From positions 2,458,501-2,522,500 of the forward strand of contig NC_092323.1 in NCBI RefSeq assembly GCF_036785885.1: a stretch of DNA of 64,000 bases. Reading direction: 5' to 3'. The first letter of the stretch is position 1; each line of letters starts with the position of its first letter. The position numbers and the translations under genes are program-made. The notes under the pieces were generated by a model, which ran no database searches, had not been told where the DNA came from, and saw only the letters and a list, made by a program, of their open reading frames with translations. Of the stretch, positions 1 through 64,000 are shown one piece after another. This stretch comes from Coffea arabica (Eukaryota; Streptophyta; Magnoliopsida; Gentianales; Rubiaceae).

Positions 1-479
1 AATTTTTTTTAAAAAAAAGTTAAAGAAGACCAGACTTTCTAATAATAATGGCATCACCCTCTTTTGTCTTTTGTTTTTTAAATACTTGAAGGATTTAAAC
101 CGTACAAGGCATATTATTGTTTTATTACTCATCTAAGGTTGGTCTTCTACTAGTTAAAAACGTATTTAATTGGGTTTTTGGAACTGTTTTTTGTTTTTAA
201 TTTTAGAAAATCAATTATGTGATGTTTTTAATTGCTTTTTTTCTTTTAACTTTCGACTTTTTAAAAAAAATTTAAGAAAAAGGTAAAAATCAAAAGTTAG
301 AGAATTCCTTTTTTATATTTTAATCTTGAATTTTCAAAAAAAATTAATTTTTATAAAAATCAGAAACAATGGATAGCAGGCTTAATAAATGAATACTTTA
401 AAAACACTTCAGGGTGGCGGTAAGTATGAATTGTCATAGAGATGAAGGGTATTTCCGTAGAATTTAGAACATTTCAAAC
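1..479. other. AT-rich upstream DNA, no gene seen
   Basis: AT-rich sequence with long A and T runs. I see no convincing reading frame, RNA gene or transposon end. It is probably distal promoter or intergenic DNA of the MER3-type gene that follows. Confidence 0.5.
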
Positions 480-1385
480 TGAAACTTTAAGACAGAGAAA
501 AGGCGTGAACCGGGAACAGTATAGTAGTGTTCAGTAGCTATCAGAACTGCAGTGTCCTTCGTCCTCCGTCGGACCTCGTTCTGAAACTTCCCAGCTTCTG
601 CCGCCGTCGACGGTGACAAAGTAGGTATCGGATCATTACGTCATCAAAAGCTGCAATTTAGATGATTACCGTCCTTTTTTTTTTTTTTTACGTTTTGTTG
701 ATTTATGTCTCCAATTTAGAAATCGTCGAAGCTTCAACGGAAAATTTTCGTTTAATATAACTACTATTCTTTTTCTTTCCGAATGCAAAAAGTGCGCATG
801 TTTCCCAGATAAAGTCTCATTTCGTGAATCAATTTGCGTAATTCAGTAGAGAGTCTTATGTTATGTTGAGATATTGTGGATGAAGTTACGCGATCATCTG
901 CGGTTTTGCTATTAGAAGTATATCTTTTTGGTATTTCAGTGGAAATAGTGTATAAGTTGTTCAACATTCACTCTTATTTGGAAAATTAGCTCTTAGATTT
1001 TTTTTTGTTTCAATTAGCTCTTAGATTGAGTTGAGCTTACTAGATATTAGTAGTATATTGCGGTAAAGATTTATATTTCTTTGATATACTTGCAAACTAG
1101 TTTTCATTTATAAGATCTAGGCTGAGGATTGAGGTTGTCGTAAAGCAACCAGTTAAACTATTTGAGGAATCTAAACACAGTGTATAACGGATTATTCTTC
1201 TATTTTTTGAAGTTATTACATATTTACATGTCATACTTGGTTTACAGTGAAAATTATCTTTGTTAATTTTTTTGTTAACTCAATATATATATATATATAT
1301 ATATATTTTTTGTCGCCTGCGGTTGTTTGGCTGATTTAGGAAATACAGTCTTCCTAAAATTGGAACTACAGGAGACGAACTCATT
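480..1385 (+). promoter_or_regulatory. Putative promoter, 5'UTR exon and 5'UTR intron of the MER3-type gene
   Basis: A more GC-rich, non-coding stretch at about 500-618 looks like a first untranslated exon. It ends at a possible donor (GTAGGT, near 619). A possible acceptor (GATTTAG) ends near 1339, leaving about 46 bases of leader before the ATG at 1386. A (TA)n run at about 1283-1306 lies in the proposed intron. The leader is inferred from splice-like sites and base composition only. Confidence 0.35.
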
Positions 1386-4300
1386 ATGGATAACTACACG
1401 CTGAAATCAGTGTTGGATTTACCTGCTCCTTTTCATTCAATCTATGGTTTCAGGTACTATTTTGTTGTTTTGCTTTTATTGTATGTGAATTTGATTATCC
1501 CAGGAATGCTGCTGCGGTTTGAGAGTCAGTGCTTTGATACGTGGATTTTTGTTCTTAAGCTGTACCGTATTTAATTTAGGCGTCAGTTAGTACTCAATAT
1601 TGCTGATCATCACACCTAAAAAGAGGCTATGGGTCCTTGAGTGCTTGGGGGAGCGAAGAAGTTTCATTTTATTCCCCATTTGACTGAGCATTTCCTAAAA
1701 CTGCTAGAACTGGAAAATTTATCTTAGTTTTAGATTAGCTCTGTGCAGATTTCAATCCTCTTTTGGTATGATTGAAATACATATGAATTTCTATATTAAC
1801 GAGGAAAAGAAAAGGATGACAGACATACAATTGCAAAATAACAAGATGATATTGACAGCAATTATGGTAATAGGAAATTTGCAAAAGGTAGATTGTCCAA
1901 AAGAACGGTTGGTTCTCATGCACAACGTTAAACATTGGTTGTTTGGAGGTGATTCTGAAAATCAATTACTATTTGTGCAAGATGACTGTACTTTTATGGG
2001 ATCTGCAGATACTTTAACTCATTGCAGAGTGAATGCTTCTCCGCTTGTTACCTTTCGGACATAAACATGGTTATTTCAGCTCCTACTGGAAGTGGAAAAA
2101 CGGTGCTCTTTGAGTTGTGCATCCTGAGGGTTTTTTCGAGGTTCATCTCTGCGGAGGAAAAACTGATTCATTTAAAGGGGACAATGAAAACCGTATGTTT
2201 ACTCTAAAATTTGGCTAATTTGGAGTGTTGCACTTGTGTTCTGATGCATAGTATTTAGAAACTAGCTTGACATTATTTTGTACCTAATTCAATTTTTATT
2301 CTTCTGTCATAAAATTTTCAAGTCAATAGTAGGTCCATGCTCATATGAGTTTCATGATTTCTTCTGGTCTGTAGCTCTGCTTGTTTCATGTCTTCCAGCT
2401 TGAAATTCAGTTATTTAACGATCTGCTCTTCTTTTTTCTTTGGGAATTACTGACTTTATGTATCCTTGGTGAAAGGGTGTCTTTGGTGCGTCAAAAGCTA
2501 CGTCTCTCTTCATTACTTAAGTAACTCAAACAATGTGTTGCCAGTAATTAATAATACCTATTTTCAGTCTTGTCCAGACTCTGCATTGAGCCTGGGGGGT
2601 GGGATGATGGGGTGGATGAGGAGCCATGTCTTCCTTAATTGCATGAATTTAAGACTTCTGCTTGTAGCTACCTCTTTGATAAGCGGACTTCTTCAAAGTT
2701 GAGGATTCTGTGATATTATGGCCCAATACTTGGAAATTCTTTTCCTTGTGACAGGTCTATGTAGCTCCATCAAAGGCTTTAGTACAAGAGAAACTTCATG
2801 AGTGGAACCAAAAGTTTGGGTCATGGGGTATTAATTGCCTGGAACTGACTGGTGACAATGAACATTACAACATGAGGAACATACAGGATGCAGACATTAT
2901 TCTTACCACCCCTGAGGTCAAGACCAAACAAAGTCAATTAATTATTTTATTTTGATGATTTGAACTATATCATGTTTATGGCTTAGAATGATCTATCGTT
3001 TCTGTAGAAGTTTGATGCTGTAACTCGTTATCGCATAAAAGATGGGGGCTTGGGCTTTTTTGGTGATATAGCCCTTGTGCTTATAGACGAAGTTCATCTG
3101 TTGAACGATCCTCGTGGAGCAGCTTTGGAAGCAATAGTTAGTCGGATCAAAATGCTTGCTCGCAAAACTGAAATGAAATCAAGTCCTCTAGCCCATGTCC
3201 GCTTTCTTGCTATATCTGCTACCATTCCAAATATTGATGATCTTGGTAAATTCCTCATTCTATTTTTTTTTTTTGGGTTCTCAAAAGATTGTGCATGATA
3301 CATATTCCCAATGAACTCTAGTTATCGGAGTGACTGATCGGTAATTTGTTCATCCAGCTGAATGGTTAATGGTTCCCAATCAAGGAATTAAAAGGTACCT
3401 CTACCACTTTGGTGCATGATGAATCTGTTGTTTCTCGTCTTTGGCAGCACCCATTGGGTGACTTATGTGGCTGCCCATTTTGCTACAGGTTTGGGGAAGA
3501 AATGAGGCCTGTAAAGTTGACTACCAAAGTCTTGGGTGTGCAGCTAATCACCGTCTAAAGCATGCATGCACTTATATTAACTTATGAAGGACATCACATG
3601 TCATTTTGTGCATTTGAGATTGAACAATCAGAGATTGTGTGGAATCATATTGCATTTGGGGTAGACTGTTCCTTTTTCCTCACATGAGTTTAACGGTGCA
3701 AACTGTTGTCTTGCACTATTATCATATGAATGACTTTATGTTTCATTTAATTAGCAGATGGATAACATAAACAGATGATGTACACTACGCATCACTTCGT
3801 GCATCTGAAATTGAATAATTACAGAAAGAATGATACTGCATATGTGTTGTCATACCTTGTTCCTTTTACCTTGTATAATTTTAACAATGCAAATTGTTGC
3901 TCTCAGGATACACCCCAGCAAAAAACGACTTCTTGTTTGAGAAGGTATGTACATTTTATGGTCTGTTTACTCCATTGCGCTAATAACTGTCAGAAACTTA
4001 GTAACAAAACAAGATTTCTCCTTTCATTATTATAATCTGAAATTCTGATTTGCTGATTTACTCCACTTTTTGGTTATCCAGCGGCTTCAGAACTACATAT
4101 TCGGTAAGGTGCTGATGGTGTTCAACAGAGTATCCTGTTTGATCTTTATTTTTCATTCTTCCATTGACATCTGGACCTGACCAGAATTGCTTTGCAGATA
4201 TATTAATGCAATATTCTAGAGGGAAATCTGCACTTGTCTTTTGCTCAACTAGAAAAGGAGCACAAGAAGCAGCTCAACGACTGGCACAAATAGCAATGAC

Positions 4301-7300
4301 CTATGGTCATTCAAACCCTTTCACCAAAAGCAGAGAACAAGAGGAAAGGCTAAGGGATGCTTCACTATCATGCAGTGACAAACAAATGCAATCTTACATC
4401 CTCTATGGTGGTATGAGGCTTATTTTCTTCTAGAACTTCCATCCCCAGGAAAGTAATCCGGCCCTTGAAATTGCATTGTCATAAGTTGTTTGCTCTTAGT
4501 GGAAGAATGTATTTGGGGGAAGGGATTTTTTTATTTAAGAAGTGTGCAATGCTCATTTTCCATGATAGGGATCGGTTCTATTCCTTATTATTTTGGTTTC
4601 TTCTTTTCAAAAGTTGGTTATCACAATGGCGGACTTTCCATGAAGGATCGGAACCTTATAGAAGGTCTTTTCTTGAATGGCGATCTGCAAATTCTCTGCA
4701 CAACAAATACGCTTGCCCTCGGAGTCAACCTACCAGCTCACACTGTAGTAATTAAGTCAACCCAGCACTTGTATGCCTTTCAGTTTACTTTCTAAATCCA
4801 AACCCAAACTTCGACCCCCCCCCCTCTTTTAATTTGTTAGTTTACTTCCTGCAGTAACAAGGAAAAGGGGAAATATATGGAATATGACCGATCCATGATA
4901 CTGCAGGTGTGTTGCTAGTTCGTGCGATGTTTTTAATGGCTGTTACAGTTGTATAAGCATGAGAAGATTATTGGGATTTTTTAGATTCTCCTGTCCTATT
5001 TTTTCTGTGCCTTTTTGCCTTTCCTTTTTTCTCTTTCTTTTTCATGATCATTTCATGGGGAGAGGGGAAGGCTCTCCAGGTCCACTGGTCCCCATACAAA
5101 ACCTTACTTCTTGTAGAAACAAAGTAGAGTAATTTTTGTACTGTTTGAGACTCAGATTACCAATTCTGCAGATGTGTGGAAGGGCAGGCCGTCCTCCATT
5201 TGATGACACTGGGACGGTTATAATCATGACCAGGAAAGAAACGGTAAATTTTGCCCCTTCCTCTCTCTCTGTTTCATCATTGCAATACTACATCTTTTGT
5301 GGTCTCATGTTCTCTACCATATTGCATTACGTTTTTTAGGTACATTTGTATGAAAATCTGTTGAATGGATGCGAAATGGTGGAATCACAGTATGTCTCTT
5401 GTTGAAATCACTAATTTAGTGCCCCAGGATAGCCGTGTGCATGAAAAAATGTAGAATACTATTTGACTTGGTAACATGGTTTCTCTTTCTGTCTAGAATG
5501 CTTCCATGCATGACCGAGCACCTAACTGCCGAGATAGTTCAACTGACCATCTCAGATATAACAAAGGCAATTGATTGGATGAAATGCTCATATTTGTATG
5601 TGAGAATGAAAAAGGTAAGTTCAATTGTAGGACTGCTTTTTCCTTAAAGCATGTTTCTAAAATTTTTTATGTAATAGCAGAACCCTGAGATTTATTCAGT
5701 GAAGAAAGGGCTCCCTGCTAACCGCATTGAGAAGCATATGCAAGGTGACCTGATTGTTAACTCAATTAAAAGTTTGGGATCTTTCCAGTTACATTTATTG
5801 CCTGCTTGGATCATGTTGTGCCAGAAATTTGTGTTCAAAAGATTAATGAGTTATCACGCTATCAAATGATCTGGACTGACGAAGACGGTTTCCTATTAAA
5901 GCCACTAGGTAATATGAGTTTGTTTGCAATGAACTAACTTTCATTTTCTTTCAAAAAAGATTTTTGACTCTTGCCTTCTTGTGCTCAGAGCCTGGAAAGT
6001 TGATGACAAAATATTATCTGAAATTTGATACAATGAAGCATATTATGCTGGCACCTGCTAACTGCAGTATAGAAGATGCACTTCACGTAATTTGCCGTGC
6101 AGAAGAATTTGCCTGTATGTGTCCATCATGATTACTATTCACATGAGTAATTTAAATTACGTGATGCATTTCATTTGTCTGGAAAATGAAGGGATACAAC
6201 TCAGGCGCAATGAGAAGAGACTATTAAATGACATAAACATTGACAAAGATGGTCGGCTCCGCTTTCATATCCTTGATGATAAAGGAAAAGTGAAGAAGCG
6301 GGTTCAAACCAGAGAAGAAAAGATATTCATTCTGGCAAATGACTGCCTGACTGGGGATCCTTTAGTACATGATTTATCAATGAGCCAGGTTGGATTAATT
6401 TCGTGATTCAGCAGATATAGGCTACTTCCAATTGCTCAAAACATTTTGAGTGATAATACCATGTGTATTGCTATAGGACATGAACTCTACATGCGCAAAT
6501 GGGTGTAGAATTGCAAAGTGCATGAAAGACTACTTTATCCATAAAAAGAATTATAAGGGTGCACTAAATTCATCACTTCTGGCAAAATCTTTACATCAGA
6601 AACTCTGGGATGATAGTCCATACTTGCTGAAACAATTACCAGGCATTGGGTTGGTGACTGCTAAGGTTTGTTGCCAGTCTCCTTTGCTAACATCTTACAT
6701 GCTGTCTAAAGTCTGAACTCTATAGGGCAGTTTAGTTTTCTCTTTATTCTAAACTTAGTATTCACTGCAGGCACTTCACTCAATGGGCGTAAATTCTTTT
6801 GAAACCTTTTCTGGTGCCGATCCAAGGAAGATAGAGATAGTCACCGGTAGAAAATTCCCTTTTGGTAACCACATTAAGGAGTCGTTGCTATCTCTGCCAC
6901 CAAAGGTTGAGATGAAATTTGAGGAGACCACGTGCCAAAAGCAAGGGAAGTTCCAGCTAGTGGTAACACTAACCAGGCTATCAGAATCGGCACAACTAAC
7001 TAAACGACATTATGCTGACATGGTACATTTTCATGAATAGGATTCTTCTATTTCGCTTTCTTGCTGATTATAAGATTTTCCATCGTATGCTCCCTAGTAA
7101 TGGAAGATTGGAAATATCTTAACAGATAGTTAGCATTGAAGATGACAACATTATCCTGTTCCATGAAAAGATAAGGTAATTCTTATTCGTATGGTGCTGT
7201 AATCAAATTTCTTGAAGGGCATTTGGAAACATGTATTACAGCTGGTAGCTACATTAGTGTCCAAAGCTGTGAATCACTTTACTCTCTAACATACTTTTGG

Positions 7301-9334
7301 GATATGGTTTAGATGTCTTGATAACTGTGATCAGATTTCTCTACTCAATTTCTTTTTTCTTTAACTGCTTAGGTTATTGACTAGCAGTGGTTTGGAAAAT
7401 GTTGTTCCTTATCAACTTCACTCTGTTCCTTCTACTAGATGTAACATTTTTTATTAGAAACTCGATAACTTGATGCACTAAAACTCTTACTTCTTGCTGC
7501 AGAGTGGATGAATTTTTGAGGTATGCGAACTCAAAACCTAGTGTGTAGTTTTCCTTTTTGCCATGGAAAAAGTGTGAAGCACTAGTGACGTGCCATTCCT
7601 GTAGCAGGATGTTAATTACAAGCAATTTTGCTTATAATTATCTAGCAGGTATTAGTGTTGCTGTGACATTTTAGAGCTGATTTTTTTTTTTTTTTTTTTG
7701 GCGTTTAATAGCCCATATAGTGCGATAATTCTACTACCAAGCCATCATCAAGGAAAACTCACTGTAAATGCCGATCTCATGTTTGAAGAATTCCGTAAGA
7801 TGCTCTTAAAATCAGTGACACTGAAGGCCTTAATTTTACCAAAATTATTAAGTTTCATCTCATTCTTCTCTTGATGATATCCATTTGCAGTTGGTATTGA
7901 TATTCATCAAAGCATCATAATAAGAAAGGAGAATGACTTCAATGCTGCTCACAAGCATGCATCCAAGTATGCTTACACCTCTCAGCATAAAGATGTGTGC
8001 ATCATAAAAGATGGCAATGATTGTCCATCTCAAGCACTAGCTGGAGTGCCTAATTCAAATGAATCCAAAGAACCGGCAGATAATATGTGAGCTCTAGCTT
8101 TAAATTCATTAAGTAGCAGCAATTTATTCGTATCATCATAGATTCATGGATAATGGTTGGTTTGTAATTCTCCTCCAAAACAGAGTCATGCAATTTACTG
8201 TTATTTTGTCTTTCATGTCTTTCTGACAAATAACTGTTGGATTACCTAGGCCCACTTTCAGACTTCTAGATGAAGACTCAGACGAAGGTAAGATGTGAAT
8301 GTCAAAGGTTCCGTTACACTCATTTAACGGACTTCTAAAGATCTTCTCTTACCCTGTTTACTCAAGGTGCATCTCGTGTCGACACCGAGGATGATGAATG
8401 CAAGATTATCACTGAAAAAACAGTATTTGACCACATACGAGAGAAGGCTAAGACTTTTCCTGCTTTGGAAATCTCCAACAATGCATGTTCCCCCTCACTG
8501 GAGACCTTAACACTCATCAGAAAGCGAACTCGTGAGAAGCAACTTGAACTTGATAATTCCTTTGAGATCCTGGAAGAAAAGGGTACAAGTAAAGATTCTC
8601 ACGAGATTCTGGTTATTCCAACCGCTGAATCAGGTGACCTGGAACCATTCGTTGACAAAGATGCAACTCCAGGCAATTTTCTTGTGAGCAACACAGGTTA
8701 GTCTATGTTTGAGATACTGCTTCTTCTGTAGCTGTTTTGCATGCTGTAGATAATTTGACCTATAATAATGTGCAATCAAGGTAACTGTCGTCCTGTACGT
8801 GAAGATTTTGAACCTGAAACACTTGATGAAGGATCAATTTTTGACCATATACGAAAAAAAGCTAAAACCTTCCCACTGCTTGGAAATTTGAAGACTACTG
8901 AATTCAAGAATAGGTCTAATCATTTTAATTCTGGAAATGAGGGAACTGAAGTCCGTAGTCTTTACGAAGCCCCGCAAGATCCTGTGATTATTTCACATCC
9001 AGATGCCATGAGAAGAATACCAACCGCTAAAGGAGTTACAGAGCAGGAAGACTTTCTGCTTTCTGGCAACTCGAGAGACATTGGTGACAAAATAGCTATT
9101 GATTCCAAAGCTACACTAAATATTAGCAAAGAGGCAAGATCAAATGAAGAGCCTGCTCCTGGGATTCCGTTGGTAAGAAGACTAGTGAAACCTGTAGCTT
9201 GCACAGAGAGCAATCAGCCTCGACCATCTTCTCAAGCTTTACTTCACAGACAGTGTTCTTTATTTGTGAAATCGGGAGAGGTCAAGAAAGAAAATTCCTT
9301 CCTAGGATTTGAAAGTGTGTTTTCGTTTCTTTAA
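1386..9334 (+). CDS. MER3: MER3/HFM1-type meiotic DExH-box DNA helicase (ROCK-N-ROLLERS type)
   Basis: Ski2-like helicase of the ZMM crossover pathway. In plants, yeast and animals it promotes interference-sensitive meiotic crossovers by extending recombination joints. I see 27 exons that keep frame and give about 1211 aa: 1386-1453, 2009-2192, 2755-2916, 3008-3245, 3358-3394, 3489-3535, 3908-3945, 4082-4103, 4198-4407, 4614-4770, 4855-4906, 5172-5243, 5340-5389, 5497-5614, 5681-5744, 5825-5908, 5989-6114, 6192-6388, 6477-6665, 6771-7022, 7126-7175, 7503-7520, 7712-7794, 7891-8086, 8250-8287, 8367-8696, 8781-9334. Motifs in order: Walker A APTGSGKT (about residues 47-54), DEVH box (about 165-168), SAT, the QMCGRAGRPP motif VI, a helix-hairpin-helix LPGIGLVTAK (about 696-705), then a Sec63-like region. 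The tail is long and acidic and repeats the motif FDHIRxKAKTFP (residues 938 and 1048). The reading frame looks intact. The stop at 9334 is the simplest end; a GTGTGT just before it could be an alternative donor. Confidence 0.93.
8425..8875 (+). repeat. Duplicated exon and motif in the MER3 tail
   Basis: Exon 26 (8367-8696) and the start of exon 27 (8781 onward) both begin in phase 1 after a G. Read from their first codons without gaps they share G at offset 0, R at 3, E-D at 7-8 and FDHIR-x-KAKTFP from offset 20. Exon 26 is symmetric (phase 1-1, 110 codons), and the two motif copies lie exactly 110 residues apart. This pattern is expected from duplication of a symmetric exon. Confidence 0.7.
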
Positions 9335-10879
9335 TTTGTTGCACTGCACAAGATATTTTCAAAAAGTCAATGAAGAATGGTTCCATTTATTGGGTTCTCT
9401 AATTTTGGCTGAAGGGTTCTGATGCAGCAAGCGGAATCGAAGTGATCAATTGTAAGGGACAGTATGTGAGAGCCCTCTTCATTTGCCCTTATGTAGAACT
9501 TTACAACGCTTGAAGACTGTCGTTCAGCTGGCACTATAGCTCGCCTTATTTCTGTGAATAAGTGAAATTCAATCCAAGAAAAATAGAAGTGCTGCCGAGA
9601 ACGGTATTTTGTGCTACGTTTGCGTTATCGAAAGTACCGGGAGTATTTCGGGTTGGGGGAGTTTATTCGATACAAAACAATTCCAGGTTGGGAAGAGTCT
9701 CTGCTGGAAAGGAATACTTCTCGTTGTAGCCAAGAAGTATCATCTCGAATGCTTCACATCCAACGGTAAATCCATCTTGGGTCAAACTAATAAAAATGAG
9801 CAAAAGGATTATATATGTCTACCAATATCAGTTAACATGAAATGTAAAATTGACAAATTCTACATGTTGGAGTATTTTAATAAAATATGAAATTTGTTTG
9901 ACCAAAACTCTCAAGGAGTTATAATGTAATTCAATTTGGGGTTATGGAAATTACAAATTGTAATATTGGGAGTTATACTGTATTTTTTAATAGAGTAATT
10001 ATGCAATTAAAAATAGGAATTATAAATAATTTGAATAGGAATTATTTGGTCAAATGAGTTACGTGGAAGAAACAACGAGTCGTTATTTGTGTTACTTACA
10101 AATAATTTAAATATGAATTATCTTGTGTTGGTTACAAATCCTATGACTTTATTTTAATTACAAAGTTACTACAATTTGTATTAAAAAACCATTATATATT
10201 GTATTTAGACATGTAGCATATATTTCTAAAGGAATTGTGCGTAACTTACAATACTTTGAAATTCTTTGAAAAAATTTGTACTCTTCTCTTGATTTTAAAC
10301 ACCATTTTTTCTATATTCATTTCTTCTCCTTTTACTCTATTTCTTTCGGGCAAAGTAAGTTATTGGGAAATATGATTGTGCAGATCAAAGGGAAATAATA
10401 ACTTTTGAGCTGATTGTCGCACAAGATTTTCTATATCGATTCTAAAAATACTTTAGAGGCACGTATCATCAAGAGTGTTTTGCGCATTTCAAGCATATCG
10501 AACTTTTTAATAACCGCAAAATTTGCGGTTGTCAATTATAAAGATTTGAAAGTTCTGACTCCTATACTAACATACTAAAAAGAACTAATACATTACATTA
10601 TACACGTAACATTGAGGTAAGATTATTTTTGAATTAAATTTAATAAATAATTTTAAACATACTTGATTATTATTATTCGGAGCACGAACATTACATGGCG
10701 GCAAAACAGCGACTAGAAAGGATAGTCAAGTGATTTTCTTTTAGTGCATGTTGCGGAAGACCAAGACCGGGACCGGTCGATCATGAAATCTCTACGGAAA
10801 AAGTCAAAAGAGGTTCAACATCCGACGTGGGCAAATGACGGGGTCCATAAATTTTATCACACGATGCAGTAGAAAGACA
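9335..10879. other. MER3 3' flank and intergenic DNA
   Basis: The first few hundred bases probably hold the MER3 3'UTR. The rest is AT-rich (about 9885-10680) with no convincing gene, RNA or transposon end. A short open frame near 9609-9890 resembles no protein I know and has no gene-like context. Confidence 0.4.
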
Positions 10880-11677
10880 AGTCACTGAGTTGCAATTGCA
10901 ACCACGAATCTACAGCGACTCTCCTTCGGGCACTTGGATTGTTTCGGTGGCTACTTCTAGAGTCACTCCACTGGAACGCCAGCAGCGTTGCTATTTCAAG
11001 TGTACGCGTCCCCGTCTCCGTCTCCTCCTTGTTATAGCTACCGTCTCGCCTTCGCGGTTGGGCCTAGTCGATATCCATTACGAAGTAGAGCACAGAGAAC
11101 AGAGGTTTGTTTGTGTTTTGCACTCTGTCTTTTCATATTGTCCTTAATTTCCATTTCAAGTTTTGTATTAAAGAACTTATAGGTATGATTGATTTAAAGA
11201 TTAACTTTCCTCTTGCTTCCTGAATGATCTTTTTAAGAATTTTTCTTTTAAATTGCGACCTAGATAGAAGTTGATACTGCTATTACTTTTTCCCAAGAAT
11301 CCTGAAACCGATCTTCACTTCAGAAGATCGACTTCATTTAGGCTTTTTTAGAAAAAAAAAAAAAAAAAAAAAATCTTCAGCTCGACGTGTACTTCTTCTT
11401 CAGCGTGTCGTGTCCATGGGGTATTTTGCGCCGGATGTTGGCGAAGGAGAATTCTCGCAATAGTTAACAGCTCTTCACTAGCACTTCTGTGTTCATCCGA
11501 AATTTGTTTAGCGAAATACCAGTAATAAGAATGATCTGGTTTCAAATCCATATGCTCATTGGGAATTTTATGATTGAAGGTTCTCAACATCAACAGCTGT
11601 TGTTCCTGTTTGTTTAATGAAAATGAAATAAAATAAGATGTCCAGCAAATAACTTTTGGAAATTGCCAGGCCCAAAA
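10880..11677 (+). promoter_or_regulatory. Putative 5'UTR exon and 5'UTR intron of COX5C
   Basis: A GC-richer stretch around 10880-11105 ends with CAGAG before GTTTGT, a plausible donor. A T-rich intron follows, ending in TTGCCAG at about 11669, eight bases before the start codon. COX5C genes of other plants are known to carry an intron in the 5' leader that boosts expression, so this arrangement fits the family. The transcription start is not visible. Confidence 0.5.
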
Positions 11678-11872
11678 ATGGGTGCTCAGAGGATTGGACA
11701 TGTAGCAAACAAAGGCCCAAGTGTTTTCAAGGAGATTGTATTGGGGATGTCTTTTGGGGTCATGGCAGGAGGCCTTTGGAAAATGCACCACTGGAACAAC
11801 CAGACGCGGACTAAAGAGTTCTATGACATGCTTGAGAAAGACGAAATCAGTAGTGTTGTGGTGGAAGAGTAG
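11678..11872 (+). CDS. COX5C: Cytochrome c oxidase subunit 5C
   Basis: A small plant-type nuclear subunit of mitochondrial complex IV, 64 aa, in one coding exon. It matches the family: a short N-terminus (MGAQRIGHVANKGPSV), one hydrophobic segment (about residues 17-36), the very conserved GGLWKMHHWN stretch, then a charged tail with FYDMLEKDEIS and acidic last residues. Length is as expected (63-64 aa). I chose the ATG at 11678 because the predicted 3' splice site (CCAG at 11666-11669) lies just upstream, so an upstream in-frame TTG at 11663 would be removed. The protein would sit in the inner mitochondrial membrane. The frame is intact. Confidence 0.93.
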   Translation: MGAQRIGHVANKGPSVFKEIVLGMSFGVMAGGLWKMHHWNNQTRTKEFYDMLEKDEISSVVVEE

Positions 11873-12384
11873 ACTGTACGGTAGAGTAGAGTAGGCACTA
11901 TTTTCTTCCACTTAATTAGGCAAACTCTTTATTTTTGTTAATCATATCCCCACTATCATTTTAATCATATAATTTTTTATAAATCATTAGACTATATAAT
12001 AAAATAAATCAAAAAATAGAGTTGAAACAAAATATTTTCTTCTTAATTATCTGTGGTGTCTGTCTAGTAAACACTTGCATGTAGGTAGTCGCTTTTCTTG
12101 TAAACCGTGGAGGTATGTCTTTAATTAGGAGTTGTATTTCATTTTGTCTGAAAAATTATTTGTACTTACAACATAAACATGTTAATCAATCACCTCTTTA
12201 TTTTTGCAACCATCTTTATTATAAAAACACTACAATAGTTATTGTAAACAAATAATAATATTTCAAATAATTTTCTATCCAACCATGATTTAATTATCAA
12301 GCGTCCAGCTTCAACTGAATCCAATTTCCTTGCATGCCTTTCAGTCGTAGTATGGGTAAGAAGTGGGCCGGTGAAAATTTTGCT
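11873..12384. other. COX5C 3' flank, no gene seen
   Basis: AT-rich sequence that probably holds the COX5C 3'UTR and poly(A) region. Frames open here on the minus strand have no recognisable protein features. Confidence 0.4.
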
Positions 12385-13343
12385 TATAAACATGGGATAA
12401 TTGCATAAACCTCCCTTGAGGTTACTAATCCTTTGCAAATTCAGTCCAAACGATTAAAATATTGTTTTAGGGAGTGAAATTAGAATTTTTTACCAAATTT
12501 GTCCTTTGTACTACATGTCCAATGAATGACAAAATACTACAAATCAATTAACAATTAATAAACTTTAAGGAGTATAGTTTACAGGCAAATGTGCATTACC
12601 TATTTAAAGTACCGGCTCTTTAAGAGTATTTTACTTTCAAACATTTAATTTAATACAAATATTTACGCTCAAATACAGATTTGTATTTACTTTCAAATAT
12701 TTAATTTTTGTTAAATACAAAATCTACCAATCTCTCTTCAGTAAAAATATTAATATAATACTTTTTCAATTTTAGTTACAAACATTTATGTATTTAACAT
12801 AAATTAAATGATTCAGAATAAAATGCACATAAAGAACAAATACTTTACTCGTGTAATGGATGAAAGCCATAAAAAATTAATACTTTATGGGCCATTTATT
12901 TTTTTAAAAAAATATTTAATTTATATTAAATAAATAACTTATCGATTTCCTTTTTGCAAGAATATAACTATAACAATTTTTGAATTTTATTTACAAATAT
13001 TGATATATTTATCATAAATTAAATATTTGAAAATAAAATACTCGTAAAGAGCTGGTACTTTAAATGAGTAATGCGTGTTTGCCCATAAATTATACTCTTT
13101 AAAATTTATTAATTGTTAATTGATTTATAGTACTTTGTCATTCATTGGATATGTAGCACAAAGGGCAAATCTAGTATAAAATTCTAATTTCACTCCCTAA
13201 AATAATATTTTAATCATTTGGACTAAATTTGCAAAGGATTAGTAACCTCAGAGGAGGTCAGTGTAATTTTTCAAACTACAGGGGAGGTCAGTGCAATTGT
13301 CAGAAACCTCAGGGGAGGTTTCTGCAATTATCCCTATAAACAT
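12385..13343. mobile_element. Non-autonomous Mutator-like element (941 bp) with 9-bp target duplication
   Basis: The element spans 12394-13334. It begins GGGATAATTGCA and ends with the reverse complement, TGCAATTATCCC. On both sides sits the same 9-bp direct repeat TATAAACAT (12385-12393 and 13335-13343). The terminal inverted repeats are long: roughly the first 210 bases match the last 270 in reverse complement, with an insertion of repeated 'aggggaggtca' units in the right arm. The interior is AT-rich and has no transposase. Long inverted repeats with a 9-bp target duplication are the signature of Mutator-like elements. The intact duplication and well-matched arms suggest a fairly recent insertion. 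Confidence 0.85.
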
Positions 13344-13453
13344 TTGCTGCAAAATCTTACTTAAAAACCACGAGAAATTTCTAATTTTGTGATGAATTTT
13401 AAAAAAATTCTACAAAAGGGGTGATTTTAGTAATGGATTCCGTCCGGGGGTCT

Positions 13454-13575
13454 TCGCATTCGTGGAATGCGAGTTCAGTAGAGCTCGCATTTCACGAATG
13501 CGAGGTTAGAGTAGAGCTCGCATTCGCGAAATGCGAGCTCTACTTATTGAGCTCGCATTCCGCAAATGCGAGCTC
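13454..13575. repeat. Left hairpin cluster (GAGCTCGCATT / AATGCGAGCTC units)
   Basis: Four palindromic units stand in a row: 13454-13473, 13483-13504, 13512-13542 and 13549-13575. The third is a perfect 13-bp stem with a 5-base loop; the fourth an 11-bp stem with a 5-base loop. Stems share the core GAGCTCGCATT with its complement, while the loops differ (GTG, CGCGA, CCGCA). Varied loops with kept stems suggest that pairing or a palindromic binding site has been maintained. Confidence 0.85.
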
Positions 13576-14330
13576 TAATTTAATTTTTTTTACTAGCTCC
13601 CCAGAGCTCTCTAGCAGCCTCTATATTCGTAAAAAAAGAAAGGAACTCCTGGGTCAGAGAATGAATTCCACTTCCCTGATTAGCACCAATCGTCATGAAC
13701 TGGAAAGGCTAGCTCAGAAGATGGCTAGGCCCCTGTTAGCACCAAAAGCGTTAGGGGGCCCGCACTGGAGGCATCAGAGACTTCAATGTTAGTTTTCTTG
13801 AACTGCAAATCTTCCAAAAAGAAAAAAAAAATTACACTTGACTCTATTTCTTTCAGAAATAGCGGGCAGGCAAAGCAAAGAAACGAAGCTGACTATCATG
13901 AATGGATGTCCGAGCTAGAGAATTTTTTCCAGAAAATAGTAAGAGCTAAATGCGAGCTCCTAAATGTTTTTTTTTTAAATTTTGCAAATATTTAAAATTT
14001 TGCAAATAGCTCGCATTTGATAAATTTGTCCTCCAAAAATTGTATTTAACTTTTTTGTTAGATTTCGCATTTATAAGTATGACTTTCAGAAAATTAAATT
14101 CAAACTTGTTAGGAAAAAAATTTAAAATGAAATTTACGAAATTTAAAATGAAATTCAAACTTAATATAATTTACTATACATGCATAATTCTTTTATAATA
14201 AAAAAATTGGTAATTGTACGGTTGGAAATACGTTATTTTATTATAATACATTTAAATGGGGGAAAAAGTACACATGCATAGTTCTATTTGTTACTTTTCA
14301 TTATTATTATTATTATTATTTTGCTTGCAG

Positions 14331-14579
14331 GTGCTTATTGTAGCAGGAACTAGTACCACATCAAGGGCGTTGAGCTGGGTTATCTCCCTGCTATTGAACC
14401 ATAGGCACGTTTTGCAAAAAGCCCAGGAAGAGATTGACTCTTTTGTTGGTAAAGAGAGATGGGTAGAAGAATCTGATATCAAGAATTTAGTCTACCTACA
14501 GGCCATTGTCAAAGAGACAATGCGACTACATCCACCAGCACCTGTACCTATGCCACGCCAAGCCGACGAAGACTGTAAC
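14331..14579 (+). pseudogene. CYP82-type cytochrome P450 exon fragment
   Basis: Reads like the start of the second exon of a CYP82-family P450. It begins right after an intact acceptor (TGCTTGCAG). It shows the I-helix oxygen-binding region AGTSTTSRALSW, then RHVLQKAQEEIDSFVG, the K-helix ExxR motif (KETMRLHPPAP), and stops abruptly after DEDCNVA. The heme-binding cysteine region and the N-terminal half are not recognisable. Hairpin-bearing transposon sequence follows within 30 bases. The fragment is about 83 codons, while a P450 is about 500 aa, so it cannot encode a working enzyme. It lies inside the proposed Pack-MULE and is best read as captured host sequence. Confidence 0.85.
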
Positions 14580-14608
14580 GTAGCCTTGTCTTGGCGCCAG
14601 CTCTCAGT

Positions 14609-14663
14609 GAGCTCGCATTCCGGGAATGCGAGCTCCAATTCGAGCTCGCATTTTCGGAATGCG
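14609..14663. repeat. Right hairpin cluster of the same family
   Basis: Two units: a perfect 12-bp stem with a 3-base loop at 14609-14635 (core GAGCTCGCATTC), and a shorter one at 14647-14663. The outer arm of the last unit matches the outer arm of the first left-hand unit in reverse complement (GGGGTyTTCGCATTC), so the hairpins belong to the element's terminal structure rather than to the captured P450 piece. Confidence 0.8.
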
Positions 14664-14760
14664 AAAACCCCTATTTGCAGAACACACTCCAAGAACCGCC
14701 CTCGTTGTAGAATTCTTTTTTTTTTTCCATCATAAACTAAGAATTCACCCTAAAAACCAC

Positions 14761-16093
14761 ACGTGAAGATGGTTGATCCGAGAAAGAACGGGTGTGATTC
14801 GAGTACTTCGTAAAGAAGAGGAGGTGAAATGCGACCATCAGTTGTTCGTCTTCTATCTTCGTTTACATTTTCCAGCCCGCTAAAGGAGGTGTTATTTTCT
14901 TTTTCTTGCATTGGTCTATAATTGTACCTAATTTTAGGACGATGCCGCGTGTGGGTGAAATGCGTGTGTTGTCTAATCTAATCTTTGGGGTGTAAATGGA
15001 CTAAGTTATCATTACAAGTTGAGGACACTTGTGCTGTAATAAGTTGAAGAAATTACAGAAAGTAAAAGATCTCTGGGAGTTTGATGAGTTGTCTTCAGTT
15101 TTTCTCCGTATGCATCAGTACCTCAAAGGTCTGGGTCTGTACGTACTCGAGTGAGCTGATTAAGAAGAAAGTGTAGAGACAATAAGTAGGAGAGAGTTGC
15201 TGGTGAACTGATTGAAAGCAACAGAAGCGATCCGCCAAATTCGCGTATTGAATTCCACGTGGTTGGGGTGTTAGCTCCATTGATTTTGTGTTTGTGTTGT
15301 GGCCTTGCCATTCATCCAACACAAAAGGAAAGGGTCCTATGACCTATCCAGTGTCTGCGCCGCGAGTTAACACGAAAGGGCACAAACGGTCCCAACCTCA
15401 TTCATGATTCATGCATACAAGCAGCAGGTTGGTTGGAGTTGAGTTATAGCAAGTATTAACATCACCTGAAATCTGATGGAGTAATTTTCTTCTGGCCGGT
15501 AATCGGCGCCGTCCAATTGACAGGATTAATGGAGGAGGAGCAATTGGCAAGCACGCTGATCGAGTTTAAGAAAATATGATATCTAGGGCATGCCCTATGG
15601 GGTCCGAAGCAACCGCCAAATTCAGCTAATCCCTGTCGATGTTGATTTAATAACAATTTTTGTTTTTACGAGAAAAACAGGAGGAAAGGTGTTTAGAAGT
15701 AGCGGCCAGCAGCAGTCCCCACTCCCTCTTTGGGTGGCTGCTGGCTGATGGTGAAAAGGAGCCATTAGCGCAATGGCTGCTGGAGCACTGTCATAATCAT
15801 AACTGCTGCTTTCATACCAAGTAACAGTTTCACGGTTTCTGGAAATCTTCTTAGCTTTTTTACAGATACATATGACCCCACCAAATAATTAATGTACCTT
15901 TGTCTCTCCAAAAGAAGAAGAAGAAGAGAAACAAATAAGAAAAGATGTTACAAAATTCCTACCGTTGGTTGTGTTTTGTGTCCTAGGAATTGGATACTTC
16001 AAAATTTTCACACCGGGGATTAACGCTTTTTTACAGAGGCCGCACAAACACGAGAATTTTTACAGAAGCAAGCAATGAAATCCAAGGGGACCG
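14761..16093. other. Intergenic DNA and likely CRK 3'UTR
   Basis: No convincing gene. The stretch nearest 16093 should include the 3'UTR of the minus-strand receptor kinase. Short frames at 15095-15322 and 15462-15656 on the minus strand have no features of a known protein. Confidence 0.4.
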
Positions 16094-19162
<3,069 letters not shown>

Positions 19163-20749
19163 GTAATTTGATCGAACTTTGGACAGTTATGGCTTTGAGA
19201 GAGAGATGCTGGTACGTACTACTTACTATAAATGCAAAGGAAGGAAGGAAGACCACAGGGGCGAGTGATGTGTGAATTGGAGACGGTAATACTAATAGCG
19301 TAGGCCCGAAAGTGAACGAGAAGACGAATGAAGAACAGAGTGAGATGGTTCCTTCTTCTCTTCCTTTCCTCGATTGGGAAGGAGAAGAGAGGCACTTTAT
19401 CTCCACACGGTTAGTAGGATGGAATTGTTGTGCGGTAAAAGCGGTTGGGTTGGGATAATTATTAATCAGAGGCGGGGTTGGATTGGATTTTAATAGTTGT
19501 CAGATTAATAATTTGGCGCAGCCTCCTCTAATTAATGTTCCCACCTTAAACAAATGAGAATGAGGCCTTTAGCTGTCATTTCGCAATCCTGCGTGATAAT
19601 TAATTGCCTTCTATTATTATTAAGAAAAGGGACCACGCGTCCCCCCCCCCCTCCCCCTCCCCCTCCGCTTCCTCCAAAGCCCAACAAAACCCAAAGGGCT
19701 CCGTTTGAATTACCTGTTTTTTGGAGTGTTTTTGAAAAATTTTGCTATAGCAGAGTTTTTAGATTATATTTTAGGATATTTTCAGAAAATATGTTGGGAT
19801 ATTTAAGAGTAGAAAAGTTTTTAGAATATGTTTTGAGATTTTTTTAAAATTTTTTTAAAAAATTAAACTAATTTTTAGAGCACTTTTTTAAAATTTTTAT
19901 TGTATTTGAAAAACATTCCCATCCAAACAGGAATTGTTATTGAAAAGCAGTGACTTTTAAACAGGAAAAACTAGTTTTTGAAAAACATTCCCATCCAAAC
20001 TAGTAATTGGTATATAGTTTTTACTCCAAAAGGAAAGATATAAAGGACTTTTAATTTCAAATACATGGAATAGTGAGTTTTGAAGCTATTTTTGGATCCA
20101 AGTATAAGCCTCTGATTCATGATCATAACAGTTGTTAATTTCGTGTTTTTTTCTCCTTATTTGTGTGAAATATCAATTCTAGTGGGTTAATGTCGTTTTA
20201 CCAAAACATCTGATTCCTCCTTGGGCTTTTTAGTTTCAAAACGCATCGTTTTAAAAAGACAGTAGAGATGGGAAGCCATTCAATTGAATCTTTTAAGATT
20301 ATTGACAAAATTATGAGTAAAAAAAAAAGCGCTATTGATTGTTCCTTAATTCAACAGAGCTAAAAAGAATCAGATTTAACCAGGGTAACTGTACAAATTA
20401 ATGAAGCTGCAAGTACCATGTACGTATCGAATTTGACGACCACAACCATTTTGCTTTAACGTATCGTACCTTAGTAGTATCTCGTTCCTATTTTTGCAAC
20501 ACAATCACGTCACGTGTTGATGTCAGGAAGGAGAAATCAGGATGAGATGCCTGTCGCACTCCACGACTACTTGTTGGATAAGTTTGGGCAATTTTTCAAA
20601 GGTAAAAACTCGGGCAGATTCGATACCCAGCGATCCATCTTCTTGCGGTGTGCTGTGCTTGTTAAGATGATGTTGTACAATTTGACTCATTATTAAATGT
20701 TTTAAAATCAAATCTATTCAAATATGAGCTATTTTTGGATAGATTATTG
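19163..20749. other. CRK promoter region and AT-rich intergenic DNA
   Basis: The kinase promoter should lie just above 19162 on this side. A C-rich run stands at about 19640-19665. From about 19700 to 20000 there is AT-rich DNA beginning near 'ctccgtttgaattacctg' and twice ending 'cattcccatccaaac'. This resembles old plant MITEs with GTTTGGATG-type ends, but no clear target duplication is visible. No gene seen. Confidence 0.35.
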
Positions 20750-21044
20750 CAACTTAGGTTTCTTTTTTTTTTTTTTTTTTCCGGAGACGACAACTGTTGT
20801 GTAAGTTAATCTATTTTACATTAAGGGGGTGGGGGCGGACTTAAGAAGGCTCAGGAATAATCCGGAGGGGATTGAACCACCTCCGAATCAAACGAATGCA
20901 TAACACACCCGCCTAAATTTTTTTGAAGCAAACCACTTAAATGTGGCATTTTGGTGGGAGGCAAGGTTTGAACCCTTACCTTCCACCCCACCAAGCTAGG
21001 TGGTGACCACCAGCCCAAAGACTGGTGGTTACAACTTAGGTTTC
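20750..21044 (-). mobile_element. tRNA-derived SINE, full length, with 13-bp target duplication
   Basis: On the minus strand the body (21031 down to 20781) ends in an 18-base A run, seen as T at 20763-20780. The same 13-bp direct repeat CAACTTAGGTTTC stands on each side (20750-20762 and 21032-21044). Near its 5' end the minus strand reads TAGCTTGGTGG, an RNA polymerase III box A, then about 30 bases on GGTTCAAACC, a box B. Total length is about 269 bp. Box A, box B, A-tail and matching target duplication together identify a tRNA-type SINE moved by LINE machinery. The perfect duplication points to a fairly young insertion. Confidence 0.88.
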
Positions 21045-23149
21045 ATTTGACTCGCAAGTTTTTAGAGTTTCTATAAAAAAAAAAAATACTATAATAATGT
21101 AACGTAGAAAAGGTAGAAACATGATTAAGAAATGTGTCGAGAGAGAATTTTTCTGAAAAATCTTAAGAGCGTTCAATTTCAAGTTTATCATACGCGTACA
21201 TGTGCATACTCCTCCTCGTCTAGAAGATTATTTAGAACACCACATACCGCGTATCGCGTGTCCTGGAGATCCCAGCATTGGCTGTCCTTTCTGGAATTGT
21301 AATATTCTCATCCTTTCTTTAATCCCAAACGCGACGCACATTTTGTCTACTGGTCTACTATACCTACTACTACTGTTTAAACTCAGCTGAAGCTTCTCAT
21401 GTTTGTAGTTTTGTGTGCTGAGACAATCTGAATTTGACGTTGACGGGGGGCCAATGAACTCTCCCTGTTAGTATTATTGCTCTCGAGAACGCTGACTTCT
21501 TCATACCACCACCACCACCGAGCTAGATAGTGCCGTCATTTTCTCGCTATTCAAATCTGCTACCTACTACTCCTAATACTCCAAAAGTCCAACGCCTTGA
21601 GTAGTAGTAGTACACTACCCAAATACTGGTAATTATTAGTAGTATCCTCTAAAGATTAAAGAAAAGAAGTTAATTAATTAAGTGCGTCCACAACCCCGAA
21701 AGCATCAGCTAATAAGATCAGTACTGGAAGCTTTTGGGCCTTTCAAGTTGACCTCATTCATGAACATGAAAGGTCTTTTCAAGCTTTTTTTTTTTTCTTC
21801 CCTTAAATTTTGGATTGGCAAGTGGTAAGAAGTAGCACGTGGTAAATATTTCTGTTCTTCGGGAATCTTTCAATTCTAGAGATTTTCAGTGGAGAAACAA
21901 TTGCAACGCGGCTAATGCTGTCTTTTCTTGGACAAAGTTTCAAACATGGTAGCAGTATAATAACGGTCAAACAAATAATCTTCAGCCAGCTTCCTCCCCC
22001 ATCTTTCAATGGTCCGCAACCTATCCGTTTGGCCATATTCGGTCTTGTTTATGCATTTTCACAGACGGATAAACGACTCATCTGTTTTCCGTTTACTGTC
22101 AGAAAACCATGGATGATTGATGCGTACCACCCTTCATGCGATCACGTACATTTTTAATCGACCTCTGGAATTTAGAAAATGAATAGTAAATCTGTATGGT
22201 ACGTGAAAATAAATGCAGAAAAGTGAGAAAGTTCGTGTGCATATATTATTGTCTGTCTGGAAAAACTAAAATATTACTACTATCTAATATGCGATTTAAG
22301 ATCTGTTAAGTAGGACAATTCTATGGTGGAGAATCAGGTCAACTCCTTATATAGGGAGATAAAACGTGAAGCTGACAACAAACAATCACTGAAATTAAGG
22401 TGTCTTTTGTAGCTGACCCTATGAACTAGTCTATAAATTGGCAACCGGCTATGTCAGTCTAAAATGGGTTGGTTGGACGGACTGCGGTGCTGTCAAATCT
22501 GGTGGTTTTGTGGTCCACAATATTCCGCGTCGCTAACTCCGCATAACTACGCGCCAGTGGGGTGAAATGGTAGGACTGAGGAGCATAAATAAATCCAAGA
22601 TTTCAGAAAATTTTTCATGGTTCCTCAAAATATTAAAAATTAGTGCTTATATCCTCGGAAAATAAACCTTGCCAGCAGGATTTTCAGAATTGTTTTATGT
22701 CCTCTTGAAATGTTCCTTGTGAATATTAGACTTTACTTGTGAAAGCCTTTATAAAAATGTAAGGATGTCTCTTCATGATTTTTTTACTAATTTTACCCTC
22801 TCAAGCATATATAAATCTTTTCTATTGTCAACTATATATACAGATACAAAAATTTAAGTATTCATTGTTAAAATTTCTAAACATCAAGTAAATAGTTCAG
22901 TATGATATTTAATGTTTGATTATTTATATCACTTTTGAAAAAGTATGATAACTAAATATCGCAAGTACAAAAAATGTTTTGAATTATCTATTTAATTACG
23001 GAACACTTGTTATAAAATTAATAAACAAGTGATGAAAATTATGATAATAGAATTGTAACTAATATTTATGGAAATTTATACTAATGCTTAATTGTTACTT
23101 GTTGCCAAAAATGATGCATCAACATGTAGAAAAAACTTGAAGTTGAACT
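21045..23149. other. Intergenic DNA, no gene seen
   Basis: AT-rich, with small open frames (such as 21202-21390 and 21915-22157) lacking recognisable motifs. I see no transposon ends or RNA genes that I can support. Confidence 0.35.
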
Positions 23150-23404
23150 CTAGTTTGTTTTGTTCTTAAAAGTTGAGTTTGAATTTGAATCGAATTTATT
23201 TTACCTTGTTTGAGTTCAATCAGATCCAGCACAATCAAGCTCAATTAATTGAGCTTAGTCAACCCAATCAAGTCTCATTAAGCTCAATTCAGTTCAATTG
23301 AGTTTAATCGAGCCCAATCAAGTTTAAGTAATATAAACTAATATTTTATACAATTTTAAACAAAGGACACGATAGATATTTTATACTAATAAATATAAAA
23401 ATTT

Positions 23405-23452
<48 letters not shown>

Positions 23453-23615
23453 AAGCTCAATTGAGCTCATTTATACTCGACGAATTTTCGAGACTCACAT
23501 ATTGGGTTCGAAATTGAGCTCTTCAAGTTGTTCGATCTATTTGAACTCGATCATTAAGAACTCAAACTTGCAAGTAACTCTATTGAGTTACGCTTATTTA
23601 CACCCTTAATTACAC
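23150..23615. repeat. Decayed repeat with alternating CAATCAAG/GAGCTCAATT motifs
   Basis: The flanks of a 44-base (TA)n run (about 23407-23450) are full of short degenerate units such as AAGCTCAATT, CAATCAAG and TTGAGCT in both orientations. The right side ends in TTTACACCCTTA, a common end of plant repeats of this kind. A similar but weaker pattern occurs at about 25460-25740. I cannot find matching ends or a target duplication, so class is unknown. Confidence 0.35.
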
Positions 23616-23878
23616 CTAAAATGCCCATCATGTTTTTTTAAATGTTATGTTGCCAAGTGCAAAACTACTATAACCTAATTTTTAAAATTTTTTATAATAG
23701 TTAAAAGATTAATATCATGGGTACTTAAAGAAACAATTCTAGTAAAAGTACATAGCGTGAAGTTTCATTTGGTTTGCCTCGCATTACATGTTGTAGAAAT
23801 ACATTTATATTTGGTATGAAAATGAATATTAATCAATGATACAAGAACGGGCCTATTAGAATAAAATTTTAAATTTGG

Positions 23879-24623
23879 ATATAAGTAGGCATGTTAATTA
23901 GTAAATCTTATCTAGATCCAATTCAGACCCAATATACTTGGGTAAAGTTTGGGTTTAATTTCTCAAATCCAACCTTTACCCATACCCAAATCCCTTTTAG
24001 AGAGTCATGGGTCTAGTAGAATCTAATTTTTTACTATCTATACCCAAATCCAGATCCAAAACTAGACTCTACTCAGATTTATGTATAAATTACATATATA
24101 TATATAGATATACACACAAACATATACATACATGTATATAAAATCTAATATTCTATAGTCACTGGATCAAATACATTAAGATTTTATGACTGTTAAATTA
24201 AAAGATATGCGTTTAATATTAAAAAAAAATCGCCTAATCCCGCCCTTCTATTGTGTGACTCAATGGATGCAGATGAAGTTTTGAAAATAAAAAAAAAGTA
24301 ATTGATATTAGTTCTTTATTTGAGTTCATAATATTGCATTCAACTTATTGAATGTTAATTTTATTATTTGAAAATAAAAATTATATAGTATTTATGTTAT
24401 TTTTAAACTCTATATATTTGTAAAATATTTTTACTTTAGTTCTTTATTGTATGTTCAAAAAAGTATCCAAGAATGCCCAAACCCATGAGGATACGTGTCT
24501 AGATTTACTTTTTCAGGTTCACAACTCACAAGGGTTTCTGTATCTAATTAAATACAATGGGCCTAAATTTGGATTAAAGGAATCTAATCAAATCTTACCC
24601 GTTAACATGCATTAATATAAGTA
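23879..24623. mobile_element. Probable non-autonomous DNA transposon (about 727 bp)
   Basis: ATATAAGTA occurs at 23879-23887 and again at 24615-24623. Inside, the left end reads GGCATGTTAA and the right end holds its near-complement, TTAACATGC. The arms also pair further in (AATCTTATCTAGATCC against the reverse complement of GGAATCTAATCAAATCTT). The interior is AT-rich with 'acccaaatcc' repeats and no transposase. The left end appears a few bases shorter than the right, so the exact border and the class (8-bp hAT or 9-bp MULE duplication) are unsure. Confidence 0.55.
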
Positions 24624-27600
24624 ATCTAAATACAAGTATGTTATTGGCTAACTTTTCCCTCTTATTAAATATGTTCCGAAATGATATGAGGATCATATAT
24701 ATATATATATATATTCAGAAAGCGAGGTATTTAGTGCAAATAATTGAACAAATCATTAGGTTTCAATGCAAATCAACTTATAAATTAGTAAATTTTAATA
24801 TAACCAATATAAATAAATTTTAGTTATATGAAATAATTAAATTTATCCGAATAAATTGGAAACACTTTTGTGTAATTGTCTACAATTCCCTTGTAATTTT
24901 TTCTCCATATTTATTTTAAAATCCTGTCATAGGAGCATATTATTCTTTATTTTGAAAACATTTATGCATGCCGGAGAGATAAACACCTATTAGGCGCGTT
25001 GTGTGTCAAGGCAAATGCCTTTTCTTTTGATCGTGTGCACCGGTTATTACCTCCGCGTTCAACAACTCTTTGTCCAGTTTTCATGTTAATCCTCTCTCTA
25101 CCATAAATACGCTGATGTCAGCATCACCACGTGTCCTTCTCAAGTTTCTTCTCCATTTATGTGGAGTTGACTCAATTCTCCATAGAAGTTTGATCCCTGT
25201 TAAGTAATATTCCAGAGTACACGGAAAATTGTTCCGGCCAAGGGTTAAAACCGGTTATTCCGCGTCCACGACATTTATACTACGGACACTGGTGCAAGTA
25301 GTACCGTATTCAAGCCGGTAAACAATTCTAGAATCAGATAATTTACGAAGAGTCAAATAGTTAAACAGTAGTGGGACACGGGGTCTTATGCAAAATAGAA
25401 CGCATGCTATACCACCGTCTCTCTCGTGTCTAAATCTCGCGGATTATTTTAACGAATCTGAAAATTTATTTAATCTTGACTTGTTTATCTGTTGAATGAG
25501 CTTTTGATTGAGCCCGACTTGAATCGAACTCAAGTAACTTGAAATTTTTACGTATAAAATCTAATTTTATATTAATCGAATCACGCTCGAGTAGTGGTTG
25601 AAAGTTTATCGAATATAAACTCTCGTTCCAATTTATTTTGACTAGTTGGCGAATCAAATCCAAATGAACTTTCACTAAATTAATTTCGATTCGGATATCG
25701 AATAGTCTGCTAGTGATAGCATGTCTATCTAATTTTTTCTAAAATGCTTCCTCCTCTCTCTCTCTCTCGTGCCACCAATCTGTGTGTTCCGAAGCACTTT
25801 TGAGTTTTGACTCTCTGATAATTGACGTGTCAATTGACATAATACATCGTCAAACACCAATAATGATATCGTTCAAACTTCAAAGCTGGAAAATGCCATT
25901 GGGATTTCGAAGGAGAAAAAGGGGATTGGCATCTTGAAAACAGTAGTACTTTTTTGGCTGTTTGGCGAGGAGGAGATCCCATTTGGTACTGTTTGGAGTT
26001 TGGAGTTTTAGGCAGTCTCACGAATTCAAAAATATCGGCGCAAAAGTTGGTAAAATGATTTATCAAGTTTTCATCCGGGTCCGCCCTCCACTGTCCAAGT
26101 CGAAGTCTACATTCTTCCATATTAATTGCGAAAAAAGAGAGGAGGATGGGAGAAACTTTTTGAAATTGTAGTAGGAGAAGGAAGAAGAGTCCCTTCTGGA
26201 GGCGTTGATGAACCGTGAGTGATCAACTAGTCAACATACCATGCTTTAGGAATATGGGAGTGTGCCGTCGTCATCGGAATTTTCTTTAACAATTGGAGGG
26301 AAACAAAAGTATATTTATCATTGAGAATTATTCGTCGTCCAAGAAAGAAGGAACTGGTATTGACAGAATGGCTATCTAGCAGCATGTCTCTATCCTTGTT
26401 GGAACATTCCCAGAGACAGGAAGGACAGTGGGGAAGACACCCCAGTTCAGAACACAGAGGAAAAAGATGAGGGTTGTTGGGCCGCAGATTGCATTTTCGT
26501 ACAAGAAGTGGAAGATCCTCTGCGAATATTTATAGTTTGCGAGTTTGTGTAAAACAAATGAATTGTCTAAATAAAAACGACAGCCGATCCGGTATTCTAA
26601 AAAAATTTTCTTACAAAATTTTGACTCACATATCTAATGTTTCACCAAATCCCATTATTAGATAACCTTACTCATCGGATGCCCATCTTACTAAATTTCT
26701 CTTACGTTTTAGGTTTGGAATACCCATTAAAAATCAAACTCTCTCGTTTTGAGTTCTAATTACCCATTTGGGTTTGGATTACCCATCGGATACTAAACTA
26801 TATCATTTTGAACCTGCTAGTCTAAATAGTTCAAAAAAGGAAATTAACTTTTAGTTTGATATATATATATATGTATACGTCAAGTATCAGATGTTTTGGA
26901 GTCACTTACCAATACCTTCCAGGTTACTCCTTGGTACTTCTCTGCATAAATTAGTGTGATCTTTTATTCCGCTCTTTTTTTTTATCTTACTTTCCATCCT
27001 ATATTTTATATCATTATTTCTCATTTACAAACAAACATCCTAATCTAGTTCATTTTTTATAGACCAACTAACTTAAAATTCGACCTAATGACCAACCGTT
27101 TCCTCTCGAGAACAAATGTGATCTCTCTTAAGTAGCGCTTCATAAAGAAGTTTTCAGAATTCAAGGGCTGGTGAAGCACTAACCAAGATTATTACGTTAG
27201 AAACCAAGACTTCATTCCATTCATCAATTGATGTTACATACACATATATTCTACTCTCTTTTTTTTTTCGCCCTGGAAAAAATTCTACTTTTAAAACCTC
27301 ATAACAGGGAAACATTATTATCTTGAAATGGTGGCCAATTAAGTCTGGTTGAGCTGGTCAAGCACTAACACCAGTAGAGATCTCCAGAAAGTGATATTTT
27401 CTCTCGTATTGACTAACCCGTGTACGACAACCAAAACTGCTGACTATATTTTTTTGCAACTGTTTGCGTTGAGATCTCACAAGGAAGACGAGAAATAGGC
27501 TCGCGTAAAGGACGATGATCAAGTGAATACAACAACTGGATTCACTCAATTGCTTTTTCATATTTACAACCATGGTAAATTCGGGAACTAAGAACTAAGT

Positions 27601-28045
27601 TCTTTCGAAGCAACAAATTAGCCATCAATGATGCTCTATCCAGTTCCAGCAGAAACGACATCCCTGCCCCTCAAAAAGTAAAGCATTAATTTCCTCTTCA
27701 ACGGAAATCAAATGGCAGTAAACAGACAGGCAAGAGAGGGATACAAACATGCCCTCCAAAACTTACTACTGCATGCAAAAAAGGGCCTACCTATCCATCT
27801 AGTTGATGTCAGTGAATCCGCCTATTTTGAATGTACAGCTGAAGTGCAGCAGGTGCTGAAGATTCCAATACCTAGTAAAGCAGTACTCGTTACCACAAGG
27901 AGACACGAAATAAGACATGCTTCACTCCTTGATCACATTGCAAATATGTGGCTATGTCTTGTTGTATAAACGAGTGTATGGTATTACATCCAATCTATCC
28001 GCCGTCAAGATAAGTAACTCACAGGATGAGGATATCTGCCGTGCA
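24624..28045. other. Gene-poor DNA and PNP2 3' flank
   Basis: AT-rich intergenic DNA. From about 27600 to 28045 it probably holds the 3'UTR of the minus-strand PNP2 gene. A minus-strand frame at 27358-27573 starts with a hydrophobic, signal-peptide-like stretch but ends in no known peptide-hormone motif. Nothing else is supportable. Confidence 0.35.
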
Positions 28046-31000
28046 CTACTCTTCCAACAAAGACATGACCGGAATCCCCTTACCAGAAAAACTTGAACAT
28101 TTCACCCGTAGCTCTTCACCAACCCCAAAGTACCTCTTGACACCAGTCTGCACAGCAAATTACACAATGAAATACCCAAATGCAAGAGATGGGAAGTCCA
28201 ATTTGTAAATATTTAAAGGCATTTTGCTTTCTTGTAGTACTTATTTAGATACAAGCAATAGCATGAAATGCTAAATTTAAAGAATGATGGAAAACGCCAC
28301 ACAGAGAACATTTTATGCTTTTTAAACTAACACTGGCATTGGAAAAGCACATCCTAAAATTATATTTGAACATGAGCGCCTCAAGTGGTAAGCTACCCTT
28401 TACATGATATGCCAGGATTTCATTTTTTTTTAGGACGGTGACATGATTCAATTACCAAAAAGATTTGACAAACTTGGACTTTTCGAGAAAGATTTGTAAA
28501 GAGTTTACCAGAAATTATACCAGGAAGAATGGCAAAGTTTCATATTAAAACAAAAGAAAAACTGCAATCAGAGGGAAGAAGGAAAGATCAAACATGTAAT
28601 GCTTTCTTAGAGCTATTAAACCAAAAATGTTACGCTTCCTTGACATGATCTTTGCACAAGCAATCTTCCAAACATTTAAAATTATTACAGAAGTAGTTGC
28701 TAAAAAAGCACTAGATTTGCACAATTCTATGCAGCAATTGGGAAGTGGAGAGTGACTGAGCTACTAATTAAGGGCTACAGCACAATACAAGGTCCTCTTT
28801 AATTGCCAGACAAGTGTCTCAATCATTGTTGTCTGTGTATGCCTTCTGACAAGACAAAGAGACAAACAATTCCAGACATGCATGTTCCCGACCCATATGC
28901 AAACCCTTCAAACTAAAAATTAAACAGGAAACATTCTAGAAACTACTGCTCAACTAAGAATGAATTAAGCTTGCAGATACCTCAAATCGATACATTCCGC
29001 GGATTCCACCACCCAAGTCAAGGACTAAGCCACGTGCACGTATCTGATGAACCTTAGCAGTCAACACCATACCAATCTTCAGCTGCCTCGCACTTATGTT
29101 AGGCACATTGTCGGTTTCCATGTCATTCGGATTGTTCTGCAACAGACTTGGGTCTGCAGTGTGTCTTTCATCCGTATCTTCATCGTCACTTCTAAAGTTC
29201 AGATCAGGTGCTTCAGTTTTCAATTTTAAAGAACTTCTGGAAGTAAAAGAACCGTTTCTGGAACTCAAATCCACAGCAGAATTTTTTTCTTCTTCCTCAC
29301 ACTCAGCAGCACTCCGGATTAGAATCACAGGTGAGGATGATGACGATATTTCCACATTCATATTGTGTTCAAAAGGCTGATCTTCCGAGGGAGAATCCTC
29401 CTTTTCCTGCTGAATGTGCAGCTGATTAACGGGTGGCAAAACATTAGGCTCTTTTGGGGCTGAAACCTTCAATTCTCCAACTGTATCATCTGCATTGGAT
29501 CCAATTCTATGAAGCGTAGCTTTAAGAGATAACTTAATGTTACCACGAACATCCTGCCCGATGCACATTAATGAAAGTTGCTGGCCAACTGATACTACAT
29601 CTGAAACTCGAGTAACCTAGTGTAAAAAAAAATAAAAAAAAAATACATATAAAATTATATCATTGCAAGATATCAGAAGGTCAAGAAGCAACCATGTAAG
29701 ATATCAACTGAGTTCAGTACAACATATGCTTTCAAACCTCTCAAATGCTGCCTAAAAAACCAATTAAGCATACAAATGCGATATCAAATGTGGTAATACA
29801 GCGAAGGTTGGACATGACAATTTGAAATTTAGAAGGGCAACATTGACATTACAGGTTAACCATAACTTCGATGAATTCTGCAAATGGCTTATAAGAACTT
29901 TAGAACATGTTTGGCATATGAGATAGCTTTGAAGAATTTTATACCTAAGGAACAAATGTTAATGGAGACAACAAATCCAATTTCTTTTCCTAAATCGAAT
30001 CATGTATTTTAATGAGAACAACAGGGTTTTAATCATCATTCAAGATTGTGTGACATATTCATGCTTCTTTGTCTTTGTTTGGACATGTGTGCATGTGTGA
30101 GAGAGAGAGAGGAACCTACTGGTTCATTTGACAATTCAGAAATGTGAAGCAGACCTTGCTGACCACCATTAAATTCCACAAAAGCGCCATATTCTTTTAT
30201 TGAGGTAATAGTGCCTTTATAGATGCCACCAACTTCTATCTCACGGCCAATTACTAGATCAACCTAATTGAAGGAAAAAAATTAAAATTAAAATTAAAAG
30301 GCAGAAATTAGCTTACAAAAAGTTGAAAATCTCACCTTCATCTGAAACAACTAAAGCAAACATAATGAATCCCTAACAGGAACACTTAGTACATGAAACT
30401 AAGAAATCAAACTAACAAGAGTCCTGATATATTTTCTGGGAGAGAGGATACTACCGGACCACTCGTAAATTCCACCTGTAGCTTGTGTCAATATTTATAA
30501 CAAGAAACATCAATTTTGCAACAAAATGCCATGAGACTGGAACACCTTAATCCAGTACCAAAAGGAAAACACTAGGTGATAGAATGTTGAAAGTACCTTC
30601 TCTTGTACTTTCTCCATTACTGCTTGATTTTTTGTAAGTATAGTAAGTGTTCCATCACTTACAGATATCCTTGCACCTGTATTATTTGAAAATGTCAGAA
30701 ACACTCCAATACTTCCAAAAACAAGAATAGCATGCGCATAAGTAATTCATTTCTTTTTGTAAATGTGCCTGTAGATGTACTCATTCCAAGATTAGAAGGT
30801 TAATACAATTGCCCAAAGTTTTTGAGTTTGGGACTCCAAAAGGTAATGACTCCGTAACAGCAAACAAGGTTACTACAGTGTCATAGCATGGAAGACATGA
30901 AAGTAGGAAAAAAAGAGAAGGGAAATCAATAACAAAAGAGAAATAATGCAGGAAGAGCAATGGTAGAAAAAGATACACAAAGTGATATTGTACATGAATT

Positions 31001-34000
31001 ATACTCTGTCTACATAATAAAATATCACACAAGCACCAAATATTCTACTTGGCAACCAAAAAAACTTAGGGATGGAAAAAGTATATCAAACATGTAAAAT
31101 GCCAATTAAGCTCAGAATATCCTATTCCTGTCTTGAGTAGCTGGACTAAGGGAGAAAATAAGCGATGAACCTTTGTTACTTCAATATTCGGGCCCAAAAA
31201 AAAACCCAATAAAGAGGGTGTGCAAAGAAATTAGGTTTTCCACCTACTTCGCCACAGATTAGGTGGCAAAAGAATTAATGTCATGCAAACTAACTCTGGA
31301 TTAACATACTCAGTCCAGATTATGTCACTTGCAGAAAACCTTTTGATGTATCTGCATGTAATAGAGACAGAGACTCCATATATCTATGTGGCATCACTTT
31401 TTGAATAGAAACAGGTCATCAAAAGTATGCACAAGTTAGAAAGGGCATGTAAAATGCAGCATCAGAGAAAATGTCGTTAGGAGAAATCAAGATAAACCTA
31501 TCATGTTTCAAATTGAAAATAGTGCCGCAAGAGCAACAAATAGAAGTGTGAACCAAGAGAAAAGTAGAAACCTAAACTCTATAATTCCAAGTTGACATGC
31601 TAAACTCTACTTTCAAGAAACTAACCAATTCAGGGAAAACTTAGCTTTAAAGGCATAACCCTATTGTTTATTTTAAGACAAACAATCTACAGTGTAATGA
31701 AGTGAAATTGGAGAGATTGCCGAGCTACAACTAACCCGTCTCTTCTTCAATTTTCCTCTTCAAAGCACCAAGAGGTCCAATCAGGCGGCGAATAGCATCA
31801 TTGCTGTACTTTAATGTGGCTGAAACAATACTTATATATGCATTAGCCAAATGTAATTAACAAGAAGGTAAAAGCTTTAAGGGCAATGTCATTTCCAAGA
31901 CCCTATCTGGATACAAGTCCTAACTCCTATATAATGAAAATAACACAAATAGATTAGTTGAAGAAATTAAAATTGAAATTACCAGATAAGAGATGGAAAG
32001 CAACAAGACATGAAGAAATGAAACTTTAACCACAAAAATGCTTGTTACCTAATCGAGGAGAATTCCGGTCATCCTTAGCACGTGGTGCATCAATCTCTCG
32101 CTCCATGTGGTCAAGGATCTGAAGCCGGCCTTTAAGGGCCGGTTCCAGGCACTCACATATGATATCCAATGGAATCCCAGCAGGTTTTATATCCAATTGA
32201 ATTGCTGTAACTCCCTTTCGAGTGCCAGCAATTTTAAAGTCCATGTCACCTAGATGATCTTCCAGCCCCTAAAAGACAGTAGATAAAAGCAATAGAAGGA
32301 TAGGCTCAGGAAATGGAAGCTAAAAACATATGACCAAATACAAAAGATTAATATCTTTACATCTTAAAGGAGAAATAGAAAAGAATACTACTTTGTGAAT
32401 GAGTATACAAAACTGTGTCTTTCTGTCCATCTTTTGACCAAGCATGATTCAGAATTTTATGATGAAAAAGTTAAAATTTTCTGACACAAACCATTTATGC
32501 TTGAGTTTTACACCAGCCGTTTAAAATCTGGTGTTTAAATGTCCAAGGAACTAAAAAAGTATTGGCTGATTGAACTCATATGGCAATTGGGAGCAGTCCT
32601 TTCCCGGCAAATAATTGAATGACTTTCCACAATCCTATCTCATAATCCATATTTTACTTCACCCTGATTTCCACATATCAAACCAGTACAAGTATGAAGA
32701 AAATTAGTAAATATCAGGATGTATACTTCAGAGAGGTTCTAAGAGATACACTATCAAGCACAAAAGATGGGATTTAAGCTAAACTTCGGATCTTCTTATA
32801 GTCTGCAATCCTGCTATGCATGCTATATGGGCCTAAGACAGACTAACTAAATAATCAGTTTGTACCACTCCGAGAACTTACTAAGCCCTATATAGTTTCT
32901 TTTTCTTTACCAGCTGAAAAAGATTGACATTTTCTTAGAAGAATAAAGCCCTTGTGGACATCCTATATTATAGTCGGAGCCAAAATCAACATCTAAGTAA
33001 GGTTAGGTAAAGGCAAGCAGTATGCATCATGTATTATACAATAGACTTGCAATTTAAGCAATTCAACTGTACTTGCCAGCAAATTAGTTTCCCTAGGTTA
33101 CGATACAGCTAAAGAAGAATCATACTAAAATATCACTTAATATACGATAATCCTTGATTTCACCAGTTGCAGAGTCAACTTCGCTAACAAGACCAACTGA
33201 TACACCTGCAACATGCTCTCTCACCGCGATCCCTGCATCCATTAATGCCATGCTGCCTAGAACAACAGAATAAACTAATGAAAATATATATATTTAGCAG
33301 CCAAGGGCCATGAAGAACAGAAATTTTCATGTATGCTCAAATGAATCCAATTGAACATAATTCAGAACATCAGCAACAATCTGATATTGGGTCAAACTAA
33401 TACAATACTTCTAAAAGTGTGTGCACTTACAATGCTAGGAGAAACAGTATTTGCTTACTAGCCAAGAGCAACTAAGGCACAAAATGCAAAGCAAAAACAA
33501 AATGCATGTTGATTAAGTGCAAGCCAGAAAATTATATGCAGCAATTGTTGGAAATCAACAGTATACCTCCACAGACAGTTGCCATTGATGTGGAACCATC
33601 AGATGCCATGACTTCAGAATTGATACGAACTGTGTATGGAAAGTCATCTTCAGGTGGTAAAACAGCCAGCAAAGCTTTCTCAGCAAGAGTTCCTGTATGA
33701 AATGATCACATCAACTCACCACTCAAGCTGAATTCATACTAAAGTAACAGAAGTATATAACTTAAAAAAGGAGCCAGAAGCAACTCATTACCACAAAGAA
33801 GCATAGTGCATAGATTCAAGCAACTACTTCCACCAGAAAAGAAGTGGCAAAAGACAAAACCTTTTATCAAGTCATAGCATCCTAAAAATCTTACAAATGT
33901 AAACATTATCACATAAGGAACGTAAAAGAAGTGCAATGGCAAAATTGAATTAGTAAGTAAATACAACATTGATCTTCCAAAGCTGTTGATTTACTTCGAA

Positions 34001-37000
34001 CAGCCAAGAAAATAATTATCCATAAGCCAAATGTAATATGTAACGACCTAAGAGCCTTCATCCACATCACAAGGATTCTGATATATATGAATTTTCCAAA
34101 GGCTAAGCTTTCATCCCAATTTATAATTAGTGGTCAGCAATCTATGTGTGTATATATATGTGTCATGACATGTTATGAGAAAGCAGACACAGGATTATAC
34201 ATTAAACAGTCAACCAATGCAAAGTAACAAGCTTAACACTGAGTATGAATGCAAATGCGCAGAGCCTCTGAAGAGTATCTCAGGCTTGACACGATCCTTA
34301 AGCTTCCTTTCAGCCACAAGCAGGAGTTATGCTCAAACTACTCTTGTACATAAATTCTCAACCTAGTGGAGCACCATAAATTAATATTTCTTGCACTGAG
34401 TGTGCTTACTAATGCAGCCAAGGAGTACAACATGTTTAGACTAGAACTCCAGTTTGAATACCAACAAAGCAAGTCAAGCTTGAGCTCATTCACTAATTGG
34501 CCAAATTTTAATTTAAAGAGCTTGACCTCAACAAGACAAATACTGGACTCAACTTGGACTACGCCTCTAATGCCAACAAGAAATGAACATGAAAAGGCAA
34601 AAATCAAACTGTCTTTAGTTATTTAAAGTTTAGTAGCAATGAAGAGAACAATCAACTTACCATGTCCTACTTCACGTCTGTTGAGCCCAACTCGTTTACC
34701 AACTTCATTAATGCAAAATGGGGGGAAACTATAGTGAAGCATGAAGCGCTTGGTCGAAGGACCAACAACGGAATCCAATCGTTGAGCCTGTCCAGGAGCT
34801 CCAAGAGTCACAGTACAAAGAACCTGCATATTAAACATATATTGCATTGGAAACTGTACAATTAAAAAGATGTAAATGCATGACATATGACATCCAAAAA
34901 TCTCCTTCACTCAACAAACTTAAAGACTAACTTAAAGACAAATTTGCCTGAAACCTGAGTATCTCCACGTGAAAACAAAGATGATCCATGCAGCACAGGC
35001 AAGTTACCAGCTTCACAATACACAGGCCTAACTTCATCAAGAACTCTGCCATCAACCCTTGATCCTTCAGATATAATCCTTCTGCGGACAACCTGCCAAC
35101 CAACATTGAAGAGACCATAAAGACTTGCAAAGCATGTAGGTTAATAAGTCCTATGACAACATGAAAAATCTCATCTGGGAAATAAAAAAACAAATGGCAG
35201 TCAAGAAAATTAAGAAAACTAGTGCAGCGGCACTGACAATGCAGTTGGGATACATGAAATTCAAGAAACTAATGCAAGATGGACAAAATTTCATTGTTTG
35301 ATAAGCATACCTCTTTCCTTACTGTGTCAACTGTCTTTGATAAAAATTTCAAGCCTTCTTCATCGCGTTCTTCCTCAAGCGCTTTTTTGACATCTTGAGT
35401 TATCCTATCTAAGGCTTCTCCACGTTCAAACTAAATGTAAAGGAATGGAAATACAACAAATAAGGAGATGTGGAAGCAAAGAAATATAATTGTACAGCTT
35501 CATTTGAAATTCAAAAACTGAGGAACCTATTATCATTTTACACACCTTGCCATATGTAGGATCAGTGAACACAGCCTCAATTGGTGCTTCAGCTAGATTC
35601 CTGATTTTCTCTATAGTCTCTTTTGATACCATGGACAACTTGTATTCCTTCTTCTGCTTACCAGCTTTTGCTGCCAGTCTGATTTGAGGCTCTAGATACT
35701 TAACTGCCTAAACACAGAAAGCTATTCATCTTAGTAAAATAGAAGCGGAGCACACAAAAGTTTTGAAAAGCCAATGACTCACCTCAGGATGAGCCAGTCT
35801 CAGTGCAGCTTCTAAATCCCTTTCTGAAATTTCACGTGCTTGTACATCTATCATCAGTGTTTTATCCCTTGTGCAAGCATATACCAAGTTGAGATCACTC
35901 ATGCTAAGCTGCAAGACAAAAAGAAGGTTTGGACATGCATTCAAAACTTGAGGAGTTCAAAAATACAAGATTTGATTACTTTTTAGGTGCAATATGGGAC
36001 CTGAAATAGGAGTACACATCACAGAATACTTAACCAAGCCATATTTGTATGCACCAGACATCCATGCACACCTTTAAATGACATTCAGTACAAAAGAGGA
36101 AAATTCTGATAGTAATATTACAGGTATGTTATTACCTCATTAATGCTTGGATTAACTATGAACCGACCACAAATTCTCCCTATACGTATCACACCAATTG
36201 GGCCACCCCAAGGGATATCTGATAACATAAGAGCAGCAGATGTAGCATTAGCTGCCATTACATCAGGATCTTGCTTCCCATCTGAAGAAAGAACACTTGC
36301 CATTACCTTGGAAAAGCAAAAAAGTTCATATTATTTTGTTAAGATATTCTAAAGCACAAGGTTTCGAATACAAGTTCAACAAAGGGAAGATAGGACATAT
36401 GATGCATTAAACATTATACCTGAACCTCATGGTAAAATCCAGGAGGAAAAAGCGGGCGTATAGGTCGATCAATGAGACGACCACATAAAAGTTCACGCTC
36501 TTTTGGAGCGCCCTCTCTTCGCATGTATGTGTTTGGTATGACACCTTGGGCAAACTGTTTCTCTTGGTATTCAACCTTGCAAGTAGCCAAAGTGTTCAGT
36601 TAAAAAAGGGTCTGAAAAGTTTTTAAAACAAATGGCAATGAAGGTATCTATTTACCACCTTAGGCTGAGCAAGTGATAAATTTTATAGTAGAAACTAGGA
36701 AAAAATTCAAGCACGGGGAAATGAAAGAAGAAGAAACATGAAAAAATACTCCATAACCTAGGTGATAAAGGATGATTAAGTCCATGCAGAACCCAAAACA
36801 AAATTAACCATAGAGTTTATACCGACATCAGACACTTCTAACACCACCTCCTCCTGACAATTCTCCATTTATAGTATATACTAACACAACAAGGTGCTTA
36901 TCAATTATCGTTCTTCAACCAAATTGAGTACTCGAAACAGGCCAACACCAATGACGCCTACTAACATCAGCAATGAAAGCTGAAGCTAGAGTAATTCCGA

Positions 37001-37667
37001 TCATGTTGATTTCACCTACTATCATCACCAATGACGCTACAGTAATCCCCATCACAATGATTTCACCAGCTAATATCACCCATGACGCTGGAGTAATCGC
37101 AATCAAGTTGATTTCACATTTACGTCTTATTATAATGTTCACTTTCTGTTAAATCTTTTTTTAACTTAACGAGGCATCAACTTGATGAAAAACGCGCGGT
37201 TTACAGCTTGCTCAATTAAAGACTTCGACAGGGATTTTCGAGGCTAAGAAAAGAAAATTTTGCATAAAGTAGACAATAGTGGGCGAAGTAAGGAATCAGT
37301 AGCATACAGTGAGGGGCAAGAAATCGCGAACGCCGTCGCCTTTAGCCGAAGCAACAGTGGAGAGAACCTTTGTCTCTTCCATGGCCAAAACAACAGCCCC
37401 ATTAGCAAACCGAGCGATCTTTCCAGTTTCCAGCGTAATTGGGCGCGATCCGATTTCGAATTCTTCCTTAAAAGTTTCAAGAACCTTTGTTCCGGCGGCT
37501 GGGGTTTCAGAAGTGACTGGTGAGACAGAGGCTGATGTGGATGAGGAGGAGTAGGAAGCAAAGCCGAGACGGGCGCTGCACATGGTGCGGAATCGGAACC
37601 TGGGCCATGTGAGAATGTGAGGAAGGGTCGAAATGAGTGGGTTGGCTTTGCTGCTTACTGATGCCAT
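28046..37667 (-). CDS. PNP2: Mitochondrial polyribonucleotide nucleotidyltransferase (PNPase 2)
   Basis: 3'-5' phosphorolytic exoribonuclease that trims and degrades mitochondrial RNAs, including by-products of transcription. Sixteen frame-consistent exons give about 972 aa, close to the plant mitochondrial enzyme (about 990): 37667-37308, 36575-36420, 36306-36136, 35908-35783, 35707-35546, 35430-35311, 35092-34955, 34823-34661, 33692-33567, 33256-33126, 32268-32049, 31819-31736, 30676-30597, 30263-30120, 29616-28981, 28147-28046. In order: a Ser/Arg-rich presequence, a first RNase PH domain ([24 protein letters not shown]), a helical linker, a second RNase PH domain ([40 protein letters not shown]), a KH domain ([18 protein letters not shown]), an S1 domain (exon 14), a long acidic low-complexity linker (exon 15), and a second S1-like fold split between the end of exon 15 and the final exon, ending [11 protein letters not shown] chose the ATG at 37667; an in-frame TTG upstream is not needed. 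Confidence 0.93.
36949..37109. repeat. 51-bp minisatellite in PNP2 intron 1
   Basis: Two exact-length 51-bp units start with TGATTTCACC at 37007 and 37058, and a third start lies at 37109. A more diverged unit precedes them (about 36949-37006). Units carry the common words ATGACGCT and AGTAATC. Because 51 is divisible by three and no stops occur, the minus strand is open across the array with a 17-residue hydrophobic period. Its place between PNP2 exons 1 and 2 argues against it being coding. Confidence 0.75.
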
Positions 37668-39784
37668 CACCGACAGCAATGGGGATCTTCGCCCTGCCCA
37701 GGCCTTAGCGGGCGCTTAGAAATGAATGTTCAGTGTTGGTTTAGGGTTTAAAGTATTTTGCTAGAGAAGAAGGACGCCCAGGGTTTAAGAAGTTTGGATT
37801 TGGTACTTCGCGGAGTATGGACTCCAGAGAGATTAGCGCTGCGTAAGGTGCCATTCGCAATATGTGACCGTTCGATCCAAACCATTTGGTAACGTTTAGT
37901 TTGGGAGTTTACAAAGGAAGGGAAAAGAAAAGAAAAGATAACTTAGGAAAGAAAGGAAAAGAAGGGAAAAGATGCACAGTTCAATGAAAGAAAATAAAAG
38001 AAACATATTTCTCTTGAGTAAATCTTTCCTACACTGACGGTGTATACACTATCATCGTTAGATTCATGACATGTGTGCAAAAGTTGAATTTCAAATTCAA
38101 ATTATGCATAATTGTCAATCATCCAACCAACGCTGATAGTGTATACACTGTCAGTGTAGGAAAGATTAATCCATTTCTTCTCTTATTCGAGAGTTGCAGA
38201 AATATGAAAAGAAAGGATCTTATGAAAATATAACTTTACGTATTTGCCCTTTCAATTTTTAAACCAAAATTCAGAGATTTGTTTTCTTGTTCCAATAACA
38301 GAATATTTTGGCAAGATAATTTTCTAAAACAATTGCATATACATTCCTACAAGGTGAATAGTAATAAGTTGAGTTTCCAAATGATGCAAGACAAATTTAT
38401 GATAAATCAAGAATGATAAACTTTTTTTGTGTCTCTATATGCATGCCTTTATGGGATCAGCATTGTTATCTAAATAAGCCAAATCAAACAAAAAAAAGAT
38501 TAAAAAAAAGGGGGAAACTAGAGCTGACATAGATACACAGTTTCCATGCAATGCCTATTTTTAGTTCTTTCATATCTCATCATATGCCTAATTCTTCGTG
38601 TCTAGATATAAGGGACATAATAAATACATTTCCTACAATTCTCTATAGAAGATTGAACAAAAAATATACATTTTGTTATTGGACTGTGGGTGAATAACAA
38701 AAGCCAAGTGAACTCCTTTATATTTTGTTACTAGTTGAAAGTATATGACTGAAAATATCTCTATATCGATGCCTTCACAAATCAGCTTTAGGACACATTC
38801 GAAAGAATAAATTTTTGTATCAGTTTTTAAATTACAAAATTATCATATTAAGAATATCTTTTGGTGCCCATGAAGTTTCCGTACTTTTTTTTCCCAAATT
38901 TGGGTGGAAGATTTTTCGCCAATTAAAGGGGCTTTTATCCGTTCATTTCATTTATTTTCCATTCTTGGTATAACTCCCAAAATGATAAGACTTTGTTTCA
39001 ATATACTTTCTTTTCTACGCTGTTTTGTCTATATCCAAATGAAGCCTAAGGCCACTGCCAAGAATCAGTCCAATTTACATAACATTACAGGAGTTGTCAT
39101 CGAGAGGACTGAGTTAATTAAACCGCTGGCACGCACTTTTTAATCTATTTGCTGCAATTTCAATAAAGTCCTCTCATCTTTTCTGACTTCAACCCTTTTT
39201 ATTCCTTCTCCTCATTGTTCACTCCACAAAATCATGTAATAGGGTTTTTGACAATATATATATATATATTAACAAAAGAAAAGTGTCCTTTATAAAAAGA
39301 AGAAAAGGTGAGCAAGTGTCCTCTAATACTTAAATATAGCTTTTAGTTTGAAAATTTAAGGATTGAAATCCACTTTAACGTGCAATTACACACTTTCAAG
39401 AAAAACATTAGCTCCAATAATCACCTAAAAAATATTAAGGCCTTCTATTTTTTTTTCCACAAAAAAATGTGAATGTATGTAAAAAAAAAAAAGAAAAAAA
39501 GAGCAGAGTAATTTAATACATGAAAAAGTTTACAACTCAGGGGGAGGTAAGATGACTTAATTGAATATCCACGGGAGAAAGGTGATAATTATTATGTATC
39601 CTTGAGGGTAGGAAATGTTACTAACAACAAAATGAACGGAACCGATGATTCTCAATTGCCGCCGTCTTCCCTACTTGAGAAGCTGCAGAAGATTAGTGGA
39701 AGCAGGACACCGCAGCACCACCAAGAACTCGAACGCTGAAAGCTAAAAACTCTTAGACGTCACCGCACATCATAACTCTCTGTA
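37668..39784. promoter_or_regulatory. Divergent promoter region between PNP2 and ICDH
   Basis: About 2.1 kb separates the two start codons. It must hold both promoters and 5' leaders. The DNA is AT-rich apart from the PNP2-proximal 200 bases. It contains the 145-bp MITE at 38022-38166. I see no other gene; small open frames such as 38904-39143 lack gene features. Confidence 0.55.
38019..38169. mobile_element. 145-bp hairpin MITE flanked by TAA
   Basis: The element at 38022-38166 begins ATCTTTCCTACACTGAC and ends with the reverse complement GTCAGTGTAGGAAAGAT. The inverted arms run for about 34 bases with few mismatches. TAA stands on both sides (38019-38021 and 38167-38169), which fits the 3-bp target duplication of PIF/Harbinger (Tourist-like) MITEs. 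There is no coding capacity. It lies within the PNP2/ICDH divergent promoter region. Confidence 0.8.
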
Positions 39785-42700
39785 ATGCTTGCAATTAAAC
39801 CCAGACTTTTTTATCACAGAGCCATGTCAGCTGCCGCCGCAATCTCTTCATCATCGCTATCATCATCGTCGTCGTCTCTATGCGGCAAAACCCATCATAC
39901 CTTACCCCTTACTAGTGCTACCCATCCAAAGCTCTTTAATCAACAACTATTCCTCAACAACCGTCTTTCTTTGCCCGCCACCCTTCCTTCTGTTTCCCTC
40001 CGCTGCTTCGCCTCTACCTCCACCCCAACTGCCACCATGGATAAAATCAAAGTTCAAAACCCAATTGTCGAAATGGATGGTAAATTTTCCCAATTTAAAA
40101 GAGTTGTTTCGTTCATCAAAAAAAAAATTTTTTTTTTTTAATTCACTCTTTGATTCAATGCTTTTAGGTGATGAAATGGCTAGGGTCATCTGGAAAATGA
40201 TAAAAGACAAGGTCTGCCTGCACATTCACTTTTCTTTTGTCTTAATTCGAGACGTTTTTCATGGCTTTCTTTTTCTAAAATCATCGGGGTTGAACTCCTA
40301 TGTTGCAGTTAATATTTCCCTACCTGGAATTGGATATTAAGTATTTTGATTTAGGGATACTCAATCGTGATGCTACTGATGATAGAGTCACTGTAGAAAG
40401 TGCCGAAGCTACTCTTAAGTAAGTTTTGCAGCATTTCAATCTACTACTTTGAGCCCAAACAGATACATTTGCTCATTTTCTGTATATCTATATTAAGCCA
40501 CCTCCTAGTATCTGGGTTGCAATCGTTTTCTTGAACTCTTGAGTTCATACTCGCTCCATTACCATGGTTCATAGTAATAACCAAGTAAATTGCAGGTACA
40601 ATGTTGCCGTAAAATGTGCTACTATTACTCCAGGTCAGTGGCACTTTCTCCTCATATATCTCGGTTATATCTTGCACTATATCTGTTGACCTGTAAGAAG
40701 GACTGAAGAAAAAGAATGTCCTGCTTCTGAGAGCAACCTGTAACAAAAATCTGAAGATGTGCTGACTTGATGCATGGGATGCATTGTGATGCTAATATAC
40801 TTATCCCTTTATGCCCTGGCTGCTTTTCTGATGAATGGCCGGTGGAATTGTTAATCCTACTAAGAGAGCTTCCCTGCTATGCGAATTTGTATTGACTGGA
40901 TTCCATGATCTTTCATGCCTAGTGAACCACTGTCAAATAATGCGGTTTATCATTTCTTACTTGAAAGAAACAGTCTTTATGGCCTTCTCCAGGTTTAATT
41001 ATTTGGTACGACCATATTATGCTTCGCAACAGCAAAAATTAAATAATTGATAACAGAATATACATAAAACCGTAGCTCTGCACATGAATTGCTGAGTAAA
41101 CAATGTAGAATTCCTTGAGCATGGTCTTACACGGGATACTGTAGTGTAGTACTAAGTTACATGTTGGCTTTTGCAAATGATGGATTCTTCTGGTGATCCT
41201 GGGATCTATCCTTCAATTTCTGTTCACCGACAGAAGTAGGATTAAACATGGTTATTTGATAATTGAGTTACAAGGAACGTTTCTTTCCCTTGCAATATCC
41301 TCTTTCAGCAAAATCCCTGCAGCACAGGTTGACTTGCTGTTATTTCTACAGATGAAACCAGAGTCAAGGAATTTGGGCTGAAATCTATGTGGAAGAGCCC
41401 CAATGGCACAATCAGGAATATATTGAATGGTAACAATTAGGTTCTTTGTGCTTTAAGTATTGTGTATTCTGTGGATTATATACTGGTGATACACGTTGGC
41501 CAGGGAAGTTCTAATGTTTTACCCTGCTTCAAGAACATCATTTTCTTGAAAGTGAATCTAATCAACTTGATATTTTCTTGTCATTCATTTTGGAATAAAT
41601 TTAATAATCTTGGTTGCTAATCAGACTTTTGGCAGGTACTGTTTTCCGTGAGCCTATTATTTGCCAGAACATTCCAAGAATTGTTCCTGGTAAGTTTTTA
41701 TATATATATATATTGCAAGTTTACAAGTGTAAGGCACAGCAACTGTGGCAAAGATTAATTACTTCCATCTTGATTCTGATTGAAACGAATCATCTGCAGG
41801 TTGGAAGAAACCCATTTGCATTGGTAGGCATGCCTTTGGCGATCAATATCGTGCTACTGATACACTCATTACAGGACCTGGAAGGCTGAAAATGGTTTTT
41901 GGTAAGTCAGCTTTATTTTTAAAACGTGTTAGAAAAGCTGTAAATTGAAAGACTTCGTGGTTTTTGGATAGTTCTCCTTCTAAAGTCTGTTAATTCTGTC
42001 AGAGCCTGAAAGTGGGGAAGCCCCAGTGGAATTGGATGTCTATGAATTCAAAGGTCCTGGGGTTGCACTTGCCATGTATAACATTGACCAGGTTTGTCTC
42101 TTTAGTTCTCCTGGAAAAGGGGTTATAGTATCCTGTCTAACTAACGGTTCTGTGAAATTTGCTAGTCTATTCGAGCATTTGCTGAATCCTCAATGTCATT
42201 GGCGTTTTCAAAGAAATGGCCCCTTTACCTAAGCACCAAAAATACAATTCTGAAGAAATATGACGGCAGGTGGTCTTTTGCTACTCACTTACCTCATTTG
42301 AGGTCCTTCACTTTATTTTTTGTACTAGAACAAACCCTGTTTTTAATGCTAAATTAACCTCTCCAGGTTTAAGGACATATTTGAGGAGGTATATCAGGAG
42401 AAGTGGAAGCACAAGTTTGAGGAACATTCTATATGGTTAGCTGATATTGTCATGTTCTTCATTATATCCTCCTTTTTGTTCATCTCATGGCTTTTGAATT
42501 AATTACTCAACTAGGTATGAGCATCGCTTGATAGATGACATGGTGGCTTATGCAATAAAGAGTGATGGAGGCTATGTTTGGGCATGCAAAAACTATGATG
42601 GAGATGTCCAGAGTGATTTACTTGCTCAAGGTGATTTATCTGTCATTAATTTTTCATTTGATGGATGCAATACAACTATGTCCCATATATATTTGGAAAG

Positions 42701-44571
42701 TTTGTGATGATGTGCTTATACAGTGCTTTTAACCAAAAAGAAACTTGTAACGGCCCGCTGACTAGATATGCCTTTTTTTTTTAAGTACTGTCATTCGAGC
42801 CATTTTCTGTTTCCGTTTGGTGATGGATTTTTTGGATTGTTTATTAGTTGTGATTAATAGCTCACTCAGGCAAAGGACATGATCATTTCTCAAAGGAATC
42901 AATGTTTTATGTACCATTTGGAAACTTTTGGTTTCCCTTCCCTCCCCACTGTCCACTTGGTCAAAAAGAATAAAGTAGAAGTAGACTTGGAAGTGGCTGC
43001 TTTAGGGTTTTTTTTTTTTTTTTTTTTTGGGTAAGGAATTTTCATTGTCATTACTAAACTTCAACCGTAACAATTACAGAAACTGTTGAATAATAGATTA
43101 TAACTTTTGAAAGTAGAAATCAGATACTTCATTTGACTTCCCTTGATATCCTATTTGCTTTCTGCAGGATTTGGTTCTCTAGGCCTCATGACGTCTGTAT
43201 TGGTATGATATAGTTATATGGTGCTCATGCCTCGGAGCTAATTATAATGCTGGTCTCAAAACTTAGTTCTTATCTAATCATGTGCTTTGCAGTTATCCTC
43301 TGATGGCAAGACATTGGAAGCTGAAGCAGCTCATGGGACCGTAACCCGTCATTTTCGACTGTACCAGAAGGGTCAGGATACCAGCACAAATAGCATTGCT
43401 TCCATTTTTGCCTGGACTAGAGGCCTGGAACATCGGTTAGTTGTGGTGCCCTTTTTTGGCGGTGCTATGTATTTATTGGGACTGATATGCCTACTTTTAG
43501 ATCTTTGATCTAATGTGCTAGTTATTTGTCAACTGGCAATACTATATAGAGTTGCAGCTTTTGTTTGAGTTCTCAGATTTGTACACACCAACTTTAGGAT
43601 TCTTGATCTTTCTCCCATTTTGTTGCTTTTCAAGACAGCACCGCGTCTGTTTAAAGGATCCCTTCTTTTGAATCAAGGACTTCCAAGTTATTTTTGACTA
43701 ATGGAGATGTCTTATGCATGTACTAGCATTGGTGAATCATATGTGAACACGGTGTATTTCCAACATACTAGTTTGTTGCTCTCTGAATCTGATGTTTCTG
43801 TATTCTCTTACTTCTTTTTCAGTCCAAATCATCATTTAACAGGAATTATTGTGTAAAATAACATACTATGCATTTTGTGTGCTACTATGCATTATTTGTT
43901 TGCCATATTCGTTACAAATTTTAGTGCTGTCTAATATTTAGATCCGTAAATTATCAGTCCTTTACATTCTGATGCATGCCAGAATATGTTATCAGGGCCA
44001 AACTCGATGAGAACAAGAAGTTGTTGGATTTTGTCCACAACCTAGAGGCTGCATGTATTGGAACTGTTGAGTCTGGGAAAATGACAAAGGATCTTGCCAT
44101 ATTGATTCATGGACCCAAGTAAGTGGTGTTTTTTTTTTTTTGCCCCCCTTCTTTATTTATTTACTTATTTTGAGTGCGTGGGTATGTGGGGAATGGATGG
44201 GCGGGCTTGGTTTGGGTGATACTTAGGAATTATTTGGAGGCCTAACATCTAAAGGTATGCATGATAAGCATCGTTGATCATTTTGGGTTACCTTGAATTT
44301 CTTGTTCACGAAGTCAGTGTACTACCCTAAATGAGCATAGAAGTTCTCCTTGAATTTCTTCCCCTTGCACAAGCGAATGATAAAGTTGATCTTCTGTTTT
44401 AGGATTAATCGGTTAGCACCGTGGAAGAAGGGTTGTTTTATTGTTCATAATTTCTGGAGGTTAATGTGTATGTGCAGGGTATCAAGGGAGTTTTACTTGG
44501 ACACTGAAGAGTTCATCGGGGCTGTAGCAACACATCTTCAAAAGAAACTCCAAGCACCTGCATCTGTCTGA
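39785..44571 (+). CDS. ICDH: NADP-dependent isocitrate dehydrogenase, plastid/mitochondrial
   Basis: Oxidatively decarboxylates isocitrate to 2-oxoglutarate and makes NADPH. Fifteen frame-consistent exons give about 497 aa: 39785-40079, 40168-40211, 40309-40418, 40596-40633, 41352-41429, 41636-41689, 41800-41901, 42003-42091, 42166-42269, 42367-42435, 42515-42630, 43168-43202, 43293-43435, 43996-44118, 44478-44571. The first 80 or so residues are rich in Ser, Ala and basic residues with few acids, a typical organelle-targeting leader; the mature part starts near [16 protein letters not shown]. Family motifs: [19 protein letters not shown] (substrate binding), [36 protein letters not shown] (metal-binding Asp region), and [10 protein letters not shown] with [13 protein letters not shown] (cofactor). 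A second in-frame ATG at 39824 could give a shorter leader. All key regions are present. Confidence 0.94.
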
Positions 44572-45972
44572 GAGATCTGCAGCTATTCTATGGAGTTGGA
44601 ATTGGGAAAATTTTCTGGTTCAGGTTGACGGGGCTACTTGTTTTGACCCCAATAGACTAGAGGCGTCACTTCATGGTGCGTTGAGCTCACTATGGATTGA
44701 ACCGAGGGAGCATGACAAACACAAGTGTATGCTGACGTTTAACAGAAGAAAAGTGCCGTTGAAGACGGAAGACGGGGTTGCGACATTTCATGACAAAAAA
44801 AAAATGAAATCTGAAACAGACCAATTGGTTTTTCAGAGTACTTTCTTGTCCGCTGCTCATCTTATTCGAAATTTTCATGATGTTCCTAAAAGTGCTTCCC
44901 TGTCATAGCTACTGCTACTTAATAATCGTGGAGATGAATGAGATTTTGATGCAATTATTGTATTTTTACTAACTCGTTACGGCAATTGTGTCTAGCATCT
45001 TCATTTCAAAGATGTGTAGTAGCTCTGGATAGATGTGGTTGAGACAGCACACCGGGAGGGAGCGTGCATGAAATGAATTCGTGGAATGAATGAACATATT
45101 CAGGTCATTTGGAATTTTGGATAGTGGAGTGCTTCTTAATGGCTAATGCCCTTTATCTTTTTACGGTTAGATGTTGACGAAGGATCCCACTCCTAGCAAA
45201 ATATTTCTCTCGCCTTCATATCTTACGCACAACCGTTCCTTTCCGGGCGGTTGCTCCTGGAGTTGACCGACGTCTTCGTTTTTAGACCACGCATTACTAA
45301 CTGAACGGGGAATTGAATTTGTTACCGACGACGTGTCAATTGTTACAATTTTCCAATTGGATGTTATTTAACTTTACAAGAATCGGACAATTCCGTGGTC
45401 GTTGGAACTTGGAAGGAGGTGTCGGGTAGCCCCCCAAGCCTGCAACTGCTATCTTTGACTTGGTTTTCTCCCCTTTTTTTTTTGCTTAAACTTTTTTGTT
45501 TTTTGGGAGTGCTGTTAGTTTGGGTAAAGAAGTTGATCGGTAATCTTCCTCTGCCGACCTGTCAATTCACAAAGTCAAAAGTAAGGACATCACGGAAATC
45601 GTTAGGATTGATTTTATAAAAAATAGTACATAAGATATAATTTTATATGTATACAGTGTAATTTACTTTCAATAAACTATAATTATAAAATAAAATTTTA
45701 TAGGCTCTCTACATAGTATAAAAAATGATATATAAAATATAATTTAAATATTTTATATATATATATTTGTCAAATCTTAGCCATGATGTAATTGAGCATG
45801 GAAGTGGCCTGTTTTATCAAAAATAAAAAAAAAGAAAAGAAAAAGGAAGTGGGCCTGTGTCACTTGGGCCAAGTAAAAAGAGATATTCTGGCATCTACAC
45901 AAAAAAAAAAAAGTAAAGCCCAACTCTTTGACGCGTCTCAGACACGCCTTCCTCGCCTATAATTTATTTGTG
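44572..45972. other. ICDH 3'UTR and intergenic DNA
   Basis: About 300-400 bases of likely 3'UTR after the ICDH stop, then AT-rich intergenic sequence. The frames at 44681-44908 and 45395-45619 show no recognisable domain. No transposon ends seen. Confidence 0.4.
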
Positions 45973-45983
45973 TATATAAATAG
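45973..45983 (+). promoter_or_regulatory. TATA box of the glutaredoxin gene
   Basis: TATATAAATAG is a near-ideal plant TATA box, 101 bases before the glutaredoxin ATG (46084). A start about 30 bases downstream would give a leader of roughly 70 bases. Confidence 0.65.
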
Positions 45984-46083
45984 GTACAGTTTCAACCGGG
46001 GACAGGAAGAGGTCAATTGGCGTGGATTTTGCATTCGCTAGTTTTCTCGGGGCTCTGTCAATCAAGAGAAGAAGAAGAAAGAT

Positions 46084-47501
<1,418 letters not shown>

Positions 47502-48060
47502 AAGACCTTCAAGCATACGTTGGATGAATTATGCATGTTTCTGAAGCCATTATATAAATAAAGCAATGTTTGTTAGTGTTTCGTTTCATTTTTCTGTTTG
47601 AGAATAAATTATGAATAGAAGCTTCGCTGGATTCCTGTACTATATTATTATTGTGGAAGTCAACAAAATAAACTAGTCTGACCATCTTTTGCTGAAGAAC
47701 GTCTCAGTCTGGCTCAAATTCTCCAAAGTCAGAACTCGTCTCCATCACTCGCAGTTAATCAAAATTATCAAATTCGCCAAGGACACCAATTTAGCTTGAA
47801 CTTGAGCTTGTACTTAACCAAATTCACAAGAATACCAATTGTAAAAGTTTTAGTGGTGTAACATGGTCAGCAGATGCATCTTTATGAGCTCTGGACCTTT
47901 TTCTAATAAGCTCTATTGCATAAGCTCTACCAGGCACCTGTGTTGCGCAGGGAAGCCGTCAGATATCCACTTCTCTTCTTCAAGCTCAGGAATGGTAGCA
48001 TTTTACTGCTATGACCGTGAGAGTCGTAGACAATTGCACATGAAAAGCACAATTTGACTT
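47502..48060. other. 3' ends of glutaredoxin (+) and PAT (-), converging
   Basis: The two genes converge here, so this stretch should hold both 3'UTRs. AATAAA-like words occur on the + strand soon after the glutaredoxin stop (near 47557-47562). I see no further gene. Confidence 0.45.
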
Positions 48061-51000
48061 TCAGCATGCCTAATAGGCAACAAAACTGTTTGGTTCTTTG
48101 AAATTCTACAGCAATTGAGATAGGAAAAAAAACATGGAAGCAGAAATTAGAGGAAAAAAGAGCGTTTAGAATCTGAGATGCAAAAATCATTAGACAACTC
48201 ACGGTTGACAAGTTAATCCAGCAGTTGAGAGTACATAGTGCTTCCCCTGAATGATGTTTTTTGCGGGCTAAAGCTACGCCATCGCCAAAGTTACTAACGT
48301 GTCCACTGACCAATAATGCCGCTGCTGCATTCAGGACCTGAATTATCCACCCGGGAACCTAAGTTATGGACTTGAACATTGTCTGATGAAGTTGGTTAAA
48401 AGATAGGACTAGATGTCTCTCTCTAAGTTATTAGGTGATTGGTTTTGTTCCAAACACCGGGACATCACAAAAATGAGGAGCAAAACATTGTAAAAAATGC
48501 AGATAGGGGAAAGGGAGATTTACGAATGCATCTGCAACAGGGCCCGCTTCACCAGATAGCACTCGCCTCAGTACAGTAGCATTATACTGGGGGCTTCCCC
48601 CTCGTAGATTTTCCACCGTGCAGCGAGGTATACCAAATTCCACTGCATGATAGATTATCCCAAGGAATTGGTTACTGATTTTCAAGAATACCAAATTCAG
48701 AATCTATTGCAAAAAAGATACTTCCACTTGTCTGGTCATGGACTCACAAGCAACTTTCTGGATTCCCGGTTACGGTGTCTATAGTCAGACCAAGATATGA
48801 AGTGGTTATGGGGTCTGGTTCCTGGTTTGGCACGTCCCAGTTAGTTTAGGTTGAGGAGAAAATGAACCAGTCAAACTTCAGGAAAAAAGAGCACAGGACG
48901 GGTCCGAGTCTGTGTGCACCGGATTCACCTGCTTTTGACGAGGTTTAAATTGTTCTTGCTTCTAGTTTTAAGCATTATCAAGAACTGGCATTTAGCTGGC
49001 TAGTTAAGTTTTGGGTATAGTACATTATTAAGAACCCATCTGTGTATATAGATACGTAAATGTATGAGGCAATGTGGTAATTCCGTGCTTGGCTTTGGAT
49101 TTCTATTAGGACAGATACAAGTCGAGGCCTAGAGTCGAATTCGAAATTAAGATCGATCATCTATGCATGTCAGTTATGGTCAAATATCATGGCTAGTTTG
49201 TGACCAGCAAGGTAATAAGCTACTCTTCAACAGAACACCATTTCAAAAGAAACCAGGCAGCAGTTTGGCATTGCCAAGCCACAACATTGGCATCAGTTAG
49301 ATTGACTGAAGCATCAACCATGTTAAATGTAAAAGCCTTGAATAAAGCAACCTACATTTAGTTAAAACTTAAAACACGCGAGGGACTTTAAGGTTCTTAC
49401 ATGGATCAAAAGAGAACTTCTCGATCTTTTCATGTGTAACATCATACATCAGTCCAGGTCCTGTCAATATAACTAAATCCATGATGAGAAAGACTTGCGA
49501 CAACTAAAGAAAGCATACAAGCATTACATGAAGCACACAAATTCAAAGGCGTCAGTGACCTGAAACTGTTTTTGCTGCATTCAATTTCACGCGACGAGGT
49601 AAACTTACCTAGTGGACTCATTTCATCCAAGCCTTCAGAGTGAACAACTAGTGCTCTTTTGAGGCCATATCTTTGCAGGGCATTGGCCATCTTTTTAACC
49701 TATTGAAGTGGAAGAGAGTAATTATCGACGCTGAAAAGCTGATTTACTTGAGTAGGATTCTTCCCTCTATAGACAGTAAAGTTAAGAGACCACCCCAAAA
49801 AGGAAAGAGAAAAAGAAAGGAATAGATCAAATATCAATGGGCTTTCACAGAAGTATGACTTATGTTTAATCTGCTGAATATTACTAAAATTGGGTGCGCG
49901 TCTTAGAGAACTGAGACTGGAAACTTTCCAACATTTTGAGTCCTGTTTATTATCTCAGAATTACGAGAACTTAGCTCCAGAAATTACAAATGGATTGAGG
50001 TCTTATAAGTCTTATGAACTTTGCCACTCAATAGTATAACTGATTTACTTATATAATGTATATACCAAGTCAGCCAACTCCTGAAATTTCCGACTGAAAG
50101 CATCAAACGCTTGACAAAAAGGGCAATGAAAATGTTACTAAGGAATGCAGTATTTGATAAAAACCCTCTAAAGAAAGCGTGAACTAATCAGTTTGTGATT
50201 TCTGCAGTTATTGACCATATTTTCAGACTTATCGGTCAATTGGTACAACCACTTATTACTAGTTTGAATATCGCAGTTAAGGCATAATAAGAAACCAGTA
50301 AGTAAATTATTTCTAGCATAAACTACAGGACACAAACTTTGAGCCTACCATATCTTCCTTGTACACTCCCACCACAGCAAAAGGTAGTTGTGCTGGATTC
50401 AACAATGGACCGAGGGTATTAAATACAGTCTTCACTTTGAGCTTTTTCCTCACAGGTGCAACAATCTTCATTGCTGGATGATAGTTAGGAGACATCATGA
50501 AACCAATGCCAACTTCTTCCACGCATTTTTTCACCCCCTAATTCCAAGAACACGATTTAACTGATATGCTCCTAGACAAGTCATTTTTCTTTTCCAAAGT
50601 TAAGCAGAATGTGGATCTCGGATTATTGAAAAATGCAGACAACCGTCACCAGTGCGTTGGAGGTGTATAAGCAAACAAAGCACGTTCAGGCAATAGAATA
50701 AGAGAAGAAATGTATCAGTCTGAAATAACTGGTGAGTAATGTTATAAGACTCGTATTTGACTGCAAAACTGTCACTTTTCATGAAACCCAGATATAGAAT
50801 TATGAAATTCATGAATGTAAAGATCTCATATGGAAAAAACTAAACTTAATTTCTCAATCAAGAAACTGTAGAATAAGACTTCTTATCAAGAATTTCTCAA
50901 TCAAATTCACGTTGGAAAAAAAAGTTTAAATTAAGATTTAAGGGCATAAAAAAGTTGAATCGCGGGGCTTGTAGTTAAAGTTTCACGACCACAACAATGT

Positions 51001-52412
51001 GATAAAGTAGAATTTTGTTGAATGCAAGAGATGCTGTCCAATCGAGTTTCAACGCAATCACTGGGGGAGCAAATGATGATGTTTTGATTGACAACATAAG
51101 GTCCAACTTGATTAATTAGTCTAAATGATGTATTAGAAAGAAAGAAATTTTAGCTTAGTCGTGGATAATCCTTTCAGGATAGGGATACTCAATAACTTAA
51201 AACTGTACATCCTCAATATAAGTCCGAATTGGAAATTAGAGCAGCAGCATGACATATCATCACCTAACAAATCATAAAGAGATAACCAAATCGAGTAATT
51301 CTATTTTATTAGCCAAATGACAACAAACCGACATTTTTGAGTTTACTATTTTCGCATGGCTCAAAGCCAAGGAACAAATGCAGTACGATGTGCTAACCTC
51401 AGGTCCCAAGTCAATGGCCACACCTAAGGCTTCCAAAACATCAGCACTTCCACAAGCAGAAGAACTTGATCGATTACCTTGCTGGAAAGGAGCGCATAAT
51501 TTCTTTACGAAGTAGTAATACACAATGCAAATTATCATCCATGCTTACTTGGACAACCAATGGTATGTGGTATATTAACAATTATTCACCTTAGCAACTT
51601 TAGCACCACAAGCAGCAGCAAGAATCGCGGCCCCGGTTGAAATATTTACCGTGTTAGCCCCATCACCTCCTGTTCCAACTATGTCCACTGAATTCTCTAA
51701 ACTCTCCACTTTTTTGCAGCATTTGATCATAGCTCTTGCAAATCCTGCAATCTACATGTAGATAATTTTAAACCCATTAGCAAAACTGGATCAAAGGATT
51801 CTTCTCCTAATTAGTACTTAAACAGGCAGACAGAACAAAAGTATGTATGAGCCAAGATATGGATTTGGTAAGATTCCCGAGGTCAACTAAACGTGATGTT
51901 ACTTCTTCGAAGGTTTCGCCTTTGGCTCTTAAGAGGACAAGAAAAGCACTGATCAAAGCATCACTGCCATTATTCAGCAACAAGTTAAGTGAAGCCTCAG
52001 CCTCCTCTTCAGTCAGGTCTTTGCGAGCCAACAATCGCTCAATTAACTACATTTACAGCAAAAACAAGCAAATCAAAATTCCTTTCCCCAAGTCTGCCTT
52101 CACTAATTCGTGGAATCAAAGTCAACTAGTAGTGAATTAGTAATGTTGTGATTAATTACAAAAAAAAAAAAAAAAAGAAGCCGGTTGTAGATATACCTCC
52201 TCGGAGGATGAAATGGGCCGTTGTAGTTCAAGTGGGGAGCCAGAGCAGCACGGCAAGTGAAGGGAGAACCGCACAGAGTTTGATTTCCGCGGGAACAAAA
52301 TTCGTGCACCCTTCGGTGGATGAAAGGAAAATTTACGAATCCCAGATTTTTCCGACAATTGCTTCTTGTTGCAGGAGAGAGAAGGAGATCTAAACACAAT
52401 CATGACGTCCAT
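48061..52412 (-). CDS. PAT1: Anthranilate phosphoribosyltransferase, chloroplast
   Basis: Second committed step of tryptophan synthesis: joins anthranilate to PRPP to give N-phosphoribosylanthranilate, in the plastid. Ten exons on the minus strand: 52412-52197, 52046-51903, 51751-51590, 51481-51398, 50537-50349, 49699-49609, 49460-49401, 48642-48524, 48337-48203 and, less surely, 48069-48061, giving about 402 aa. Exon 1 is a Ser/Arg/Lys-rich transit peptide. Family motifs follow: [25 protein letters not shown] in the helical domain, [14 protein letters not shown] (PRPP loop), [21 protein letters not shown] across exons 3-4, [38 protein letters not shown], and [12 protein letters not shown]. 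The C-terminus is uncertain: exon 9 ends at a good GTGAGT donor after WINLST, and the last exon would add only Ala-Cys and the stop. Confidence 0.9.
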
Positions 52413-53198
52413 AAAATAGCATTGCAGTGACTACAATTGTCAGTTGGGCGTCATCAGTTCCCGATCGAGGGTTTGTACGAACCAATGCTTTGCCTCCACT
52501 AACTTTTGGCTGTGACTGTGAGACGTGGATTATGGAATTGCTTTCTGATAAGAATTTGTTCTTTCTTTCAGTTTGTTCGCACTCGGCAGAAATGGAAAAT
52601 AGGAAGCAATGAATCTGAATTTGGTAGCTCTGCGTCATAAAGATAAAGTGCGCAGGGGTGCAGTTATTGGTGCATGAAGTTGTTGCCGCCATAAATGCAC
52701 AATTTTCCCTTTTCAGTTTGAACTACAACGTACTGAGCATCATCTTGTTCAATTACTGTTTCTTAGGCTATCATAATTATGTAGATAAGAATTAGAACTA
52801 GATAAAGGCCATTGGGATCTCTTGAAGATCAACGTGGGTGCAGTTTGTGTAGGAGAGACCACAGAGACAGGCGAGTGTGATTGCTCGGAATTGGCAGAAG
52901 ACATTGGTGGGCTGATGAAGATGAGCTTGCAGAATTCAGGGCCATTATTACCGGTTGTGTTCTACAAAGAATTGCAGAGTTGGCTGCGTTTTTTGAATTG
53001 AATTTGAATCCAAATCCGCCTAAATCACCCATTTTTTACGCCTCTAATTTTACCCTAATGAGCAAGACAAAATGTGGGTGGGGCTTGTGCTGCACCATAC
53101 AATTTAAGTACTATCAAAATAAATCTAGGCATTAACATAATAAATATGAACCTTAAGATAACAAAATTTGACACTGAAAATTACAGTTAAATCCATCC

Positions 53199-53257
<59 letters not shown>

Positions 53258-53962
53258 CATATATACGCCATAATTTTCATAGTGTAATTAAGCAATTGTC
53301 TACATCCACTAACATTTGACTCTTCTAGCCTTTTTCTCAGTTTTAACAAAATATATATAGTGTGAAGAGATTTTATATACGCTGCCTTTCTTTTCTTGTG
53401 AAGAGGTTCCGAAATCTGGACCAAGAATAAGCAAAGACAAGACCTGACTGCAAAGATTTGATGATGATGATTTCTAATAGTTCTTCCACTTCTTCTAGAT
53501 ATCTTATTACAAAAGACGTTTAAAACAAAAATTATGTAGTAATATAACTTTTTATTTCGAGCCACCTTTTCTTTTCTTTTTTTACGTATAAGTAGAAAGT
53601 ATCGAACTCGGAAGTTCTCACTATCTTTTCTGTACCATTCATTCAACGCATTCCTTCCTCGAGTCATGTTATCATTTACCAGATTATTTGAAACAATATC
53701 GTATTAGTGTTAGATTTGGAGAAAATTGGATAGAAAATTCAAATTTAGAGAAAATTTAAACAAGTGTTTGATAATTAAAAAAAAACCATATTATATTAGA
53801 CGTGCTTGACCAAAATTATATAACAATTTATATCAAATGTCGTGAGAATTATATAACTGAACAAAAATTCAACAATAACGGACGTGTGTGGATAACTTAT
53901 TCTACACCGTAAATAGTAAATTATGCTATGAATTACTGGCAAAATCCACTAGCTGGCATTCG
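52413..53962. other. PAT promoter side and intergenic DNA with (TA)n run
   Basis: The PAT promoter should lie just above 52412. A pure (TA)n run of about 50 bases stands at about 53205-53255. Open frames at 52881-53135 (+) and 53257-53667 (-) show no recognisable protein family. No gene is supported. Confidence 0.4.
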
Positions 53963-54655
53963 TCAAACAATCTCGCACCTTTTGAAGCGTCCCCTAATGA
54001 CATTGAAGGAATTATTGGCACCAACTTCAATCTTGACATTGTTGCAGTCGACAGTGATGTGACGTCTGCTTGAGACCGGCCGCACAGGTACGTAAATATA
54101 CTTTGCATGCACCTGGAAGCTGAACGCCGCGACTCCATGCACCCGATCTTCGATCAAGGGATTACTCACGGTCTCGTTCGCAATCGGCAGACGCCATGTC
54201 GATATAATCGCTTCGTACTTCACATGAGACTTCTTTGGCTGATCAAAACCGCTCTGGTTTGCCGACACTAACAGCGTGTTTGTGTTTCCGCTGTAGACGG
54301 AAACCTCGACGTCTTCGTAACTAAGCCTCCCCTGATTAGGGTTCTTGACATCAAAAGTTATATTCCAAGTTGCCGTTAAGTTAGAGCCTACCATGTCGAA
54401 CGGAGAAACAGAAACTGAGATGATTTCGAACTTTGGCGAACGAGGCCATAGGCGCACCAGTACGCCGATGACACCGCCGACAAGAATTGTGAAAATTGTA
54501 ACGACGATCAAACACTGGAAGATGGAAGAGCACGGGCGTCGGTACGGCCGGAATACGTTATAATTATAGAAACTGCTAGCGTCCTTCGGAGCTTGCCGGC
54601 CGCAATTACTCCAAAGACGTTTCCAGTAAAGTTGATTCATCGTTTTTGCTAACAT
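53963..54655 (-). CDS. NDR1/HIN1-like (NHL) LEA_2 family membrane protein
   Basis: Intronless, about 230 aa from the ATG at 54655 (a second in-frame ATG at 54640 is equally possible). A basic, cytosolic N-terminal part (about residues 1-44) leads to one transmembrane helix (about 45-68, with IVVTIFTILVGGVIGVLV) and then a LEA_2 beta-domain. The domain shows the family pattern: FEIISVSVSPF, then WNITFDVKNPNQGRLSYEDVEV with the signature NPN, and a conserved second half ending in a VDCNNVKIEVG strand and a basic tail. Several N-x-S/T sites suggest glycosylation outside the cell. NHL proteins associate with the plasma membrane in defence and stress responses; this gene's own role cannot be told from sequence. 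Confidence 0.85.
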   Translation of the reverse strand: MLAKTMNQLYWKRLWSNCGRQAPKDASSFYNYNVFRPYRRPCSSIFQCLIVVTIFTILVGGVIGVLVRLWPRSPKFEIISVSVSPFDMVGSNLTATWNITFDVKNPNQGRLSYEDVEVSVYSGNTNTLLVSANQSGFDQPKKSHVKYEAIISTWRLPIANETVSNPLIEDRVHGVAAFSFQVHAKYIYVPVRPVSSRRHITVDCNNVKIEVGANNSFNVIRGRFKRCEIV

Positions 54656-55398
54656 CCGTTCAAGAGACAAGAATGAAAACAAGGACAACGTATACGTTTA
54701 TAGATTTCTTTCTTTCAACTATTTGTAATGCACCCCTGGACGAAGGAATGTTACTATTTACGGGTATTGGACCATCTACTATAGAAACTTCTTACGTAGA
54801 CTTTTACCTTGTTGATTCTTGCCTCTTGGTCCAAAATTATGTCAGAGGGAAACAACTGGTTTCTCCTTTTCATGGTATTTTTAGTCCACATTTAGAATCT
54901 TGTTCATTGTTACTATTATGATTACAACTTTTTTTCCGTCGGAAGTGTCAGTTTTAGACCTTTTTTAGGGCCTCCAACTGAGCACATACTTAAAAATAAA
55001 GCAATTTCAAAAGATGACATCTACTTACTTAAAAAACCAATAAGAACTTCAAAAAGTGAAAATCAATGTGAGAAAAATTGGAAGTAACATTAGATCCGAC
55101 GTTGTCTATCTAAACAATAGTACCAAAATCAAATAAGACAATAAGACAAGTATCAGTTGTGTCTGGGCAAGTCGAATTCATGCAATTTCGCCTTAGAGAT
55201 TGAATTTGTGCCATGTCCCTCCCACACCGGGGCAGCCTGCTAGGACAAACTCTATGTGGTATCGTCGCAGGCAGTCCCTCACTCCCTTTCACAGTTAGGG
55301 ACTCAACAAATTCTATTTGATGTAAGAGATGAATGAAATTGTTGAGAGGGTCCTTGGCTTTTGTTTACCTCATAAAGACCTTAACGGGTCATGCGAGG
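54656..55398. other. Intergenic DNA
   Basis: Includes the NHL gene's promoter side. Around 55150-55320 the sequence looks like a decayed repeat (a GC-richer stretch with 'ccacaccggggcag'), but I find no ends or reading frames to classify it. Confidence 0.35.
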
Positions 55399-55795
55399 GT
55401 GCCTACCATGGTTCAAAGTTGCGGTCACGATTGTGATCGCGGACCGGACAATTTCACATCAATCTCGACATAATCGTGATCGCGGACCGGACAATTTCAC
55501 ATCAATCTCGACATATCAATCACTGTCTCGGCGAGACGCAAATTTTTAAAATATTTAATATTCTAAAAATTGTAAAAAATGTGATAAATGTGATAAATAA
55601 AATAATTAATAAATTAATAAAAATTCAAGTCAACTCGGGATGACTCGAAATGATTCGATGTAATTCGACCGTTTCAACCCTTCACGATGACGTCTCAACG
55701 AATCAAGTATTTCGAAATCGTATCGTCTTGATCTCGTATCGGAAGGGCCCGAGACGGTGACGACTCGGCCGAGTCTTTGAACCATAGTGCCTACC
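55399..55795. mobile_element. 379-bp MITE with 9-bp target duplication and internal 43-bp repeat
   Basis: The element at 55408-55786 starts ATGGTTCAAAG and ends CTTTGAACCATA, an inverted pair. GTGCCTACC flanks it on both sides (55399-55407 and 55787-55795). Inside, a unit starting GTGATCGCGGACCGG is tandemly repeated with a 43-base period (first copies start at 55433 and 55476), and CG-rich words such as GACTCGG recur. There is no coding sequence. The 9-bp duplication suggests a Mutator-like mobiliser; the short inverted end would also suit hAT with an 8-bp duplication. Confidence 0.75.
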
Positions 55796-56320
55796 CAGCC
55801 TAACAGCCAATGCTTCTCCCTCACGCACACATTAATCGCAAATTAGATGGAAAGGGAAAGGATGAGAGCAAAAGTGTAAAACCAGGCACTCTGCCAACCT
55901 GCTGCCAGGCGCAAGCATATTGTTTCTTTTGGCAACAAGTCCCATGGTTCATTTTGTTGAAGATTTGATATATTTGCCGCAATATCTGTGCAAACCAGGG
56001 CGTATACCCAGTTTTTGGACAAAAAATGATGTACACGTATTAAAATAAAAACTGGGACTTGAGCCCATACAATCAACAAGAAGACATAAAAAGAAATTCT
56101 TCAATGACCACTTTTATTTGCCATGTCATCCAGATCAGATGGACTTAAAATCAGCAATGATCCCTATTTAGCTGTCCTCCCTCTCGCAATTCCTCAGTTC
56201 TCCGATTAAACCTTCCAAATGAGCAAGCCGCCTCTGCTATGCCCTTAAAGCAACTTCAACAGACAAAATGTTGATGGTGTGGGTATGTGATTTAAAACAA
56301 CACATCCTAATATCAAGGTC
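55796..56320. other. 3' flank of the FAR-17a/AIG1-like gene
   Basis: Probably holds the 3'UTR and poly(A) region of the minus-strand gene. No other feature seen. Confidence 0.4.
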
Positions 56321-59300
56321 TCATCTCTGACACCAATAAGATTGCGAATACCATCTAGACAGGGCATACTCTTTTAATTTAACGATCAATGCAAAAATAC
56401 TATAGCATGGGACATGCAGTACTGCCGCCAACAAATACCTGCCAATATACAGAAGACACAAACTAAAATGGATAAGAAATAAAGAAGAAAAGTCCAGACA
56501 AAAGTGATTTTCAGCTTCAAAACTCAGTTAGGCATCAAAAGATACAACACAGGAATTAACTGATCAACAATTTCTGATAGCAGACAAGTTGAAAAGTGCA
56601 GACTAAATGGTGATTCAGTGTGTGATACCCTGCCTCTTATCTCAAACAAGTTGTTTAACAATCTTGAAAAACTATATACAAGAAGTTGTTTGATTAACAT
56701 CAAAGAACTGTTGCTGGTTTAGTGAAACAAAGATGGAAATGGTATACAGAAAATCCCATTATAGAATATTTGGGCTGAAAGTTGATAGATGCTCTATGCA
56801 CAATAGGCAAAGCCATAACTACATAAGCAAAATTCTTGAGTCATTCTGAGAAAAGATAAATTCCATATCCAAAAGTAGCTGCATAAAGAGAAAATTTCAG
56901 AAACAACCTACCATATTGGAGCATATCGTGCGGAGAGGTCAAGAAATGGGTATGGCCACCTGAAGACAGACAATTGACAATAAAAAGACTCAGACAGAAC
57001 AGCTGCCAGAGAAGGATAAGAGAAAGTAAGAGAAATCTTACCACAATGGTAAACAAGCATGAATGGTCCACTCGAAGATGACATAAATACCCGTCCACAA
57101 TATGAAGTAAGAAATCCGGAACCACGGAAAATGCTGAAAATGCGTTTCAAGCTCATTGAGGACAAAAAGATGAAAGTGCTGGTTCAGAAAATTCTAAAAG
57201 CAAAAGAGAATAAGCAGCAATTACCAAGGAATTTAAAGCTGTGTCCCCAAGAAGCAAGATCAGATTAAGTGAATGGGCAAGGACTGTCAACTGATAAAGA
57301 AGGCAAGAAATATCTTCAGAAAATGAAAACCAATCAGTATCAAGAGCATATTAAACAATAGATAAATGGATAACAAAAGGAGCATATAGCTGCATACTGT
57401 GGGCAAATTGATGGCATGCTGAAGATCTGGGATCTTCTTTTTCAAACCATTAGTTTTTATGCACTATCGAAATGACCAAATTGTCCTTTAGCTACACTTT
57501 GTACCAAAAAAAAAAAGGTAGCATTTTCTGATTTTGGAGAAACAGAAACGTGCCTTGGAAATGTTGGACACACAGAGATGTCTGCAGAACGACTTTAGAA
57601 GATGACTAGCATCCCAACATTTAGAATCACCATATCAGCAGCAAGACCATGTGCCAAAGATTGGAAAACTAAAATATTTGTACTATTCAAACGTGTATAT
57701 TTATCCATTTCACTGAAGACTGAAACGGTTGTCTATCAAGTGAAGAAGAAAATTTCTTGAGGTCAGAGATCACCAAATCAGTTAGCGGTAGAACTGAACT
57801 ATCAGTTTTGCCACAGACGATAAAATGTATTTCATCATTCCCCTAATTGTCACCAAGTAATACACACTATCTGAGAATCAATCAATGAGATAACACACTA
57901 CATATAATTCAGACAGCCATGCTGGGTGCAAAAGAATTTCTGATATATCATATCTAAAACCAAATAGCACCACAAAAGCGTCTGATAGAAGGTAAATACA
58001 ACATTTAGGCAACTAAGTAATTTACAAATTTAAAATCAAATGCTACGAAGCATGGCCATGTTTTACAAACTAACAAACACTACAGGCACAGTAATCAGCT
58101 TCACAAATTACCGCAATCATTATTGATTCCACTAATATAATACAAATTCAAGATTGTTCATACAAGTCAGTCTTCGAGTACTTACCAAACTCATCTCATA
58201 ATCTTCGATGCTAAGAAATGGGAAAATAACGACCCAGTAAACAGAATCAGTAAGCATCACCGCCCCTGCTGTCATCTGTGCATCGAAAAATGTTATTAGC
58301 TAGCTTGAATACTGGAAAACGAAAAAGTTGGACTTCCAACACAACATAATTAAGTTTGATAATGTTAACACCAAAAATTGCCACAGTAAGAAATGGTCAA
58401 GTAAATTGGCATTAACAGTGTCACAAAAGAAAAACATTCACTTCATCTAGGCGCAATTTCTGTAACTAAAACTCCACAACGTCAAGAGACCTATACCATA
58501 TACACAGAGATGCAGCCGAAAAAGCAACTTGTCAAAATAAAAGACCATTCAAAGCCAATTATATGATGAAGTAATGAATATATTAAAAGTCTAGATATCC
58601 AAGAGAATGTTCAAGGCAACCCATAATCTCTGGCCAGGTCTATCTAGTGCTAAGAGTAAAATTTTTTCATCTGTTTTCATGGTCATCCTATTATAGCAGG
58701 ATGTTTAATCCCCTAAAGATGATTTACCTGAAATAAAATCTGAAATAGGTTACACCAGAGGGCAGCACTGCATGGAGTGTTTGATTTCCCTTTGTAATCC
58801 AAGTTTCCACCCACTTTTCCATTTGAAGTTCCCTCGCATGCAAGTGGCATATATAAGCCCTTCTCTGTGTCTTCAACGATACGATCATTAACCTTGTTGT
58901 TCATTCTGTTATCCTTACAAAATCCATAGAGTGACAGCACAGATCCAAGCTGCAAAGAGACTTGAGAAGACAACATCAGAAAAGATTGCATTTTGTATTG
59001 GCAGAAGCAAAAAATAGAAGTTCAAACAAATTGGAATATCCGTACAACCAGATGGCACATGTAAGATTTGCCATCAGGTCCATAAAGAAGAGAAACATAT
59101 GCATACCCCAAAATATATGGTAACTAACGTAAAAGTCCACCTGCATAGCAGCCAAAAAAATCATAAATCCCATAGTCAGGGAGAAATAAAGCCACTATTC
59201 ACTTCTGTCAAAAATAAAAGCATACCACATTTAGAAGATAAATTCTCAAGGCTGAAATGGTAGTTGACCCATTCATTTGTACAAGTTTTGTCCTCTAAAT

Positions 59301-60701
59301 CTCCAGAAGAAAACCATTTCACATGTTTAGAAAACATCTTTGTATTTGGGTGAGGATGGGTGCATTTACATTTTTAGAGCTTCAGTATTAACCCTTATTT
59401 TACTTGCCAAAATTATGCAAGCTACCACATTTAGAAGATAAATTCTCAAGGCTGAAATAGTAGTTGACCCATTAATTTGTACAATTTTAGTGACATGTTT
59501 AGAAAACGTCTCTGTATTTGGGTGAGGGTGGGTGCATTTACATTTTTAGACCTTCAGTATTGACCCTTATTTTACTTGCCAAAATTATGCAAGCCAGGAT
59601 CAAGGTAAGCTACTCTGCCACTGTCTGTGATTGCAGGTAAAAGTAGAAGGAAGTAAAAGTGGAGTGGGGCTCATAAACCAGGTGGGTGGGCTTTTGGGCA
59701 GACTGAAAAGGGGAAGTGGAAGGAGGGTGCTTCTCAGCTAAAGTTGAGAGTAGGGTCGCAAGTCCACCTCCTCCTTTTCGGCTTAGCCACTCCCTAGACT
59801 GAGAGCTAAAGTGAAGCTAAGCATCACTGAATAAAATGAGGGAAGGAGTGAAACCAAACTTCTCACAGTCAGTGAGAAAAAGTGCTTGATGTTACCTTAA
59901 TAAAGGACAAACTAAATTGGTAGGAAAAATATCATACTAAACGTGCAAGCAAAGAAGTCAGAAGCAAGCCAATCGCGTATTCTAGTAACCTAACATACTA
60001 GCATTCAAGAAAGCACAAGCATGCAGCACAAGGAACCCAGACTCTGTACCTTTTAAGTTTTGAGGCTCTCAAGTCCAGAAAGAATGTTCGAAACTGGTAA
60101 ACTGCCCTCTTTCCTCTAGGGGATGAAATCTTCGTAGTAAGGTAAGGAAAAAAATTGCTAGTCGGTACACCAATGCTTGACCTCACTTAGAATCTGAAGT
60201 CTAGAATAAATTTCACAAACTGCTTCAAGATTTACAATTATGTCTCCTCTTTTCTAATGCAATTCAAATGTTTATCAAATTAATTCAGTGGTAACCACAG
60301 TGCAAAATGTTTAAATTGCCACAGATTGATTCTACACATAGCCAATCAGCAAAGATGACTTACTGAGTATAATAGTAAAATAATTCACCACCGTGAACTG
60401 CAACATCAAAACTAAGGGCCACTAAGAGCAGACAGAATGCGATAACCCGATAGACCATCAAAAAACTCGGGGGAATTTCCTTTAAACATGGCCTCCAAGC
60501 TTCATCATTCCACAAAATCCTGGATCTCTCATCATGCAACGCTTCTCTGTCGGAGCATGAATCTTTTGTCGGACGTTCATATTTCCATATAAGATAGAAT
60601 GCTACTGCCATTGGTGTCAATACCAATATTGCACAGAGTAAGACCCTCCAATTTAACCAATAACTCAAGGTTGTAGTATCATCAGTCACCATCAACCGCA
60701 T
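56321..60701 (-). CDS. FAR-17a/AIG1-like multi-pass membrane protein
   Basis: Eight exons on the minus strand (60701-60364, 59140-59107, 58949-58728, 58275-58186, 57290-57225, 57133-57042, 56959-56912, 56438-56321) give about 335 aa. It matches a plant family of uncharacterised proteins related to animal AIG1/ADTRP (Pfam FAR-17a/AIG1). About six hydrophobic segments are visible: RVLLCAILVLTPMAVAFYLIW near the N-terminus, VYRVIAFCLLLVALSF, the QWTFTLVTIYFG segment, exon 4 (VMLTDSVYWVVIFPF), exon 5 (LTVLAHSLNLILLLGDTAL) and the C-terminal VLHVPCYSIFALIV. Exon 3 is a soluble, charged loop. Animal AIG1/ADTRP hydrolyse fatty-acid esters of hydroxy fatty acids using a Thr and a His; Thr115 in QWTF and His234 in AHSLN are the likely equivalents here. 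That catalytic role is inference. Function in plants is unknown to me. Confidence 0.88.
59223..59594. repeat. Roughly 200-bp tandem duplication in the AIG1-like gene's first coding intron
   Basis: Two copies start TACCACATTTAGAAGATAAA at 59223 and 59423. They share the words TTCTCAAGGCTGAAAT, GTATTTGGGTGAGG, TGGGTGCATTTACATTTTTAG and ACTTGCCAAAATTATGCAAG, with about 25 bases missing from the second copy and scattered mismatches. It lies between coding exons 1 and 2, away from splice sites. Confidence 0.9.
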
Positions 60702-61370
60702 TCTGGGAGAGAAACAAAATGAGTCATTTTTCTATTGGTTAATGGTTGCTTTACAACCACATGCAAACTATGAAGTATAACCAAATCCAAGTATCCAACA
60801 AGAAAATCTACTTTTGACAACATATATGTCTTGAAAAAAATGCGAAACTCAACAATTGGACTTCCAAACAGTTTTACTAAGCAAAATCAAAAAACACTTA
60901 GCAAAACGAATGAATACTTTTTCTATCTCAATTAGAAAGAATAAGGCACTAAAATCAATGCCCAGTTATCTGCAAAACAACCCCTATGTTTTGCTGAACA
61001 TCTCATACTGCAATTGCATCCATTCCAAAACATCAAATCTAATATCTAAATCTAATCAATCTTCAAAGTCCAATACGAGACCCCCAATATACAAATGGCA
61101 GCATTACTCTGTCAGACTTACAGACAAACACCTAGCACGCATCAGAACCACAAGGCTAGCAATCAACTAGCAGGATCAACAATAAATAAATAAATAAATA
61201 TCTCCACCAGCAAAGAGAAAAAGAGAAGCCCTTATACTCGGTAAAGAAGAAATCAGAAGAGCAAAGACCATTACCTGAACCAGACCTTTGGGCTGAGAAA
61301 GAAGACTCGACAGAGGAAAAGGCGATGATAATGCGGGTGCTTTCGCTTCGGCTATCGTTCCCCCTTAACC
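60702..61370 (-). promoter_or_regulatory. 5'UTR exon and 5'UTR intron of the AIG1-like gene
   Basis: On the minus strand a donor (CAG|GTAATGG) ends a putative untranslated exon at about 61275. The intron runs to an acceptor (CTCCCAG) at 60703, leaving one base before the ATG at 60701. The leader exon probably begins near 61330-61370, where the AT-rich promoter gives way to GC-richer sequence. Leader and start site are inferred. Confidence 0.5.
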
Positions 61371-62692
61371 GACGGCTAAGCGAAGTGCTCTTTTGTTTCT
61401 TTGTTCTTTTGTTTTTTCTGCATGATCGGAGCCTATTATTAGGTCGACGTGTGCCTTAAAGAGTCCGTGCTGTCTAGAACAAAGAGTTCAATACAAGGCG
61501 TCGGTCTTGTTTCATTTTCTGCTCAACTCTTATCCAATCATTTATCAACGTTTGGATTATTGGATTCGCTCCTTTATTTTGTAGTTGTACTGGTAAAATT
61601 AATGAATCAAACAATAATACGTATTAAAATGATGCGGACCCCAAGTGGAGATTGGCTGGGGAAGACTCATGATCATTGACGACTCTCCACTCTCTCCATT
61701 GGATTGGCGAAAGCCAAAAGCCAAAAAGGCCTACGTCTTTTTCTTTGATCGGTCCCGTTGGCCGTGATACAGCGGGTCCGATTTGTCAGTTACCAATGGA
61801 TAACGTTTATCTCCTTCCCTGAGAATTCTTTTTTTTTTTTTTTTTGATAATTCCCTGAGAATTCTTATATCTGAGAAAAAAATACTAACAAGAAATTAAA
61901 CAAAAACTTTTGGGACAGGAAAAAAAAGGCTCACTCCTAAATATTAAGAAAGAGAAAACTCCCACTAGTATCAAGGACTTGCCTAATTCGATAACCACAT
62001 AATTTTGTCAACCCAAAATTTTAGTGCCATACCTTTTGAGTTTTTAAATTGAATTAGTATAATACGATAGTGCATAAAGGGTACGTAACGGGCGTCTAAT
62101 TATTATGTTTGTTTTTTCATTGACAATCATTCTGAATTATACAATAATTATTTAGTAACTTTAAAACCATTTATTGGTCTTGGTGAAATTTTTTTTGAAA
62201 TTTTAGAACCAACAAAATATTTTTTTTTTTAAAAAAGGCAAATCAACCATCGACTTATTTTTGTTTCCTTTAAGAGATACTCTTTTTTTTTTTTTTCTAT
62301 AACATAATGCCAGAAGTATATATGTTGTACCATTCACACATGCCTACTCGTGGACATTTGATTAGCTGCATCTGAATGGATCAATCCTCATCTTAACCTG
62401 TGGAAGCCCCATTTTCTTCGAAGATAATTTCTCTCTGTCTTTGCCTATTGGGCCGATGGATTGATACCTTGACAAAACCAGGCCCCAAAGCCCAGAATTC
62501 CGTCATTCTCTTGTCCTGTTCGTTACGCAGAAAAATACGAAAACTGGAACATGGAACGTAAAGCCAAACTGAAAATTGTGGTCCTAAAACGGCTCCAGTG
62601 CTTGATTTTTCTCGCGCGGGGCCCTAAGACCGAGGTCCACCTTCTAGACCCGACGTGGCAATGCAGTCTTGCCTTGGTGATTGATTTCCACG
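61371..62692. other. Intergenic DNA right of the AIG1-like gene
   Basis: Promoter side of the minus-strand gene followed by AT-rich DNA with poly-T runs. The frame at 61449-61679 has no recognisable features. No gene or transposon end seen. Confidence 0.4.
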
Positions 62693-63864
62693 TCTTTCCC
62701 TAGAGGTGGCAATATGGATAAATGGTTCATAATTAGTTTTGACTTAACGGATGGTGGATGAAATTTATTCAATCCATTTAGATCCATTTAATAAATGGAT
62801 CTAAATGGATTGATCTAAATGGATTAAATAAAAACCAATTATCCATTTATAATCCATTTAAATATTTTGATAACTTTTTTTTTTGTCAGATCCCTCGGTA
62901 TGCAATAGTCACTTTGGGTCCTGACTAATCCTGAGTTGAGCTGGGTTGCACCCCATAAGAAGCGCAAGCTCTGCACCCCATAAGAAGCGCAAGCTCTACC
63001 CATAAGAGTTGCAGTGCTTCTGGTAAATGCATTTTTAGGTGCTAAAAGTAAAATGTTTGGTGAATATCATCCCATAAAATTAGGAATAAAGTTTTTGGTG
63101 TTAAAAACACTTTTAGCAAAAGGTTAAATTTGGTACTTTTATAGTAGCTTTTGTGATTTAAAAAATAAAACATTGAATTTAATTATTTTATCCTATATTA
63201 TGAACTAAATAAAGAGATAAATACATTTAAAAAATTTTAAATTACATATTATCCAATACAATAAGTATTTATTGAACTATATCTCCAAATAATATATTTT
63301 AAAGCATTTAAATACTTAATAAATACTTTTATTTAAAACTTTATTGAAAAATTACTTTTTAATAAGTTATTGTAACTCCAAACAGGCCCTTAGTAGAAGG
63401 CAAATAACATGTGATTATTAAGCAACTAAACGGAAAAATCTACAAAAAAAAAAAAGAAAAAGACGAATATATATTGAACGAAGTACAAGACAATAACAAA
63501 AAAAGATTCTTCTCAAATTTAACTGACTCATAGAGGCCAGTTGTCAATATGTGTTTCTAGCTCCACTTCTTTCTTGTGAAAGCGATGATGTTCTCTAGTT
63601 TTGTGGGCCCACAATGATGATGCTTTCTGGAAGGAAAGAAGTTGTTCGTCAGTCCTGGATCCGTCTTCCCATTGCATTCTATTTTGCTAAATGGATTTAT
63701 ATGGATCAAGTGGATAATCCATGTAAATCCATCAATTTAATTGGTTTTAAATGATTATCCATTTAAAGTCATCATCCTTTTTTTAGTCATCCAAATTCAT
63801 TTAAACTTGGTTTATATGGATGGATAAATGGATTTGAATCCATTTTGCCACCTCTATCTTTCCC
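62693..63864. mobile_element. Non-autonomous hAT-type element (1156 bp)
   Basis: The element at 62701-63856 starts TAGAGGTGGCAA and ends with its exact reverse complement. TCTTTCCC stands on both sides (62693-62700 and 63857-63864), an 8-bp target duplication. TAG-type ends with an 8-bp duplication are the hAT signature. The subterminal parts are packed with short ATCCATTTA/TAAATGGAT words in both orientations, typical of hAT transposase-binding regions. No transposase is visible. The middle has been invaded by other repeats: a SINE-like piece at about 62875-63000, and around 63005-63390 AT-rich DNA ending AACTCCAAACAGGCCCT that looks like another MITE. Confidence 0.85.
62875..63000 (-). mobile_element. 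SINE 3' fragment nested in the hAT element
   Basis: On the minus strand the sequence ends in an A run (T at 62875-62884) and shows the word GGATTAGTC inside CTCAGGATTAGTCAGG, common near the 3' end of several plant SINE families. No box A or B is visible, so it is 5'-truncated. Beyond it a 25-base unit GCACCCCATAAGAAGCGCAA... is tandemly doubled (about 62948-62997). Target duplication not found. Confidence 0.45.
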
Positions 63865-64000
63865 TTAAAAATGCAAATTTATACTCCACCGGTGGAAACG
63901 GTAACGGCTAGTAAGCTCACATAGGATTCTCAGTGTCATTTTTCAATGGCAATTCAGTGTCACTTCTATATTTATGTCAAATGTTCTGTTTATTTAATTT

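Follow-up and report, generated by a model that had tools for sequence, protein, structure and literature searches.

Mutator-like elements make target duplications of 9-10 bp, and their terminal inverted repeats are usually long. Pack-MULEs, reportedly described from rice and other plants by Jiang et al. in 2004, offer the closest parallel to an element that we analysed in a 64,000-nucleotide stretch of Coffea arabica DNA (the window). Like Pack-MULEs, the coffee element is non-autonomous, has inverted ends and carries a fragment of a host gene whose intact parent lies elsewhere; duplications of 9-10 bp are a further likeness. Unlike Pack-MULEs, it has organelle-like cargo, its cargo was apparently passed between element types, and no matching Mutator transposase was found. 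Excerpts of Gisby and Catoni (2022, PMC8903248) describe Pack-TYPE elements enlarged by fusion of neighbouring copies, with groups A, B and AB, the examples being PIF, mariner, CACTA and hAT elements. The coffee element resembles these fusions, as excerpted, in being a chimera of two related groups, but here a 5' half and a 3' half are joined at a short shared stretch instead of lying side by side. Mosaic organelle inserts in nuclear genomes, as far as excerpts of PMC7037861 and PMC6215612 go, likewise consist of short pieces set end to end, and in the organelle-like patch described below pieces 1-3 share 4 and 2 bases at their two joints; unlike those inserts, the patch lies inside a DNA transposon and was multiplied along with it. 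Organelle inserts co-amplified with retrotransposons are mentioned in the excerpts of PMC7037861. The Coffea MITE Alex-1 (178 bp, 18-bp ends, 3-bp duplication in the excerpts of PMC3180848) is also a non-autonomous inverted-repeat element; it differs in size, ends and duplication, and was rejected as the identity of the present element, which belongs to a separate family. In a literature search covering mostly papers outside subscription, no title or abstract opening was found that joins such elements with organelle cargo; some of the papers listed contain both terms, and the strings 'mitochond' and 'organell' occur 0 times in PMC13317346.

We read the window element as a non-autonomous transposon with terminal inverted repeats, Mutator-like and of the Pack-MULE type, that would be moved in trans by a transposase encoded elsewhere and would have been built in the order proposed below; we put the probability of this reading at roughly 0.8. 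The element occupies positions 13372-14750 of the window (1,379 bp; Table 1), and the 10-bp direct repeat that the preliminary description had placed on both sides of it, TAAAAACCAC, is present and was read directly. Its inverted ends are imperfect, as that description held, but the length of about 46 bp first given for them fell short: the alignment of the two ends covers about 90 bp, scoring 30 where the highest of 500 shuffles reached 24, and inclusion of the subterminal palindromes extends it to about 150 bp. The longest open stretch in the element, 159 aa, is the P450 frame; of the ORFs, the family scan covered the P450 piece. The left side of the element is adjoined by a separate dispersed repeat (12399-13340) with inverted arms of 264 nt that are 87% alike; it contains short GAGGTCAGTGCAATT repeats and has about 30 further places among 40 scored candidates.

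Table 1. Features of the element and its target site, in window positions.
Feature	Position	Strand	Basis
Left target-site duplication (TSD), 10 bp, TAAAAACCAC	13362-13371		read directly; exact TSD at fixed ends
5' terminal inverted repeat, starts GAGAAATTTCTAATTTTGTGATGAATTTT..., imperfect, ~90 bp	13372-13461	+	end-to-end alignment; 25-mer search
5' subterminal palindrome array, GAGCTCGCATT...AATGCGAGCTC	13454-13581		repeat families and inverted pairs
Whole patch, 320 bp, replacing 13 bp of patch-free L038	13592-13911		comparison with L038
Patch piece 1	13595-13649	+	93% to tandem ~1.42-1.44-kb unit, unplaced contigs C122/C112
Patch piece 2, 84 bp	13646-13729	+	100% to nine near-identical organelle-like contigs, including C123
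Patch piece 3	13728-13782	+	98% to tandem ~1.31-kb unit of contig C110
Patch stretch, 24% GC	13783-13836		matched element copies only (40 scored of 110 candidates)
Patch piece 4, 37 bp	13837-13873	+	100% to C122; 97-100% in C112/C122 units
Patch stretch without source match, up to core joint GAGCTAGAGAATT	13874-13911		comparison with L038
AT-rich core, mostly common to patch-free, P450-free copies (element 541-768 and 790-914)	13912-14281		copy comparison
Captured 3' end of parental P450 intron, AG acceptor	14282-14330	+	identity to three parental genes
Captured P450 exon 2, first 254 bp; ends at GTAGC	14331-14584	+	parental genes, Pfam, motifs
3' subterminal array, GAGCTCGCATT...AATGCGAGCTC palindromes	14596-14671		repeat families
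3' terminal inverted repeat, last bases ...ATTCACCC	14657-14750	-	end alignment; 23-mer search
Right TSD copy, TAAAAACCAC	14751-14760		read directly; exact TSD at fixed ends

The ends recur throughout the genome, as the transposon reading of the preliminary description had implied. The assembly searched comprises 1,197,963,845 bases in 131 contigs, C1-C22 being tens of megabases each; allowing at most one mismatch, a 25-mer of the 5' end was found at 225 genomic places and a 23-mer of the 3' end at 221, against 0 for either reversed control. Positions were analysed for the first 100 matches listed for each end. Among these listed ends on C1-C14, 54/91 5' ends have a 3' partner no more than 60 kb away, and the span is 703-1,735 bp in 44 of these pairs. 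Exact TSDs flank 32 of the 38 two-ended copies that were fetched (26 of 10 bp, 6 of 9 bp); among the other six, three match at 9 of 10 TSD bases and three are without a TSD. When the left flank of one copy was set against the right flank of another, 0/1,402 combinations matched over at least 8 bases. One-ended loci (e.g., L011, L013, L038, L045, L058 and L061) were omitted from the count, and since the homeologous pairs L002/L003 and L007/L008 share their duplications, the independent count is 30/36. The terminal ends are similar across 36 copies.

Taken as a whole, the element is Pack-MULE-like in anatomy and behaviour, and the proposal that a P450 exon was captured and moved by such an element is supported. 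The Mutator membership of the family is probable; the case for it is built on the duplication length (9-10 bp) and on the ends, as no transposase sharing those ends was found among 150 scored MULE domains (of 2,147 candidates) and 109 listed ends. Within 20 kb of these ends there was one of the scored MULE domains, against 0.55 expected by chance. That domain, on C5, was rejected as the autonomous partner, as a 3' end closes the element at 1.66 kb and leaves the domain outside. A pair of ends at C2:44220299/44223341 was likewise rejected as an autonomous element, being an inverted duplication of a small element. At this locus (L079, C2:44220280-44223360) the arms are about 754 bp long and 98.5% alike, with the family member in one arm; the stretch between the arms reads, we presume, as a PIF/Harbinger transposase remnant. 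A 6.4-kb element at C6:3688471, which remains a candidate autonomous partner, has no open stretch above 128 aa in the two stretches of it that were read. Other superfamilies were considered and rejected: hAT, as there is no exact 8-bp duplication among the 38 copies; CACTA or PIF/Harbinger, whose duplications are of 3 bp as against 9-10 bp here; and Helitron, as inverted ends and target duplications are present.

Mobility was assessed by joining 170 bases from each side of nine copies with a single TSD and searching the genome with the result. The joined flanks matched across the join in 9/9 copies. For L005, L052, L043, L053 and L030 the match lies on the presumed homeologous chromosome (94-99%), the pairing of homeologous chromosomes being our inference; for L004 it is found at a distance of 78 kb on its own chromosome (99%), and for L006, L044 and L046 the target has paralogous or dispersed copies that provide the match (96-99%). 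In 5/9 cases there is no difference between the matched lengths; in L006, L052, L053 and L030 they differ by 1-14 bases, with the match of L052 being 9 bases short. A nested site on C2 (C2:45313874-45315514, L011/L045) holds a type A copy, as defined below, with the TSD AAGAGGTGTC, which is split by another family member with its own TSD, CGCACTGGA; uninterrupted copies represent the pre-insertion state of this site. The nested family member contains about 1.3 kb of other DNA. For the window copy, a clean empty site was not found at the homeologous site on C13, where the element is absent and 13340-14854 is replaced by about 250 bp; because that site is rearranged, no clean empty site can be claimed for this copy. 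The target of L044 (C2:42816954-42817840, TSD TGGAAAGCTG) has uninterrupted paralogues and reads, as we take it, as the end of the coding region of a leucine-rich receptor-like gene.

The gene cargo is the + strand piece of a P450 gene with its intron acceptor retained that had been recognised in the preliminary description: window positions 14334-14585 match Pfam p450 (6.8e-25, profile positions 270-352), and the piece consists of 49 bp of intron with the AG acceptor, ending at 14330, followed by 254 bp of exon 2 in an open frame from 14331. AGTSTT and KETMR, which we take to be the I-helix and ExxR motifs, lie inside the piece, while the heme loop FGNGRRICPG occurs in the parental genes only, past the breakpoint, so the motif content given earlier stands. 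A search of the genome with 14282-14584 returned 32 rows, namely 18 in 17 element loci, 3 genes and 11 distant or short matches; the count of 17 assumes that two C12 rows, separated by about 47 kb, belong to a single split element. The three genes, two on C19 and one on C20, supply the parents that had been anticipated, being 98.4-98.7% identical to the piece over 303 bp. They have two exons with open frames; their exon 2 reads through the heme loop, and exon 1 is open in the fetched part, its start lying outside that part. An unbroken P450 homology past the element borders, which would have spoken against capture, is absent within this genome: homology ends at both internal joints and the parental genes run on past them. 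CYP82 is the name we presume for the captured piece; assignment to that family would call for more than 40% identity with named CYP82 proteins. Among PDB chains, isoflavone synthase 1 is the nearest relative of the parental exon 2, which leaves the P450 family undecided.

The P450 piece, which has neither the gene start nor the heme loop nor the remainder of exon 2, was most likely carried along as a passenger. A functional exon instead, whether expressed as protein or as a small RNA acting on the parental genes, would fit several observations: among 16 aligned copies the acceptor is kept in 15 (lost in L005), 15 have no stop and all 16 are free of exon insertions, while the window peptide equals that of the parental gene L050 over 84 residues. 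Set against this are the stop in L049, the missing heme loop and the loss of 6 or 20 exon bases in four copies, which form two homeologous pairs. Since the P450 copies have diverged little, open frames are expected anyway, and the differences in the piece are too few to judge selection; on the available sequences we regard function as very improbable and retain the passenger reading.

Copies with P450 cargo fall into two types. Type A, to which the window copy belongs, comprises ten loci (L001-L008, L052 and the split C2 copy L011/L045) and carries the organelle-like patch together with 283-304 bp of P450, corresponding to positions 1501-1803 of the parental gene L047 and ending at 1783 in L007 and L008 (nine copies compared). 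Type B comprises seven loci (L043, L044, L046, L049, L051, L053 and the split C12 copy L061/L058); its six unsplit copies have no patch, and 454 bp of P450 (L047 1350-1803) are present in 6/6 of them. At the left joint of type B, AATT is common to the parent and the element core; at that of type A, the parental intron and the core (L038: AGTTCTTTCTATTT) have TTCT(ATTT) in common. In the copies compared, both types have the same right joint, GTAGC|CTTGTCTTGG (as seen in the window copy and L044), followed by a common 3' part. As a longer, 454-bp piece with the same right joint exists elsewhere, type A probably took its P450 piece and 3' end second-hand from another element. Had the two types instead captured P450 independently, in elements of the same kind, the differing left ends of the piece would be accounted for, and the tree of the 303-bp P450 piece, which is star-like with 0/15 inner branches supported, indeed gives no supported grouping of A and B apart from the parents. 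Two independent events would, however, have had to arrive at the same right joint and 3' end in the copies compared, and at the same non-parental base, differing from all three parents, that occurs in 15 of the 16 aligned copies (the exception is L052), and we therefore consider independent capture improbable. Because the tree does not separate the types, the direction from B to A rests on the piece lengths and the joints.

A second-hand origin can be laid out as four steps. An element without P450 or patch would first have captured 454 bp of a P450 gene at the shared AATT, giving type B. In another lineage, the organelle-like patch would have taken the place of a 13-bp stretch. A switch at the short shared TTCT(ATTT) would then have joined the patched 5' half to the P450 piece and 3' end of type B, giving type A, which would finally have been copied to at least ten loci, starting before the subgenomes separated. 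L030, which has the patch without P450, may be a deletion derivative of type A or its forerunner.

Type A was compared with the cargo-free L038, in which 13 bp stand between AATTTTTTTT and GAGCTAGAGAATT in place of the 320 bp of the patch. The 84-bp piece is present at 11 element loci, the ten of type A and L030. The nine unplaced contigs that contain it share 99-100% identity across 6 kb (5.6 kb in one of them), while their chromosomal matches are scattered and shorter, at 91-100%; near-identical unplaced contigs with scattered chromosomal matches are what an organelle genome and its nuclear inserts would be expected to give. The tandem units matched by other pieces have a period of 1,312-1,315 bases in C110 (L076) and 1,419-1,436 in C112/C122 (C122 being L077); aligned over 630 positions, the two kinds of unit show 67% identity, and their GC content is 45.5-47%. 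We take them to be plasmid-like and to resemble plant mitochondrial minicircles. Such minicircles are mentioned for Vicia faba in excerpts of PMC3646248.

Judged from these matches, the patch is organelle-like and probably mitochondrial. If it were instead a nuclear satellite or other nuclear DNA, the gene searches would cause no surprise: searches of 9 kb of the 17.8 kb of C123 (Pfam on five ORFs, tRNA, Rfam) turned up no organelle gene, and those of the C110 and C122 pieces no Rfam family; COX3 was found nowhere in the assembly, and COX1 matches only on C10 (C10:508962-511261), in two pieces that are a probable nuclear insert of mitochondrial DNA and not on unplaced contigs, so that none of the unplaced contigs can be linked with a mitochondrial gene. 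A nuclear origin sits poorly, however, with the near-identity of the nine unplaced contigs as against their short, scattered chromosomal matches, with the GC content of the organelle-like contigs (0.455-0.49 against about 0.37 in the window), and with the confinement of the tandem units to unplaced contigs and elements among the matches listed (40 scored of 110 candidates), and we regard it as unlikely. Returning to an organelle source, the fuller scenario is put forward tentatively and at somewhat less than even odds: a break would have been repaired with several mitochondrial pieces, some of them from a related pair of plasmid-like circles, about 1.3 and 1.4 kb in size, the patched element would have been rejoined to a P450-carrying one, and both cargoes would have spread to nuclear loci.

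Copies on the homeologous C5 and C6 share the same site and TSD and show 20 differences over 1,268 positions; their flanks can be aligned over no more than about 231 and 191 bases. The shared site and duplication suggest that type A probably predates the separation of the subgenomes, barring later exchange. Over the whole element, eight type A copies have diverged by 0.9-4.9%. Divergence between the window copy and the one on C8 is 0.91%, and on C7 the site gives a match across the join, from which it appears that copying probably continued after the separation. L002 (C2:5554556-5558913) and L003 (C1:4643705-4648062) are identical over 4.3 kb, flanks included, which likely reflects recent homeologous exchange or conversion.

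While this kind of element is known, the two-step build, with second-hand cargo and an organelle-like patch, is unusual. The family provides a step-by-step case of how a gene-carrying transposon is assembled, with joints, a likely order and empty sites, in which gene cargo was taken up in one element and then apparently handed to another; and as the genome looks allotetraploid, homeologous sites can be used as natural before/after pairs. If the patch is mitochondrial plasmid DNA, a DNA transposon would have dispersed organelle plasmid sequence across the genome of a crop, and this would constitute a route by which organelle plasmid DNA becomes multicopy nuclear sequence.
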